Assembly (NCBI GenBank): GCA_013911975.1
Contig: JACESF010000002.1
Location: forward strand, 94,822-158,821
Length of the DNA stretch: 64,000 nt
From: Hyphomicrobiales bacterium
GTDB lineage: Bacteria; Pseudomonadota; Alphaproteobacteria; Rhizobiales; Xanthobacteraceae
Direction: 5' to 3'
Both the position numbers and the translations under genes were made by a program. The notes beneath the pieces were generated by a model. That model saw only the letters and a list, made by a program, of their open reading frames with translations, was not told the DNA's origin and made no database searches. Of the stretch, positions 1 through 64,000 are shown piece after piece. Position 1 is the stretch's first letter, and the number at the start of each line of letters is the position of its first letter.

Positions 1-1
1 C

Positions 2-2377
2 GCCGAAGCGCACCCGTGTGGTTTCAAGTGGGTTACGGAGGCGAAAGCCACCCGTGGCGCGAAGCTCGTCGTCGTCGATCCGCGCTTCACGCGGTCCGCG
101 GCGGTGGCGGACTATTACGCGCCGATCCGCCAGGGAAGCGACATCGCCTTCCTGCTGGGCGTGATCAATTACTGCATCCAGAACAACAAGGTGCAGTGGG
201 AGTATGTGAAGGCGTTCACCAACGCCGCCTATCTGGTGAAGGACGGCTTTACCTATCAGGAGGGCCTGTTCACCGGCTATGACGAGCAGAAGCGCGACTA
301 CAATCGCTCGACCTGGGACTACCAGATCGGGGCGGACGGCTATGCCATGGTGGACGACACCTTGCAGAACCCCCGCTGCGTCTGGAACCTCCTGAAGGAG
401 CACGTCGCCCTCTACACGCCGGACATGGTCTCGCGCATCACCGGCACGCCCAAGGACAAGTTCCTGAAGGTGTGCGAGATGATCGCCGAGACGTCGTCGC
501 CCACCAAGACGATGACCTCCATGTACGCGCTCGGCTGGACCCAGCATTCCAAGGGGTCCCAGAACATCCGCTGCATGGCGATGCTCCAGCTCATCCTGGG
601 CAATATCGGCGTGCGCGGCGGCGGCATGAACGCGCTGCGCGGTCACTCCAACATCCAGGGGCTGACCGACATCGGGCTCATGTCCAACCTGATCCCCGGC
701 TACATGACCCTGCCGACGGAGAAGGAAGCCGACTTCACCACCTACATGTCGACCCGTGGCTTCAAGCCGCTGCGGCCGAACCAGATGAGCTACTGGCAGA
801 ACTACAAGAAGTTCTTCGTCAGTTTCCAGAAGGCCATGTGGGGTGCGGCGGCGACGCCGGAAAACAACTTCGCCTACGACTTCCTGCCCAAGCTCGACGT
901 GCCGGCCTACGACATCCTGCGCGCCTTCGAGCTGATGAACCAGGGCAAGATGAACGCCTATGTCTGCCAGGGCTTCAACCCGCTGCAGGCGTTCCCCAAC
1001 AAGGCGAAGCTGGCCTCCGCCCTATCCAAGCTGAAGCTCCTGGTGATCATGGATCCCCTGGAGACCGAGACGGCGCGGTTCTGGGAAAACCACGGCATCT
1101 ACAATGACGTGGACTCCGCCAAGATCCAGACCGAGGTGATCCAGCTCCCCACCACCTGCTTCGCGGAGGATGAGGGCGCGCTGGTGAATTCCGGCCGCTG
1201 GCTCCAGTGGCACTGGCCGGCGGGCTCGCCTCCGGGCGAGGCCAAGACCGACGTCTGGATCATGTCCCAGATCCATCTGCGGCTGAAGGATCTGTATCGC
1301 AAGGAAGGCGGCCCCTTCCCCGATGCGATCCTCAACCTCACCTGGAACTACAAGGACGCGCACGAGCCGACCGCGGCGGAACTCGCCAAGGAAATGAACG
1401 GCTATGTGCTGACCGACGTGGCGGACCCGAACGACCCCACGAAGAAGCTGCTGGAAGCCGGCAAGCAGGTGGCGACCTTCGGCGTCCTCAGGGACGACGG
1501 ATCCACCGCCTGCGGCAACTGGATCTATGGCGGGTCCTATACCGAGGCCGGGAACATGATGGCGCGGCGGGACAATTCCGATCCCGATGACACGGGCGCG
1601 TTCCTGAAATGGGCGTTCGCGTGGCCGGCCAACCGGCGCATCATCTACAACCGCGCCTCGGCGGACATCAACGGCAAGCCGTGGGACGAGACCCGCAAGC
1701 TCCTGTGGTGGGACGGCAGCAAATGGACCGGCTACGACGTGCCGGACATCGCGCCCACCGCCAAGCCGCAGGACGTGGGCCCCTTCATCATGAACCCGGA
1801 AGGCGTCTCGCGCCTGTTCGCCCGGGGCATGATGCGCGAAGGGCCGTTCCCGGTGCACTACGAGCCGTTCGAGAGCCCGGTCGCCAACGTGATCGCTCCC
1901 AAGATCCGGGGCAATCCCGTGGCCCGCGTCTTCAAGGACGACTTCGCCCAGTTCGCCGAGGTGGCGTCCAAGGAATTCCCCTATGCGGCGACCTCCTATC
2001 GCCTCACGGAGCACTTCCACTACTGGACGAAGAACAACCATGTGAACGCGGTGCTGCAGCCCGAGTTCTTCGTGGAGATTTCGGAGCAACTGGCCAAGGA
2101 GAAGGGCATTGCCAATGCCGGCTGGGTCAAGGTCTCGTCCAAGCGCGGCAACGTGCTGGCCAAGGCCTATGTGACCAAGCGCATCCGGCCGCTCACGGTG
2201 GACGGGAAGACGGTGCACATCGTCGGCATCCCGATCCATTGGGGCTTCGTGGGCGCCGCCCGCAAGGGCTTCCCCGCCAACGTGCTCACGCCCTTCGTGG
2301 GCGACGCCAACATCGAGACGCCGGAATACAAGGCGTTCTGCGTCAATATCGAGCCCACGACCGGGCCGGTGGCTTGA
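2..2377 (+). CDS. fdnG: Formate dehydrogenase-N/O major (alpha) subunit, 5'-truncated by window edge
   Basis: Frame 2 is open from the first bases (AEAHPCGFKWVTEAKATRGAKLVVVDPRFTRSAAVADYYAPIRQGSDIAFL...), matching the FdnG/FdoG molybdopterin subunit from just after the Sec region to the C-terminus (GIPIHWGFVGAARKGFPANVLTPFVGDAN). The expected Sec codon lies upstream of the window. Confidence 0.95.
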   Translation, partial: AEAHPCGFKWVTEAKATRGAKLVVVDPRFTRSAAVADYYAPIRQGSDIAFLLGVINYCIQNNKVQWEYVKAFTNAAYLVKDGFTYQEGLFTGYDEQKRDYNRSTWDYQIGADGYAMVDDTLQNPRCVWNLLKEHVALYTPDMVSRITGTPKDKFLKVCEMIAETSSPTKTMTSMYALGWTQHSKGSQNIRCMAMLQLILGNIGVRGGGMNALRGHSNIQGLTDIGLMSNLIPGYMTLPTEKEADFTTYMSTRGFKPLRPNQMSYWQNYKKFFVSFQKAMWGAAATPENNFAYDFLPKLDVPAYDILRAFELMNQGKMNAYVCQGFNPLQAFPNKAKLASALSKLKLLVIMDPLETETARFWENHGIYNDVDSAKIQTEVIQLPTTCFAEDEGALVNSGRWLQWHWPAGSPPGEAKTDVWIMSQIHLRLKDLYRKEGGPFPDAILNLTWNYKDAHEPTAAELAKEMNGYVLTDVADPNDPTKKLLEAGKQVATFGVLRDDGSTACGNWIYGGSYTEAGNMMARRDNSDPDDTGAFLKWAFAWPANRRIIYNRASADINGKPWDETRKLLWWDGSKWTGYDVPDIAPTAKPQDVGPFIMNPEGVSRLFARGMMREGPFPVHYEPFESPVANVIAPKIRGNPVARVFKDDFAQFAEVASKEFPYAATSYRLTEHFHYWTKNNHVNAVLQPEFFVEISEQLAKEKGIANAGWVKVSSKRGNVLAKAYVTKRIRPLTVDGKTVHIVGIPIHWGFVGAARKGFPANVLTPFVGDANIETPEYKAFCVNIEPTTGPVA

Positions 2378-2391
2378 GGAGGTAGAGCAAC

Positions 2392-3333
2392 ATGTTTCCT
2401 CCAGCCCCAAACCCTCCGATCACCCCTGTCCCCGAGCGCTTCGGGGACAAGGATCTGATCCGCAGGTCGGCGTCCACCATCACGCCGGCCTCCCCGCGCC
2501 AGACCGAAGTGGCCAAGCTCATCGACGTGTCGAAGTGCATCGGCTGCAAGGCCTGCCAGGCGGCGTGCCTCGAATGGAACAATCTCCATGAGGAGATCGG
2601 GACCTTCAACGGCACCTACACCAACCCGCCGGACCTGACGGCGGACACCCTCACGCTCATGCGCTTCACCGAATGGGTGAACCCGCAGACCGACAATCTG
2701 GAATGGCTGATCCGCAAGGACGGCTGCATGCATTGCGAGGACCCGGGCTGCCTGAAGGCCTGCCCGGCGCCCGGCGCCATCGTGCAATATTCCAACGGCA
2801 TCGTGGACTTCATCCATGATGCCTGCATCGGCTGCGGCTATTGCGTGAAGGGCTGCCCCTTCAACATCCCGCGCATCTCGAAGGTCGATAACAAGGCCTA
2901 CAAGTGCACCCTGTGTTCCGACCGCGTGGCCGTGGGCCAGTGGCCCGCCTGCGCCAAGGCGTGCCCCACCCAGGCCATCGCCTTCGGAACCAAGGACGAG
3001 ATGAAGAAGTGGGCGGACGGCCGCATCACGGATCTCAAGTCGCGCGGCTACCAGAATGCCGGGCTCTACGATCCGCCGGGCGTCGGCGGCACGCACGTCA
3101 TGTACGTGCTCCAGCATGCCGACCAGCCGGAAATCTATGCCGGCCTGCCGAAGAACCCCACCATCAGCCCCATCGTGGAGCTGTGGAAGGGCGCCACGAA
3201 GTATTTCGGCTTCGCGGTCATCGGCTTCGCGGCCGTGGCGGGCGTCTTCCACCACCTCGTCGCCGGACCCAACAAGGTCTCGCCCGAGGATGAGGAGAAC
3301 GCCGAGAAGCTGGCGGGAGGCGGTCAGCCATGA
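2392..3333 (+). CDS. fdnH: Formate dehydrogenase-N/O iron-sulfur (beta) subunit
   Basis: Four [4Fe-4S] Cys clusters ([50 protein letters not shown]...CAKACPT) and a C-terminal TM helix; follows the alpha subunit. Confidence 0.95.
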
Positions 3334-4022
3334 GCAGCAAGCCCGATGATGTCGAAACCGGCGACGGCGTGCACAAGGGGCACCCCGTCATCGTGGACCG
3401 CTACACGCTGGCGGCCCGTATCAACCATTGGGTGACGGCCATCAGCCTGATCCTGCTGGCGCTGTCGGGCATGGCGCTGTTCAGCCCCAAGCTGTTCTTC
3501 CTGACCGCCCTGTTCGGGGGCGGCCAGGCCACCCGCGCCATCCATCCGTGGATCGGCGTGGTGCTGTTCTTCTCGTTCCTCGGTCTCTTCCTGCGCTTCT
3601 GGAAGGCGAACCTCTGGAAGAGCGAGGACGGCACCTGGCTGCGCCGCATCCGCGACGTGATCGCCGGGCACGAGGAACGGTTGCCGGAACTGGGCAAGTA
3701 CAATGCCGGCCAGAAGTTCGTCTTCTGGGGCATGTCCTTCCTCATCCTGGTGCTGATCACCAGCGGCTTCGTCGTGTGGGACCAGTATTTCTACCAGTTC
3801 ACCAGCATCCCGCAGAAGCGGGTGGCGATCCTCGTGCATGCGCTGGCGGCCATCGCCATCATCTGCGTCTGGATCATCCACGTCTATGCGGCGATCTGGG
3901 TGCGGGGCACCATCTCGGCCATGACCCGTGGACAGGTCACGGGCGGCTGGGCCTGGCGCCACCACCGCAAGTGGCTGCGCGAACTGGTGGGCCGGCGGCC
4001 CGGCGGCACCCCCGCCGAATGA
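3330..4022 (+). CDS. fdnI: Formate dehydrogenase cytochrome b556 (gamma) subunit
   Basis: Multi-TM b-type cytochrome with [18 protein letters not shown]...; ATGA overlap with fdnH. Confidence 0.93.
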
Positions 4023-4086
4023 TGCAGGGCCGTTCGTTCGCCCCATGATCGCGGGCCGAGGCGGCTCGCCCGCCCAATGACCCCGG

Positions 4087-4111
4087 ACCGAGGCGGCTCG
4101 CCCGCCTCGGT
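4087..4111. other. 10-bp perfect hairpin (ACCGAGGCGG-CTCGC-CCGCCTCGGT) between fdnI and fdhE; part duplicated just upstream
   Basis: Direct inspection; a 19-nt direct copy ccgaggcggctcgcccgcc occurs at 4056-4074 and 4088-4106. No clear T-tract follows. Confidence 0.6.
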
Positions 4112-4245
4112 TCCCTCCCCACCGCCACGGGCCGGAGGCCCGCCGCACCTTGCGGCGCGCGAAGGGCGGCCTGTGCTAGACTGCGCCCGATGGGTCCATC
4201 AGCGGCCTGCGGCGCCACGTGACCCGTAGGGTTCGTGAGGATGCG

Positions 4246-5163
4246 ATGTCGAACTTCTCCAGCGTACAGCCCGATCCCTCCATGATCGGCGGCATTGCCC
4301 AGCCGCCCTATGCCCACCTGCCCGAGCCCGCCGCGCTGTTCGCGGGCCGCGCGCGGCGCCTCGCCGCCCTGGCGGAGGGCAGCGACATGAAACCCTACCT
4401 CCTGTTCCTCGCCGCGCTCGCGCAGGCCCAGCACGACATTCTCCCCGGCCTGCCGCCGGTGGAGCCCCCGGATGAAGACACGCTGGCGCGCGCCGCCGAA
4501 TTCGCCATGCCGCCCTTGGACCGGGGCCGCTTCACCCTGGACGCCGCCTTCGACGCGACGCTGGACCGGATGGTGGAGGCGTCGGGCGCCATCGCGAAGC
4601 CCGACCTCGCCGCCGCCGCCCTGGACCGGGTGCGCGCCGCCGGGCCGGCCGCGCGCGATGCGATGGTGCGCAACGTGCTGGCGGATTCGCTCCCCATGGA
4701 GAGCCTCGCGGAGCATCTCTACGTCACCGCCGCGCTCCAGGTGCATTTCGCCCGCCTCGCGGCCGCGCTGGACGCCAAGCGGCTGACGCGCATCGCCGAA
4801 GGCGCGTGCCCCTGCTGCGGCGGGCCGCCCATGTCGAGCCTGGTGGTGGACTGGCCCAGTGCCCCCGGCGCGCGCTATTGCGCCTGCGCCCTGTGCGGCA
4901 CCCTGTGGAACCATGTGCGCGTGCGCTGCGTCGCCTGCGGCTCCACCAAGGGCATCGGCCTCCAGGAGATCGAAGGCGGCAACGGCGCCGTGAAGGCCGA
5001 GACCTGCGACGAATGCCGCAGCTACGTAAAGGTGCTCTACGAGGCGAAGGACGCGGGCGTCGATCCCTTCGCCGACGACGTGGCGTCCCTCGGCCTCGAC
5101 CTGCTCATGCGCGACGGGCCCTACAAGCGCGCCGCCTTCAATCCCTTCCTGCTGGGCTTCTAG
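4246..5163 (+). CDS. fdhE: Formate dehydrogenase accessory protein FdhE
   Basis: CPCCGGPP / CACALCGTLWNHVRVRCVACGST / CDECRSYVKV zinc/iron-binding Cys pairs typical of FdhE; synteny between fdnI and selA. ATG at 4246 preferred over the GTG at 4219. Confidence 0.93.
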   Translation: MSNFSSVQPDPSMIGGIAQPPYAHLPEPAALFAGRARRLAALAEGSDMKPYLLFLAALAQAQHDILPGLPPVEPPDEDTLARAAEFAMPPLDRGRFTLDAAFDATLDRMVEASGAIAKPDLAAAALDRVRAAGPAARDAMVRNVLADSLPMESLAEHLYVTAALQVHFARLAAALDAKRLTRIAEGACPCCGGPPMSSLVVDWPSAPGARYCACALCGTLWNHVRVRCVACGSTKGIGLQEIEGGNGAVKAETCDECRSYVKVLYEAKDAGVDPFADDVASLGLDLLMRDGPYKRAAFNPFLLGF

Positions 5164-5166
5164 GCC

Positions 5167-6606
5167 ATGACCGCGCCCACGGCCGCCCCCCTCCCCCAGC
5201 CCGACCTTGAGGCCGCCGCGCGGCTGCGCGCCCTGCCTCCGGTGGACGCGGTGCTGGCCGCCGCCGCGCCGCTGGCGGAGCCCCACGGCCGCGCCGCCCT
5301 CACCCGCGCGGTGCGCGCCGCTTTGGAGGCGGCGCGGGACGCCATCCGCGCCGGGCGCCCCGTACGGGCCACCCCCGCCGACATCGCGGCGGAGGCGAAA
5401 GCGCTGCTGGAGGCGCAGGCGCGCCCCTCGCTCCGGCCGGTCTTCAACCTCACCGGCACCGTGCTCCACACCAATCTCGGCCGCGCCCTTCTGGCGGAAG
5501 AGGCCGTGGAGGCAGCGGTAGCCGCCATGCGGCAGGCGGTGACGCTGGAATATGACCCCGCCGCCGGGCGCCGGGGCGAGCGCGACGACCATGTGCGCGC
5601 CCTTCTGTGCGACCTCACGGGGGCGGAAGACGCCACCGTGATGAACAACAATGCCGCCGCCGTGCTGCTGGTGCTGAACACCCTGGCGGCGGGGCGAGAT
5701 TCTATCGTCTCGCGCGGCGAGCTGATCGAGATCGGCGGCGCCTTCCGCATGCCCGACATCATGGCCCGCGCGGGCACCCGTCTCGTGGAGGTGGGCACCA
5801 CCAACCGCACCCATCCCCGCGACTATGAGGGCGCCGTCGGCCCCGAGACCGGCCTGCTGGTGAAGGTCCACACATCCAATTACCGCATCGAGGGCTTCAC
5901 AACAGAGGTGTCCCCCGCCGCCCTGGCGAGCATCGCGCGCGCGAAAGGCGTGCCGCTGTTCCATGACCTCGGCTCCGGCACCCTGTGCGACCTCGCCCGC
6001 TACGGCCTCGTGCACGAGCCCACGGTGCGCGAATGCGTGGCGGACGGGGCGGATGTGGTGACCTTCTCCGGCGACAAGCTGCTGGGCGGCCCGCAGACCG
6101 GCTTCATCGTCGGGCGGCGCGACCTGATCGCCGCCATCAACAAGAACCCCATGAAGCGCGCGCTGCGCGTGGACAAGATCCGGCTTGCCGCGCTGGAGGC
6201 GACCCTCAAGCTCTACGCGGACCCGGACCGGCTGGCGCAGCGCCTGCCCACCCTGCGGCTGCTGGCGCGCAAGGCGGGGGAGATGGAAGCGCTCTCCGCG
6301 CGGCTCGTGCCGCAGGTGCGCGCGCTGCTCGGCCCCCACGTCGCCGTGTCCGCCTGCCCCTGCCGCAGCCAGATCGGCTCCGGCGCGCTGCCCACGGAAA
6401 CCCTGGACAGCTACGCCCTGCGCCTGCGGCCGGACGGCGGCGGCGGCGCGCTGGATGCCCTGGCGGCGGCGCTGCGCGCTCTGCCCGTGCCCGTCATCGG
6501 GCGGCTGGAGGACGGGGCGCTGCTGCTGGACCTGCGGTGCCTGGAGGATGAGCCCGCCTTCCTGGCGGCGCTCCGCGCCGTGGAGCTGCCCCGTGGGCTG
6601 GCTTGA
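5167..6606 (+). CDS. selA: L-seryl-tRNA(Sec) selenium transferase
   Basis: [69 protein letters not shown]-enzyme motifs. Confidence 0.96.
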
Positions 6607-7393
6607 CCGTCTGCGCCGTCCGGCGGCGCCCGAAGCGGAAAGCGAGCCCGAGGCCCAGATGGAGCGCGCCCTCGCGGCGGCGCGCGCGGGCGACTATGCA
6701 ATGGCCCTCGACATCTGGGAGCGGCTCGGCCGCGCCGGCCACGCCCGCGCCCAGAACAATATCGGTGCCTGCTTCGCCGAGGGAATCGGCGGGCTGGAGC
6801 GTGACCCCGCCCTTGCCGAAAAGTGGCTCTCCCTGTCCGCCGATGCGGGCGACCCGGTGGGGCAGCGCAATCTCGCGGCGCTCTATTTCAAGGGCGAAGG
6901 CGTCGCCCAGGATTATGCCCGCGCCGCAGAGCTTTACCGCGCCGCCGCCGAGCAAGGCGACGGCCCGGCGCAGGACATGCTGAGCTGGATGCTCCTGGAA
7001 GGCGAAGTGGTGGCGCTGGATGTCGCCGGGGCGCGGCGCTGGGCGCAGGCGGCGGCGGACCAGGGCATCGCCTCCTCCATGACCCGGCTCGGCATGCTCC
7101 ATCACAACGCGCTGGGCGTTCCGCGCGATGCCGCCGAGGCGGCGCGCTGGTGGCGCCTCGGCGCCGCGCGGGGCGATGCGGACGGGCAGGCCATGCTGGG
7201 CGCCGCCCACCATCTGGGCGCGGGCGTGCCGCGCGATCCCGAGGCCGCCTATGAATGGCTGCTGCGCGGCCATGAGGGCGGCAGCGGCCTCGCCGCGCCG
7301 TTCCTGGACGTGGTGCGCGCCGCCCTCTCGTCGGAAGCCCGCGCCGAGGCCGAGCGCCGCGCGCGCCTGCCCCTGACGGAGGCCGCGCCGTGA
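6593..7393 (+). CDS. Sel1-like (SLR/TPR) repeat protein encoded between selA and selB
   Basis: Tandem Sel1 repeats ([70 protein letters not shown]...). Probable GTG start at 6593 overlapping the selA stop; 3' end overlaps the selB start. Confidence 0.85.
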
Positions 7394-9558
7394 TCATCGG
7401 CACGGCGGGCCATATCGACCACGGGAAGACATCCCTGGTGCGCGCCCTCACCGGCGTGGATACGGACCGGCTGAAGGAGGAGAAGGCCCGGGGCATCTCC
7501 ATCGACCTCGGCTTCGCCTACATGCCGGTGGAGGGGGGAGAAACCCTCGGCTTCATCGACGTGCCGGGCCACGAGAAGTTCGTCCACACCATGTTGGCGG
7601 GCGCGGGCGGCATCGACTTCGCCCTGCTGGTGGTGGCGGCGGACGACGGAATGATGCCGCAGACCCGCGAGCACCTCGCCATCCTCGACCTGCTCGGCCT
7701 CACGCGCGGCGTGGTGGCGCTCACCAAGGCGGACCTCGCCGACGCGGCAAGGCTCGCGGCGGTCACGGCCGAGATCGCCGCCGCGCTCACCGGGACGAGC
7801 CTGGAAGGGGCGGACATCCTCCCCGTGTCCAGCACGGCCGGACAGGGCGTCGATGCCCTGCGCGCGCGCCTCGTCGCGGAAGCGGCGGCGCCCCGGAGCC
7901 GCCCGGAGGACGGGCGCTTCCGCCTCGCGGTGGACCGCTCCTTCACCCTCGCGGGCGCCGGAACGGTGGTGACCGGCACGGTCCTGTCCGGCGTCGTCCA
8001 TGCGGGCGACCGGGTGCAGGTCAGCCCCACCGGCCTTGAGGCCCGCGTGCGCTCCATCCGCGCCCAGGACCGTCCCTCCGACACGGGCCGGGCGGGAGAC
8101 CGCTGCGGCCTCAACCTCGCCGGTCCCGCCATCGCCAAGGACGCGGTGGCGCGCGGCGACGTGGTGCTCGACCCCGGCCTGCATGCCCCCACCGACCGGA
8201 TCGACGCGACGCTGCGCGTTCTGCCCGGAGAGAAGAAGCCCATCGCCCAATGGCTGCCGGTGCGCCTGCACACCGCCTCCCGCGAAGTGGGTGCGCGGCT
8301 GGTGCTGCTGGGCGAGCCCATCGCGCCCGGCGAGAGCGGCCTCGTGCAGTTGGTCATGGAGGCGCCCGTGGCGGTCGCCTCCGGCGACCGCTTCGTGGTG
8401 CGCGACACCTCCGCCCAGCGCACCATCGGCGGCGGACGCCTTCTGGACCTGCGGGCGCCCGCGCGGCGGCGGCGCACGCTGGAACGGCTGGCGCAGCTCG
8501 CCGCCCATGCCCGGTCCGCGCCCGCCGAAGCGGTGGCGGCGCTGCTGGACATCGCGCCCTTCGTGCTGGACCTCGCCGCCTTCTGCCGCGACCGGGCGTT
8601 GCCGGAACAGGCGGTCGCCGGCATCCAGGCGGAACTGGACCTCGTGAGCCTTCCGGCGGGCGGCACCGCCCATGTGATGGCGCGCGCCCTCTGGACCGAC
8701 TTCCGCGCCGCATTGCTGGAGCGGCTCGACACGTTCCACGCCGACAATCCCGACCTGCCGGGCATGGGCAGCGAGCGCATGCGGCTTCAGCTTCAGCCGC
8801 GCCTGCCGGGCCCTGTCTTCGCCGCCGCCCTGGAGCATCTGGCCCGGGAGGGGCTTATCTCCCGCCAGGGCGCCTGGGTGCGCCGGGCCGGTTTCGAGGT
8901 GCGCCTGACCCCGCGCGACGAGGCCCTGTGGGCGCGCACCTTGCCCCTCATCAGCGGCACGGAACGGTTCCGCCCGCCCCGGGTGCGCGACATCGCGGGC
9001 CTGCTGGAGGAACCGGAGGCGGACATCCGGCGCATGATGAAGCTGCTGGGCCGCATGGGGCGGGTGGACGAGGTGGCCCACGACCACTTCTTCCTGCGCG
9101 CCACCGTTGCGGAAATGGTGGCCATCCTCGTGCGGCTCGATGCCGAGCATGCCGCCGCCTTCACCGCGGCCCAGTTCCGCGACCAGGTGGAGAACGGCCG
9201 CAAGGTGGCCATCCAGATCCTGGAATTCTTCGACCGCCACGGCGTCACCTTGCGCCGGGGCGATCTTCGCCGCACCAATCCGCACCGGCTGGACCTCTTC
9301 CGCCCGGTATCGGATGATGCGCCGGCGCAAGAGTCGGTTGTGTCCGATGCCGGGTCGGATGCCTCCGACGCGGGCGCCGGGCAGGATGGAAGAGAAGCGT
9401 CCCTGGTGGGGCGTCCGGACTTCAAATCCGGGAGGGGCCGCGAGCCGGTCCTTGGTGGGTTCGACTCCCACTCTCTTCCGCCACGCCCCCCAAACGGCCC
9501 TGCCCCGCGCCCGGCGCCTCCGGCCGGCCCGGGACACCGGAAAGGCGGAACGCAATGA
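7390..9558 (+). CDS. selB: Selenocysteine-specific elongation factor SelB (open frame runs through selC)
   Basis: [33 protein letters not shown] GTPase motifs and C-terminal winged-helix domains ending near [30 protein letters not shown]. No stop codon until 9558. Confidence 0.95.
9388..9483 (+). tRNA. selC: tRNA-Sec (anticodon TCA), CCA encoded
   Basis: 8-bp acceptor stem GGAAGAGA/TCTCTTCC, 6-bp D stem CGTCCC-TGGT-GGGGCG, anticodon arm CCGGA-CTTCAAA-TCCGG (TCA at 9422-9424), long variable arm GGGCCG...CGGTCC, T arm GTGGG-TTCGACT-CCCAC, discriminator G + CCA. Confidence 0.97.
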
Positions 9559-9631
9559 GATTCTCTCCGAGATTCTCGCCGAGGCTCCTTCCCTGCCCCT
9601 TCGGCCCACGCGCCGGGCACGGAGCGCGCTC

Positions 9632-10183
9632 ATGACACGCGCCGGCGGCCTTTCGGCCTATTTCTCGGCGCTGGAGCAGGCGGCGGCAACCGCCGCCAAC
9701 GCCGAGCACGCCTTCAAGGTGGAAGCCCAGATTCGCGGGCAGGCGCTCGCCGCTGCCCGCGCGGAAGCCTTCCGGCGCATGAACTTCCTCAAGGGCCTCG
9801 CGGGCAGCCTCGGCGCGGCGGCGGCCGAGCAGGACGCCGTGCGGGCCGCACGGGCCTATCTGTGCAACCGGCTGGGCTGGGAGGAGATGACGGCGGCCCG
9901 GACCGACGTGCTGGAGCATTTCGGCGACGTGGCCCGCGCCGTCCACGGCGCCATCGCCGGACCGCCGCCGGAGGGCGCCCCAGAGGGCAGTCAGCCTGCC
10001 GCGCCAAAAGACACCCTCGCGCAAGCATCCGGCGTGCAAGACATGCCCATGCAAGACATGCTCATGCAAGACCCATCGGCCGCGATGGCCGCATTCGAGG
10101 CATGGTATTCCGCCACCCGGGAGACGCCCTTCTGGCATCTCTTCGAGCACTACATGCCGGAGACTCCCCTTGTCGACTTCTAG
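9632..10183 (+). CDS. Uncharacterised protein downstream of selC (183 aa, mostly helical)
   Basis: ORF MTRAGGLSAYFSALEQAAATAANAEHAFKVEAQIRG...; next ORF starts inside its 3' end. No family recognised. Confidence 0.65.
   Translation: MTRAGGLSAYFSALEQAAATAANAEHAFKVEAQIRGQALAAARAEAFRRMNFLKGLAGSLGAAAAEQDAVRAARAYLCNRLGWEEMTAARTDVLEHFGDVARAVHGAIAGPPPEGAPEGSQPAAPKDTLAQASGVQDMPMQDMLMQDPSAAMAAFEAWYSATRETPFWHLFEHYMPETPLVDF
10034..10074 (+). repeat. 15-bp tandem repeat (about 2.7 copies of RTGCAAGACATGCYC)
   Basis: gtgcaagacatgccc / atgcaagacatgctc / atgcaagaccc; encodes VQDMPMQDMLMQD. Confidence 0.85.
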
Positions 10184-10589
10184 TCGCCCCCCGCATGCGC
10201 ACGGCCCCGGACGCGCGGCCCTTACGGAATTCGACGCCTGGCTGAAGGAGACCTATGGCGAGGAAGGTGCCTTCACGGCCCTCGTCATCCTGGTGCAGAT
10301 CGGCGACCTGAAGGTGGAGCCGCTGGCCTCCACCTTCGTGAGCTTCATCGGCGACGAAACCCGCTGGGCCGAGATCGTCGGACTGTTCGCGGGATCGGGG
10401 AAGGCGTGGGACGGGGCGGCCTTCTTCCCCGTGCTGGATGCCGGCGGGCCGCTGCTCAACGCCGAGGCCCGCGCCCGCCTGAGGGCGTTGGAAAGCCGGG
10501 TGAAGGAAGACCGGCTGACCCTGAATTCCGGCGCCTTCTTCGACGCCTGGGGCCGCCGGATGCAGGTGGAGGAAGTTACCCGCAACTGA
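10170..10589 (+). CDS. Uncharacterised small protein, translationally coupled to the preceding ORF
   Basis: TTG-start ORF MSTSSRPPHAHGPGRAALTEFDAWLKETYGEEGAFTALVILVQIGDLKVEPLAS...; overlaps the upstream ORF by 14 nt. Confidence 0.65.
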   Translation: MSTSSRPPHAHGPGRAALTEFDAWLKETYGEEGAFTALVILVQIGDLKVEPLASTFVSFIGDETRWAEIVGLFAGSGKAWDGAAFFPVLDAGGPLLNAEARARLRALESRVKEDRLTLNSGAFFDAWGRRMQVEEVTRN

Positions 10590-10601
10590 CCCGGCGGCGG
10601 C

Positions 10602-11285
10602 TCAGCGGATCGGGAAGTCGAAATAGGTGTCCGGATAGGGTTCGGCCGCCAGGGTGAAGTGCCACCATTCCTTGTCGAAGCCCTTGAAGCCGTTGGCGGC
10701 CATCAGGCCCTGCAGCAGGTCGCGGTTGGCGCGCTGCTCCGGCGTGAGGCCCGGCGCCTGCGTCCACGAGCGGGCGTCGAACAGGTCGAAGGGCGTGCCC
10801 ATGTCCAATTCGCGGCCTGTCGCCCGGTCGAACAGGGTGACGTCCAGCGTCGAGCCCCGCGAATGGCCGGAGCGCTCCGCGATATAGCCCTCCTTGAACA
10901 GGTCCTGCTTGGCGACGCCGGGATAATAAGCGGGCTTGTGCGCCTCGTCGGCCAGATCCGCCGCCCAGCGGGCGAAATGGGCGACAGCCCGGGCGGGGCG
11001 ATAGCAGTCGAAGATCAGGAGGCCGAGCCCGCGCGCCTCCGCCTGCCGCGCCACGCCCTTGAGCGCCTCGGCCGCCGGGGCGGTGAGGTAGCAGCGCGGT
11101 GTCTCGTAGCCGTCGATGCGCGTGCCCACGAAATTGGCGCCGGTGAAATAGCGGATATCGAACCGCGCGCCGGGAATCACCTCCCCGACATTCACGAAGC
11201 CGGCGGGGACCGTCTCGGCGGCGGGAGCCGGATTTATGCCCGCAAGGCCCGCGGCAAGCGCCGCTCCCACGATGCTGGGCTTCAT
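10602..11285 (-). CDS. D-alanyl-D-alanine dipeptidase (VanX/DdpX family, peptidase M15D) with signal peptide
   Basis: FDIRYFTGANFVG, FDCYRPARA, SGHSRGSTLDVTL, EWWHFTL zinc-dipeptidase motifs. Confidence 0.9.
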   Translation of the reverse strand: MKPSIVGAALAAGLAGINPAPAAETVPAGFVNVGEVIPGARFDIRYFTGANFVGTRIDGYETPRCYLTAPAAEALKGVARQAEARGLGLLIFDCYRPARAVAHFARWAADLADEAHKPAYYPGVAKQDLFKEGYIAERSGHSRGSTLDVTLFDRATGRELDMGTPFDLFDARSWTQAPGLTPEQRANRDLLQGLMAANGFKGFDKEWWHFTLAAEPYPDTYFDFPIR

Positions 11286-11310
11286 CCGGTCCCCCTTCTG
11301 GTCGCAGCGC

Positions 11311-11556
11311 TCAGGCGCGCTGCCTCAGGGGATCGTTACCGGGCCAGACGGGATCGTCAATCGGCCCCGGATCGGGAAACGGCTCGCGCCGGGGCTCGCG
11401 GGAGGGATCGTCCTCCGGCAGGGGCGGCAGGTCCGGCCCCTCGTCCGGCACCATGGGCTCCTCCACCGGATCGGGCGGGAGCACGGGCGGCTCGGGGGAG
11501 CGGCCGGGATCGGGAAAGGGACCGGCCTGCGGACCGGACAGGGAGATCGCCGTCAT
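11311..11556 (-). CDS. Small proline/acid-rich hypothetical protein
   Basis: 81-aa ORF MTAISLSGPQAGPFPDPGRSPEPPVLPPDPVEEPMVPDEGPDLPPLPEDDP...; low complexity, so coding status uncertain. Confidence 0.35.
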   Translation of the reverse strand: MTAISLSGPQAGPFPDPGRSPEPPVLPPDPVEEPMVPDEGPDLPPLPEDDPSREPRREPFPDPGPIDDPVWPGNDPLRQRA

Positions 11557-11697
11557 GGGTCCTCCGCGCCCGCGCGAGGGGTGGAGGGAGGAAGGCGCGG
11601 GCAGAAGGAACAAGAACGCGATGCCGAAGCCCGAAGTTCCCGGAAACAGCGGGGTCCAAGCAAGACAAGGTCGGGCGGAAAGGGAAACAGAGGCCTG

Positions 11698-11803
11698 AAA
11701 AGAAAAATGCCGGACCTCTTGCGAGGTCCGGCAAGTATCGCCGCAGAGCGGCGAACCTTCCAGAGGGGAACAATTGCTACACCGCACAGGGTGCAAGCAA
11801 TGC
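11698..11803 (-). ncRNA. Candidate AbcR/alpha-r15-like sRNA downstream of lsrB-like LysR gene
   Basis: Minus-strand TTGCAT-17 nt-CATATT promoter (11838-11810); SL1 ATTGC.TGCACC-CTGTGC-GGTGTA.GCAAT; single-stranded TGTTCCCCTCTGGAAGGTT (anti-Shine-Dalgarno-like); SL2 CGCCGC-TCT-GCGGCG; terminator GCCGGACCT-CGCAAG-AGGTCCGGC-ATTTTTCTTTT. Confidence 0.7.
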
Positions 11804-11854
11804 ACGAGAAATATGCCCGCCTCTTAGGCAGAATGCAACGCAACATGACCGCAT

Positions 11855-11872
11855 GTCAGGCATGTGCCTGAC
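11855..11872. promoter_or_regulatory. Perfect dyad GTCAGGC-ATGT-GCCTGAC centred about -60 of the predicted sRNA promoter; candidate LysR recognition site
   Basis: Seen directly; position fits the usual LTTR recognition site. Confidence 0.5.
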
Positions 11873-11922
11873 GCTTAGCTCCCCCCGCGAATTTCGCGGA
11901 AACGCGGGAAAATGGTCATATT

Positions 11923-12813
11923 TCAGTAATTCCAACGCTGTGCTTTGGAAATTAAGAAGTCGCGAAACACCTGGATGCGCGCCACCGAGCGCATTTCCTG
12001 AGCATAGGTGAAATATGCCTCCAATTGAGGCGTTTCCCGATCGGTGAAGAGCTGCACCAGGGAGGAGGCGTCGTCGGTGAGATAGTCCGGCAGCGTGCCG
12101 ATGCCGACGCCCCGCTCCACCGCCCGCCGCAGGCCCAGGACCGAATTCACCTCGAACGCCGGCACCCGCGGCGCCCCGCCTTCCCGCCCGGCATGCTCCA
12201 GCCAGTTAAGCCCTTGGAAATAGCTGGGAATCGGCCCGCCCAGCAGGAGGATGCGGTGCTTGTCCAGCTCGTCCAGCGAGCGGGGATGACCGTGCCGCTT
12301 GATATAGTCGGCCGAGGCATAGGCATGGAAATGCACCGTGAACAGCTTGCGCTGCACCAGGTCCGGCTGCACCGGCTGGCGCATGCGGATGGCCACGTCC
12401 GCCTCCCGCATGGCGAGGTCCAGTTCCTCGTCGGTGAGGATGAGCTGGATGCGGATGTCCGGATACAGCTCCACGAACTCGCCCACCCGCGCCGTCAGCC
12501 AATGGGTGCCGAGCCCCATTGTGGTGGTGACGCGCAATTCACCGTTGGGCTTCTCGCGGCTGTCGGTGAGCTGGGCGCGCGCCGATTCGAGCTTGAGGAA
12601 CACCTCATGGGCAGTGCGATAGAGAAGCTCGCCCTGCTCCGTGAGGATCAGCCCGCGCGCGTGGCGGTGGAACAGCGGAACCTTCAGCTCCTGCTCCAGC
12701 GCGGACACCTGACGGCTCACCGCCGACTGGGACAGGCCCAGCGTCTCGCCCGCATGGGTGAAGGAGCCCGCCTCCGCCGCGACATGGAAAACCTTAAGTT
12801 TATCCCAGTCCAT
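11923..12813 (-). CDS. lsrB: LysR-family transcriptional regulator, LsrB/VtlR-like
   Basis: N-terminal MDWDKLKVFHVAAEAGSFTHAGETLGLSQSAVSRQVSALE HTH plus substrate-binding domain; adjacent to trxB as recalled for rhizobial lsrB. Confidence 0.8.
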   Translation of the reverse strand: MDWDKLKVFHVAAEAGSFTHAGETLGLSQSAVSRQVSALEQELKVPLFHRHARGLILTEQGELLYRTAHEVFLKLESARAQLTDSREKPNGELRVTTTMGLGTHWLTARVGEFVELYPDIRIQLILTDEELDLAMREADVAIRMRQPVQPDLVQRKLFTVHFHAYASADYIKRHGHPRSLDELDKHRILLLGGPIPSYFQGLNWLEHAGREGGAPRVPAFEVNSVLGLRRAVERGVGIGTLPDYLTDDASSLVQLFTDRETPQLEAYFTYAQEMRSVARIQVFRDFLISKAQRWNY

Positions 12814-12902
12814 TCCTGCCCGCCCCTATTGGGATGCGCGCCCGCGCTTCCGCCCTGTTCTGATTGATCGGTCGCCGGGGATCCGGCGCCCGCGAAAACC
12901 CG

Positions 12903-13862
12903 TCATTCCGCCGCGAGCGGCGTCTCCTCGCGCGCCAGGAAGCGCTCCGCCTCCAGCGCCGCCATGCAGCCCCGCCCGGCGGCTGTCACCGCCTGGCGAT
13001 AGACATCGTCCGCGACGTCGCCCGCGGCGAACAGGCCGGCCACGGAAGTGGCGGTGGAATCCGGCTCGGTCCAGACATAGCCGTTGGGCTTCAGCCGCAC
13101 CTTGCCCTCCACGAGGCCGGTGGCGGGCGCATGGCCGATGGCGACGAAGAAGCCGTCGGCCGGCACCACCTGCTCGCTGCCGTCGCGCGCATCGCGCAGG
13201 CGCACGCCGGTCACGCGCGGCGGCTCGTCGGCGCCGATGATCTCCTCCACCTCGGCGTTCCAAATCACCTCCACCTTGGGATGGGCGAACAGCCGATCCT
13301 GGAGGATGCGCTCGGCCCGCAGCCGGTCGCGGCGATGGACCAGCGTGACCTTGGCGGCGAAATTGGTGAGGAACAGCGCTTCCTCCACGGCGGTGTTGCC
13401 ACCGCCCACCACCACCACCTTCTTGCCGCGATAGAAGAAGCCGTCGCAGGTGGCGCAGGCCGAGACGCCGAAGCCGCGATAGGTCTCCTCGGTGGCGATG
13501 CCCAGCCAGCGGGCCTGCGCGCCGGTGGCAAGGATCACGGTCTCCGCGAGATAGGTGACGCCGCCCTCGGTCACGAGGCGGAACGGGCGGCTGGAAACGT
13601 CGAGGCTCGCCACATGGTCGGATATGATGCGCGTGCCCACATGCTCGGCCTGGGCGCGCATCTGTTCCATGAGCCAGGGGCCCTGGATGACATCGGCGAA
13701 GCCGGGATAATTCTCCACGTCCGTGGTGATCGTCAGTTGCCCGCCGGGCTGGATGCCTTCGAACAGGACGGGCTGGAGCATGGCGCGGGCGGCATAGATG
13801 GCGGCGGTGTAGCCGGCCGGGCCGGACCCGATGATGACGACCTTGGCGTGATGCGTGGACAT
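12903..13862 (-). CDS. trxB: Thioredoxin-disulfide reductase
   Basis: GSGPAGYTAAIYAARA, CATCDGFFYRGKKVVVVGGGNTAVEEALFL, GLFAAGDVADDVYRQAVTAAGRGCMAALEAERFL. Confidence 0.95.
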   Translation of the reverse strand: MSTHHAKVVIIGSGPAGYTAAIYAARAMLQPVLFEGIQPGGQLTITTDVENYPGFADVIQGPWLMEQMRAQAEHVGTRIISDHVASLDVSSRPFRLVTEGGVTYLAETVILATGAQARWLGIATEETYRGFGVSACATCDGFFYRGKKVVVVGGGNTAVEEALFLTNFAAKVTLVHRRDRLRAERILQDRLFAHPKVEVIWNAEVEEIIGADEPPRVTGVRLRDARDGSEQVVPADGFFVAIGHAPATGLVEGKVRLKPNGYVWTEPDSTATSVAGLFAAGDVADDVYRQAVTAAGRGCMAALEAERFLAREETPLAAE

Positions 13863-14022
13863 GACTTCCTCGAACGGCGGAACCGACGCGCGCGCACCGG
13901 GGACTCATCCATCGGGCGGGCGCGGAAAACAGCTATGCGTCAATGTAGGGACGTGCCCCAGACCCCACAAGGACAAGCATGGCGCCGGGACGGTCCGTTC
14001 CACGCCCCGATACCGCGCGCGA

Positions 14023-14035
14023 GAAATATTATTTC
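14023..14035. promoter_or_regulatory. AT-rich dyad GAAAT-ATT-ATTTC upstream of the lrp-like gene
   Basis: Perfect dyad about 60 nt before the start codon; possible autoregulatory operator. Confidence 0.35.
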
Positions 14036-14088
14036 GTTGCACTGCCGCGAACCTGAACTAAGGTGCGCTCGCCGACCGGAGGACTCCC

Positions 14089-14571
14089 TTGCCCGTTGAT
14101 CTCGATGCTGTGGACTGGAAAATCCTCACCGAGCTGCAGCGCGACGGGCGGATGACCAATGTGGAGCTGTCGCGGCGCGTCGGCATCTCGGCGCCGCCCT
14201 GCCTGCGCCGTGTCCGCCACCTGGAGGAAGCCGGTTTCATCCAGGGCTATCGCGCCCTTCTGGACGAGAAACGGCTGGGCTATGACCTCATGGCCTTCGC
14301 CATGGTGCATCTCGTCAGCCAGGCGGAAGCGGACCTCTCCGCCTTCCTGGAGCGCATCGACCGCTGGCCTCTGGTGCGCGGCGCCTGGATGCTATCCGGC
14401 GACGTGGACTTCATGATGCTCTGCGTGGCGCCGGACCTGCGCACCTTCCAGAATTTCGTCCTGGAAATCACCGCCACGCCCAATGTGCGCAACGTGCGCA
14501 CCGCGCTCACCCTGAAGCAGGCGAAGAACGCCCCCGTGGTGCCGCTGGACGGGGCGCCCGCCGGGGCCTGA
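14089..14571 (+). CDS. Lrp/AsnC-family transcriptional regulator
   Basis: LDAVDWKILTELQRDGRMTNVELSRRVGISAPPCLRRVRHLEEAGFIQGYRALLD HTH + RAM domain. Confidence 0.93.
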   Translation: MPVDLDAVDWKILTELQRDGRMTNVELSRRVGISAPPCLRRVRHLEEAGFIQGYRALLDEKRLGYDLMAFAMVHLVSQAEADLSAFLERIDRWPLVRGAWMLSGDVDFMMLCVAPDLRTFQNFVLEITATPNVRNVRTALTLKQAKNAPVVPLDGAPAGA

Positions 14572-14591
14572 GCACCGGCGGGCTTAAAGCT

Positions 14592-15389
14592 TCACGCCAG
14601 CGCCTCCACCGCGCGCCGCGCCATCACCTTGGTGAGCTGCGCACGATAGGCGCCGTCGCCGTGCAGGTCGCTCATGGCCATGCCGGGATCGAGCGTGACG
14701 CCGTCCAGCGACGCGGGCGCGAAGCGTTCAGAGAGCGCCGCCTCCGCATCGCTCCAGCGGAACACGCCCTCCTGGCCGACGCCCGTCACCGCGACCCTCA
14801 CGCCGTCCGCGGTGCGGGCGACGAACACCCCCGCCATGGCATAGCGCGAGGCAGGGTTGCGGAATTTGCGATAGGCGGCGGCCTCCGGCTTCGGGAATTC
14901 CATCGCCACGAGAAGCTCGTCCTCCGCCAGCGCGGTCTCGAAGAGACCCCGGAAATAGTCGCCGGCCGCGATGCTGCGGCGGTCGGTGACGAAGGTGGCG
15001 CCGAGCGCGAGGGCCGCGGCGGGATAGTCGGCGGACGGATCGTTGTTCGCCAGCGAGCCGCCCAGGGTGCCGCGATTGCGCACGGCGGGATCGCCGATCA
15101 TGCCGGCGAGGTCCGCCAGCGCGGGGATGGCCTCGCGCACCATATCGGAGGCCGCGACCTCCGCATGGCGCGTCATGGCGCCGATGCGCAGCGCCCCCTC
15201 GCTCGCCGCAATGCCCGAGAGGCCGGGAACCCGCGACAGGTCCACCAGGGCGGCGGGCTGCGCGAGGCGCTGCTTGAGGGTGGGCAGCAGGGTCTGCCCG
15301 CCCGCCAGGATCTTCGGCTCCTCCAGCGCGCGCATCATGGAGACCGCATCCTGAAGCAGGGAGGGCCGCTGATAGTCGAAGGCATACAT
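14592..15389 (-). CDS. FAD-binding (medium, CoxM-like) subunit of xanthine dehydrogenase-family hydroxylase
   Basis: MYAFDYQRPSLLQDAVSMMRALEEPKILAGGQTLLPTLKQRLAQPAALVDL; GDPAVRNRGTLGGSLANNDPSADYPAA. Confidence 0.92.
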   Translation of the reverse strand: MYAFDYQRPSLLQDAVSMMRALEEPKILAGGQTLLPTLKQRLAQPAALVDLSRVPGLSGIAASEGALRIGAMTRHAEVAASDMVREAIPALADLAGMIGDPAVRNRGTLGGSLANNDPSADYPAAALALGATFVTDRRSIAAGDYFRGLFETALAEDELLVAMEFPKPEAAAYRKFRNPASRYAMAGVFVARTADGVRVAVTGVGQEGVFRWSDAEAALSERFAPASLDGVTLDPGMAMSDLHGDGAYRAQLTKVMARRAVEALA

Positions 15390-15402
15390 GGGCTCTACTC
15401 CC

Positions 15403-17778
15403 TCATTCCGCCGCGCGGCGCGCGACCCGCGCCTGGGCGATGGCCCAGAGGCGCGCGGGCGTGGCCGGCATGGCGATGTCCTGGGTCCCCAGCGCATCCG
15501 TCAGTGCGTTGATGACGGCGGGCGGCGCCGCGATGGCGCCCGCCTCCCCGCACCCCTTCATGCCCAAAGGATTGGAGGGACAGCGCGTCTCGGTGAGGCC
15601 GAGCGTGAAGGACGGCAGGTCCCCCGCGCGCGGCATCTGGTAGTCCATGTAGGAGCCGGTCACGAGCTGGCCGTCGCTGTCATAGGCCACCCGCTCCATG
15701 AGCGCCTGCCCCACGCCCTGGGCGATGCCGCCATGCACCTGCCCTTCCACGATCATGGGATTGATGACGGTGCCGAAATCGTCCACCGCCACCCAGTTCA
15801 CGATCTCCGTCACCCCGGTCTCCGGGTCCACCTCCAGCTCGCACACATGGCAGCCGGCGGGGAAGGTGAAGTTGGACGGGTCGTAGAAGGCGCCTTCCTT
15901 CAGCCCCGGCTCGATCTCCGAGGTGGGGAATTTGTGCGCCACATAGGCGTTCAGCGCCACTTCCGCGAAGGCGAGCCCGCGGTCGGTGCCCGCAACCGTG
16001 AAGCGGCCGTCCTTGAACTCGATGTCGCCCTCGCTGGCTTCCAGCACATGGGCGGCGATCTTCTTCGCCTTGGCCTCCACCTTGTCCAGCGCCTTCACGA
16101 TGGCGGACATGCCCACCGCGCCGGAGCGCGAGCCGTAGGTGCCCATGCCGAACTGCACCTTGTCGGTGTCGCCATGGATGACGCTGACCTGATCGATGGG
16201 GATGCCCAGCCGGGCGGAGACCAGTTGCGCGAAGGTGGTCTCATGGCCCTGGCCGTGGCTGTGGGAGCCGGTGAGCACCTCCACGTTGCCCGTGGGGTTC
16301 ACCCGCACCTCGGCGCTTTCCCAGAGACCCACGCCCGCGCCCAGCGAGCCCACGGCGGCCGAGGGGGCGATGCCGCAGGCCTCGATGTAATTGGACAGGC
16401 CAATGCCCCTGAGCTTGCCGCGCCGCTCGGCCTCGGCCTTGCGGGCGGGGAAGCCCCGGTAGTCCGCCAGCTCCAGCGCCTTGTCCAGCGAGGCGCCGTA
16501 ATCGCCCGCGTCGTAGCACATGATGACCGGCGTCTGGTGGGGGAAGGCGGTGACGAAATTGCGCCGCCGCATATCGGCGGGGTCGATGTTCATCTCCCGC
16601 GCGGCCTTGTCCACGATGCGCTCCACCAGGAACGTCGCCTCCGGCCGCCCGGCGCCGCGATAGGCATCCACCGGGGCGGTGTTGGTATAGACCGCATCCA
16701 CCTCGCAATAGATGGCGGGAATGCCGTACTGGCCGGACAGCAGCGTCGCGTAGAGATAGGTGGGCACGCAGGACGAGAAGGTGGAGAGATAGGCGCCCAT
16801 ATTGGCGATGGTCTTCACCCGGAAGCCCAGGATCCGCCCCTCCCCGTCCAGAGCCAGTTCCCCGCGCGTGACGTGGTCGCGCCCATGGGCATCGCACAGG
16901 AACGCCTCGCCCCGCTCGCAGGTCCATTTCACCGGCCGCCCGACCCGCTTGGACGCCCAGGTGCAGACCGTCTCCTCCGCATAGATGAAGATCTTCGAGC
17001 CGAAGCCCCCGCCCACGTCCGGCGCGATCACCCGCAGCTTGTTCTCCGGCGCGAGACCGACGAAGGCGGACAGGACGAGGCGCGCCACATGGGGGTTCTG
17101 GCTCGTGGTCCAGAGGGTGAAGGCATCGTCGCCCGTATCGTATTCGCCGATGGCGGCGCGCGGCTCCATGGGGTTGGGCGCGAGGCGGTTGTTGACGATG
17201 TCGATGGTGGTCACATGGGCGGCGCGGGCGAAGGCGGCCTGCGTGCCCGCCTTATCGCCCAGCTCCCACTCGAACACCGTGTTGCGCGGGGCGACGTCAT
17301 GGATGGCGGGCACGCCCTCCGCCTGCGCGTGGGCGAGGTCCGCGACGGCAGGCAGAAGCTCGTAATCCACCTCGATGGCCGCCGCCGCGTCTTTGGCGGC
17401 ATTGAGGGTCTCGGCGATCACCACCGCCACATGGTCCCCCACATAGCGCACCGTATCGAGCGCGAGGGCGGGATGGGCGCCCGCCTTCATGGGCGAGCCG
17501 TCCTTGGAATGGATCATCCAGCCGCAGATGAGGCCACCGAGGCCGTCCTCCACGAGATCCTTGCCGGTGAGGATGGCGACGACGCCGGGCATGTCCGCGG
17601 CCGCCGCGAGGTCGATGTTCCGGATGCGGGCGTGGGCATGGGGGGAGCGCAGGAAATAGGCGTGCGCCTGGCCGGGGCGCGAGAGGTCGTCCGTATAGCG
17701 GCCCTTGCCGGTGATGAAGCGGTGGTCTTCCTTGCGCCGGACCGGGGCGCCGATGGGGGTTACAGCGCTGGCGTTCAT
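15403..17778 (-). CDS. Molybdopterin-binding (large, CoxL-like form II) subunit of xanthine dehydrogenase-family hydroxylase
   Basis: [19 protein letters not shown] active-site loop (form II), GVGGGFGSK-like motif, C-terminal [25 protein letters not shown]. Confidence 0.93.
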
Positions 17779-17830
17779 GGTGTCCTCCCTCAAGGACGTG
17801 TCTTTTCGAGGCTGCGTGTTCCGCTGCCGC

Positions 17831-18325
<495 letters not shown>

Positions 18326-18449
18326 AAGCGGCCTCCCTGGGGCGCCTGGAGCCGGTGGGAACCTCCCCCGGTTTTTCATTTTATTGGTTCCAGTGTGGCG
18401 CTGCCGAGAACGGCCGGTCAAGATGCGAAACGGGCCGTGGCCCGTGTCC

Positions 18450-19475
18450 CTATTCGGCCGCTTCCTTCCGCTCCGGCACCTGCTCCGGCGCGGCGGCGGG
18501 CGCGTCCTCCGGCCTGCGGGCATAGGAGGCCGCGATGAAGCTCACGATCAGAAGCTGGAAGAAGTGGAACATCATCAGCGGCGCGATGATGAGCGCGGTC
18601 GCCGGCCCCGTGCCGAAGATGATGCCGCCCATGGGCAGGCCGGTGGCGAGCGATTTCTTCGAGCCGCAGAACAGCACCGCGATGCGGTCCTCCACCTTCA
18701 GGCCCAGCAGGCGGCAGATGACGTCGAGCACGCCGTAGACGCCGAGGAACAGCGCGATGACCGTCGCCGCAAGGACCGGCAGGGTCCAGACATCCTGCGA
18801 ACTCCAGATGCCGTCGGCCACGGAATCGCAGAAGGAATTGTAGACGATGGCCAGGATCACGGCCCGGTCCGCCACCCGCACCACCACCTTGTGGCGTGAC
18901 ACCCACGGACCTGCCAGCGGCCGCAGGAACTGGCCGATGGCGATGGGCAGCAGCACCAGCAGCACCAGCTTCAGGATGACCGTGTGCAGCGGCAGGCTGG
19001 CGCCCGTCGTGTGCAGGTACCACGCCAGGAGGATCGGGGTGACGAACACGCCGATGAAGCTGGAGATGCTGGCATTGAAGATGGCAAGCGGAACGTTTCC
19101 CCGCGCCAGCGAGGTCATGGCCACCGAGGACGAGACGGTGGAAGGCAAGGCCGCCAGGAAGAACAGGCCGGTCAGGATGTCCTGCGGGAAGACATGGCCG
19201 GTCAGGGGCTGCACGGCGAAGACGATGATCGGGAACAGCAGGAAGGTGGCCGCCTGCACCAGCAGGTGCTCGCGCCATTTTCCCATGCTGCGCCACATCT
19301 GCTCCGGCGAGAGGGAGACGCCGTAGAGCAGGAAGATGAGGCCGATGCCGTAGCTCGCCACCTTGTCGGCATGGAGCGGCCCGCCGGTCTCCCCGGGCTC
19401 GGGCCACGCAATCGCCGCCGACACAACGATCAAAAGTGCAATAACGAACGGATCAACCTTAAGTCGAGCCAACAT
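18450..19475 (-). CDS. Bile acid:sodium symporter-family transporter (SBF-like)
   Basis: Multi-TM protein: [75 protein letters not shown]. Confidence 0.85.
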
Positions 19476-19497
19476 CGCAATACTGGGGTCTTAGGAA

Positions 19498-19962
19498 CTA
19501 TGCCCCTTCGGTCGTTTCCCCGGACACCGCCGCGGCGAAGTTCTTGAAGAACTCGTCCGCAGTCTTCTTGGCCGTACCGGCGACGAGCCGCTGCCCGAGC
19601 TGGGCGAGCTTGCCACCGATCTGCGCTTCAGCGGTGTATACCAGAGTTGTTCCGGCTTGTGTCTCGCTCAGTTCCACCTTTGCACCGCCTTTGGCGAAGC
19701 CGGCGATGCCCCCGTCGCCCTCCCCCGTGATCCGGTAGCCGGACGGAGGGTCCAGCTCCGAGAGGAAGACCTTCCCCCGGAACTTCGCCTTCACGGGGCC
19801 GACCTTCGCCACCACCAGCGCCTTCAGCTCGTTCTCGCCCACCCGCTCCAGTTCCTCGCAGCCGGGGATGCAGCGCTTGAGAATCTCCGGATCGTTCAGC
19901 GCCGCCCACACCGTCTCGCGCGGGACCGGGATGTCGTAGGAGCCGGTCATTTCCAGGGCCAT
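19498..19962 (-). CDS. CoxG-like SRPBCC carbon monoxide dehydrogenase subunit G-family protein
   Basis: MALEMTGSYDIPVPRETVWAALNDPEILKRCIPGCEELERVGENELKALVVAKVGPVKAKFRGKV. Confidence 0.92.
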   Translation of the reverse strand: MALEMTGSYDIPVPRETVWAALNDPEILKRCIPGCEELERVGENELKALVVAKVGPVKAKFRGKVFLSELDPPSGYRITGEGDGGIAGFAKGGAKVELSETQAGTTLVYTAEAQIGGKLAQLGQRLVAGTAKKTADEFFKNFAAAVSGETTEGA

Positions 19963-20189
19963 GGCGTCCTCCTCCCTCGGGAGCCGACATGCTGGCGCAG
20001 GCGCGGACGGCGCGAAAGGGGTGATCCGGAATTCCCCCGCAGCCAAGCTCGCGTTCTTCGCCCAATTTCCCATCCGACAGGCATTTGTCACCTGCAACCA
20101 CCCGCGCTATGACTTGATATGAGGCGCCGCCCAATCATGAGGCACGATCAAGCAATCAGCGCCCGCCAGACAGAGGGGTTTCAGGCGGC

Positions 20190-22533
<2,344 letters not shown>

Positions 22534-22537
<4 letters not shown>

Positions 22538-23441
22538 GGTCCTGGGAACTGGATCCGATCCTCGCCATCGACCATCTGAGCATGCGCTTCGGCGGCCTTC
22601 TGGCCGTGGGCGACGTGTCCTTCAAGGTGGGGCGCGGCGAGGTCACGGCCGTCATCGGCCCGAACGGCGCGGGCAAGACCACGGTCTTCAACTGCATCAC
22701 GGGCTTCTACAAGCCCAGTTCCGGGCGCCTCGCCCTGGCGCAGGGCGGCCCGCCGCTGCCGAAGGAACTCCACGACCTCACCCGCCTGGGGCAGGCTTCC
22801 ATGCGCACCGCCACGGGCAGCCTGCACCTTTTGGAGCGCCTGCCGGACCACAAGGTGGCGTCCCGCGCCAAGGTGGCGCGTACCTTCCAGAACATCCGCC
22901 TGTTCTCCGGCATGACCGTGCTGGAGAATCTCCTGGTGGCCCAGCATATGGGCCTGACGGAGACCGGCCTTCTCTCCCCCGCCGCTCTCCTGAATCTGCC
23001 GAGCTGGCGGCGCCGCGAGAAGGCGGCCGTGGCCCGCGCGGTGGAGTGGCTGGAGCGCATCCATCTTCTGGACCGCGCCGACGACCCGGCGGGCGACCTG
23101 CCCTATGGCGACCAGCGCCGGCTGGAGATCGCCCGCGCCATGTGCTCGCAGCCGGTCCTCCTGTGCCTGGACGAACCGGCCGCCGGCCTCAACCCGCGCG
23201 AATCCTTGGCCCTCAACGACCTGCTTCTCGCCATCCGGCGCGATTTCGCCACCTCCGTCCTTCTCATCGAGCATGACATGTCGGTGGTCATGGGCATCTC
23301 GGACCATGTGGTCGTGCTGGAATATGGCCGGAAGATCGCCGACGGCACGCCCGAGGAGGTGCGCACCGACCCGCGCGTCATCGCCGCCTATCTGGGCGTG
23401 GACGAGGAGGCGGTGGAGGCCGTCGAGGCGGAGGTGGGCGT

Positions 23442-23445
<4 letters not shown>
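22534..23445 (+). CDS. livG: Branched-chain amino acid ABC transporter ATP-binding protein LivG
   Basis: IGPNGAGKTTVFNCITGFYKPSSG, Walker B LLCLDEPAAGLNPRE, VVLEYGRKIADGTPEEV. Confidence 0.94.
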
Positions 23446-24164
<719 letters not shown>

Positions 24165-24166
24165 CC

Positions 24167-24625
24167 ATGGCCGCTTCCGATCCCGGCCGCGCCACATCGC
24201 CCATGGTGGTGCTGCCCGCCCTGGCTCTGGTGGCGATCTTCGTCACCTTCATCGTCCATCCCAAGAGCGTGGTGGAGGTGTCCACCGGCGACTTCATGCT
24301 GGTGACGCTGTTCCTGGGCGGCGGAGCCGCCTGGCTCACCGGGCGGGCGGTGGCGAAGGGGTGGAATCCCTATTGGCAGGTGGTGGTCTATTCCGCGCTT
24401 CTCACCGCCGCCGTGCGCTTCTGCCACTTCGCCCTCTTCAACGGCACGCTGCGTGCCTACGACTATTACCTGCTGGAACTGGTGCTGCTCACATCGATCG
24501 CCACGCTCGGCTTCCGCGCCGTGCGCAAGGGACAGATGATCCGGCGCTATGACTGGCTTTTCGCCCCGGCCGGCCCGTTGGCCTGGGGGCCTCGGCCGCC
24601 GGCTGGGGATGATGCGCTCAGGTGA
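24167..24625 (+). CDS. Small membrane protein of the liv operon (DUF6867-like)
   Basis: About four TM segments; translationally close to livF and before the binding-protein gene. Confidence 0.7.
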   Translation: MAASDPGRATSPMVVLPALALVAIFVTFIVHPKSVVEVSTGDFMLVTLFLGGGAAWLTGRAVAKGWNPYWQVVVYSALLTAAVRFCHFALFNGTLRAYDYYLLELVLLTSIATLGFRAVRKGQMIRRYDWLFAPAGPLAWGPRPPAGDDALR

Positions 24626-24736
24626 GCGCAGGGGCATCGACAGCACCCGGAAAACGGGCAGAATGCCCGTGGGACAGCCAATACCGCGGTCGAGACCGGC
24701 AGGAACCGGCAGCCGCGGCGGACAGAGGAGAACCTG

Positions 24737-25843
24737 ATGAAGAAGCTCTTACTGGCAGGTCTCGCGCTCGGCGCCGGCCTTGCCCTGGCGGGCGGCGCCT
24801 ATGCCCAGGCGCCCCTGAAGATGGGCGTGGGCGGCCCCATGACCGGCGCCAACGCGGCATTCGGCGCGCAGCTCAAGACCGGCACCGAGCAGGCCGTGGC
24901 GGACATCAACGCCGCCGGCGGCATCAACGGCCAGAAGATCGAGCTGTTCGTGGGCGACGACGCCTCCAAGCCCGAGCAGGGCAAGGCCGCGGCGAACAAG
25001 TTCATCTCCGACGGCGTGAAATACGTGGTCGGCCACTTCAATTCGGGCGTCTCCATCCCGACCTCCACCGACTATGAAGAGGCGGGCGTCCTCCAGATCA
25101 GCCCGGCCTCCACCAACCCGACCTTCACCGAGCGCAAGCTGTGGAACACGTTCCGCACCTGCGGGCGCGACGACCAGCAGGGCGCGGTGGCGGGCGACTA
25201 CATCGCCAAGAACTTCAAGGGCAAGAAGGTCGCCATCGTCCATGACAAGACCCCCTACGGGAAGGGCCTTGCGGACGAGACCCAGAAGGCCATGAACCAG
25301 GGCGGCGTGAAGGAAGTCATCTACGAGGGCATCAATCCCGGCGAGAAGGACTATTCCGCCCTCGTCTCCAAGCTGAAGGCCGCGGGCGTGGATCTCGTCT
25401 ATTATGGCGGTCTGCATCCCGAAGCCGGCCTGCTGGTGCGCCAGATGCGCGACCAGGGCCTCAACACCGTCCTGTTCTCCGGCGACGGCATCACCGACAA
25501 GGAGTTCTGGACCATCGCTGGCCCCGGCGCCGCCGGCACCCTGATGACCTTCGGTCCCGACCCGCGCAAGAACCCCGCCGCGAAGGAAGTGGTGGAGAAG
25601 TTCAAGGCGAAGGGCATCGATCCGGAGGGCTACGTCCTCTACTCCTACGCCGCCGTGCAGATCATGAAGCAGGCCATGGAAGCCACCAAGTCCACCGACC
25701 CCAAGAAGCTGGCGGACTACATGCATTCCGGCGCCACCTTCCAGACGGTGCTCGGTCCGCTCGCCTTCGACAAGAAGGGCGACATCACCAAGAAGGACTA
25801 TGTCGTCTATGTCTGGAAAGACGGCAGCTACAGCGAGATGTGA
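24737..25843 (+). CDS. Branched-chain amino acid ABC transporter substrate-binding protein
   Basis: Signal peptide MKKLLLAGLALGAGLALAGGAYAQ; LivK-type fold (GPMTGANAAFGAQLKTGTEQAVADINAAGGINGQKIELFVGDDASKPEQGKAAANKF). Confidence 0.94.
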   Translation: MKKLLLAGLALGAGLALAGGAYAQAPLKMGVGGPMTGANAAFGAQLKTGTEQAVADINAAGGINGQKIELFVGDDASKPEQGKAAANKFISDGVKYVVGHFNSGVSIPTSTDYEEAGVLQISPASTNPTFTERKLWNTFRTCGRDDQQGAVAGDYIAKNFKGKKVAIVHDKTPYGKGLADETQKAMNQGGVKEVIYEGINPGEKDYSALVSKLKAAGVDLVYYGGLHPEAGLLVRQMRDQGLNTVLFSGDGITDKEFWTIAGPGAAGTLMTFGPDPRKNPAAKEVVEKFKAKGIDPEGYVLYSYAAVQIMKQAMEATKSTDPKKLADYMHSGATFQTVLGPLAFDKKGDITKKDYVVYVWKDGSYSEM

Positions 25844-25864
25844 GTCGCCATAGACTCACGCTCA

Positions 25865-25895
25865 GGCCCGCGCTCCGGCGCGGGCCGTTTTGTTT
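25865..25895 (+). terminator. Rho-independent terminator after the liv operon
   Basis: GGCCCGCGC-loop-GCGCGGGCC followed by GTTTTGTTT. Confidence 0.85.
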
Positions 25896-25919
25896 GCGGA
25901 CCAGTGCGGAGGAAACGCC

Positions 25920-26540
25920 ATGATGAAGCTTTGGGGTCGGGCCAACTCGACCAATGTGAAGAAGGCGATGTGGGCCCTGGAGGAACTCGGCCTCCCCTAT
26001 GAGCGCCTGGAGGCAGGCGGGGCGTTCGGCGTCGTCAACGAGGCCGCCTACCGGGCGAAGAATCCCAACGGCCTCGTGCCGCTTCTGGAGGACGGCGACC
26101 TCGTGCTCTGGGAGAGCAACGCCATCGTGCGCTATCTCGCCGCCCGCTACGGGTCCGGCAGCCTGTGGGCGGAAGATCCCGCGCTGCGCGCGGTCGGCGA
26201 CAAGTGGATGGACTGGCCGACCGGCGTCCTCGCCTCCCCCTTCCGCGACCTGTTCTGGAACCAGGTGCGCATGACGCCCGAGACCCGCGACGGCGAGGCC
26301 ATGGAACGCGGGCGCGGCATCTGCTCGGGCCTGTTCGCGCGGGTGGACGGGGCGCTGGCGCAGACGCCCTATTTGTCCGGCGACACGTTCCGCATGGGCG
26401 ACATTCCCTTGGGCTGCTTCGCCTATGCCTGGTTCGAAATGTCCATCGAGCGGCCGAACCTGCCCCATCTCGCCGCCTGGTACGAGCGCATCCGCGCGCG
26501 GCCGGCCTTCCAGAAGACGGTGGCGACGCCCCTCACCTGA
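25920..26540 (+). CDS. Glutathione S-transferase family protein
   Basis: MKLWGRANSTNVKKAMWALEELGLPYE...NPNGLVPLLEDGDLVLWESNAIVRYLAARY. Confidence 0.93.
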   Translation: MMKLWGRANSTNVKKAMWALEELGLPYERLEAGGAFGVVNEAAYRAKNPNGLVPLLEDGDLVLWESNAIVRYLAARYGSGSLWAEDPALRAVGDKWMDWPTGVLASPFRDLFWNQVRMTPETRDGEAMERGRGICSGLFARVDGALAQTPYLSGDTFRMGDIPLGCFAYAWFEMSIERPNLPHLAAWYERIRARPAFQKTVATPLT

Positions 26541-26546
26541 GGCGCC

Positions 26547-27278
26547 TCAGCCGATGGTAGACAAGGCGGGGAACGTCTCCAGCAGCCAATAGGCGGCGTG
26601 GGCGAACCAGCCGGACATGAAGGCGATGCCGGTGAGCACGAGAAGCACGCCCATCGCCTTCTCCATCAGCGGCAGGAAGCGGCGGGCGTGGCGCAGCCCG
26701 TTGAGGAAGGGCCGCACCGCCAGGGCCGCCAGCAGGAACGGCACGCCGAGACCGGCGGAATAGACCGCCAGCAGCAAAGCGCCCTTCTCCACCGTGGCGG
26801 AGGTGCCCGCGACCGCCAGGATGGCGCCCAGCACGGGCCCGAGGCACGGCGTCCAGCCGAAGGCGAAGGCGAGGCCCATGACGAAGGCCCCCCAGATGCC
26901 CGTGGGCGGCGCCACTTCCTTGCGCGCGGTGCGCGAGAGGAGGTGGATGCGGAACACGCCCAGGAAATTGAGGCCCATCACCACGATGGCGAGGCCCGCC
27001 ACCATGGACAGGATGTCGAGATGTGACCGCAGCACCTCGCCGATGGCGGACGCACCCGCGCCCAGCGCCACGAACACCACGCTGAACCCGGCCACGAACA
27101 GCAGCGCGCCCGCGAAGGTGCGCGCCGCCACCCGCTCGAGCGGGCGGGCGTTGGAGAGATCCTCCAGCGTGGTGCCGCCGATGAAGCACAGATAGGGCGG
27201 CACCAGCGGCAGCACGCAGGGCGACAGGAAGCTCGCGAGGCCCGCGAGGAAGGCGGCGGGAAGGGTGACATCGGCCAT
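26547..27278 (-). CDS. ccdA: Cytochrome c biogenesis protein CcdA family
   Basis: AAFLAGLASFLSPCVLPLVPPYLCFIGG; FAFGWTPCLGPVLGAIL; six TM segments. Confidence 0.92.
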   Translation of the reverse strand: MADVTLPAAFLAGLASFLSPCVLPLVPPYLCFIGGTTLEDLSNARPLERVAARTFAGALLFVAGFSVVFVALGAGASAIGEVLRSHLDILSMVAGLAIVVMGLNFLGVFRIHLLSRTARKEVAPPTGIWGAFVMGLAFAFGWTPCLGPVLGAILAVAGTSATVEKGALLLAVYSAGLGVPFLLAALAVRPFLNGLRHARRFLPLMEKAMGVLLVLTGIAFMSGWFAHAAYWLLETFPALSTIG

Positions 27279-27413
27279 GACCGGGCTATGGCCCGCCGGG
27301 CGCGCGCGGGCAAGCCCGGCGCACCCCTGATCGCCCCGATGTGATGGGCGCGCGGGCAAGGCCATTGCGGTCCGGCCCCGCTTTCGGCATGCAGGACGGG
27401 ACCGGAGCGCCCC

Positions 27414-28421
27414 ATGCCGCCTCTCAACCTCATCACCGACGTTCCCGGCCTCGCCGTGGGCCATGCGGGGGATCTCGCCCTCGGCTCCGGCACGACGGTC
27501 CTGCTGTGCGAGACGCCCGCCATCGCCGGCGTGGACGTGCGCGGCGGCAGCCCCGGCACGCGCGAGACCGACCTCCTCTCCCCCGGCGCCTCGGTGGACC
27601 GGGTGGACGCCATCGTCCTGTCCGGCGGCTCGGCCTTCGGCCTCGACGCGGCGTCCGGCGCCATGGACTGGCTCGCCGCCCGGGGACGGGGTTTCGCGGT
27701 CGGCCCCGCGCGCGTGCCCATCGTGCCCGCCGCCATCCTGTTCGACCTGCTGAACGGGGGCGACAAGGCCTGGGGCGCGGAGCCGCCCTACCGCGCCTTC
27801 GCGCGCGCCGCTTTGGACGCGGCCACGAGCGGCGCCTTTCCCCTGGGCACCGTGGGCGCGGGCATCGGCGCCTGCTGCGCCGGGGTGAAGGGCGGGCTCG
27901 GCTCCGCCTCCGCCGTGACGGCGAGCGGCCATGTGGTGGGCGCCCTGGTGGCGGTGAACGCGGTGGGCTCCCCGCTCATCGGCGGCGGCCCCCATCTTCG
28001 GGCCGCGCCCTATGAGCGGGACGGCGAGTTCGGCGGGCGCGGCCTGCCCGCCGTCTGGCCCGACGAGAGCCGCGACCCGCCTTTGAAGACCGGCTCCACC
28101 CGTGCTGCCACCACCATCGGCATCGTCGCCACCGACGCGACGCTGACCCCGGGCCAGGCCCGGCGCTTCGCGGTGATGGGCCAGGACGGGCTGGCCCTCT
28201 CCCTGTTCCCGATCCACACGCCGCTGGACGGCGACTGCGTGTTCTCGGTGGCCACGGGCCGCAACCCGGACCCGGTGGACCTGAGCCTGGAGGCATCGCT
28301 CGGCGCGGCGGCGGCATTGGCGATGGCCCGTGCCGTGGCCCGCGCCATATACGAGGCGCGCGCTTTGCCCTATGCCAACGCCTTGCCCGCCTGGCGCGAC
28401 CTGTTCGGGGACGCGCCCTGA
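27414..28421 (+). CDS. P1/S58 family peptidase (DmpA-type aminopeptidase)
   Basis: LITDVPGLAVGHAGD, VDAIVLSGGSAFGLDAASG, GTVGAGIGA, ATDATLTPGQARRFAVMGQDGLA. Confidence 0.9.
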   Translation: MPPLNLITDVPGLAVGHAGDLALGSGTTVLLCETPAIAGVDVRGGSPGTRETDLLSPGASVDRVDAIVLSGGSAFGLDAASGAMDWLAARGRGFAVGPARVPIVPAAILFDLLNGGDKAWGAEPPYRAFARAALDAATSGAFPLGTVGAGIGACCAGVKGGLGSASAVTASGHVVGALVAVNAVGSPLIGGGPHLRAAPYERDGEFGGRGLPAVWPDESRDPPLKTGSTRAATTIGIVATDATLTPGQARRFAVMGQDGLALSLFPIHTPLDGDCVFSVATGRNPDPVDLSLEASLGAAAALAMARAVARAIYEARALPYANALPAWRDLFGDAP

Positions 28422-28501
28422 GGCGGCACGATTTCCCTTGATGCCGGCGGCCCGTGCCGCCAGCCTCACCCCATTCCAACCGAGGTCATGCGAAGCCGAT
28501 C

Positions 28502-29014
28502 ATGAGCGCCGTTCCCCCCGTCATCCCCGCGCGACGACGCCGCGATCCCGCCGAGCCCGGCCTCAAGGGCCTGCTGGCCGTCATCTTCTGGTGCGCCTGC
28601 GGCATCACCGCGTCCCAGATCGCCATGCCCTTCACCCTCATCGCCACCATCGGCCCGCAGGCGGCGGGCTCGGCGGTGGTGGATGCGCTCTCCGGCCCGA
28701 GCCTCCAGAGCCAGATCCTGCGCTTCGGCGTCATCCCGCAGGTGGCGCTGTTCGCGTGGTCGGCCGCCTTCGTCGCCTTCACGGTGATGCGGCTGCGCGT
28801 CGCCCTCACGGCGGCGCCGGTGCTGCTGGGCGTGTGGGTGGCGATTTCCGCCGTGTGCCAGTTCGGCATCCGGGGCGCCATCTCGCCGGACGGCCTCACG
28901 GTGGAGGCCCTGGCGGGCCTGTTCCCCGCCATCCTCTCGCAGATCATCGGCGCGGTGGCCTTCTGGGCCTATATGCGCGAGGGGCAGACCCCGCGCGCCT
29001 TCTTCACCCGCTGA
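28502..29014 (+). CDS. Hypothetical integral membrane protein
   Basis: MSAVPPVIPARRRRDPAEPGLKGLLAVIFWCACGITASQ...; about four TM segments. Confidence 0.65.
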   Translation: MSAVPPVIPARRRRDPAEPGLKGLLAVIFWCACGITASQIAMPFTLIATIGPQAAGSAVVDALSGPSLQSQILRFGVIPQVALFAWSAAFVAFTVMRLRVALTAAPVLLGVWVAISAVCQFGIRGAISPDGLTVEALAGLFPAILSQIIGAVAFWAYMREGQTPRAFFTR

Positions 29015-30254
29015 ACCGGGTCGCGGCGAACGGCGCCGGGTCCGTATAGGGCACGGCGCCGGTCATCATCTGCGCCAGCAGGCGGCCGGTGCCGGGTCCG
29101 AGCGTCAGGCCCCAATGGCTGTGGCCGAAATTGAGGAACAGGCCCGGCTGGCCGGGCGCCGGGCCCACCACCGGCTTCGAATCGGGAAAGGCCGGCCTGC
29201 GGCCGAGCCAGGGCTCCGCTTCCTTCGCGGGGCCCAGCGGAAACAACCGCCGCGCCAGGGGCGCCACGAGGTCCGCCTGCCGCCGGTCCGGCGGATCGTC
29301 CCGCAGCGCGAACTCGATGCCCGTGGTGGCCCGCACCCCCATGCGCGTCCATTGCAGGCAGAAGCCCCCCGCCCGGTCCACCACAGCCCGCGAAAGAGTG
29401 GCGCCGCCCTCAGGTGGGAAATGCAGGTGGTAGCCGCGCTTCACCGCGAACGGCAGGCGCAGGCCGAGGCTCGCGAACAGGTCCATGCTCCAGGGGCCGA
29501 GGCACAGGACCGCCATGTCCGCGTCCACCGGCCCGGCCGCGCAGGCCACGCGCCAGCGTCCCCCTTGCCGGGAGAGCGTGCGGGCATCGCCCTTCAGCGC
29601 CATGCCGCCCTCGGCCTCGAACAGCGCCGCATAAGCCTTCACGAGCCCGCCCGGATCGCTGCAATTGTCGGAATCGGGCCAGAAGGTGCCGCGCAGGAAA
29701 TCCGGCCGCAGGTAGGGTTCCAGGCGCAGCACGCCGGGGGCGTCCAGTTCCTCGAACGACACCCCCAATTCCCGCGCCAGCTCGCGCTCCGGCTCCGCCG
29801 AGGCGTAATCCGCCTCGGAGCGATAGATCTTCACCCAGCCCGTGGGCTTCAGCAGGTCGGTCGCGCCCGCCTCTGCCGCCAAAGCGCGATGCTCGTCGCG
29901 CGCCAGGGCCATGAGCGGCCGCAGCTCGCGGGCGCTCTGCGCCAGCCGGGCGGGCGCCGACGCCTGGAAATAGGCATGGATCCACGGCATCAGCCCCGGC
30001 AGGGCGCCGAGGCGGTAATTGCTCTGCGGCGCGAGCTTCAGCGCATGGCGGACGACGATGCGCAAATCCCGGGGAAACGACACCGGGAACAGCGCGCTGC
30101 CCTCGATGACGCCGGCATTGCCGAACGAGGTCTCCTCGCCGGGTGCCAGCCGGTCCACCAGAACCACGGAGAGCCCCAGGTGGCGCAGGTGGAGCGCCGT
30201 GGACACGCCCACCATTCCGGCGCCCAGCACCAGGACGTTCACACTCTGCGCCAT
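29004..30254 (-). CDS. FAD-dependent D-amino acid dehydrogenase/oxidase (DadA-like)
   Basis: VLVLGAGMVGVSTALHLRHLGLSVVLVDR FAD motif; C-terminal GQPGLFLNFGHSHWGLTLGPGTGRLLAQMM. Confidence 0.9.
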   Translation of the reverse strand: MAQSVNVLVLGAGMVGVSTALHLRHLGLSVVLVDRLAPGEETSFGNAGVIEGSALFPVSFPRDLRIVVRHALKLAPQSNYRLGALPGLMPWIHAYFQASAPARLAQSARELRPLMALARDEHRALAAEAGATDLLKPTGWVKIYRSEADYASAEPERELARELGVSFEELDAPGVLRLEPYLRPDFLRGTFWPDSDNCSDPGGLVKAYAALFEAEGGMALKGDARTLSRQGGRWRVACAAGPVDADMAVLCLGPWSMDLFASLGLRLPFAVKRGYHLHFPPEGGATLSRAVVDRAGGFCLQWTRMGVRATTGIEFALRDDPPDRRQADLVAPLARRLFPLGPAKEAEPWLGRRPAFPDSKPVVGPAPGQPGLFLNFGHSHWGLTLGPGTGRLLAQMMTGAVPYTDPAPFAATRFSG

Positions 30255-30346
30255 CGTCCCTCCGGATTCGCGGCCCGCGCGACAATCCTATGACGCACTG
30301 CGGCGGGACGGGAAGCCTCGTACGCGCGGCGGAGGCCGGGACGCGC

Positions 30347-31105
30347 TCAGGCCGCCTCGTCCCCGCCGCCCCCGCGCCGGGCCCTCAGGCGGGTGATGAC
30401 GAAGGCCACATAGACGCCCACCAGCGTCACCGCGAGCCCATACCAGGTGAGCGCATATTCCAGATGCTTGTTGGGGAAGCTCAGCCGGGTCTCCCCGCCC
30501 TGCGGCAGGCCACCGGGATTGGGCGCGGCGTCCGCATCGATGGTGAAGGGCGCCACCTGGGCGAGGCCACGGGCGCGGCCGATCTCCTCGGGAACGCGGC
30601 GGAACCAGGCATTGCGCTCCGGGGCGTTGGCCGGGACGAACCAATTGGCCTCCTCCGGCAGGCGCAGCAGGCCCGTCACCGTCACCGGGCCCTCCACCTG
30701 CCCGGCCGCGCGGGTGGCGGGATTGCGCCGGTCCTCCGGCACAAAGCCGCGATTGACCAGGATCGCCGAGCCATCCGCCTGGATGAGGGGGGTCACGACG
30801 AGGAAGCCCGGCCCCTTGAACGGGCCCTTGGCATCCGACAGCACGGTGTAGATCAGGGTCTCGCGGGCATGGTCGAACCGGCCGGACGCGGTGACGGGCA
30901 GGTATTCGTCATGCTCGCGGTCGATGGCCGGCCAATCGCGCACCGGGGGCACGGGCACCGGACGCTGGGTCGTGCGCTCCTGAACCTGGGCCAGAAGCCC
31001 GTTCTTCCAGGCGAGCCGCTCCATCTGCCAGGTGCCAAGGCCGAGGAGAACCGCGAGCACGACACCCGCGGCAAGGGTCGGGAGAAGAAGCCCGCGCGCG
31101 CTCAT
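30347..31105 (-). CDS. SURF1 family cytochrome oxidase biogenesis protein
   Basis: LLGLGTWQMERLAWKN, ILVNRGFVPEDRRNP, HLEYALTWYGLAVTLVGVYVAFVI. Confidence 0.93.
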   Translation of the reverse strand: MSARGLLLPTLAAGVVLAVLLGLGTWQMERLAWKNGLLAQVQERTTQRPVPVPPVRDWPAIDREHDEYLPVTASGRFDHARETLIYTVLSDAKGPFKGPGFLVVTPLIQADGSAILVNRGFVPEDRRNPATRAAGQVEGPVTVTGLLRLPEEANWFVPANAPERNAWFRRVPEEIGRARGLAQVAPFTIDADAAPNPGGLPQGGETRLSFPNKHLEYALTWYGLAVTLVGVYVAFVITRLRARRGGGGDEAA

Positions 31106-31491
31106 TCCCCGGAGCGCTGCTCCAGCCGGCCCTCGGCGGCCTTGTTGCGGTACTGGAAGGCGATCAGCGTGGCCTTGAGGGGCCGCAGCAGGCCCAACGT
31201 GGCGACCAGGATGGCCGGCACCCAGAGCAGGGCATGGACCCAGAGCGGCGGCTGCCACGTCGCTTCCACCCAGAAGGCGAGCGCCACCACCACGAAGCCG
31301 GCGATGAGGATGACGAACACCGCCGGGCCGTCCCCGGCATCGATGAAGCCGTAATCCAGCCCGCAGGCGTCGCAGGACGGGGCCGTGTCGAGGAATCCCT
31401 TGAACAGCCGCCCCTTTCCGCAGCGCGGGCAGCGGCACGACAGGCCCGCCGCGACGGGGGAAACGGGCGTGAAATAGGGACTCATGGACAT
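31102..31491 (-). CDS. DUF983 domain protein
   Basis: CRCPRCGKGRLFKGFLDTAPSCDACGLDYGFIDAGDGPAVFVILIAGFVV; ATGA overlap with the SURF1 gene. Confidence 0.88.
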   Translation of the reverse strand: MSMSPYFTPVSPVAAGLSCRCPRCGKGRLFKGFLDTAPSCDACGLDYGFIDAGDGPAVFVILIAGFVVVALAFWVEATWQPPLWVHALLWVPAILVATLGLLRPLKATLIAFQYRNKAAEGRLEQRSGE

Positions 31492-31505
31492 GGGGGCCTC
31501 GCACC

Positions 31506-31550
31506 GTGGCGCCGTGGACCGTGACGCCGTGGACCGTGGCGCCTTGGACG
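31506..31550. repeat. Three 15-bp tandem repeats (GTGRCGCCKTGGACS) upstream of the DUF983 start
   Basis: gtggcgccgtggacc gtgacgccgtggacc gtggcgccttggacg. Confidence 0.85.
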
Positions 31551-31631
31551 GGCGGGCCCCGAACAGGCGGGGCCTCGAACGGGAACGGGGCGGCACACGC
31601 CGCCCCGCACCTTGCATTCACGCGTCGGCGA

Positions 31632-32468
31632 TCAGCCGTGCCCGGCGCTGCCGCCCACCGCCCAGACATAGACGAAGGCGAACAGGAACAGCCAGACCAC
31701 GTCCACGAAGTGCCAGTACCAGGCGGCGGCCTCGAAGCCGAAGTGCCGCTCCGGGGTGAACTGGCCCGCCAGGGCGCGACCCAGGCACACCGCCAGGAAG
31801 ATGGTGCCCACGATCACATGGAAGCCGTGGAAGCCGGTCGCCATGAAGAAGGTCGCGCCGTAGATGTTGCCCGAGAAGCCGAAATGAACGTGCGAATATT
31901 CATAGGCCTGGCAGGTGCTGAACAGCAGGCCCAGCAGCACGGTGCAGACGAGGCCCCACTTCAGGCCCTCGCGGTCGCCTTCCAGCAGCGCATGGTGCGC
32001 CCAGGTGACCGTGGTGCCCGAGGTGAGCAGGATCAGGGTGTTCAGCAGCGGCAGGTGCCAGGGGTCCAGCGCCTCGATGCCGTGGGGCGGCCACACGCCG
32101 CCGGTGAATTCCACGCGGGCATAGTTGATGCCCTCGTTCACGAACAGGGCGGCATCGAAGAAGGCCCAGAACCACGCCACGAAGAACATCACCTCGGAGG
32201 CGATGAACAGGATCATGCCGTAGCGGAAGCCGATGGCGACCACCGGCGTATGGAAGCCCTTCGCGCCTTCGCGGATCAGGTCGCGCCACCAGCCGAACAT
32301 GGTGTAGAGCACGCCCACGAACCCGACGATCATGGGGATGGTGGTGCCGCCGTGCATCCAGACCACCGCCCCCACGGTGAGGATGAACGCCGCCACCGCT
32401 CCGACGATGGGCCACGGGCTCGGCTCCACCAGATGGTAGTCGTGCTGCTTGACGTGTGCCTCGGCCAT
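31632..32468 (-). CDS. ctaE: Cytochrome c oxidase subunit III
   Basis: [26 protein letters not shown]-like WAFFDAALF region, [22 protein letters not shown]. Confidence 0.95.
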
Positions 32469-32565
32469 TCCGGCGGCCTCCCCTTCCAGCTATCCCAATT
32501 CGTACCGGGCCGACGGCCCTGCTGCAATTATGTCCTTGTCGCCGCGCCGTGCGGGCGGACGTTCC

Positions 32566-33186
32566 TCACCCGCCCTTCCCCGGCCCCTGCCCCGCGGACG
32601 CGGCCTTGGGGGCCGGCACTTTGGCGGGGAAGAAGGTGTAGGAAAGGGTCACCGTCTTGAGCGAGGACATTTCCTCGTCCTGCTCGACGGCGGGATCGAT
32701 GTAGAACACCACCGGCATGTCCAGCGTCTCGCCGGGCTTCAGCGCCTGCTCGGTGAAGCAGAAGCACTGCATCTTCACGAAGTAGAAGCCGCTGTTGCCG
32801 GGGGTCACGTTGTAGGTGGCCTGCCCGGTGGTGGTGGTGTTGAAGGTGTTCTCGGCTCGGAAATAGACCAGCTTGGTCTCGCCCACCTTGATCGTGACGG
32901 AGGGCTGCTCCGGCTTGAAGACCCAGGGCAGGCCCGGGGCCACGTTGGCGTCGAAGCGCACGGTGATGGTGCGCTCCGAGCGGCCTTCCGGCTGGGCCGT
33001 GCTCACGCGCGGCGCGCCGCCGAAGCCGGTGAGGCTGCAGAACATGGCGTAGAGCGGCACGGCGGCATAGGCGACGCCGATCATCATGGCGACGAACAGC
33101 GCGCACGCGGCGGCGACGAGCTTGTGCGGCGGCGCCTTGCGCGCCACCGGCCCCGTCCCACCCTTCGTGTTGGTGTCCTCGTCCAC
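32566..33186 (-). CDS. ctaG: Cytochrome c oxidase assembly protein CtaG/Cox11
   Basis: AVPLYAMFCSLTGFGG; FYFVKMQCFCFTEQALKPGETLDMPVVFYIDP. Confidence 0.95.
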   Translation of the reverse strand: MDEDTNTKGGTGPVARKAPPHKLVAAACALFVAMMIGVAYAAVPLYAMFCSLTGFGGAPRVSTAQPEGRSERTITVRFDANVAPGLPWVFKPEQPSVTIKVGETKLVYFRAENTFNTTTTGQATYNVTPGNSGFYFVKMQCFCFTEQALKPGETLDMPVVFYIDPAVEQDEEMSSLKTVTLSYTFFPAKVPAPKAASAGQGPGKGG

Positions 33187-33201
33187 TATCCTGCGTCCCT
33201 A

Positions 33202-33387
33202 TCAGAGCGGCCGGTTGAGAACGTTCGGCCCGAGCTTCACGATCGTCACCACGTAGAAAAGCACCACCAGGAAGCCGAGCACTGCGGCGATCGCGATGGA
33301 CCGCGCGCGGCGACGGCGCCTCTGTTCCGGCGTCAGCACCACCCCGCCCTCAGTGCCGGGCTCGGGCGGAATCTTGTCCTGCGCCAT
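33202..33387 (-). CDS. Small single-TM protein of cta operon (CoxF-like)
   Basis: 61 aa with a single TM helix (RARSIAIAAVLGFLVVLFYVVTIVKLG), between ctaB and ctaG. Confidence 0.75.
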   Translation of the reverse strand: MAQDKIPPEPGTEGGVVLTPEQRRRRRARSIAIAAVLGFLVVLFYVVTIVKLGPNVLNRPL

Positions 33388-33390
33388 GCC

Positions 33391-34326
33391 TCAGATCCCC
33401 GGAATGACCGCTTCCACCAGCAAGGTGGCGAACAGCAGGAAGAGATAGAGGATGGAGAAACCGAACAGCCGCCGCGCCGCCTTCACCGCCGCCTCGCCGG
33501 TGCGGGTGCGGTAGACGGACAGCGCCAGCCAGAGCATGCCCAGGCCGGTCACGGCCGAGACGATGCCGTAGGCGATGCCGGCATAGCCCAGCACCACCGG
33601 CGAGATGGCCAGCGGCACCAGGAACAGGGTGTAGAGCAGGATCTGGCGGCGCGTCTCGTCGGCGCCCGCCGTCACCGGCAGCATGGGCACGCCGGCCCGC
33701 GCGTAATCCTCGGCGCGATAGAGCGCCAGCGCCCAGAAATGCGGGGGCGTCCAGAAGAAGATGATGGCCACCAGCAGCAGGCTTTCCAGGCTGATGCTGC
33801 CGGAGGCGGCGGCCCAGGCCACCATGGGCGGGAAGGCGCCCGCCGCGCCGCCGATGACGATGTTCTGCGGCGTCGAGCGCTTCAGCCACATGGTGTAGAT
33901 CACCACGTAGAAGAAGATGGTGAAGGCCAGCAGCGCCGCCGACAGCACGTTCACCAGCAGGCCCAGCACGCCCACCGAGAAGCACGACAGGGTGAGGCCG
34001 AAGGCCAGCGCCTCGCGGGGCGTCACCTTGCCGGCGGGAATGGGGCGGCGGCGGGTGCGGAACATGACCGCGTCGATGTCCGCGTCCCACCACATGTTGA
34101 GCGCCCCGGCGGCGCCCGCGCCCACGGCGATGCACAGGATGGCCGTGAAGGCGATCACCGGATGCACGTGGTCCGGGGCACGCACGAGACCCACCAGGGC
34201 GGTGAACACGACCAGGGACATCACGCGCGGCTTCAGCAGCGCGATGAAATCCCCGGGCGATGCCATCCCGCCCGCCACGTCGGCGGCCGCGGTGCTGTCG
34301 TTCATGCTCACGCTGACGTCACTCAT
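33391..34326 (-). CDS. ctaB: Protoheme IX farnesyltransferase (heme O synthase)
   Basis: [52 protein letters not shown]. Confidence 0.95.
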
Positions 34327-34610
34327 ATCCACTCGTCCCGGGCGGGTCGGTGAAGACCGCGCCGTCCGAGCCCGTCCCGAAGTCCCGGCAGGGAGCTTCA
34401 TCGAGGGCCCGATCGCGGGCCCCGGCGTCGGAGCCCATTTTAGTCCCCGCGCACCGCGCGGGATAGCCAATGCCCGGCAGGCGCCCCGCCTCCCGGCCGG
34501 CGGCCCTCAAGACGCAGAGGCCGCGCGGGTTTCGCACCGCGCGGCGCCTACCCTGCCCCGGGCGCCGCCCGGCGGCCCGGCCGAGGCCGGAGCGCCGGGT
34601 CCGGCGATCC

Positions 34611-36233
34611 TCACTTCACGCGCGGCAGCACGTCGAAGTGATGGAAGGGCGGGGGCGAGCTGAGCGTCCATTCCAGGGTGGTCGCGCCCGGACCCCACGG
34701 ATTGGGACCGGCCAGCTCCTTGCGGCGGAAGGCCACGAAGTTGCCGATGAGGAAGATGATCACGGCCACGCCCGAGATGTAGGAGCCGATGGACGAGATG
34801 TAGTTCCAGTGCGCGAACGCGTCCGGATAGTCCACATAGCGGCGGGGCATGCCGGCGAGGCCGAGGAAGTGCTGCGGGAAGAACACCATGTTCACGCCGA
34901 TGAACGTGACCCAGAAGTGCAGCTTGCCCCAGAATTCCGGGATCATGTAGCCGCTCATCTTCGGGAACCAGTAGTACCAGCCCGCGAAGATGGCGAACAC
35001 CGCGCCCAGCGACAGCACGTAGTGGAAGTGCGCCACCACGTAATAGGTGTCGTGCAGCGAGCGGTCGATGCCCGCGTTGGAGAGCACCACGCCCGTCACG
35101 CCGCCCACGGTGAACAGGAAGATGAAGCCGATGGCCCACAGCATGGGGGTGCGGAACTGCACCGAGCCGCCCCACATGGTGGCGATCCAGGAGAAGATCT
35201 TCACGCCCGTGGGCACCGCGATGATCATGGTGGCGGCGACGAAGTAGGACTGCGTCGCGGCGGAGAGGCCCACCGTGTACATGTGGTGCGCCCACACCAC
35301 GAAGCCCACCACGCCGATGGCCACCATGGCATAGGCCATGCCCAGATAGCCGAACACGGGCTTGCGGGCGAAGGTGGAGACGATGTGGGAGACGAGGCCG
35401 AAGCCCGGCAGGATGAGGATGTAGACCTCGGGGTGGCCGAAGAACCAGAACAGGTGCTGGAACAGGATCGGATCACCGCCGCCGGCCGGATCGAAGAAGG
35501 TCGTGCCGAAATTGCGGTCCGTCAGCAGCATGGTGATGGCGCCCGCGAGCACCGGCAGCGACAGGAGCAGCAGGAAGGCGGTGATGAGCTGCGACCAGGC
35601 GAACAGCGGCATCTTGTGCAGGGTCATGCCCGGCGCGCGCATGTTCAGGATGGTGGTGATGAGGTTGATCGCCCCGAGGATCGACGACGCGCCCGCGATG
35701 TGCAGCGCGAAGATCAGGAAGTCCATGGCCGGGCCGGGATGGCCGAGCTTGCCGGACAGCGGGGGATAGATGGTCCAGCCGCCGCCGAAGCCGTCGGTGC
35801 CCGGCGCGCCCTCGACGAACAGCGAGATGATGGCGAGGCCGAAGGCCGGGGGCATCAGCCAGAAGGCGATGTTGTTGATGCGCGGGAAGGCCGTGTCGGG
35901 CGCGCCGATCATCAGGGGCACGAAATAGTTGCCGTAGCCGCCGATGAGCGCGGGCATCACCATGAAGAAGATCATGATGAGGCCGTGGCCCGTGGTGAAC
36001 ACGTTGAAGGTCTGGGGATTCTTGAAATATTGCAGCCCCGGCTCCATCAGCTCCATGCGGATGCCGATGGACAGGGCGCCGCCCACGATCCCCGCCACGA
36101 TGGCGAAGATCAGGTACATGATCCCGATGTCCTTGTTGTTCGTGGAGAACACCCAACGCCGCCAGCCGGTGGGATCGCCGTGGTGCTCGGCGGTATGAGG
36201 TTCGTGGTGCGCCGCGTGCGCGTCGGTGGCCAT
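34611..36233 (-). CDS. ctaD: Cytochrome c oxidase subunit I (aa3-type)
   Basis: [53 protein letters not shown]. Confidence 0.97.
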
Positions 36234-36307
36234 GGGGTGCGTCCTTAGCTGTCGAGACGTTTCCGTCTTTCAGTCTTTATCGTCTGGCTTGCGTTGTCGT
36301 CGCGCGA

Positions 36308-36355
36308 CCCGGGGGCTCCCGTCCCCCGGGGGTGAGGCCCGGCATGCCGGGCCTC
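36308..36355. other. Two consecutive perfect hairpins between ctaC and ctaD
   Basis: CCCGGGGG-CTCCCGT-CCCCCGGG (36308-36330) and palindrome GAGGCCCGGCATGCCGGGCCTC (36334-36355). Confidence 0.75.
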
Positions 36356-36358
36356 GGA

Positions 36359-37231
36359 TCACTGGGCGTCGGCGACCCGCATCAGGCCGTCGGCGGCAGG
36401 CGCGGCGGCGACCGAGGTCGGCGCCGGCGCGGCGGAGTATTTCTGCTTCGCCTGGGCGACCCAGGCGTTGAACTGGTCCTCGCTCACCACGCGGACCGCG
36501 ATGGGCATGAAGGCGTGGTCGCGGCCGCACAGTTCGGAGCACTGGCCGTAATAGACGCCCTCGCGGGTCGCCTTGAACCAGCTCTCGTTGAGGCGGCCGG
36601 GCAGCGCGTCGATCTTAACTCCGAACGAGGGAACCGCGAAGGAGTGGATCACGTCGCCCGCGGTCACCTGGATGCGCACGGTCTTGTTGACCGGCACCAC
36701 CACCTCGTTGTCCACCGCCAGCAGGCGCGGCTGGCCGGGCTTCAGGTCCTTCTCCGCCACCATGAGCGAATCGAAGCCGAAGCCGCCATTGTCCGGATAT
36801 TCGTAGGACCAGTACCACTGGTGCCCGGTCACCTTCACCGTCATGTCCGGCTCGGGGATGTGCAGTTCCTGGTGCAGCAGGCGGAACGAGGGAATCGCGA
36901 TGGCCACCAGGATCAGAACCGGCACCACCGTCCAGGCCACCTCGATGAGCGTGTTGTGCGAGGTCTTCGACGGCACCGGGTTGGCGCGCTCGTTGAAGCG
37001 CACCATCACGATGGCGAGCAGCACCATCACGAACAGCACGATGGCCGTGATGATCACCAGGAGGAAGATGTTGAAGGAGTGGATGTTCTCCATGACGGGC
37101 GTGGCCGCGCCCTGGAGATTGATCTGCCAGTCGGACGGCTGGCCCATCCCGGCCCACGCGGCTGCGCTCGCGACCATCGCGGCGGCACAGGTCGCCACGG
37201 CGAGAGCTGAGCTGCGAAAGAATGACCTCAT
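36359..37231 (-). CDS. ctaC: Cytochrome c oxidase subunit II
   Basis: VTGHQWYWSYEYPDNG; VIHSFAVPSFGVKIDALPGRLNESWFKATREGVYYGQCSELCGRDHAFMPIAV (CuA site). Confidence 0.96.
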   Translation of the reverse strand: MRSFFRSSALAVATCAAAMVASAAAWAGMGQPSDWQINLQGAATPVMENIHSFNIFLLVIITAIVLFVMVLLAIVMVRFNERANPVPSKTSHNTLIEVAWTVVPVLILVAIAIPSFRLLHQELHIPEPDMTVKVTGHQWYWSYEYPDNGGFGFDSLMVAEKDLKPGQPRLLAVDNEVVVPVNKTVRIQVTAGDVIHSFAVPSFGVKIDALPGRLNESWFKATREGVYYGQCSELCGRDHAFMPIAVRVVSEDQFNAWVAQAKQKYSAAPAPTSVAAAPAADGLMRVADAQ

Positions 37232-37350
37232 GACGACTTTCTCTCCCTCAGCGGCGGCGGCGCACTGACCCCCCGGCTCCCGGACCCACGGCCGGGCAGG
37301 CTCGCGAGCCTTAACGGGAAGCGCCGAATTCACGCACGGAACGCCCTTCT

Positions 37351-37364
37351 TTGACTTACATCAA
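37351..37364 (-). promoter_or_regulatory. FixK/FNR-like box TTGATGTAAGTCAA upstream of ctaC
   Basis: Exact TTGA-N6-TCAA; one mismatch to TTGATNNNNATCAA. Confidence 0.5.
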
Positions 37365-37647
37365 ACACAATTCACCAGAGGCCGCAATTGCGGCCAGGGG
37401 GCGCATGTGGGTGGGCATGTCGCCGCGCTCGGGGGCATCCGAGCACCACGCCGCCACGCTTTGCGCGCAAAGGCCAAGCTCGGGCTGCGCGTCCCTCGAT
37501 CCGCCACAAAATGCCGTTTTGTCGTCAAATCGGGACGCGTGTCCTTGACATGAGCGGTCAGGCTCTTAAGCCCAAGAGCGGGCCTGATCGTTCCGTCCCG
37601 CCCTTGTCGGAAGCGGCGTCGCCGCGTGTTTTTTGGAGCCGGAATCC

Positions 37648-38259
37648 ATGGGATTCGAGTCGTCGGTCGCAACTGCCTCACGCAACGCAACTGCCCCACG
37701 CTTCGCGCCTGCCCTGCGCCACGCACTTGCCCCGCGCCACGCCTTTGCCCCGCGCCACGCCTTTTCCTCCGGCCTGCTCGCCGCCGCCGCTCTCGTCCTC
37801 GCCTGCCTGATGCACACGCCCGCCGCCGCCCAGGGCGTGGTGAAGCAGGTGTTCAACGACTGGCAGATTCGCTGCGATACGCCCCCCGGCGCCCAGGGCG
37901 AGCAGTGCGTGCTGCTCCAGAGCGTGCAGGCCGAGGACCGCCCGAACGTGGGCCTCACCGTGATCGTGCTGAAGACCGCAGACGGCAAGAGCCGCCTGCT
38001 GCGCGTGCTCGCCCCCCTCGGCGTGCTGATCCCCTCCGGCCTCGGCCTGAAGATCGACGACGCGGACGTGGGCCGCGCGGGCTTCGTCCGCTGCCTGCCC
38101 AATGGCTGCGTCGCTGAGGTGGTGATGGACGACACGCTCATCAACCGCCTGCGCACGGGCAAGCAGGCCACCTTCATCATCTTCCAGACGCCGGAAGAGG
38201 GCATCGGCATCCCCATGAGCCTCAACGGGTTCGGCCCGGGCTTCGACGCGCTGAAATAG
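37648..38259 (+). CDS. Invasion-associated locus B (IalB) family protein
   Basis: Signal-like hydrophobic segment then VVKQVFNDWQIRCDTPPGAQGEQCVLLQSVQAEDRPNVGLTVIVLK...; start may also be 37633. Confidence 0.88.
   Translation: MGFESSVATASRNATAPRFAPALRHALAPRHAFAPRHAFSSGLLAAAALVLACLMHTPAAAQGVVKQVFNDWQIRCDTPPGAQGEQCVLLQSVQAEDRPNVGLTVIVLKTADGKSRLLRVLAPLGVLIPSGLGLKIDDADVGRAGFVRCLPNGCVAEVVMDDTLINRLRTGKQATFIIFQTPEEGIGIPMSLNGFGPGFDALK
37671..37764 (+). repeat. Degenerate 15-18 bp tandem repeats in the ialB 5' coding region
   Basis: aactgcctcacgcaacgc/aactgccccacgcttcgcg/cctgccctgcgccacgca/cttgccccgcgccacgcc/tttgccccgcgccacgcc; encodes RFAPALRHALAPRHAFAPRHAF. Confidence 0.8.
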
Positions 38260-38380
38260 TCACACCCGCCGCCCTTGGGTGCGGCGCCGCGAGGATTTCG
38301 CATCGCGGGCATGGTTTGGCCACATGCCCTGCCCAGAAGGGCGGCGGGGCTTGAGCGGTGCAGTGCGGAGACGACGGGCG

Positions 38381-40219
38381 ATGCACGGGGACGACCACAC
38401 ATTATTCCTCGCTGGCCTCGCCTTCCTTCTCGCCGCCGTCATCTCCGTCCCCATCGCCAAGCGTCTCGGCCTCTCTCCTGTCGTGGGCTATCTGCTGGCG
38501 GGAATCACCATCGGCCCGGCCGGGTTCGATGTGGCCGACCCCCATGTGGTCATCACCGTCGCCGAGCTGGGCGTGGTGCTGCTCCTGTTCCTCATCGGCA
38601 TGGAGCTCCAGCCCTCCCGCCTCCTGTCCATGGGGCGCTACATCTTCGGGCTGGGCACGGCGCAGCTTTTGGTCACGGGCCTGCTCATCACGGCCGTGGG
38701 CTGGAGCCTGGGGCTCGGCCTCGCGGGCGCGTTCATCGCGGGCATGGCGCTCGCCATGTCGGCTACCTCCATCGCGCTCCAGATCCTGAACGAGCGCGGC
38801 GACCTGCCCTCGGGCTACGGGCAGCGCGCGTTCTCGATCCTGCTGTTCCAGGACATCGCTATCGTCCCGCTGCTGGCCCTGGTGCCGCTGCTCGCCCCGG
38901 CGGCCGCGCGCTTCCAGGGCGAGCCGATGATGCTCGCCTTCAAGGCCGGCGCCGTCATCGCGGCGGTGGCGGCCCTGGTGCTGGCGGGGCGCTACCTGCT
39001 CAATCCCTTCTTCCGCCTGCTGGCGCGCTCCGGCGCGCGCGAGGCCATGACGGCGGCCGCGCTGCTGGTGGTGCTGGGCGCGGCGGGGCTCATGGCCTCG
39101 GTCGGCCTGTCCATGGCGCTGGGCGCGTTCCTCGCGGGCCTGCTGCTGTCGGAAAGCACGTTCCGGCACGAGCTGGAGGCCAATATCGACGCCTTCCGCG
39201 GCCTGCTCCTGTCCTTCTTCTTCATGGGCATCGGCATGTCGCTGGACATGAAGGTGCTGCTTCCGCACATCGTGCCGCTGGTGGCCGCCGCCGTGCTCAT
39301 CACGGCCATCAAGTTCGCCGTCGTGTTCGGCCTCTACCGCACCGACCACACGACCCGCACCGACGCGGCGCGTGCCGGCGCGGTGCTCATGCCGGCCGGC
39401 GAATTCGCCTTCGTGCTGTTTCCGCTCGCCTTGGCCAACGGCCTGCTGAGCCGGGAGCAGAGCGAATTCCTCACCGCTACGGCGGCCATCACCATGATGA
39501 TCGGCCCGCTGGTGTTCGCGGGCATCACCTACCTGCTGCCGAAGTTCCGCCGCGCCGCGCCCGAGCCGGAACCGGACGATTTTTCGAACGCGGACGGGCG
39601 GGTGCTGGTCATCGGCTTCGGACGCTTCGGCCAGATCGTGTCGCAATGCCTCCTGGCGGAAGGCGTGGGCGTCACCATCATCGACAGCGACGTGGAGATG
39701 ATCCAGAGCGCGGGGCGCTTCGGCGTCCACATCTATTATGGCGACGGCACGCGGCTCGACGTGCTGCGGGCGGCGGGTGCCGACCAGGCGGAGGTGATCG
39801 CGGTCTGCGTGGACGACCGGGAGGCGGCGGACAGGATCGTGGACATCGTCCAGGCCTCCATGCCCCATGTGCGCCTGCATGTGCGCAGCTATGACCGCGC
39901 CCATTCCATGGACCTGCTGCGCAAGGGCGTGAACTACGAGATGCGCGAGACCCTCGAATCGGCCTTCTCGTTCGGCTCGCGCACCCTGGAGGCGCTGGGC
40001 CTGGAGCGCGAGGCGGTGGCGGGCCTCGTGGCCGAAGTGCGGGCGAAGGACCGCGCGCGGCTCCAGCGCCAGGTGGAGGAAGGCCTCTATGCGGGCATCG
40101 ACCTCATTCCCAACCGCAAGCTGGAGCCCGAGCCCCTGACCCAGCCGGACAAGCCCGCGCGGCCGCTCAACCCGGAAGCCCAGGACGTGCTGACCCACGA
40201 GACCGAATTCTCGGGCTGA
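38381..40219 (+). CDS. Monovalent cation:proton antiporter-2 (Kef-type) with RCK/TrkA-N domain
   Basis: 12-TM CPA2 transporter (LGLSPVVGYLLAGITIGPAGF) and C-terminal RVLVIGFGRFGQIVSQCLLAEGVGVTIIDSD. Confidence 0.93.
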   Translation: MHGDDHTLFLAGLAFLLAAVISVPIAKRLGLSPVVGYLLAGITIGPAGFDVADPHVVITVAELGVVLLLFLIGMELQPSRLLSMGRYIFGLGTAQLLVTGLLITAVGWSLGLGLAGAFIAGMALAMSATSIALQILNERGDLPSGYGQRAFSILLFQDIAIVPLLALVPLLAPAAARFQGEPMMLAFKAGAVIAAVAALVLAGRYLLNPFFRLLARSGAREAMTAAALLVVLGAAGLMASVGLSMALGAFLAGLLLSESTFRHELEANIDAFRGLLLSFFFMGIGMSLDMKVLLPHIVPLVAAAVLITAIKFAVVFGLYRTDHTTRTDAARAGAVLMPAGEFAFVLFPLALANGLLSREQSEFLTATAAITMMIGPLVFAGITYLLPKFRRAAPEPEPDDFSNADGRVLVIGFGRFGQIVSQCLLAEGVGVTIIDSDVEMIQSAGRFGVHIYYGDGTRLDVLRAAGADQAEVIAVCVDDREAADRIVDIVQASMPHVRLHVRSYDRAHSMDLLRKGVNYEMRETLESAFSFGSRTLEALGLEREAVAGLVAEVRAKDRARLQRQVEEGLYAGIDLIPNRKLEPEPLTQPDKPARPLNPEAQDVLTHETEFSG

Positions 40220-40322
40220 GCCAAGGGTACGGCACGCCTTGCGGAATTCGGCCGCGCCGGCCGGCCGATCTTTCCGTGATTTTGGCAGGATCATGGCATA
40301 GACTTCCCCGAGGAGGCGGCCA

Positions 40323-41243
40323 ATGGATCCTTTCGTTCAAATGGTGCGTGCGGCTCAGGGAGGCGAGGGGCTGAACAACCTCGCCCGGCTTTACGGGCTT
40401 TCGGTGCAACAGGCCCAGGCCGCTGCCGAGGCGCTGATGCCGGCATTCGCCATGGGCCTTCAGAAGTCCATGCAGAGTCCCGAGGGGCTCGCGAATCTCA
40501 TGGTCCTCATGATGCGCGGCCCCTATGCCGCGCTCTATGACCGGGGGCCCTCCAGCCCGAGCGAGCTGGCCCAGCCGGGGGCGAGCGCCCTGGATGCCGT
40601 GTTCGGCTCGCCGGAAGTCTCGCGCGCCGTCATGAACCATGCCTCCGCGTCCACTGGGCTCGGTGTCGCCGTGGTGAACCAGATGACCCCGGCCTTCGCC
40701 TCCCTGGTGATCGGCGGGCTCACCAAATCGCTGGCGGCCTCAGGCGCCATGAACCAGATGCTGGCGGGGCTTCTCGCCCGCGCGAGCGGCCAGCCCGAGC
40801 CCACCGGGAATCCCTGGGTGGACGGCCTCGTGAGCATGATGGGCCCGGCGAGCCGGCGCACCGGCAATCCCTGGGTGGATGCCTTCTCCGAGATGATGGT
40901 GCGCTCTCCCTGGACCCAGCCGGCCGGGGGATTCGGCACGCAGAATCCCGTCACCGCCTGGCAGGAGATGATGGAGGCGACCCTCGCCGCCATGGGCGGC
41001 AGCCGGCCGAAGCCGGCGGCGCCTCTGCCCCCTCCCCCGCCGCCCCCGCCCGCGCCTCCCGCGCTCGGGCACTGGCCGCTCCAGGATTATTTCGCCCAGC
41101 TCTTCGCCACCGGCTTCCCGCCCGGCACCCAGCAGCGCGGCACGGCGGATCGCTACGATCCGTTCGGCCTGCTGCCCATGGCGGAATTCTGGAGCCAGAT
41201 GCTGGACCGCAGCTCGGGCCATTCGCGCACGCCGCGCAAGTAA
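40323..41243 (+). CDS. DUF937-like protein with poly-proline linker
   Basis: MDPFVQMVRAAQGGEGLNNLARLYGLSVQQAQAAAEALMPAFAMGLQKSM...; PLPPPPPPPPAPP linker. Confidence 0.75.
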   Translation: MDPFVQMVRAAQGGEGLNNLARLYGLSVQQAQAAAEALMPAFAMGLQKSMQSPEGLANLMVLMMRGPYAALYDRGPSSPSELAQPGASALDAVFGSPEVSRAVMNHASASTGLGVAVVNQMTPAFASLVIGGLTKSLAASGAMNQMLAGLLARASGQPEPTGNPWVDGLVSMMGPASRRTGNPWVDAFSEMMVRSPWTQPAGGFGTQNPVTAWQEMMEATLAAMGGSRPKPAAPLPPPPPPPPAPPALGHWPLQDYFAQLFATGFPPGTQQRGTADRYDPFGLLPMAEFWSQMLDRSSGHSRTPRK

Positions 41244-41257
41244 GGCCCTCCGGGCAT

Positions 41258-41292
41258 AAAAAAGGCCCGTGCCGGTTGCGTCGGCACGGGCC
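41258..41292 (-). terminator. Rho-independent terminator for the DUF1127 gene
   Basis: Minus strand: GGCCCGTGCC-GACGCAACC-GGCACGGGCC-TTTTTTATG. Confidence 0.9.
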
Positions 41293-41341
41293 AGAAGGGG
41301 ACGACCCCGAGGGGCGGTGGCCGTCCGAATGTTATGGGCGT

Positions 41342-41644
41342 TCAGATCTCCGGCCGGCTGCGCAGGCGCAGCCGAAAGGCGGCGCGCCGCTCCACCGTGC
41401 GGGCAATGAGGACCTGCGTCCCGTCCCGCCACAGGGGCTCGGAGGCGGCATCGCGGATGTCGCTCCGCGTGAGGCCGATATCCCGCAGCATATGGTCGTC
41501 GAGCTGGCCCAACTGACGGAGGGCGCGGCGGTGCTCGATGGCGCGCGCGGCTTTCACGGCGAACGCGGACATGGTGAGCAGGACATGGGCCAGCGCTGAG
41601 CCGACCGGTGCGACCATGGCCGCGCGGGTCTCTCCGTAAGACAT
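41342..41644 (-). CDS. DUF1127 domain small protein
   Basis: RALRQLGQLDDHMLRDIGLTRSDIRDAASEPLWRD. Confidence 0.88.
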   Translation of the reverse strand: MSYGETRAAMVAPVGSALAHVLLTMSAFAVKAARAIEHRRALRQLGQLDDHMLRDIGLTRSDIRDAASEPLWRDGTQVLIARTVERRAAFRLRLRSRPEI

Positions 41645-41794
41645 GGGTTCTCTCCAGTTCGGGCGCCGGGATTTTCGCCGTCCGCCCGGTGCGATCCACC
41701 CGATTTGCCGGGCCGCCCGCCGGACGCCGCAGCGCCGGGTGAGGTTGTGCACCTGTTTGTGAAATCAAACTAGCGAATGTTATTCATCGGAAAT

Positions 41795-41812
41795 ATCATC
41801 AGCATTGATGAT
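41795..41812. promoter_or_regulatory. Dyad ATCATCA-GCAT-TGATGAT in the DUF1127/LysR divergent region
   Basis: Perfect 7-bp arms just upstream of the LysR start; fits a LysR-type operator. Confidence 0.45.
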
Positions 41813-41824
41813 GAGGCAGACCCC

Positions 41825-42706
41825 ATGACCTTCCTGCTCGACGGCGATCAGCTCCGCACATTCGTTGCCATCGCGGAGACCGGCAGCTTCACGCGCGCGG
41901 CCGAAGTGGTGCACAAGACCCAGTCGGCGGTGTCCATGCAGATGAAGCGCCTGGAGGAGCGGGTGGGCCGCCCCATCTTCGCGCGCGACGGGCGCGCCTC
42001 GCGCCTCACGGAGGATGGCGAGCGGCTGCTGGACTATGCCCGGCGCATCGTGAAGCTGAACCTGGAAGCCATGTCGAGCTTCGCCGACGCGGCCCTGTCG
42101 GGCCATGTCTGCCTCGGCGTCCCGGACGATTACGCCGACCGCTATTTGCCGGAGATCATGGCGCGATTCTCCCGCACCCACCCGTCCGTGGAACTCACCG
42201 TGATCTGCGAGCCGTCCTGCGACCTGTCGGAGCGCATCCGCGCCGGCACGCTGGACCTCGCCATCATCACCTATACGGAAAACTCCGCCCGCAACGCCCA
42301 GATCATCCGCCGCGAGCGGCTGCTGTGGGTGGCCTCCGCGCGCCACGCGGCCCATCTGGAGACGCCGGTTCCGCTGGCGCTGGGGCGACCCACCTGCCTG
42401 TGGCGGGATGCGGCGATCACGCGGCTCGCCGGAATCGGGCGGGCCCACCGGGTGCTCTATACCAGCCCTAATGCGGGCGCGGTCTCGGCGGCGGTGCTGG
42501 CGGGCCTCGCCATTTCGGTGTTCCCGGAATCGGCGCTGCGGCCCGGCATGCGGGTGCTCGGCCCCTCGGACGGCTATCCGCCCTTGCCGCCCTGCGACAT
42601 CGGCCTGCTGCGTAACCGGCACGCGCCGTCCATCCTGGCGGACGAGCTGGCCAACCACATCATCCAGGGCCTCGACAACGTCACCGAGTCCGACGCCGCC
42701 GAATGA
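41825..42706 (+). CDS. LysR-family transcriptional regulator
   Basis: LLDGDQLRTFVAIAETGSFTRAAEVVHKTQSAVSMQMKRLEERVGRPIFARDG HTH. Confidence 0.93.
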   Translation: MTFLLDGDQLRTFVAIAETGSFTRAAEVVHKTQSAVSMQMKRLEERVGRPIFARDGRASRLTEDGERLLDYARRIVKLNLEAMSSFADAALSGHVCLGVPDDYADRYLPEIMARFSRTHPSVELTVICEPSCDLSERIRAGTLDLAIITYTENSARNAQIIRRERLLWVASARHAAHLETPVPLALGRPTCLWRDAAITRLAGIGRAHRVLYTSPNAGAVSAAVLAGLAISVFPESALRPGMRVLGPSDGYPPLPPCDIGLLRNRHAPSILADELANHIIQGLDNVTESDAAE

Positions 42707-42721
42707 GCGGTGCCGCCGGGC

Positions 42722-43639
42722 TCAGGAGGCGCGCGGCGCCATGAGCACGATGACGTTTCCCACCAGGACCAGGGCGATTCCGGCCGCCGCCGCCAGGCTC
42801 CAGTGGAAGTCCTCCACCATGGAGGAGATGAGGAGCGCGAGGATGGGCATCACGACGGTGCCGTATCCCGCGCGGCTGGCGCCGATGCGCGAGATGAGGC
42901 GGAAATAGACCGCATAGCCCAGGAGCGTGGGAAAGAGGATGAGCCACGCCAGGGAGCCCAGATAGCGGCCGGTCCATTCCACCTGGAAATGCACGCCCCG
43001 GACCAGGGCGATGGCCGCGAGCAGCAGCAGCCCGTAGAACATGGAATAGGCGTTGGCTGAGGCCTGGGGCAGGCCACGCCGCCCCAGCGCCATGGACATC
43101 ATGGAGCCGAACGAGAACAGGAGCGCCCCGGCAAGGCCCGCCAGCAGCCCCAGATGCAGGCCCGAGCCGAAGCCCCGCTCCGACAGGACCGGCCCGAACA
43201 CCAGCAGCACGCCCACCACGCCGAGCACCGCCCCCGCCAGGATGCGCGGGCGCGGCCAGGTGCGCGAGGCGAGCGCCGACATGAGCGGGATGATCACCGC
43301 CGACAGGGCGAACAGCACCGACAGCAGGCCGGACGCCAGATGGTATCCGGCATAATAGAAGGCCATGAAGTTCAGCGAGAACAGCGTCGCGCCCAGCACC
43401 GCGAACAGCAGGTGGTCGCGCAGCGGAAACGACATCCGCGCGCCGCTGAAAGCCGCCACCGCGAACATGCAGGCGGACGCCGCGATGAAGCGCCAGACCA
43501 GCGACACTTCCGGGTCCACCACGCCGAGCTGGAGCCGCAGGGGCAGCCACCCCGAGGAGAAGATCAGCACAGTGACGGCGTAGAGGACGAGATCCGCAGG
43601 CCCGAGGGACGATTGCGACGGCACGGACGGCTGCGGCAT
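42722..43639 (-). CDS. EamA/DMT-family transporter
   Basis: Ten-TM EamA duplication: LRDHLLFAVLGATLFSLNFMAFYYAGYHLASGLLSVLFALSAVIIPLMSAL. Confidence 0.88.
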   Translation of the reverse strand: MPQPSVPSQSSLGPADLVLYAVTVLIFSSGWLPLRLQLGVVDPEVSLVWRFIAASACMFAVAAFSGARMSFPLRDHLLFAVLGATLFSLNFMAFYYAGYHLASGLLSVLFALSAVIIPLMSALASRTWPRPRILAGAVLGVVGVLLVFGPVLSERGFGSGLHLGLLAGLAGALLFSFGSMMSMALGRRGLPQASANAYSMFYGLLLLAAIALVRGVHFQVEWTGRYLGSLAWLILFPTLLGYAVYFRLISRIGASRAGYGTVVMPILALLISSMVEDFHWSLAAAAGIALVLVGNVIVLMAPRAS

Positions 43640-43877
43640 GGCGAACACTCTCCCCGGAGCCGAACGATCCTGCCGCAAGCCGGCAAGGCCACCCGTGTCT
43701 CGTCAGCGTTTGGGAGAGCGACCCCTCGGAACGGACGCGCGCGGCGCGTCCGCAAATCAATCGCACTCTTGCACCCTGTTTCGCCCAGCCGGGCGAAACG
43801 CATAAGCTCCGCCCGGAGCATGGCCGCCATGCGTGCCGCTCATGGCGAGGTCGCGGAGGGTGCCTCCGCGCTTCCCC

Positions 43878-45248
43878 TTAATAGGCCAGCGCCTCAAAGA
43901 CCGGCTCCACGGAGCCGTTCCAGGGGCCAGCATAGAGATCGAGAAGGCGCTCGGCGGGCGTGCGGCCCGTGGCCAGCGTCTCTTCCAGCGGCGCGAGGAA
44001 GCGCGTCTCATCCCGGCCCTGGCTGTCGCGCATGTTGCGGCGCGCGAGCCCGGCGCGGGAGATGGCCACCGCATCGCGCGCCACGTCCGCCAGCGAGCGC
44101 CCGGCGATCTCCGCCTTCAGGGCGAGGCGGGGCACGTCGTCGCGCACGTGCTGGCGCTGGGCGTCGGTCCAGTCCTTCACCAGATCCCAGGCCGCATCGA
44201 GGCTCGTCTTGTCGTAGAGCAGCCCCACCCAGAAAGCGGGCAGGCCGCACAATTCCGCCCAGGGACCGGCATCCGCCCCGCGCATCTCCAGGAAGCGCTT
44301 CAGGCGCACCTCGGGGAAGATGGTGGACAGGTGGTTCACCCAGTCAGACAGGGTCGCGGTCTCCCCCGGCAGAGCCGGATGTCGGCCCGCCAGCAGGTCG
44401 CGGAACGAGGAGCCGGACACGTCCACATAGGTCTCGCCGCGCTTCACGAAATACATGGGCACGTCGAGCGCGTAGTCCACATAGCGCTCAAAGCCCATGC
44501 CCGGCTCGAAGGCGAAGGGCAGCATGCCTGAGCGGTCGGCGTCCGTATGGCGCCAGATTTCCGAGCGGAAGGACAGGAAGCCGTTCGGCTTGCCTTCCGT
44601 GAAGGGCGAATTGGCGAACAGCGCCGTCGCCACCGGCTGGAGGGCGAGACTGACGCGCAGCTTGCGCACCATGTCGGCCTCCGAGGAGAAATCGAGATTC
44701 ACCTGCACGGTGCAGGTGCGGAACATCATGTCGAGCCCGAGCGTGCCCACCTTGGGCATGTAGCCGGCCATGATGCGGTAGCGCCCCTTGGGCATGGCCG
44801 GGGTTTCGGCGCGGGTCCATTTGGGGCTCATGCCGATGCCCAGGAAGCCGAGGCCGAGCGGCTCGGCCACTTCGCGCACCTGGGTCAGGTGCGTGTTGAT
44901 CTCCGAGCAGGTCTCATGCACCGAGGCGAGCGGCGCGCCGGACAGCTCGAACTGGCCGCCCGGCTCAAGCGAGATGGCGCCGCCGCCATGGGGATCGGCA
45001 AGGCCGATCAGCGTCTCGCCTTCCAGGATCGGGTCCCAGCCGCTCTTCGCCTTCATGCCCTCCAGCACCGCGCGGATGCCGGCCGGCCCCTCATAGGGAA
45101 CGGGCTCGTGGCGGGAGAGGGTGAAGGGGATCTTCTCGTGCTCGGTGCCGAGGCGGAAGGCGCTCTCGGGCTTGTTTCCCTCCTCGATCCACGCGACCAA
45201 CTCGTCGCGCGTCTCGATGGGCGTTGCGTCCAGCGTATCGCGGGCCAT
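43878..45248 (-). CDS. gshA: Glutamate--cysteine ligase
   Basis: FRLGTEHEKIPFTL, GGAISLEPGGQFELSGAPL, LQPVATALFANSPFTEGKPNGFLSFRSEIWRHTD. Confidence 0.95.
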   Translation of the reverse strand: MARDTLDATPIETRDELVAWIEEGNKPESAFRLGTEHEKIPFTLSRHEPVPYEGPAGIRAVLEGMKAKSGWDPILEGETLIGLADPHGGGAISLEPGGQFELSGAPLASVHETCSEINTHLTQVREVAEPLGLGFLGIGMSPKWTRAETPAMPKGRYRIMAGYMPKVGTLGLDMMFRTCTVQVNLDFSSEADMVRKLRVSLALQPVATALFANSPFTEGKPNGFLSFRSEIWRHTDADRSGMLPFAFEPGMGFERYVDYALDVPMYFVKRGETYVDVSGSSFRDLLAGRHPALPGETATLSDWVNHLSTIFPEVRLKRFLEMRGADAGPWAELCGLPAFWVGLLYDKTSLDAAWDLVKDWTDAQRQHVRDDVPRLALKAEIAGRSLADVARDAVAISRAGLARRNMRDSQGRDETRFLAPLEETLATGRTPAERLLDLYAGPWNGSVEPVFEALAY

Positions 45249-45535
45249 GCGCGCGTCTTTCCCTGGGCGGTCGGCCGGTAGCCGCCGCTGATGCTCAAAC
45301 CTGTGAGGCGCCGAAGGCGCCGGTCATGCGTGAAAGCAGGCGTTGCGCGAAAGGGTGAAATCCGGCGCGCCCGCTCAAGACCAAGGACGCGGGAACATAC
45401 ACGCAAGTGCGTCCCTGGCAAATCGCGGGCGGCCCACAGGGCGGACGCGCCCGGGGCAATGCCGCCTCCCCCTGGGTCAGGTATGGGCCATGGGCAAGCG
45501 GCGAGGCGCGCGCGGGACAGGGCGTCCCGCCGGCC

Positions 45536-47185
45536 TCAATGGCCCTCGGCCTTGCGGGCCTCTTCCTCCACCAGCTCCTTCTTGGAGAGCTTGCCCACCA
45601 GGGTCTTCGGCAGGGTCTCGCGAATCTCCACCTGTCGGGGGAGTTCGATCTTGGAGAGCTGCCCCTCCAGGAAGCTGGACAATTCCGTGGGCGTCACCGC
45701 CTGCCCCTCGCGAAGGGTGACAAAGGCCTTCGGCGCCTGGCCGCGATAGGCGTCGGGAATGCCGATGGCCACCGCCTCCGCCACCGCCGGGTGGAGATAC
45801 AGCGCTTCCTCGATCATGCGCGGATAGACGTTGTAGCCGCCGCACAGGATCACGTCCTTGATGCGGTCCACCAGGAACAGATAGCCGTCCGCGTCGAGAT
45901 AGCCCACGTCGCCGGTGCGGAACGCGCCGTCGATGAAGGCCGAGCGGGTCGCCTCCTCGTTGCGCCAGTAGCCGGTCATCACCTGCGGGCCGCGCGCGCA
46001 CACCTCGCCCCGCTCGCCCACGCCGAGGATGCGCGTCGGGTCGGTCAGGTCGCGGATCTCGATGACGGTGCCGGGAACCGCCGTCCCCACCGAGCCGTCC
46101 TTGACGACGCCCAGCGGCGGGTTGGCGGTGAGGACGGGCGATGTCTCGCTGAGGCCGTAGCCTTCCACCAGCTTGCAGCCTGTGAGGGATTCGAACCGGG
46201 CGCGCACTTCGGCCGGGAGCGGCGCCCCGCCCGACACGCCGAGCTTCAGGGATGCCAACTGCTCCCGGCGAAGGCCGGGACAATTGTTAATGGCCGCGAA
46301 GATGGTGGGCACGCCGGGGAAGATGGTCGGCCGATCCGTCTCGATGGTGGCGATCAGATCCTTCAGGTTGAAGCGCGGGACCAGGATGACCTCGCCGCCG
46401 ATGGACAGCGGGATGTTCATCACGTTGGTCATGGCGAAGACGTGGAACAGCGGCAGCACGCCGAGCACCCGCTCCTCCCCCTCCCGCAACAGGCACACAT
46501 GGTTGAGCACCTGGGAGGCGTTGGCGGTCACGTTGGCATGGGTGAGCTGCGCGCCCTTGGGAACACCCGTCGTGCCGCCGGTATATTGCAGCACCGCGAT
46601 GTCGGTCTCCGGCTCGACGCTCACCGGAGTGGGCCGGTCGCCACGGCGGGCGACGTCGGCGAAGGTCACGTGCCGCCCGTCCGCGCGGTCATAGACCGCC
46701 ATGTCCTTGCGCTTGAGAAGCTGGAAGCCGAGCGCCTTCAGCCAGGGCAGGATGCCCGCCATGGGGCAGACGATGATGGTCTTCAGCCCCGTCTCGTCGG
46801 CCACCGCCGCCACACGGGAATGGATCAGCTTCAGGTCCGGCACCACCATGATGGTGGTGCCCGAATCCCGGATCTGGTGGGACAGTTCCCGCTCCACATA
46901 GAGCGGGCTGTAATTCACCACCGTGCCGCCCGCCTTGAGGGCGGCGAAATAGAAGATGACCGAATAGGGCGTGTTGGGCAGGCAGAGGCCCACCTTAGTC
47001 CCCTTCCCCACGCCCATGCGCTGGAGCCCGGCGGCGGCGGCGTCCACCAGCACGCCCAGCTCCGCATACGTCCATTTGCGCCCGAGGAAGTTGAGGGCCG
47101 TGCGGGCCCCGTGCTTCCGCACGCTGGCGTCCAGCAGGTCCGGAACGGGCCCGATGGAGACGCCAGGAAGAGTCGTGGCGAGCAT
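45536..47185 (-). CDS. fadD: Long-chain fatty acid--CoA ligase
   Basis: LQYTGGTTGVPKGAQLTHAN, VEGYGLSETSPVLTANP, GYLDADGYLFLVDRIKDVILCGGYNVYPRMIEE. Confidence 0.94.
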   Translation of the reverse strand: MLATTLPGVSIGPVPDLLDASVRKHGARTALNFLGRKWTYAELGVLVDAAAAGLQRMGVGKGTKVGLCLPNTPYSVIFYFAALKAGGTVVNYSPLYVERELSHQIRDSGTTIMVVPDLKLIHSRVAAVADETGLKTIIVCPMAGILPWLKALGFQLLKRKDMAVYDRADGRHVTFADVARRGDRPTPVSVEPETDIAVLQYTGGTTGVPKGAQLTHANVTANASQVLNHVCLLREGEERVLGVLPLFHVFAMTNVMNIPLSIGGEVILVPRFNLKDLIATIETDRPTIFPGVPTIFAAINNCPGLRREQLASLKLGVSGGAPLPAEVRARFESLTGCKLVEGYGLSETSPVLTANPPLGVVKDGSVGTAVPGTVIEIRDLTDPTRILGVGERGEVCARGPQVMTGYWRNEEATRSAFIDGAFRTGDVGYLDADGYLFLVDRIKDVILCGGYNVYPRMIEEALYLHPAVAEAVAIGIPDAYRGQAPKAFVTLREGQAVTPTELSSFLEGQLSKIELPRQVEIRETLPKTLVGKLSKKELVEEEARKAEGH

Positions 47186-47266
47186 TTCTTGTCTCCCGGT
47201 CGGGACGGGGCGGCCCGTTGTCCGGGCCGCGCTTGGCCGCCACCTCGAGGGCGGCGGCGTCCCGCA

Positions 47267-48598
47267 TCACTTCGTGACGAGCACCGTCTTCGGCTGAGCG
47301 GTGTCGAACCGGTATCTTACGCCGACCGAGACAATATCCACATAGGCATCGTTGACCTCGGCCACCAGCGAGCCGCGCGTGGCGTTGCCCAGCTCGTTCG
47401 GGAACAGCGTGATGTTGCCGCTCTGGCCGAAGATGTGGGTATAGGCAAAGTCGAGGCTGAGGTTCGGCGTCCACGCATAGGTGAAGCCGGCCGAAGCCCA
47501 GATGCGGTCGCTGTCCGGCAGGCGGGGCGTGCGGTAGGCGTCGGTGACGGGGCTGATCTCGTAGCCGAGGCCCGCGCGCACCGCCAGTTGCGGCGTCCAC
47601 TGATATTCCACGCCGCCGGAGAAGAACCAGCCGTCCTGCCACTGGAGATTGAGCACGGACGGGGTGGCCGTGGAGGAATCGATCACCAGGGATTCGAGGT
47701 TGGACCAGTTGGTCCATTCCACCGTGCCGGACAGGGTCCATTGCGGCGTGATCTGCGACCGGAAGCTGCCGGTGATCTGGTCGGGCAGCGTCAGGCCGGC
47801 GGTGGTGGACAGGTTCGCCAGCGTCGTGCCCGACACGGTCGACAGGTTGGTGAGCCCTTCCAGCGTGTTGCTGATGGCGGAGCGATAGCCGATGCCGATG
47901 GTGGTGCCCGGCATCACGGTGATGAGGGCGCCGAGCGAGAAGCCGTAGCCGATGTCGTCGCCGTTCACGACCGCGTTGCCCGTGGGGAACGGCGGCGCGG
48001 CGCTGAGAAGCTGGGCGTTGGTGAGCTTGGCGTCGAAATAGTTGGCGTTGACGCCGCCGCCGACGGTCAGCCAGTCATTGACCTTGTAGGCCACCTGGGC
48101 GCCGAGATTGATGTCGAAGATGCGGCTGTAGCAGCCGTAATAGCGGCCCGACCAGTTGCAGGTGGCGTCGGTGACGAGGCCGTAGGGCGAATTCAGCGAC
48201 AGGCCGACCGCCCAGCGGTCGCCCGCATAGGTGGCGTAGCCGGTGGGCAGGACGCCATTGTCCACGATGTTGTCGACGCCGTAGGTGCCCAGATTGGTGC
48301 CCAGCGCGCTGCGGGACGACAGCACGTCGATGGAGGCGTGCGGGGCGATATAGGTGACGTTGCCCTCGAACTGCATGCCCGGCACGAAGCTGATGGCCGC
48401 CGGGTTCCAGTACATGGAGGCGAGGCCCGCTCCGCCCGCCGCGTTACCGGCGAAGGACGTGCCCTGGTAGTAGGCGCTCTGCTCGCGCAGGCCGAAGCCG
48501 CCGGCCGCAGCCTCCCCCGCCACCACGGCGAGCGGGGCGACGAGCGCCGTGGACAGAAGCAGGCGCGCGGCGCGGGTGGAACGACAGGCTTGGATCAT
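47267..48598 (-). CDS. fadL: OmpP1/FadL-family outer membrane transporter
   Basis: Signal peptide then GGFGLREQSAYYQGTSFAGNAAGGAGLASMYWNPAAI; beta-barrel ending VGVRYRF. Confidence 0.92.
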   Translation of the reverse strand: MIQACRSTRAARLLLSTALVAPLAVVAGEAAAGGFGLREQSAYYQGTSFAGNAAGGAGLASMYWNPAAISFVPGMQFEGNVTYIAPHASIDVLSSRSALGTNLGTYGVDNIVDNGVLPTGYATYAGDRWAVGLSLNSPYGLVTDATCNWSGRYYGCYSRIFDINLGAQVAYKVNDWLTVGGGVNANYFDAKLTNAQLLSAAPPFPTGNAVVNGDDIGYGFSLGALITVMPGTTIGIGYRSAISNTLEGLTNLSTVSGTTLANLSTTAGLTLPDQITGSFRSQITPQWTLSGTVEWTNWSNLESLVIDSSTATPSVLNLQWQDGWFFSGGVEYQWTPQLAVRAGLGYEISPVTDAYRTPRLPDSDRIWASAGFTYAWTPNLSLDFAYTHIFGQSGNITLFPNELGNATRGSLVAEVNDAYVDIVSVGVRYRFDTAQPKTVLVTK

Positions 48599-49030
48599 TT
48601 CAGCCCCCCAATGAGCTTGGCTTTTCCTCGAGAGCGGTCCCCATGGCGCCCGGTCGGCACTCTTATGGGTACGAACCATCTCCTATACGTCAGCATGCCC
48701 GATCGGGCCCTAGCGTCAACCACCCAATGACTGACGGACAGCAGGATAAGGACGGGGTGTGACCGAAACGCAACGCGTTCCGTGGTTGCAGGAGATGTTT
48801 TCCTCAGATTCCAGGAAAATGAATGCTTGTACCGCCTCTATTCTCTCTGTTTCCCGGTCGATGTTTCGATTCACAGGTGAGACGAAAACCTTTCATCAGA
48901 CATGCTGCAATGCAGCAATTACTTCGACCCGGCCAGAAAATGACGCGCTGGAGAATCGACTCCCGCTTGTGCTCCCGGGCAAAGGATGTATCTTCGGTGC
49001 CGAGCCCTGACGTATAGGTGAGGTTCGCAC

Positions 49031-49462
49031 ATGGCCCCCAGACGGAACGCCCCCGGTGCCCTGACGGACACCTTCTTCACCGTCACGGAACTCGCCCGCG
49101 ACCTGGACGTGACGGCGCGCACCATCCGCTTCTATGAGGACAAGGGCCTCATCCTGCCCCGCCGGGCGGGAAACATCCGCATCTACACGAAGCGCGACCG
49201 GGCGCGGCTCGTGCTCATCCTGCGCGGCAAGCGGCTTGGCTTCTCGCTGCGCGAGATCAAGGAATATCTCGACCTCTACGACCTCGACCCCTCCCAGAGC
49301 GAGCAGATCCGCCTGCTGCTCCAGAAGGTGCGCGACCGCCTCGCCTTGCTGGAGGACCAGCGCGTGGCGCTGGAGGAATCCATCGGCGAGCTGAAGGAGA
49401 TCGAAAGCCAGACGCTCGCAGTCCTTGAGGGCCACCGCCCCGGCGAGGCCGCTGCCGTCTGA
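49031..49462 (+). CDS. MerR-family transcriptional regulator, possibly controlling fatty-acid degradation
   Basis: FTVTELARDLDVTARTIRFYEDKGLILPRRAGNIRIYTKRDRARLVLILRGKRLGFSLREIKEYL. Confidence 0.9.
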   Translation: MAPRRNAPGALTDTFFTVTELARDLDVTARTIRFYEDKGLILPRRAGNIRIYTKRDRARLVLILRGKRLGFSLREIKEYLDLYDLDPSQSEQIRLLLQKVRDRLALLEDQRVALEESIGELKEIESQTLAVLEGHRPGEAAAV

Positions 49463-49565
49463 GGATCATCGGGGCGTCGTGAAGCACGCCCAAAGTCACA
49501 CCGAACCGTCATCGGACCCCCAACAGGGCGCGAAGCCCGGGACCAGCACACAGGCAGGAGAGCCC

Positions 49566-50702
49566 ATGCAGAACGTGGTCATCGCGGGATATGCCCGCTC
49601 CCCCTTCACGCCCGCCAAGCGCGGCGAGCTGGCCCGGGTCCGCCCCGATGACCTCGCCGCCCAGGTGGTGCGCGACCTCATCCTCCGCACCGGCGTGAAG
49701 GCCGAGGACATCGAGGACCTGATCGTCGGCTGCGCCTTCCCGGAGGCCGAGCAGGGCTTCAACGTGGCGCGCCTCATCGGCATGATCGCGGACCTCCCCC
49801 AGTCGGTGGCGGGCGTGACCGTGAACCGCTTCTGCGGCTCCTCCATGCAGGCCGTGCATATGGCCGCCGGCCAGATCCAGCTCGGCGCGGGCGAGGTCTT
49901 CGTCTGCGCGGGCGTGGAGAGCATGAGCCGCGTGCCCATGACGGGCTTCAACCCCATGCCCAATTCCGCCCTCTACGCCAGGAACCCGGCCTCCTACATG
50001 GGCATGGGCGAGACGGCGGAGAATGTCGCCAACAAGTGGCAGATCACCCGCGAGGACCAGGATGCCTTCGCCCTCGCCAGCCAGCGCAAGGCGGCCCAGG
50101 CGCAGGCCGAGGGGCGGCTCGACGCTGAGATCGTCGCCATCACGGCCAACGGCAAGAGCGTGACCAAGGACGGCTGCATCCGCGCCGAGACCACGGCCGC
50201 CGACCTTGCGGGCCTCAAGCCCTCCTTCGACCAGAACGGCTCCGTCACCGCCGGCACCGCCTCCCCCCTCACGGATGGCGCCGCCGCCGTGCTGGTCTGC
50301 ACCGAGGCGTATGCGGAGAAGAACGGCCTTGAGCCCCTCGCCCGCCTGCGCGGCGTGGCGGTGGCGGGCTGCGCGCCCGAGATCATGGGCATCGGCCCCG
50401 TGGCTGCCACCCGCAAGGCGCTTGCCCGTTCGGACATCAAGATCGGCGACATCAGCGTGGTGGAGCTGAACGAGGCGTTCGCCTCCCAGGCCCTCGCCTG
50501 CCAGCGTGAACTGGGCATCGCGGACGACACGCTGAACCTCGACGGCGGCGCCATCGCGCTCGGCCATCCGCTGGGCGCCACCGGCGCGCGCATCGTCGGC
50601 AAGGCGGCCGCGCTGCTGAAGCGCCTGGGCGGGCGCTATGCGCTGGCCACCCAGTGCATCGGCGGCGGCCAGGGCATTGCCACCGTTCTTGAGCGCGTGT
50701 GA
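49566..50702 (+). CDS. fadA: Acetyl-CoA C-acyltransferase (thiolase)
   Basis: TVNRFCGSSMQAVHMAAGQIQLG, ELNEAFASQALA, GGAIALGHPLGATGARI. Confidence 0.95.
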   Translation: MQNVVIAGYARSPFTPAKRGELARVRPDDLAAQVVRDLILRTGVKAEDIEDLIVGCAFPEAEQGFNVARLIGMIADLPQSVAGVTVNRFCGSSMQAVHMAAGQIQLGAGEVFVCAGVESMSRVPMTGFNPMPNSALYARNPASYMGMGETAENVANKWQITREDQDAFALASQRKAAQAQAEGRLDAEIVAITANGKSVTKDGCIRAETTAADLAGLKPSFDQNGSVTAGTASPLTDGAAAVLVCTEAYAEKNGLEPLARLRGVAVAGCAPEIMGIGPVAATRKALARSDIKIGDISVVELNEAFASQALACQRELGIADDTLNLDGGAIALGHPLGATGARIVGKAAALLKRLGGRYALATQCIGGGQGIATVLERV

Positions 50703-50710
50703 GGCCGGCC

Positions 50711-53029
50711 ATGAGCGAAATTCGCAAGGTCGCCGTCATCGGCGCCGGCGTCATGGGCGCCGGCATCGCGGCCCATGTGGCCAATGCGGGCGCCGAGGCG
50801 CTGCTGCTGGACATCGTGCCGGAAGGCGCAACGGACCGCAGCGCCATCGCCAAGGGCGCCATCGAGAAGCTGCTGAAGGCGGAACCCGCCGCCTTCATGT
50901 CCAAGGCCAATGCCAAGCGCGTCATTCCCGGCAATATCGAGGATGACCTCCACAAGCTGGCCGAATGCGACTGGATCATCGAGGCGGTGGTCGAGCGGCT
51001 CGACATCAAGCAGGCGCTCTACGCGAAGATCGACGCGGCGCGCCGCCCCGGCACGCCGGTCTCGTCCAACACCTCCACCATTCCGCTCGCGGACCTCACC
51101 AAGGGCCTGCCGGACGGCTTCCGCCGCGACTTCCTGATCACCCATTTCTTCAATCCGCCGCGCTACATGCGCCTGCTGGAAGTGGTGACGGGGCCGGAAA
51201 CCGATCCGCAGACCGCCGCCCGCGTCTCCCGCTTCTCGGACGTGTCGCTGGGCAAGACCGTGGTGGCCTGCAAGGACACGCCCGGCTTCATCGCCAACCG
51301 CCTCGGCACCTACTGGCTCCAGGCGGCGGTGCTCGGGGCCATCGACCTCGGCCTCACCGTGGAAGAGGCGGACGTGGTCATGGGCCGCCCCTTCGGCTTT
51401 CCCAAGACCGGCGTGTTCGGCCTCCTGGACCTCGTGGGCCTCGACCTGATGCCCCACGTCCAGGGCAGCCTGAAGCGGGCCCTGCCCGCCACGGACCCCT
51501 TCCACGCGCTGCTGCGCGACGTGCCGCTCATCGAGACCATGATCGGCAGCGGCCTCATCGGCCGGAAGGGCAAAGGCGGCTTCTACCGCCTGAACCGTGA
51601 CGGCGGCGGCAAGGTGAAGGAGGCCATCGACCTCGCCTCCGGCGCCTATCGCAAGGAAGAGAAGGCGGCCCTGCCCGAGGGCGCGGAGAAGCACCTGGCG
51701 GCCCTGCTCGCCCACGACAGCGCCATGGGCCGCTATGCCCGGGCCGTCATGGGCGGCACGCTCGCTTATGCCGCGCGGCTGGTGCCCGAGGCTGCGAACG
51801 ACATCGTCGCCATCGATGAGGCCATGCGCCTCGGCTACAATTGGAAATGGGGTCCGTTCGAACTGATCGACCGGATCGGCGCCTCGGCCCTCATCGCCCA
51901 GTTGAAGGCGGACGGCGCGGACGTGCCGGCCCTGCTGGCGGCGGCGGAGGGCAGGACCTTCTACCGCGTGGAAGGCGGCAAGCGGCAGTATCTCGGCACG
52001 GACGGCGCCTATCACGACATCGTCCGGCCCGAGGGGGTTTTGCTGCTGGAGGACATCAAGCTCTCCAGCCAGCCCGTGGCGAAGAACGGTTCCGCCGCCC
52101 TGTGGGACATCGGCGACGGCGTGCTGTGCCTGGAATTCACCAGCAAGGGCAATTCGCTGGACGAGGGCATCATCACCCTGCTCACCCGCGCCACCAAGCT
52201 GGTGAAGGAGAAGTACAAGGCCCTCGTCATCTATAATGAGGGGCAGAACTTCTCCGTGGGCGCCAATCTCGGCCTCGCCCTGTTCGCCTGCAACATCGCG
52301 GCATTCGGCGAGGTGGAGAAGCTGGTGGCGACCGGCCAGAAGGCCTACCAGGATCTGAAATACGCCCCCTTCCCCACCGTGGCCGCGCCTGCGGGCATGG
52401 CGCTGGGCGGCGGGTGCGAACTGCTGCTGCATTCCAGCGCCGTGCAGGCGCACGCGGAAAGCTATATCGGCCTCGTGGAATGCGGCGTCGGCCTCATTCC
52501 CGGCTGGGGCGGCTGCAAGGAGATGCTGACCCGCTGGCAGACCGAGCCCACCTTGCCCAAGGGGCCCATGCCCGCCCCTTCCAAGGTGTTCGAGACCGTC
52601 TCCGTCGCCACCGTGTCCAAGTCGGCGGCGGAAGCGAAGGAACTGCTGTTCCTGCGCAAGACCGACGGCATCACCATGAACCGCGACCGCCTGCTGGCGG
52701 ACGCCAAGGCCCGCGCCCTCGCGCTCGTGGACGGCTACCAGCCGCCCAAGGCGCAGGACCTCACCTTGCCCGGCCCCTCCGGCAAGACCGCCATGGTCAT
52801 GGCGGCGGACGGCTTCCACCGCCGGGGCATCGCCACCAAGCACGATCTCGTGGTGGCCGACGCGCTCGCCACCGTGCTTACGGGCGGCGGGGCGGACCAT
52901 ATCGAGCCGGTGAGCGAGGCGCAGGTGCTGGAGCTGGAACTTGCCGCCTTCATGCGCCTCATCCGGACCAACGCGACGCTCGCCCGCATCGAGCACACGC
53001 TGGAGACAGGTCGGCCGTTGCGCAACTGA
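50711..53029 (+). CDS. fadB: 3-hydroxyacyl-CoA dehydrogenase/enoyl-CoA hydratase
   Basis: VAVIGAGVMGAGIAAHVANAG, FFNPPRYMRLLEVV, APAGMALGGGCELLLHS. Confidence 0.95.
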   Translation: MSEIRKVAVIGAGVMGAGIAAHVANAGAEALLLDIVPEGATDRSAIAKGAIEKLLKAEPAAFMSKANAKRVIPGNIEDDLHKLAECDWIIEAVVERLDIKQALYAKIDAARRPGTPVSSNTSTIPLADLTKGLPDGFRRDFLITHFFNPPRYMRLLEVVTGPETDPQTAARVSRFSDVSLGKTVVACKDTPGFIANRLGTYWLQAAVLGAIDLGLTVEEADVVMGRPFGFPKTGVFGLLDLVGLDLMPHVQGSLKRALPATDPFHALLRDVPLIETMIGSGLIGRKGKGGFYRLNRDGGGKVKEAIDLASGAYRKEEKAALPEGAEKHLAALLAHDSAMGRYARAVMGGTLAYAARLVPEAANDIVAIDEAMRLGYNWKWGPFELIDRIGASALIAQLKADGADVPALLAAAEGRTFYRVEGGKRQYLGTDGAYHDIVRPEGVLLLEDIKLSSQPVAKNGSAALWDIGDGVLCLEFTSKGNSLDEGIITLLTRATKLVKEKYKALVIYNEGQNFSVGANLGLALFACNIAAFGEVEKLVATGQKAYQDLKYAPFPTVAAPAGMALGGGCELLLHSSAVQAHAESYIGLVECGVGLIPGWGGCKEMLTRWQTEPTLPKGPMPAPSKVFETVSVATVSKSAAEAKELLFLRKTDGITMNRDRLLADAKARALALVDGYQPPKAQDLTLPGPSGKTAMVMAADGFHRRGIATKHDLVVADALATVLTGGGADHIEPVSEAQVLELELAAFMRLIRTNATLARIEHTLETGRPLRN

Positions 53030-53080
53030 GGCAATCCCTTCCCCGCGAGGGGACGTGGGAATGTCGAAGCACAGGCCAAA

Positions 53081-53172
53081 GGGTCGTCATGCCCGGACTT
53101 GATCCGGGCATGACGACCCTGCGCCGGCCCACCCGGCCGAACCCCGTGGATGGCCGGGACAAGCCCGGCCAT
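53081..53172. repeat. Alphaproteobacterial intergenic palindromic repeat element (two hairpins)
   Basis: gggtcgtcatgcccgga-cttga-tccgggcatgacgaccc and atggccggg-acaag-cccggccat; conceptual translation VVMPGLDPGMTT...VDGRDKPGHD resembles the common Rhizobiales repeat. Confidence 0.8.
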
Positions 53173-53295
53173 GACGGCGGTCACGGTCGCGCCGGGGCGA
53201 TGAGACGACGGATCTCTCCCACCGTCCGGGAGAGCAAACGAACCGAAGATCACATGCCTCCGCGCGAGGCGGACAAGAATACGGGAGACATCGCC

Positions 53296-55086
53296 ATGCA
53301 GGTCTATCAGCCCCCGCTTCGCGACATGCGGTTCGTGCTGCACGAATTGCACGGCTCGGAGGCGCTGAAGGAGATGAAGGGCCTCGAGGAGGTCACGCCC
53401 GACCTCATCGACGCCGTGCTGGAGGAGGCGGGCAAGCTCGTTACCGAGGTGCTGGCGCCCCTCAACCAGTCCGCCGACCTTGAAGGCTGCACCTATGAGA
53501 ATGGCGTGGTGCGCACGCCCAAGGGCTTCAAGGAAGCCTACCGCACCTATGTGGACGGCGGCTGGAACGGCATCGCCTGCGACCCCGAATGGGGCGGCCA
53601 GGGCCTGCCGGCGAGCGTGACCAAGTTCATCGAAGAGATGATGTGCTCGGCCAACCTCGCCTTCGGCCTCTATCCCGGCCTCACCCACGGCGCCTATGTG
53701 GCGCTCTCGCACCATGCGTCGCAGGAATTGAAGGAACGCTTCCTTCCCAAGATGGTGTCGGGGGAATGGTCCGGCACCATGTGCCTCACCGAGCCCCATT
53801 GCGGCACCGATCTCGGCCTGCTGCGCACCAAGGCCGAGCCCCAGGGCGACGGCTCCTATTCCCTCACCGGCTCGAAGATCTTCATCTCCGCCGGCGAGCA
53901 GGACCTGACGGACAACATCATCCACCTGGTGCTCGCGCGCCTCCCCGACGCGCCCAAGGGCATCAAGGGCATCAGCCTGTTCCTGGTGCCCAAGTTCCTG
54001 CCCAAGGAGGACGGCACGCCCGGCATGCGCAACGGCGTGCTGTGCACGGGCATCGAGCACAAGATGGGCATCCATGGCTCGGCCACCTGCCAGATGTCGT
54101 TCGACGGCGCCAAGGGGTGGCTTGTGGGCGAGCCCCACAAGGGCATGCGCGCCATGTTCTCCATGATGAATTCCGAGCGCCTCTCCGTGGGCACGCAGGG
54201 CCTGGGCGTGGGCGAGGCGGCCTATCAGAGCGCGGTGGCCTACGCGAAGGAACGCCTCCAGGGCCGCTCCCTCTCCGGCACCAAGCATCCCGACAAGCCG
54301 GCGGACCCCATCATCGTCCACCCGGACGTGCGGCGCACGCTCATGACCATGCGCGCCTATAACGAGGGCTGCCGGGCGCTGGCCGGCTGGGTGGCGCGCA
54401 ACCTCGACCTCATGGAGCGCGCCAACGATCCCGAGGAGCGCCAGCGGGCGGAGGACTTCACCGCCCTCATGACCCCCATCGTGAAAGCGCTGTTCACCGA
54501 CCTCGGCTTCGAGAACGCCTCGCTGGGCATGCAGGTCTATGGCGGGCACGGCTATGTGCGCGACCACGGCATGGAGCAATATGTGCGCGATGCGCGCATC
54601 GCCATGATCTATGAGGGCACCAACGGCGTGCAGGCCCTCGACCTCGTGGGCCGCAAGATGCCCGCCCATGCGGGGCGCTATCTGCGCAGCTTCTTCCACC
54701 CGGTGCTGGAATTCATCGACGCGAACCTGGACGACGACACCATCGGCCCGCTCATGGGGCCGCTGGGCAAGGCGTTCGGCGCGCTCCAGCTCGCCACCGG
54801 CTTCATCGCCGAGAAGGGCATGAAGGACCCGGAGGAAGCGGGCGCGGCGGCCACCCAGTATCTGCGCCTGTTCGGCCTCGTGGCGCTGGGCTACATGTGG
54901 GCGCGCATGGCGAAGGTGGCGGCGGAAAAGCGTCAGGAGCCGGGTGCGGACACGGCCTTCTACGACGCCAAGATCACCACGGCGCGCTTCTTCTTCGATC
55001 GCCTCCTGCCCGACGTGGCGGCCCTGTGGGGCTCCATCAAGTCGGGCAAGTCCAGCCTCATGGCGCTGGACGAGGCGCTGTTCTGA
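53296..55086 (+). CDS. Acyl-CoA dehydrogenase (DUF3141/C-terminal extended type)
   Basis: TMCLTEPHCGTDLGLLRTKAEPQGDGSYSLTGSKIFISAGEQDL; LGMQVYGGHGYVRDHGMEQYVRDARIAMIYEGTNGVQALDLVGRK. Confidence 0.93.
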   Translation: MQVYQPPLRDMRFVLHELHGSEALKEMKGLEEVTPDLIDAVLEEAGKLVTEVLAPLNQSADLEGCTYENGVVRTPKGFKEAYRTYVDGGWNGIACDPEWGGQGLPASVTKFIEEMMCSANLAFGLYPGLTHGAYVALSHHASQELKERFLPKMVSGEWSGTMCLTEPHCGTDLGLLRTKAEPQGDGSYSLTGSKIFISAGEQDLTDNIIHLVLARLPDAPKGIKGISLFLVPKFLPKEDGTPGMRNGVLCTGIEHKMGIHGSATCQMSFDGAKGWLVGEPHKGMRAMFSMMNSERLSVGTQGLGVGEAAYQSAVAYAKERLQGRSLSGTKHPDKPADPIIVHPDVRRTLMTMRAYNEGCRALAGWVARNLDLMERANDPEERQRAEDFTALMTPIVKALFTDLGFENASLGMQVYGGHGYVRDHGMEQYVRDARIAMIYEGTNGVQALDLVGRKMPAHAGRYLRSFFHPVLEFIDANLDDDTIGPLMGPLGKAFGALQLATGFIAEKGMKDPEEAGAAATQYLRLFGLVALGYMWARMAKVAAEKRQEPGADTAFYDAKITTARFFFDRLLPDVAALWGSIKSGKSSLMALDEALF

Positions 55087-55120
55087 CCCCGACCCAAAAA
55101 GCGAAAGCGAAAGCGGAAAC

Positions 55121-55429
55121 ATGGCCGAGACCTCTGCCCTCATCGACCTCATGCGCGAGCGCGCGGACGCCCTGTCGGGCCTCGGCCACCGCGTGCGCTT
55201 CGACCTCACGGATTCCGGCACGGCGATCCTCCTGGACGCCACCGGCGGCGGTGCCGACATCACGGAGGAAAAGGGCGATGCGGAAGCCGTGCTGAAGCTC
55301 TCCTCGGACACGCTGGAGAAGCTCATCACCGGGCGCATCGGCCCCATGCTCGCCTTCTCCACCGGCCGCCTGCGGGTGGAAGGCTCCCAGGGCGTGGCGC
55401 TGAAGCTGGCGGGCCTGCTGGACGGCTAG
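55121..55429 (+). CDS. SCP2 sterol-binding-like domain protein
   Basis: RFDLTDSGTAILLDATGGGADITEEKGDAEAVLKLSSDTLEKLITGRIGPMLAFSTGRLRVEG. Confidence 0.85.
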   Translation: MAETSALIDLMRERADALSGLGHRVRFDLTDSGTAILLDATGGGADITEEKGDAEAVLKLSSDTLEKLITGRIGPMLAFSTGRLRVEGSQGVALKLAGLLDG

Positions 55430-55475
55430 GGCGGATCTCGCTCGCCGCGCGACCACGCGCCGGCGAATGGCATCG

Positions 55476-55510
55476 GAATGGCCGGACCGCGCGTCCGGCC
55501 ATTCGCGTTC
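55476..55510 (+). terminator. Strong hairpin after the SCP2 gene, probable terminator
   Basis: GAATGGCCGGA-CCGCGCG-TCCGGCCATTC, then GCGTTCTT (weak T-tract). Confidence 0.6.
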
Positions 55511-55700
55511 TTGGATACGCAAATCGCCCTGGCGACGCTTCCGATGGGGCAGGATTGAGCGTTTACAATCTAGGCGCATCGCCCGATTACTTCGCGCGTT
55601 CGAATATTTCCCGCGCCGACACGGGCCACGCTCAAGTCATCAGGTAGAGCGCTCTCGCCGGGCATTATAAGGCTTGCTTCGTGTCCGAAATTTAATGCCT

Positions 55701-55714
55701 TTGAATTGGTTCAA
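55701..55714 (+). promoter_or_regulatory. FixK/FNR-like box TTGAATTGGTTCAA
   Basis: Exact TTGA-N6-TCAA dyad about 90 nt before the 55801 gene. Confidence 0.35.
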
Positions 55715-55800
55715 ACAGGCCGCCCGGGCTGGAAATGGCAACGGGCGGTGGTATGGTCTGGCCGCGGTGAGGAACGAAACCCCCGCCCGGAGAAAGAGCC

Positions 55801-56346
55801 ATGAAATCCTTTATCTATGGCGCGCTGATCGCCCTGGTGGGCGCCGTCGGCATCGCGAACGCGCAGGCGCCCGCGATCCCCGCGGGTGCGGAACCCATGA
55901 AGCCGGCGAACTGGCTGTTCGTGCAGGTGGCTGATTCCGTGACGGTCGACGACAAGACCATCACGCTGAAGGGCGTTGCGCCCCAGACCCTCATGTTCAC
56001 GGACCGTCCCGAGCGGATGACCGGCGATGCGCCGACCCCCGCCTTCGTGAAGTTCTGGGACAGCGGCAAGAGCGACTTCCAGAAGGATCCGCCCAACGCC
56101 ACCCTCGCGGTGACCGTGGACGGCAAGCCGGTGACCGCCGTCGTCGAGCTGACCAACCCGGTCATCAACGGCGACACGCTGACCTACAATTACAAGACCC
56201 TGAGCCCCGACGCGCCGAAGAGCGGCACCAATGCCAGCCTCTTCATCGACTGGTGGTACGGCCCCGGCTGGGGTCCCCACTACTGGGGCGGCGGCTATTG
56301 CTGGCGCGGCCCGTATGGCGGCCTGCACTGCCGTCCGGGCTGGTGA
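55801..56346 (+). CDS. Secreted hypothetical protein with Trp/Tyr/Gly-rich C-terminus
   Basis: Signal peptide MKSFIYGALIALVGAVGIANAQA; C-terminus WWYGPGWGPHYWGGGYCWRGPYGGLHCRPGW. Confidence 0.8.
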   Translation: MKSFIYGALIALVGAVGIANAQAPAIPAGAEPMKPANWLFVQVADSVTVDDKTITLKGVAPQTLMFTDRPERMTGDAPTPAFVKFWDSGKSDFQKDPPNATLAVTVDGKPVTAVVELTNPVINGDTLTYNYKTLSPDAPKSGTNASLFIDWWYGPGWGPHYWGGGYCWRGPYGGLHCRPGW

Positions 56347-56369
56347 TCGGCCCACAGGTTGAGAAAGAA

Positions 56370-56400
56370 CCCCGCCCGGGCGACCGGGCGGGGTTTTTCT
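56370..56400. terminator. Rho-independent terminator, potentially bidirectional (vs thiL)
   Basis: CCCCGCCCG-GGCGAC-CGGGCGGGG-TTTTTCTTT, with A-rich 5' flank (GAGAAAGAA). Confidence 0.92.
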
Positions 56401-56412
56401 TTGCCCGCGCGG

Positions 56413-57408
56413 TCAGAAATGGCTGTAGCTGCCCGGCCCCAGGTCCACCAGCACGCCGTCGGCGTCCATCACATGCAGGCCCGGCTCCGCGCGGGTCTCG
56501 CCGATGACGGTGAGCGCGATGCCGAGCGCCGCCGCCTCGGCGATGAAGTCCGCCGCGCGCGCCAGGGGGGCGGTGCAGGCGATCTCGTAATCGTCGCCGC
56601 CGGTCAGCGCCGCCCGGAACAGGTCGGGCTCCGCCTCCCCCGCCGCGCGCGCCGCGCTAGAGAGGGGCACGGCGCCGGTGTGCAGGATGCCGCCGCAGCC
56701 GGACGCGGCGAGCATCTTGGCGATGTCCCCCACCAGCCCGTCCGACACATCCATGGCCGCCCGGGCATAGGCACGCAGCAGCGGCGCGAGCGCGAGGCGC
56801 GGCTCGGGCACGAGGTATCGCCGCGCCAGGTGCGCCCGCTGGGCGGCGACGAGGGGCGCGAAGCCCGGCCGCTCGGGATCGAGGCGCAGCAGACGCCCCA
56901 GCGCCCCGTCGCCGATGGTGCCGGACACCAGGATCGCCTCCCCCGGCCGCGCCCCGGTGCGCGGCACGAAATGTCCCGTGGGTACCCCGCCGAAGGCGGT
57001 GAGCGAGATCATCAGTGGCCCCGGCGTGCGCACCGTGTCACCGCCCAGCAGCGGGCATCCCGCCTCGCTCAGGGCCTCGCCGAGGCCGATGGCGAAGGCC
57101 TCCATCCAGGTCTCGCCCAGGTCCGCCGGAAGGGCGAGCGCCAGCAGCGCGCCCAGCGGCGCGGCGCCCTTGGCCGCGAGATCGGAGAGGTTCACGCCCA
57201 GCGCCTTGCGCGCGATGGTTTCGGGCGGATCGTCGGGAAAGAAATGCACGCCGGCCACGAGCGCGTCCTTGGTCAGGACGAGCTGCATGCCCGCGGGCGG
57301 GGTCAGCAGCGCGGCGTCGTCCATGAGGCCGAGGGCGCCGGGATCGGTGGCGAGCGGGCGCAGGAAGCGGGCGATGAACGCATCCTCGCCCGAGCGCCCG
57401 CCCTCCAT
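56413..57408 (-). CDS. thiL: Thiamine-phosphate kinase
   Basis: GEDAFIARFLRPLA, LVLTKDALVAGVHFFPDDPPETIARKALGVNLSDLAAKGA, AMDVSDGLVGDIAKML. Confidence 0.95.
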   Translation of the reverse strand: MEGGRSGEDAFIARFLRPLATDPGALGLMDDAALLTPPAGMQLVLTKDALVAGVHFFPDDPPETIARKALGVNLSDLAAKGAAPLGALLALALPADLGETWMEAFAIGLGEALSEAGCPLLGGDTVRTPGPLMISLTAFGGVPTGHFVPRTGARPGEAILVSGTIGDGALGRLLRLDPERPGFAPLVAAQRAHLARRYLVPEPRLALAPLLRAYARAAMDVSDGLVGDIAKMLAASGCGGILHTGAVPLSSAARAAGEAEPDLFRAALTGGDDYEIACTAPLARAADFIAEAAALGIALTVIGETRAEPGLHVMDADGVLVDLGPGSYSHF

Positions 57409-57409
57409 G

Positions 57410-57919
57410 TCAGGCGGCTCCCGGCCGGGCGAACTCGGGCGCCCGCAGATCGCGGGCCAGGGCATCGAGCACGGCGTTCACCATGCCGGTCTCGTCCTTG
57501 TCCAGGAAGGCGCCGGCCACGTTCACATATTCGGCGATGACCACGCGGGCGGGCACGTCGGGGCGCCCCAGCAGCTCATAGGCGCCCGCCCGCAGGCACG
57601 CGCGCAGCACGGCCTCCACGCGGCGCAGCGGCCAGCCCTCGGAGAGGGCCTTGTCCACCATGGGGTCGATCTGCCGCTGCTCGCGCAGCACGCCTTCCAC
57701 CACGTCGCGGAACAGGCGCCGGTCGGCCTCGGGATATTGCAGGCCCTCCACCTCCTGCCCGAGCCAGAAGGCCTCGAACTGGGCGAAGGTCTCCGGCAGC
57801 GGGGTGGCTGCCACGTCCATCTGGTAGAGCGCCTGCACGGCCGCGAGGCGCGCCGCGCTCTTCTTCATGGGCTTGGGAATGTCCACCTTGGGGACATCGG
57901 ATTTCGGAACGTCGCTCAT
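57410..57919 (-). CDS. nusB: Transcription antitermination factor NusB
   Basis: [50 protein letters not shown]. Confidence 0.94.
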
Positions 57920-58401
57920 GCCGCCACCCGCCGCTTGAGGCGCAGCAGCGAGAGCGCCGCACGGGCGGCACCGCCGCCCTTGTCGCCCTCGGTCACGCGG
58001 GCGCGCTCCCAGGCCTGGGCCTCGGTGTCCACGGTGAGGATGCCGTTGCCGAGCGGCAGGCCGAGGCCAAGGCCGAGATCCATCAGCGCGCGGGCGGATT
58101 CACCCGCCACGATCTCGAAATGATAGGTCTCGCCCCGGATCACGCAGCCGAGCGCCACGACGGCCTCGAAAGGCCGCCCTTCCAGCTCGGCGCCTTCCAG
58201 CGCGATTTCCGCCGCGATGGGCACTTCCAGGGCGCCGGGCACCGTCACCACCTCGACGTCCGCACCGGCCGCCTCAAGCGCGGCGCGCGCGCCCGCGAGC
58301 AGCTCGTCCGCAAGCGCCTCGTAATAGCGTCCCTCGACGATGAGCACGCGCGCGCCCGGAACGGGCTCGGCCTGCGCATGCTCGCGGCTGGTGGTCACCA
58401 T
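57916..58401 (-). CDS. ribH: 6,7-dimethyl-8-ribityllumazine synthase
   Basis: [67 protein letters not shown]. Confidence 0.95.
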
Positions 58402-58430
58402 GCGAAAAATCTCCTGAACTCGCCGAGGGG

Positions 58431-59045
58431 TTACTCGCCCCGGGGGAACTCTGCAAGCCGCGCCGCATAGCGCGCCATCAGATCTACTTCCAGATTGACC
58501 CGATCCCCCGTCCCCACGTCGCCCCACGTGGTCACGGCCAGCGTATGGGGGATGAGCAGGCAGGAGAAGAGATTGCCCTCGACCGTGTTGACGGTGAGGG
58601 AGGTGCCGTCAAGGCAGACCGAGCCCTTGGCGGCGATGAAGCGGGCGAGCGCGTCCGGCGCCTCGAACACGAAGCGGCTGGTCTCGCCCAGATCCTCGCG
58701 CGACACCACCGGCACGGCGGCATCCACATGGCCGGTCACGAGATGGCCGCCCAGTTCCGCACCCATGGCGAGCGCGCGCTCCAGGTTCAGGCGGCGCCCC
58801 TCGGTCCAGACGGCGGCAGTGGTGATGGCCAGCGTCTCGGGCGCCGCATCCACGGTGAAGAGCGTGCCGAGCGGCCCGCCCTCGCGCACGGAGGTCACGG
58901 TGAGGCAGACGCCGGAACAGGCGATGGACGCGCCGATGTCGATGCCGGCCGCGTCATAGCTCGTGGCGATGGCGAGGGTGCGCACCTCGTTATGGGCGGA
59001 AACTTCCACGATCTGGCCGAGATCGGTGACGATGCCTGTGAACAT
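58431..59045 (-). CDS. ribE: Riboflavin synthase alpha chain
   Basis: [55 protein letters not shown]. Confidence 0.95.
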
Positions 59046-59165
59046 GATGACCCACCGAAGGCGGCTTCGCGGGCGGATGGCCCGCGAAGCGGCAGCAGGG
59101 CCCTACTTGGCCCATCGGCCGGTCTTTGTCGATGCTCCCCGGGGCATGGCGGGTGCCCGCCGGGC

Positions 59166-60125
59166 TCAGGTCTGGGCCCGCGCCGTCCCGCCGCACGGCT
59201 CCCGTGAAGCTCCGATGCGCGGCGGCGTGCCGTGCACCACCACGGTACTCCGGTTGCGGCCATTGCGCTTGGACTCGTAGAGCGCCGCGTCGGCCGCCCG
59301 CATCAGGGCCGCGAGGCCCGCCGTGTCCGGCAGGGCCGCGGCGGCCCCGAAGCTCGCGGTGACGCTGCCTTTGGGCAAGGGGCCGACCTCGATGCGGCTG
59401 ACCGCGAGCCGCAGGCGTTCCAGCGCGGGCGCCACGTCGGCGGGATCGTCCACCGGCATGATCAGGCAGAATTCCTCGCCGCCGATGCGGCCGAGCAAAT
59501 CATAGGGCCGCAGATTGCTGCGCACGGTCTCGGCCACGGAGAACAGAACCCGGTCGCCCATCTCGTGGCCGTAGGTGTCGTTGAGGCGCTTGAAGAAATC
59601 CAGGTCGAACATGGCCACCGCTACCATGGAGCGGTCGCGGCGCGCCCGCTCGAACAGGTTGGCGTGATGCTCGAACAAGGCGCGGCGGTTCATGAGGCCG
59701 GTCAGTTCGTCAGTGCTCGCCTGGTGCTGGAGATCGTCGATCAGCGCATTCATGTCGTGAAGGAGCTGCTCCACCTGGAGCGACAGGCGGGAGACGTCGT
59801 CCGGCGACCGGCTGCTCAGCCGCAGCACGCGCTTGCTGGTGCGGTAGACATCGATGGCCCGGACGATGTCGGAAATCGGCCGAAGCATGTGAAAGGTGGC
59901 CAGCAGCGACACGACGACGCCCACCAGGGTCGCGCCCAGGAGGACGACCACGGCCCCGCTCCGTTCGACCGACGGCGCCACGAAAAGGTAGGCCAGAAGC
60001 GCAATGAGGGGCAGATGAATCGCCCCGAAAAAAACAACGAAAATGCGGCAGGCTACAGAATTTTTAATGCGTCCGATTAGATCCTCACGGGATGTGGATG
60101 AAACATCGGAATACAATCCCGCCAT
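59166..60125 (-). CDS. Membrane-bound GGDEF diguanylate cyclase
   Basis: Two TM helices, HAMP-like linker, DELTGLMNRRALF, FDLDFFKRLNDTYGHEMGDRVL, GRIGGEEFCLIMP active site. Confidence 0.92.
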   Translation of the reverse strand: MAGLYSDVSSTSREDLIGRIKNSVACRIFVVFFGAIHLPLIALLAYLFVAPSVERSGAVVVLLGATLVGVVVSLLATFHMLRPISDIVRAIDVYRTSKRVLRLSSRSPDDVSRLSLQVEQLLHDMNALIDDLQHQASTDELTGLMNRRALFEHHANLFERARRDRSMVAVAMFDLDFFKRLNDTYGHEMGDRVLFSVAETVRSNLRPYDLLGRIGGEEFCLIMPVDDPADVAPALERLRLAVSRIEVGPLPKGSVTASFGAAAALPDTAGLAALMRAADAALYESKRNGRNRSTVVVHGTPPRIGASREPCGGTARAQT

Positions 60126-60368
60126 CTCAGGCCCTCCTCAGGCTAATCGCTCAATGCCTCATGCAACATCTCCCACTCCCAAGGCGAAGTTCCGTTAAAA
60201 AGGAAGCCTTAGCAAGCTATCCTTAAGCGTGCATTCACCTGCATTGGGTCTCGCAGCCACGCGCGGTGAAGCCCGCGATGATCACGCAAGGTGCTGAAAT
60301 AAAGTATTTTTCGAGCGTGGGCTGAGCCAAGGAACGGGATACAACCTGCGCCTGAGCCGACGGCTCTT

Positions 60369-61511
60369 TCAGAGGCGGCGCAGGTGGGAGAAACGGTCGG
60401 CGCCGACCGCCGCGCGCTCCACGAGGGCGAAGCCCACCGGGTCGGTGAGGCGGCGGAGCGGATGGCCCGCCAGGGCGTCCACCGCGTCGGGGCCGAGGGA
60501 CGCGGGGCCCTCGAACAGGGCGACCTCGTCCACGAGGCCGCCTTCCAGGAGCGCCGCCGCCAGGTGCGGGCCGCCCTCGGCCATGAGCCGGGTGATGCCC
60601 AGCAGGCCCAGCAGCTTCAGCACCGCGTCCAGATCGAGACGCCCACCGGCGCCGCGCGGCGCGCGCAGCACCTCCACGCCGAGATCCACGAGAGCCTTCT
60701 CCCGGTCCAGCGGCGCGTCTTCCGCGCCGATGACCCAGACCGGCACCTGGCTGGCGGTCTGCACCAGCCGGGAGGCGGTGGGCAGGCGCAGGTCCCCGTC
60801 CAGCACGAGCCGCACGGGCGAGCGATCCTCCAGGCCGGGAAGCCGCACGGTCAGTTGCGGATCGTCCGCCAGCGCCGTGCCGATGCCCACCATGATGGCA
60901 TCGGAGAAGGCGCGCATGAGGTGCACCTTCTCCCGCGCCTCGGGGCCGGTGATGGCGGCGGGCGCGGGACCGGGCAGCCCGGCCTTGCCGTCCGCCGAGA
61001 CCGCCATCTTCAGGAGCACATGAGGCCGGGCGCGGGTGACGCGGCTGATATGGCCCGCATGGTCGATGAGCGCCTGCTCCGCACCCACCCCCACCGTCAC
61101 CCAGATTCCCGCCGCCCGCATGCGGGCGACCCCGCGTCCGCGCACCCGGCGGTCGGGATCCTCGATGGCGGCCACCACCCGGCGGATGCCGGACGCGATC
61201 ACCGCATCGGCACAGGGCGGCGTGCGGCCGAAATGGGAACAGGGCTCCAGGGTGACATAGAGCGTGGCGCCGCGCGCCGCCTCCCCCGCCTGGGCGAGCG
61301 CCAGGGGCTCGGCATGGGGGCGCCCGGCCTCGGCCGTGCGCGCCTCGCCCACGATGCGCGGGCCGTCCTCGCCTTGCGCCACCACCACCGCGCCCACCGA
61401 CGGATTGGGCCAGGTGCGCCCCAGCCCCGCCTGCCCCACCGCGAGCGCGCGCGCCATCAGGCGTTCGTCCTCCTCCGGGGTGGTGACGGCGAAGGCGGAA
61501 AGGAGGCTCAT
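60369..61511 (-). CDS. ribD: Bifunctional riboflavin biosynthesis deaminase/reductase
   Basis: [78 protein letters not shown]. Confidence 0.95.
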
Positions 61512-61996
61512 TCCGCGCGCCGGGGCTTGGCCGGCGCCCCGGCCGGGCGATCGGCGGCCAATTCGTCCAGCACGCTTTCGAAATCCTTGGCCTCGCGGAA
61601 ATTCCGGTAGACCGAGGCGAAGCGCACATAGGCGACGTCGTCGATGCGCTTCAGTTCGTTCATGACCATCTCACCGATGAATTCGGTGGGGATGTCGGTG
61701 TCCACTTTTTCGAGGTTGCGCACCACGCGGGAGACGAGCGCGTCCACCGTGTCGGGCTCGTCCACCCGCTTGCGCAGGGCGGTGGCCACGGAGCGCGCCA
61801 GCTTCTCCCGGTCGAACCGCTCGCGCCGGCCCGAGCGCTTCACCACGGTCAGCTCGCGCAACTGCACGCGCTCGAACGTGGTGAAGCGTCCGCTGCAATT
61901 GGGGCACACCCGCCGGCGGCGGATGGCGGTGTCATCCTCGGTGGGGCGGCTGTCGCGGACCTGGGTGTCTTCATGCCCGCAATAGGGACAGCGCAT
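61508..61996 (-). CDS. nrdR: Transcriptional repressor NrdR
   Basis: [49 protein letters not shown] zinc ribbon + ATP cone. Confidence 0.97.
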
Positions 61997-62020
61997 CGTC
62001 TCGCCCTTCCGGCGCCCCGC

Positions 62021-63331
62021 TCAGCCGTAGATGGGGAAGCGATCCAGAAGGCTCGCGACCTTCTGGCGAACCGCCTGCTCCACCAGACTATCTTCGTCGA
62101 CCCCCTTTTGCGAGAGCACGCCCAGCACCTCGGCGATCATGTCGCCCACCTGCTGGAACTCCTTCACGCCGAAGCCGCGCGTGGTGCAGGCCGGGGTGCC
62201 GAGCCGCACGCCGGACGTGATCGCCGGCTTCTCGGGATCGAACGGGATGCCGTTCTTGTTGGTGGTGATGTGGGCGCGCCCGAGGGCGGCCTCGGAGACC
62301 TTGCCGTTCAGCCGCTTGGGCCGCAGGTCCACCAGCATGAGGTGGGTGTCCGTGCCGCCCGAGACGATGGCGAAGCCGTGGCCGCGCAGCGTCTCGGCCA
62401 GCGCCTTGGCGTTCTCCACCACGTTCTTCGCGTAGATCTTGAACTCGGGGCGCAGCGCCTCGCCGAACGCCACCGCCTTGGCGGCGATGACATGCATGAG
62501 CGGCCCGCCCTGGATGCCCGGGAAGATGGCCGAGTTCAGCTTCTTGGCGATGTCCTCGTCATTGGTGAGGATCATGCCGCCGCGCGGGCCGCGCAGGGTC
62601 TTGTGGGTGGTGGTGGTCACCACGTGGGCGTGGGGGAACGGGCTCGGATGGGCGGCGCCCGCCACGAGGCCCGCGAAATGGGCCATGTCCACCATGAGCT
62701 TGGCGCCCACGCTGTCGGCGATCTCGCGCATCTTCGCGAAGTCGATCACGCGCGGATAGGCCGAGCCGCCGGCCACAATGAGCTTGGGCTTGTGCTGGTC
62801 CGCGAGGCGCGCGACCTCTTCATAGTCGATGCGCTGGTCGTCCTCGCGCACGCCATAGGGCACGGCCTTGAACCACTTGCCGGACATGTTGACCGGCGAG
62901 CCGTGGGTCAGGTGGCCACCCGCGGCGAGGTTGAGGCCGAGATAGGTGTCGCCGGGCTGGAGCAGCGCGAAGAACACGCCCTGGTTCGCCTGGCTGCCGG
63001 AATTGGGCTGCACGTTGGCGAAGGCGCAGCCGAACAGCTTCTTGGCGCGCTCGATGGCGAGGGTCTCGGCCACGTCCACGAACTGGCAGCCGCCATAATA
63101 GCGGCGGCCCGGATAGCCTTCCGCATACTTGTTGGTGAGGACCGAGCCCTGGGCCTCAAGCACCGCGCGCGAGACGATGTTCTCCGAGGCGATCAGCTCG
63201 ATCTCGCTGCGCTGGCGACCCAGCTCGGCGGTGATGGCGGCCGCGATCTCGGAATCGGTTTCCGCGAGCGGGGCGGAAAAGAAGCGGGTGTTGTCCTCCG
63301 CGGAGGAACGGGTCGCATCATGCGATGCCAT
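62021..63331 (-). CDS. glyA: Serine hydroxymethyltransferase
   Basis: [56 protein letters not shown]. Confidence 0.97.
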
Positions 63332-63465
63332 GGTCGGTCTCCGAAGGTTCGGCGCGGCTGGCCCGGCGCGCGGATCGGCGCCCGGCCCAGGCAGGCGGCT
63401 CGCTTAACACAGTGCGCCGCCCAAGTCCAAGAACGGGGGGTGTCCAAAGGACGCGGTCGCCCGCG

Positions 63466-64000
63466 TCACCTCAGGTTGAAATTCACCGGCACCGTGAAGG
63501 TGATGGTGCCGCCCGACACCTCGGGCGGCGGCGCGGGAACCGGCGAGGCCCGCTGGATCATGGCCATCACCTCCGCGTCGAGGCGCGGCGAGCCGGACGT
63601 TCCCACCAGGGTCGCCCCCACCACCCGGCCGGAGCGGTCGATGGAGAAGCGCAGGCGCGCGGTCCCCTCCTCCCGCGCCGTGCGCGATTCGCCGGGATAC
63701 CGCTTGTGGCGGTTCAGATGGGAGATGAGCTGGCTGCGCCAGGTGGCCGGCGCCGTGGAATTGGCGCTGGAGGACCCGGCCGAGGGCGCGGCGGTGGCCG
63801 ACGAGGTGGGCGCGTCCGAGCGCGGCGCCGCGCTGGTGACGGGCGCGGGCGGCTTGCGGCTCGCCTTGGGCTTGGGCTTCGGCTTCTCGATGGGCCGGGG
63901 CGGCGGCGGCTCGGGCACCGCCTCCTGCGGCTTCTGGGGCGGCAGCAGCGCCTCGGAAAGCGGCATGGGGGGCGGCAACTCGGGCAGTTCCAGGAGCGGC
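63466..64000 (-). CDS. TonB-family energy transducer (partial; N-terminus beyond window)
   Basis: Pro/Lys-rich linker (PEPPPPRPIEKPKPKPK) and TonB C-terminal domain (LNRHKRYPGESRTAREEGTARLRFSIDRSGRVVGATLVGTSGSPRLDAEVMAMIQRASPVPAPP). Confidence 0.85.
   Translation of the reverse strand, partial: PLLELPELPPPMPLSEALLPPQKPQEAVPEPPPPRPIEKPKPKPKASRKPPAPVTSAAPRSDAPTSSATAAPSAGSSSANSTAPATWRSQLISHLNRHKRYPGESRTAREEGTARLRFSIDRSGRVVGATLVGTSGSPRLDAEVMAMIQRASPVPAPPPEVSGGTITFTVPVNFNLR

Follow-up and report, generated by a model that had tools for sequence, protein, structure and literature searches.

In the 64,000-nucleotide stretch of DNA analyzed here (the window), three genes follow one another on the minus strand in the order trxB, lysR and a small RNA (sRNA) gene. 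The thioredoxin reductase gene trxB (12903..13862) was assigned by a TIGR01292 match above cut-off, and lysR (11923..12813) encodes a protein of 296 amino acids with PF00126 and PF03466 matches, which we assign as an LsrB/VtlR orthologue, a conserved master regulator. The AbcR-like sRNA gene (11698..11804), placed by its fold, its conservation and a covariance model, has a predicted transcript of about 107 nt that starts ~118 nt beyond the lysR stop codon on the same strand. The LysR protein and its counterpart in Aquabacter cavernae are 100% identical, which marks the source genome as that of an Aquabacter-like member of the Xanthobacteraceae. The initial annotation had described the adjoining gene as LsrB/VtlR-like, and this is borne out: its product shares 57-66% identity with full-length lysR products that adjoin ar15 RNAs in other families, and trxB lies upstream of lysR in the window as in other alphaproteobacteria, the trxB-vtlR order being that stated in PMC7486931.

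The predicted RNA, read from 11804 to 11698 on the minus strand, folds into three hairpins. SL1 (11770..11803) is a shortened 5' hairpin without a CUCCCA (M1) loop, placed by the fold and by covariation of its basal pairs; SL2 (11738..11754; UCGCCGC-ucu-GCGGCGA) is paired in 99.4% of alignment cells; and SL3 (11708..11733) is a rho-independent terminator hairpin of 11 pairs, identified by terminator prediction and covariation, which is followed on the minus strand by TTTTTCTTTT, with the U-tract UUUUUCUUUU at 11698..11707. Between SL1 and SL2 lies the segment TTCCCCTC (in fuller form UUGUUCCCCUCUGGAAGG), where GUUCCC (11771-11766) corresponds to the AbcR motif M2, an anti-Shine-Dalgarno (anti-SD) targeting segment, as defined in PMC5461406. 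M2 is unpaired in the fold; a weak UUCC/GGAA mini-hairpin is also allowed there. The folding energy is -53.8 kcal/mol, against -32.2 +/- 3.6 kcal/mol for shuffled sequences (z = -6.0). An RNA of about 106 nt with this layout had been proposed at the same place and on the same strand, and our prediction agrees with it except in the terminator stem, where 11 pairs are found instead of 9.

We compared the window with related genomes of Xanthobacter, Azorhizobium, Aquabacter and Ancylobacter (hereafter the clade), represented by 39 loci: the window, L002-L038 and L048. A homologue of the sRNA lies downstream of the same lysR in 39/39 loci. Among 24 aligned clade sequences, 16 consecutive positions, forming the block GUUCCCCUCUGGAAGG (11756..11771, minus strand), are invariant. 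Compensatory changes occur in 10 of the 20 base pairs of the clade alignment, affecting three of the four basal pairs of SL1, two pairs of SL2 and five pairs of the SL3 terminator, and 96.9% of cells are paired, compared with 29-49% when the partners are slid. A lack of hairpin conservation in related genomes, which the initial annotation had named as part of a refutation, is thus not what is seen, and on this comparative evidence the element is a real, conserved sRNA gene that is presumably transcribed.

The predicted start site, at about 11803-11804 on the minus strand, is preceded by a -10 element, CATATT (11810..11815), with a CATAT-like position conserved in the clade, and, across a 17-nt spacer, by a -35 element, TTGCAT (11833..11838), in which TTGc is conserved. 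This TTGCAT-N17-CATATT promoter is present as originally read; a generic -35/-10 scan made no call for it, and it is supported by conservation instead. Directly upstream of the -35 region runs a wider conserved string, CATGCCTGnnATGCnGnCA; the conserved element ACATGCCTGACATGCGGTCA lies at 11846..11865 (minus strand), and the core of the candidate LsrB/VtlR element, CATGCCTG, falls within the 11830-11890 fragment. The published LsrB/VtlR box is GCAT-N3-TG-N3-T (PMC7486931); the abcR1 gene of S. meliloti has it between -61 and -49 (PMC8844928). In the window, ACATGCCTGACAT (11865-11853) stands at -62 to -50 and matches six of the seven fixed bases, and NCATGCCTGNNAT is found at the box position in 39/39 clade members; in 23 of these the GCAT form is exact. 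With one mismatch allowed, 136 matches to the box are present in the window where chance predicts 142, and the box therefore counts as evidence only by its conservation at a fixed place.

The LysR-type site anticipated near -60 is thus provided by the published box, conserved in 39/39 loci, rather than by the perfect dyad GTCAGGC-ACAT-GCCTGAC with which it had been equated. The dyad, GTCAGGCACATGCCTGAC, is exact in the window (11855..11872, minus strand; chance expectation 0.11 in the window with up to three mismatches), but it is kept in perfect form in only 3 of the 39 orthologous loci, so that selection does not maintain its perfect symmetry. Only its right half, which the published box overlaps, is conserved, and we reject the perfect dyad as the LysR site.

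The short distance from the lysR stop codon, on the same strand, would fit a processed piece of the lysR transcript, from its 3' UTR or terminator, that lacks its own promoter, a reading that we consider highly improbable for two reasons: (i) the arrangement of -35, -10 and box between lysR and the RNA is conserved and (ii) the gap between lysR and the sRNA widens to 740-955 nt in many Ancylobacter loci, with the sRNA still downstream. At the one locus checked, L020, an opposite-strand ORF of 169 aa intervenes between the two, and the sRNA there is consequently an independent unit and not a product of the lysR 3' UTR.

In rhizobia and Brucella, AbcR-type sRNAs silence genes for nutrient uptake. 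The assignment of the window RNA to this family (AbcR/alpha-r15), made in the initial annotation, holds with respect to homology, locus, box, M2 and hairpins, but not with respect to the Rfam score or M1, which is absent. The Rfam ar15 model (RF02345) aligns to the window RNA in the correct register but, at 14.1 bits, falls short of its 40-bit cut-off, and a search with this model gave no match anywhere in the genome. The suggested covariance-model check therefore came out negative for Rfam ar15, but a model built only from clade sequences, the window included (R1), finds all 30 Rfam-ar15 loci tested (L082-L111; E 1e-8 to 6e-3), these being the loci fetched from other families after location by the Rfam model. 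The same lysR lies within the fetched 1.5 kb in 19 of these 30, and clade RNAs and ar15 loci share identical core blocks of 16 to 22 nt that include M2, e.g. TGTTCCCCTCTGGAAGGT. The score of R1 on the window itself, 110.4 bits, is high by construction, since the window is part of the training alignment. The sRNA is the only R1 copy in the genome, a count that is provisional in an assembly 91.5% complete. A second exact TTCCCCTCTGGAAGG (L113) is located within a substrate-binding-protein coding sequence (FVPLWKEK) and is not a paralogue, and the second-best R1 match in the genome (L121, E 0.04) is a terminator after an apparent flagellin-type gene.

At the gathering threshold, the only Rfam match in the whole window is a tRNA-Sec gene (9388-9479, plus strand), which lies within the 3' end of the selB ORF (7390-9558, plus strand, 722 aa). 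TIGR00475 spans selB residues 1-627, and the tail of the ORF reads through the tRNA-Sec gene; this is either a same-strand overlap or a mis-extended ORF. Matches to SorX, gyrA, nadA and TCV_Pr were weak (14-18 bits) and were dismissed as chance. Elsewhere in the same genome, RF02347 (ar45) has a match above cut-off at C52:12261-12415.

We also evaluated whether the window RNA could be a member of MmgR (RF00519, 'suhB') instead of an AbcR counterpart, given that MmgR belongs to the same Rfam clan as ar15 (CL00108) and that its 3' part resembles the window RNA. RF00519 reaches 41.1 bits on Ancylobacter L033, at the 41-bit cut-off, and below it 34.4 bits on L022 and 25.8-27.1 bits on L002, L008 and L009. 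On the window RNA, however, it scores under the report threshold and does not reach the gathering score, and the genome has two separate clear RF00519 copies on contig C98 (72.5 and 66.1 bits) with a different core, GCCCTCCTTGGGCGTTTCCTCCCTAGACTT, at another locus. In its GUUCCCCUCUGG core, its neighbouring lysR and its LsrB box, the window RNA agrees with AbcR1 instead. Because these two MmgR genes, with their different core, lie on another contig, the window element is not the MmgR of this genome, and membership in MmgR is very unlikely. The two copies stand in tandem (C98:3394-3469 and 3830-3910) between an ORF that reads as an N-formylglutamate amidohydrolase and an inositol-monophosphatase-like ORF. 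Finally, ORFs of 97-164 aa overlap the sRNA stretch, but the probability that it encodes a small protein is negligible, as the two overlapping ORFs tested have no Pfam match, indels of non-multiples of three occur in SL1 and in the terminator loop across relatives, and the conservation of the stretch tracks base pairs.

Within the AbcR family, to which we return, the clade differs in its targeting motifs. The AbcR RNAs of Brucella rely on M1 (CUCCCA) in the first hairpin and on M2 (GUUCCC) in the stretch that separates the first two hairpins (PMC5461406). M2 is present and invariant in 39/39 clade members, whereas CTCCC, corresponding to M1, is found in 0/39; it is present in most ar15 loci and in Pseudolabrys/Pseudorhodoplanes-type relatives. 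The box and M2 are 86-95 nt apart in clade members, compared with mostly 102-123 nt in other loci, from which it follows that the 5' hairpin has become shorter irrespective of the exact start site. The 39 loci without M1 form one group on the LysR tree (support 98/94), consistent with a single loss.

In the nearest sister group (L039-L042, L044 and L045) both motifs are changed, with TTCTCCCTCTGGCAGG as the M2 core and CTTCCCCCTTCCC in the loop of SL1. As judged by the M2 pattern, there is no AbcR-like core downstream of lysR in L043, L047, L049, L061, L065, L066, L072 and L073; R1 gives matches in L065 (E 0.005) and L047 (E 0.27), and some of these loci end soon after lysR. It is possible that they represent losses of AbcR.

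Cysteine is absent from the window LysR protein and from all 39 clade LysR proteins, a feature that is not unique to the clade, as many lysR products encoded beside ar15 RNAs of other families are likewise cysteine-free. The LsrB proteins of Agrobacterium and Sinorhizobium are described as cysteine-based redox sensors (PMC11975290). Since the described LsrB proteins sense redox through cysteine, the signal of the cysteine-free clade LysR is probably different and would have to be something other than thiol oxidation. On balance, we lean towards a description of AbcR1 from Xanthobacter to Ancylobacter as a single targeting module, in which the anti-SD loop of SL1 was lost once and M2 alone carries the control of ABC uptake by the LsrB circuit, under a cysteine-free LsrB switch to which thiol redox sensing is not available.

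The initial annotation had suggested CU-rich complementarity to ribosome-binding sites of liv and other ABC-transporter genes, and we analyzed 54 substrate-binding-protein (SBP) genes of the same genome (PF13458, PF00497 and PF00496) together with 236 other genes from sampled contigs as controls, start codons and control genes being called by a simple script. Counting at least 8 contiguous nucleotides complementary to the M2 core, UGUUCCCCUCUGGAAGG, between -40 and +3, sites were found at 9 of the 54 SBP genes and at none of the 236 controls (Fisher p = 1.5e-7), in agreement with the suggestion. In a control that held the SD-like core constant and shuffled its flanks, nine or more genes with such sites turned up in only 6, 0 and 1 of 2000 shuffles, depending on which of three cores was chosen. 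An earlier version of the test, with unreliable start calls, had given only a trend (p = 0.05). The enrichment is partly an SD effect, because SD sites are stronger at SBP genes than at controls and SBP starts are also enriched in sequences complementary to M1. Examples are TCCAGAGGGGA, which precedes an SBP_bac_5 gene (L160), and CCAGAGGGGA, which precedes a gene of the Liv type (L137); the former site is intact in one close orthologue and the latter in four (9-10 nt), and both are absent from more distant homologues. An hfq gene is present in the genome.

With the gene, its structure, conservation, synteny, box, loss of M1 and enriched target complementarity all read from sequence, we propose the following mechanism. 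The LsrB/VtlR-type LysR protein would bind the conserved CATGCCTGnnATGC element at about -60 and activate the sigma-70-type promoter of the sRNA. The resulting RNA of ~107 nt would present one anti-SD segment, GUUCCCCUCUGG, between SL1 and SL2, and act in trans, probably with the assistance of Hfq. This segment is predicted to pair with the ribosome-binding sites of several ABC-transporter SBP mRNAs, mainly of the branched-chain amino-acid (Liv) type and some of the peptide type, and such pairing may block their translation and so repress the transporters. With M1 gone and SL1 shortened, all targeting in the clade would pass through M2. Overall, we consider it highly likely that the sRNA is the clade's counterpart of AbcR1, a trans-acting RNA regulated by LsrB/VtlR that targets SBP mRNAs via M2 alone.

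In the collection of papers searched, nothing was found on AbcR RNAs of Xanthobacter, Azorhizobium or Ancylobacter. Work on AbcR RNAs is concerned with their two separable targeting motifs and with their regulation by LsrB/VtlR, and the clade offers a natural M1-minus experiment across dozens of species, with one RNA copy and predicted targets in the window genome. As the Rfam ar15 model misses this whole branch, AbcR RNAs are under-counted.

Among known systems, NfeR1 (alpha-r14, RF02344) is likewise an anti-SD sRNA acting on ABC-transporter SBP mRNAs, but it has three identical anti-SD motifs and no Hfq interaction (PMC8844928), and RF02344 has no match to the window. The closest likeness is to AbcR1 of Sinorhizobium, Agrobacterium and Brucella, with which the window RNA shares: (i) the locus downstream of lsrB/vtlR; (ii) the LsrB box at about -60; (iii) the three-hairpin layout with a rho-independent terminator; (iv) M2 GUUCCC within an identical core of 16 to 22 nt; and (v) complementarity to ABC-transporter SBP start regions. 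It differs in the absence of M1, in the shorter distance from box to M2, in a score below the Rfam cut-off and in its single copy, whereas AbcR genes occur in tandem or in multiple copies, as described for the Rhizobiaceae and Brucellaceae (PMC3712013). By these comparisons the sRNA is a diverged branch of AbcR with one targeting motif, lying outside the Rfam definition of the family, and by analogy with AbcR1 it would serve the same function.
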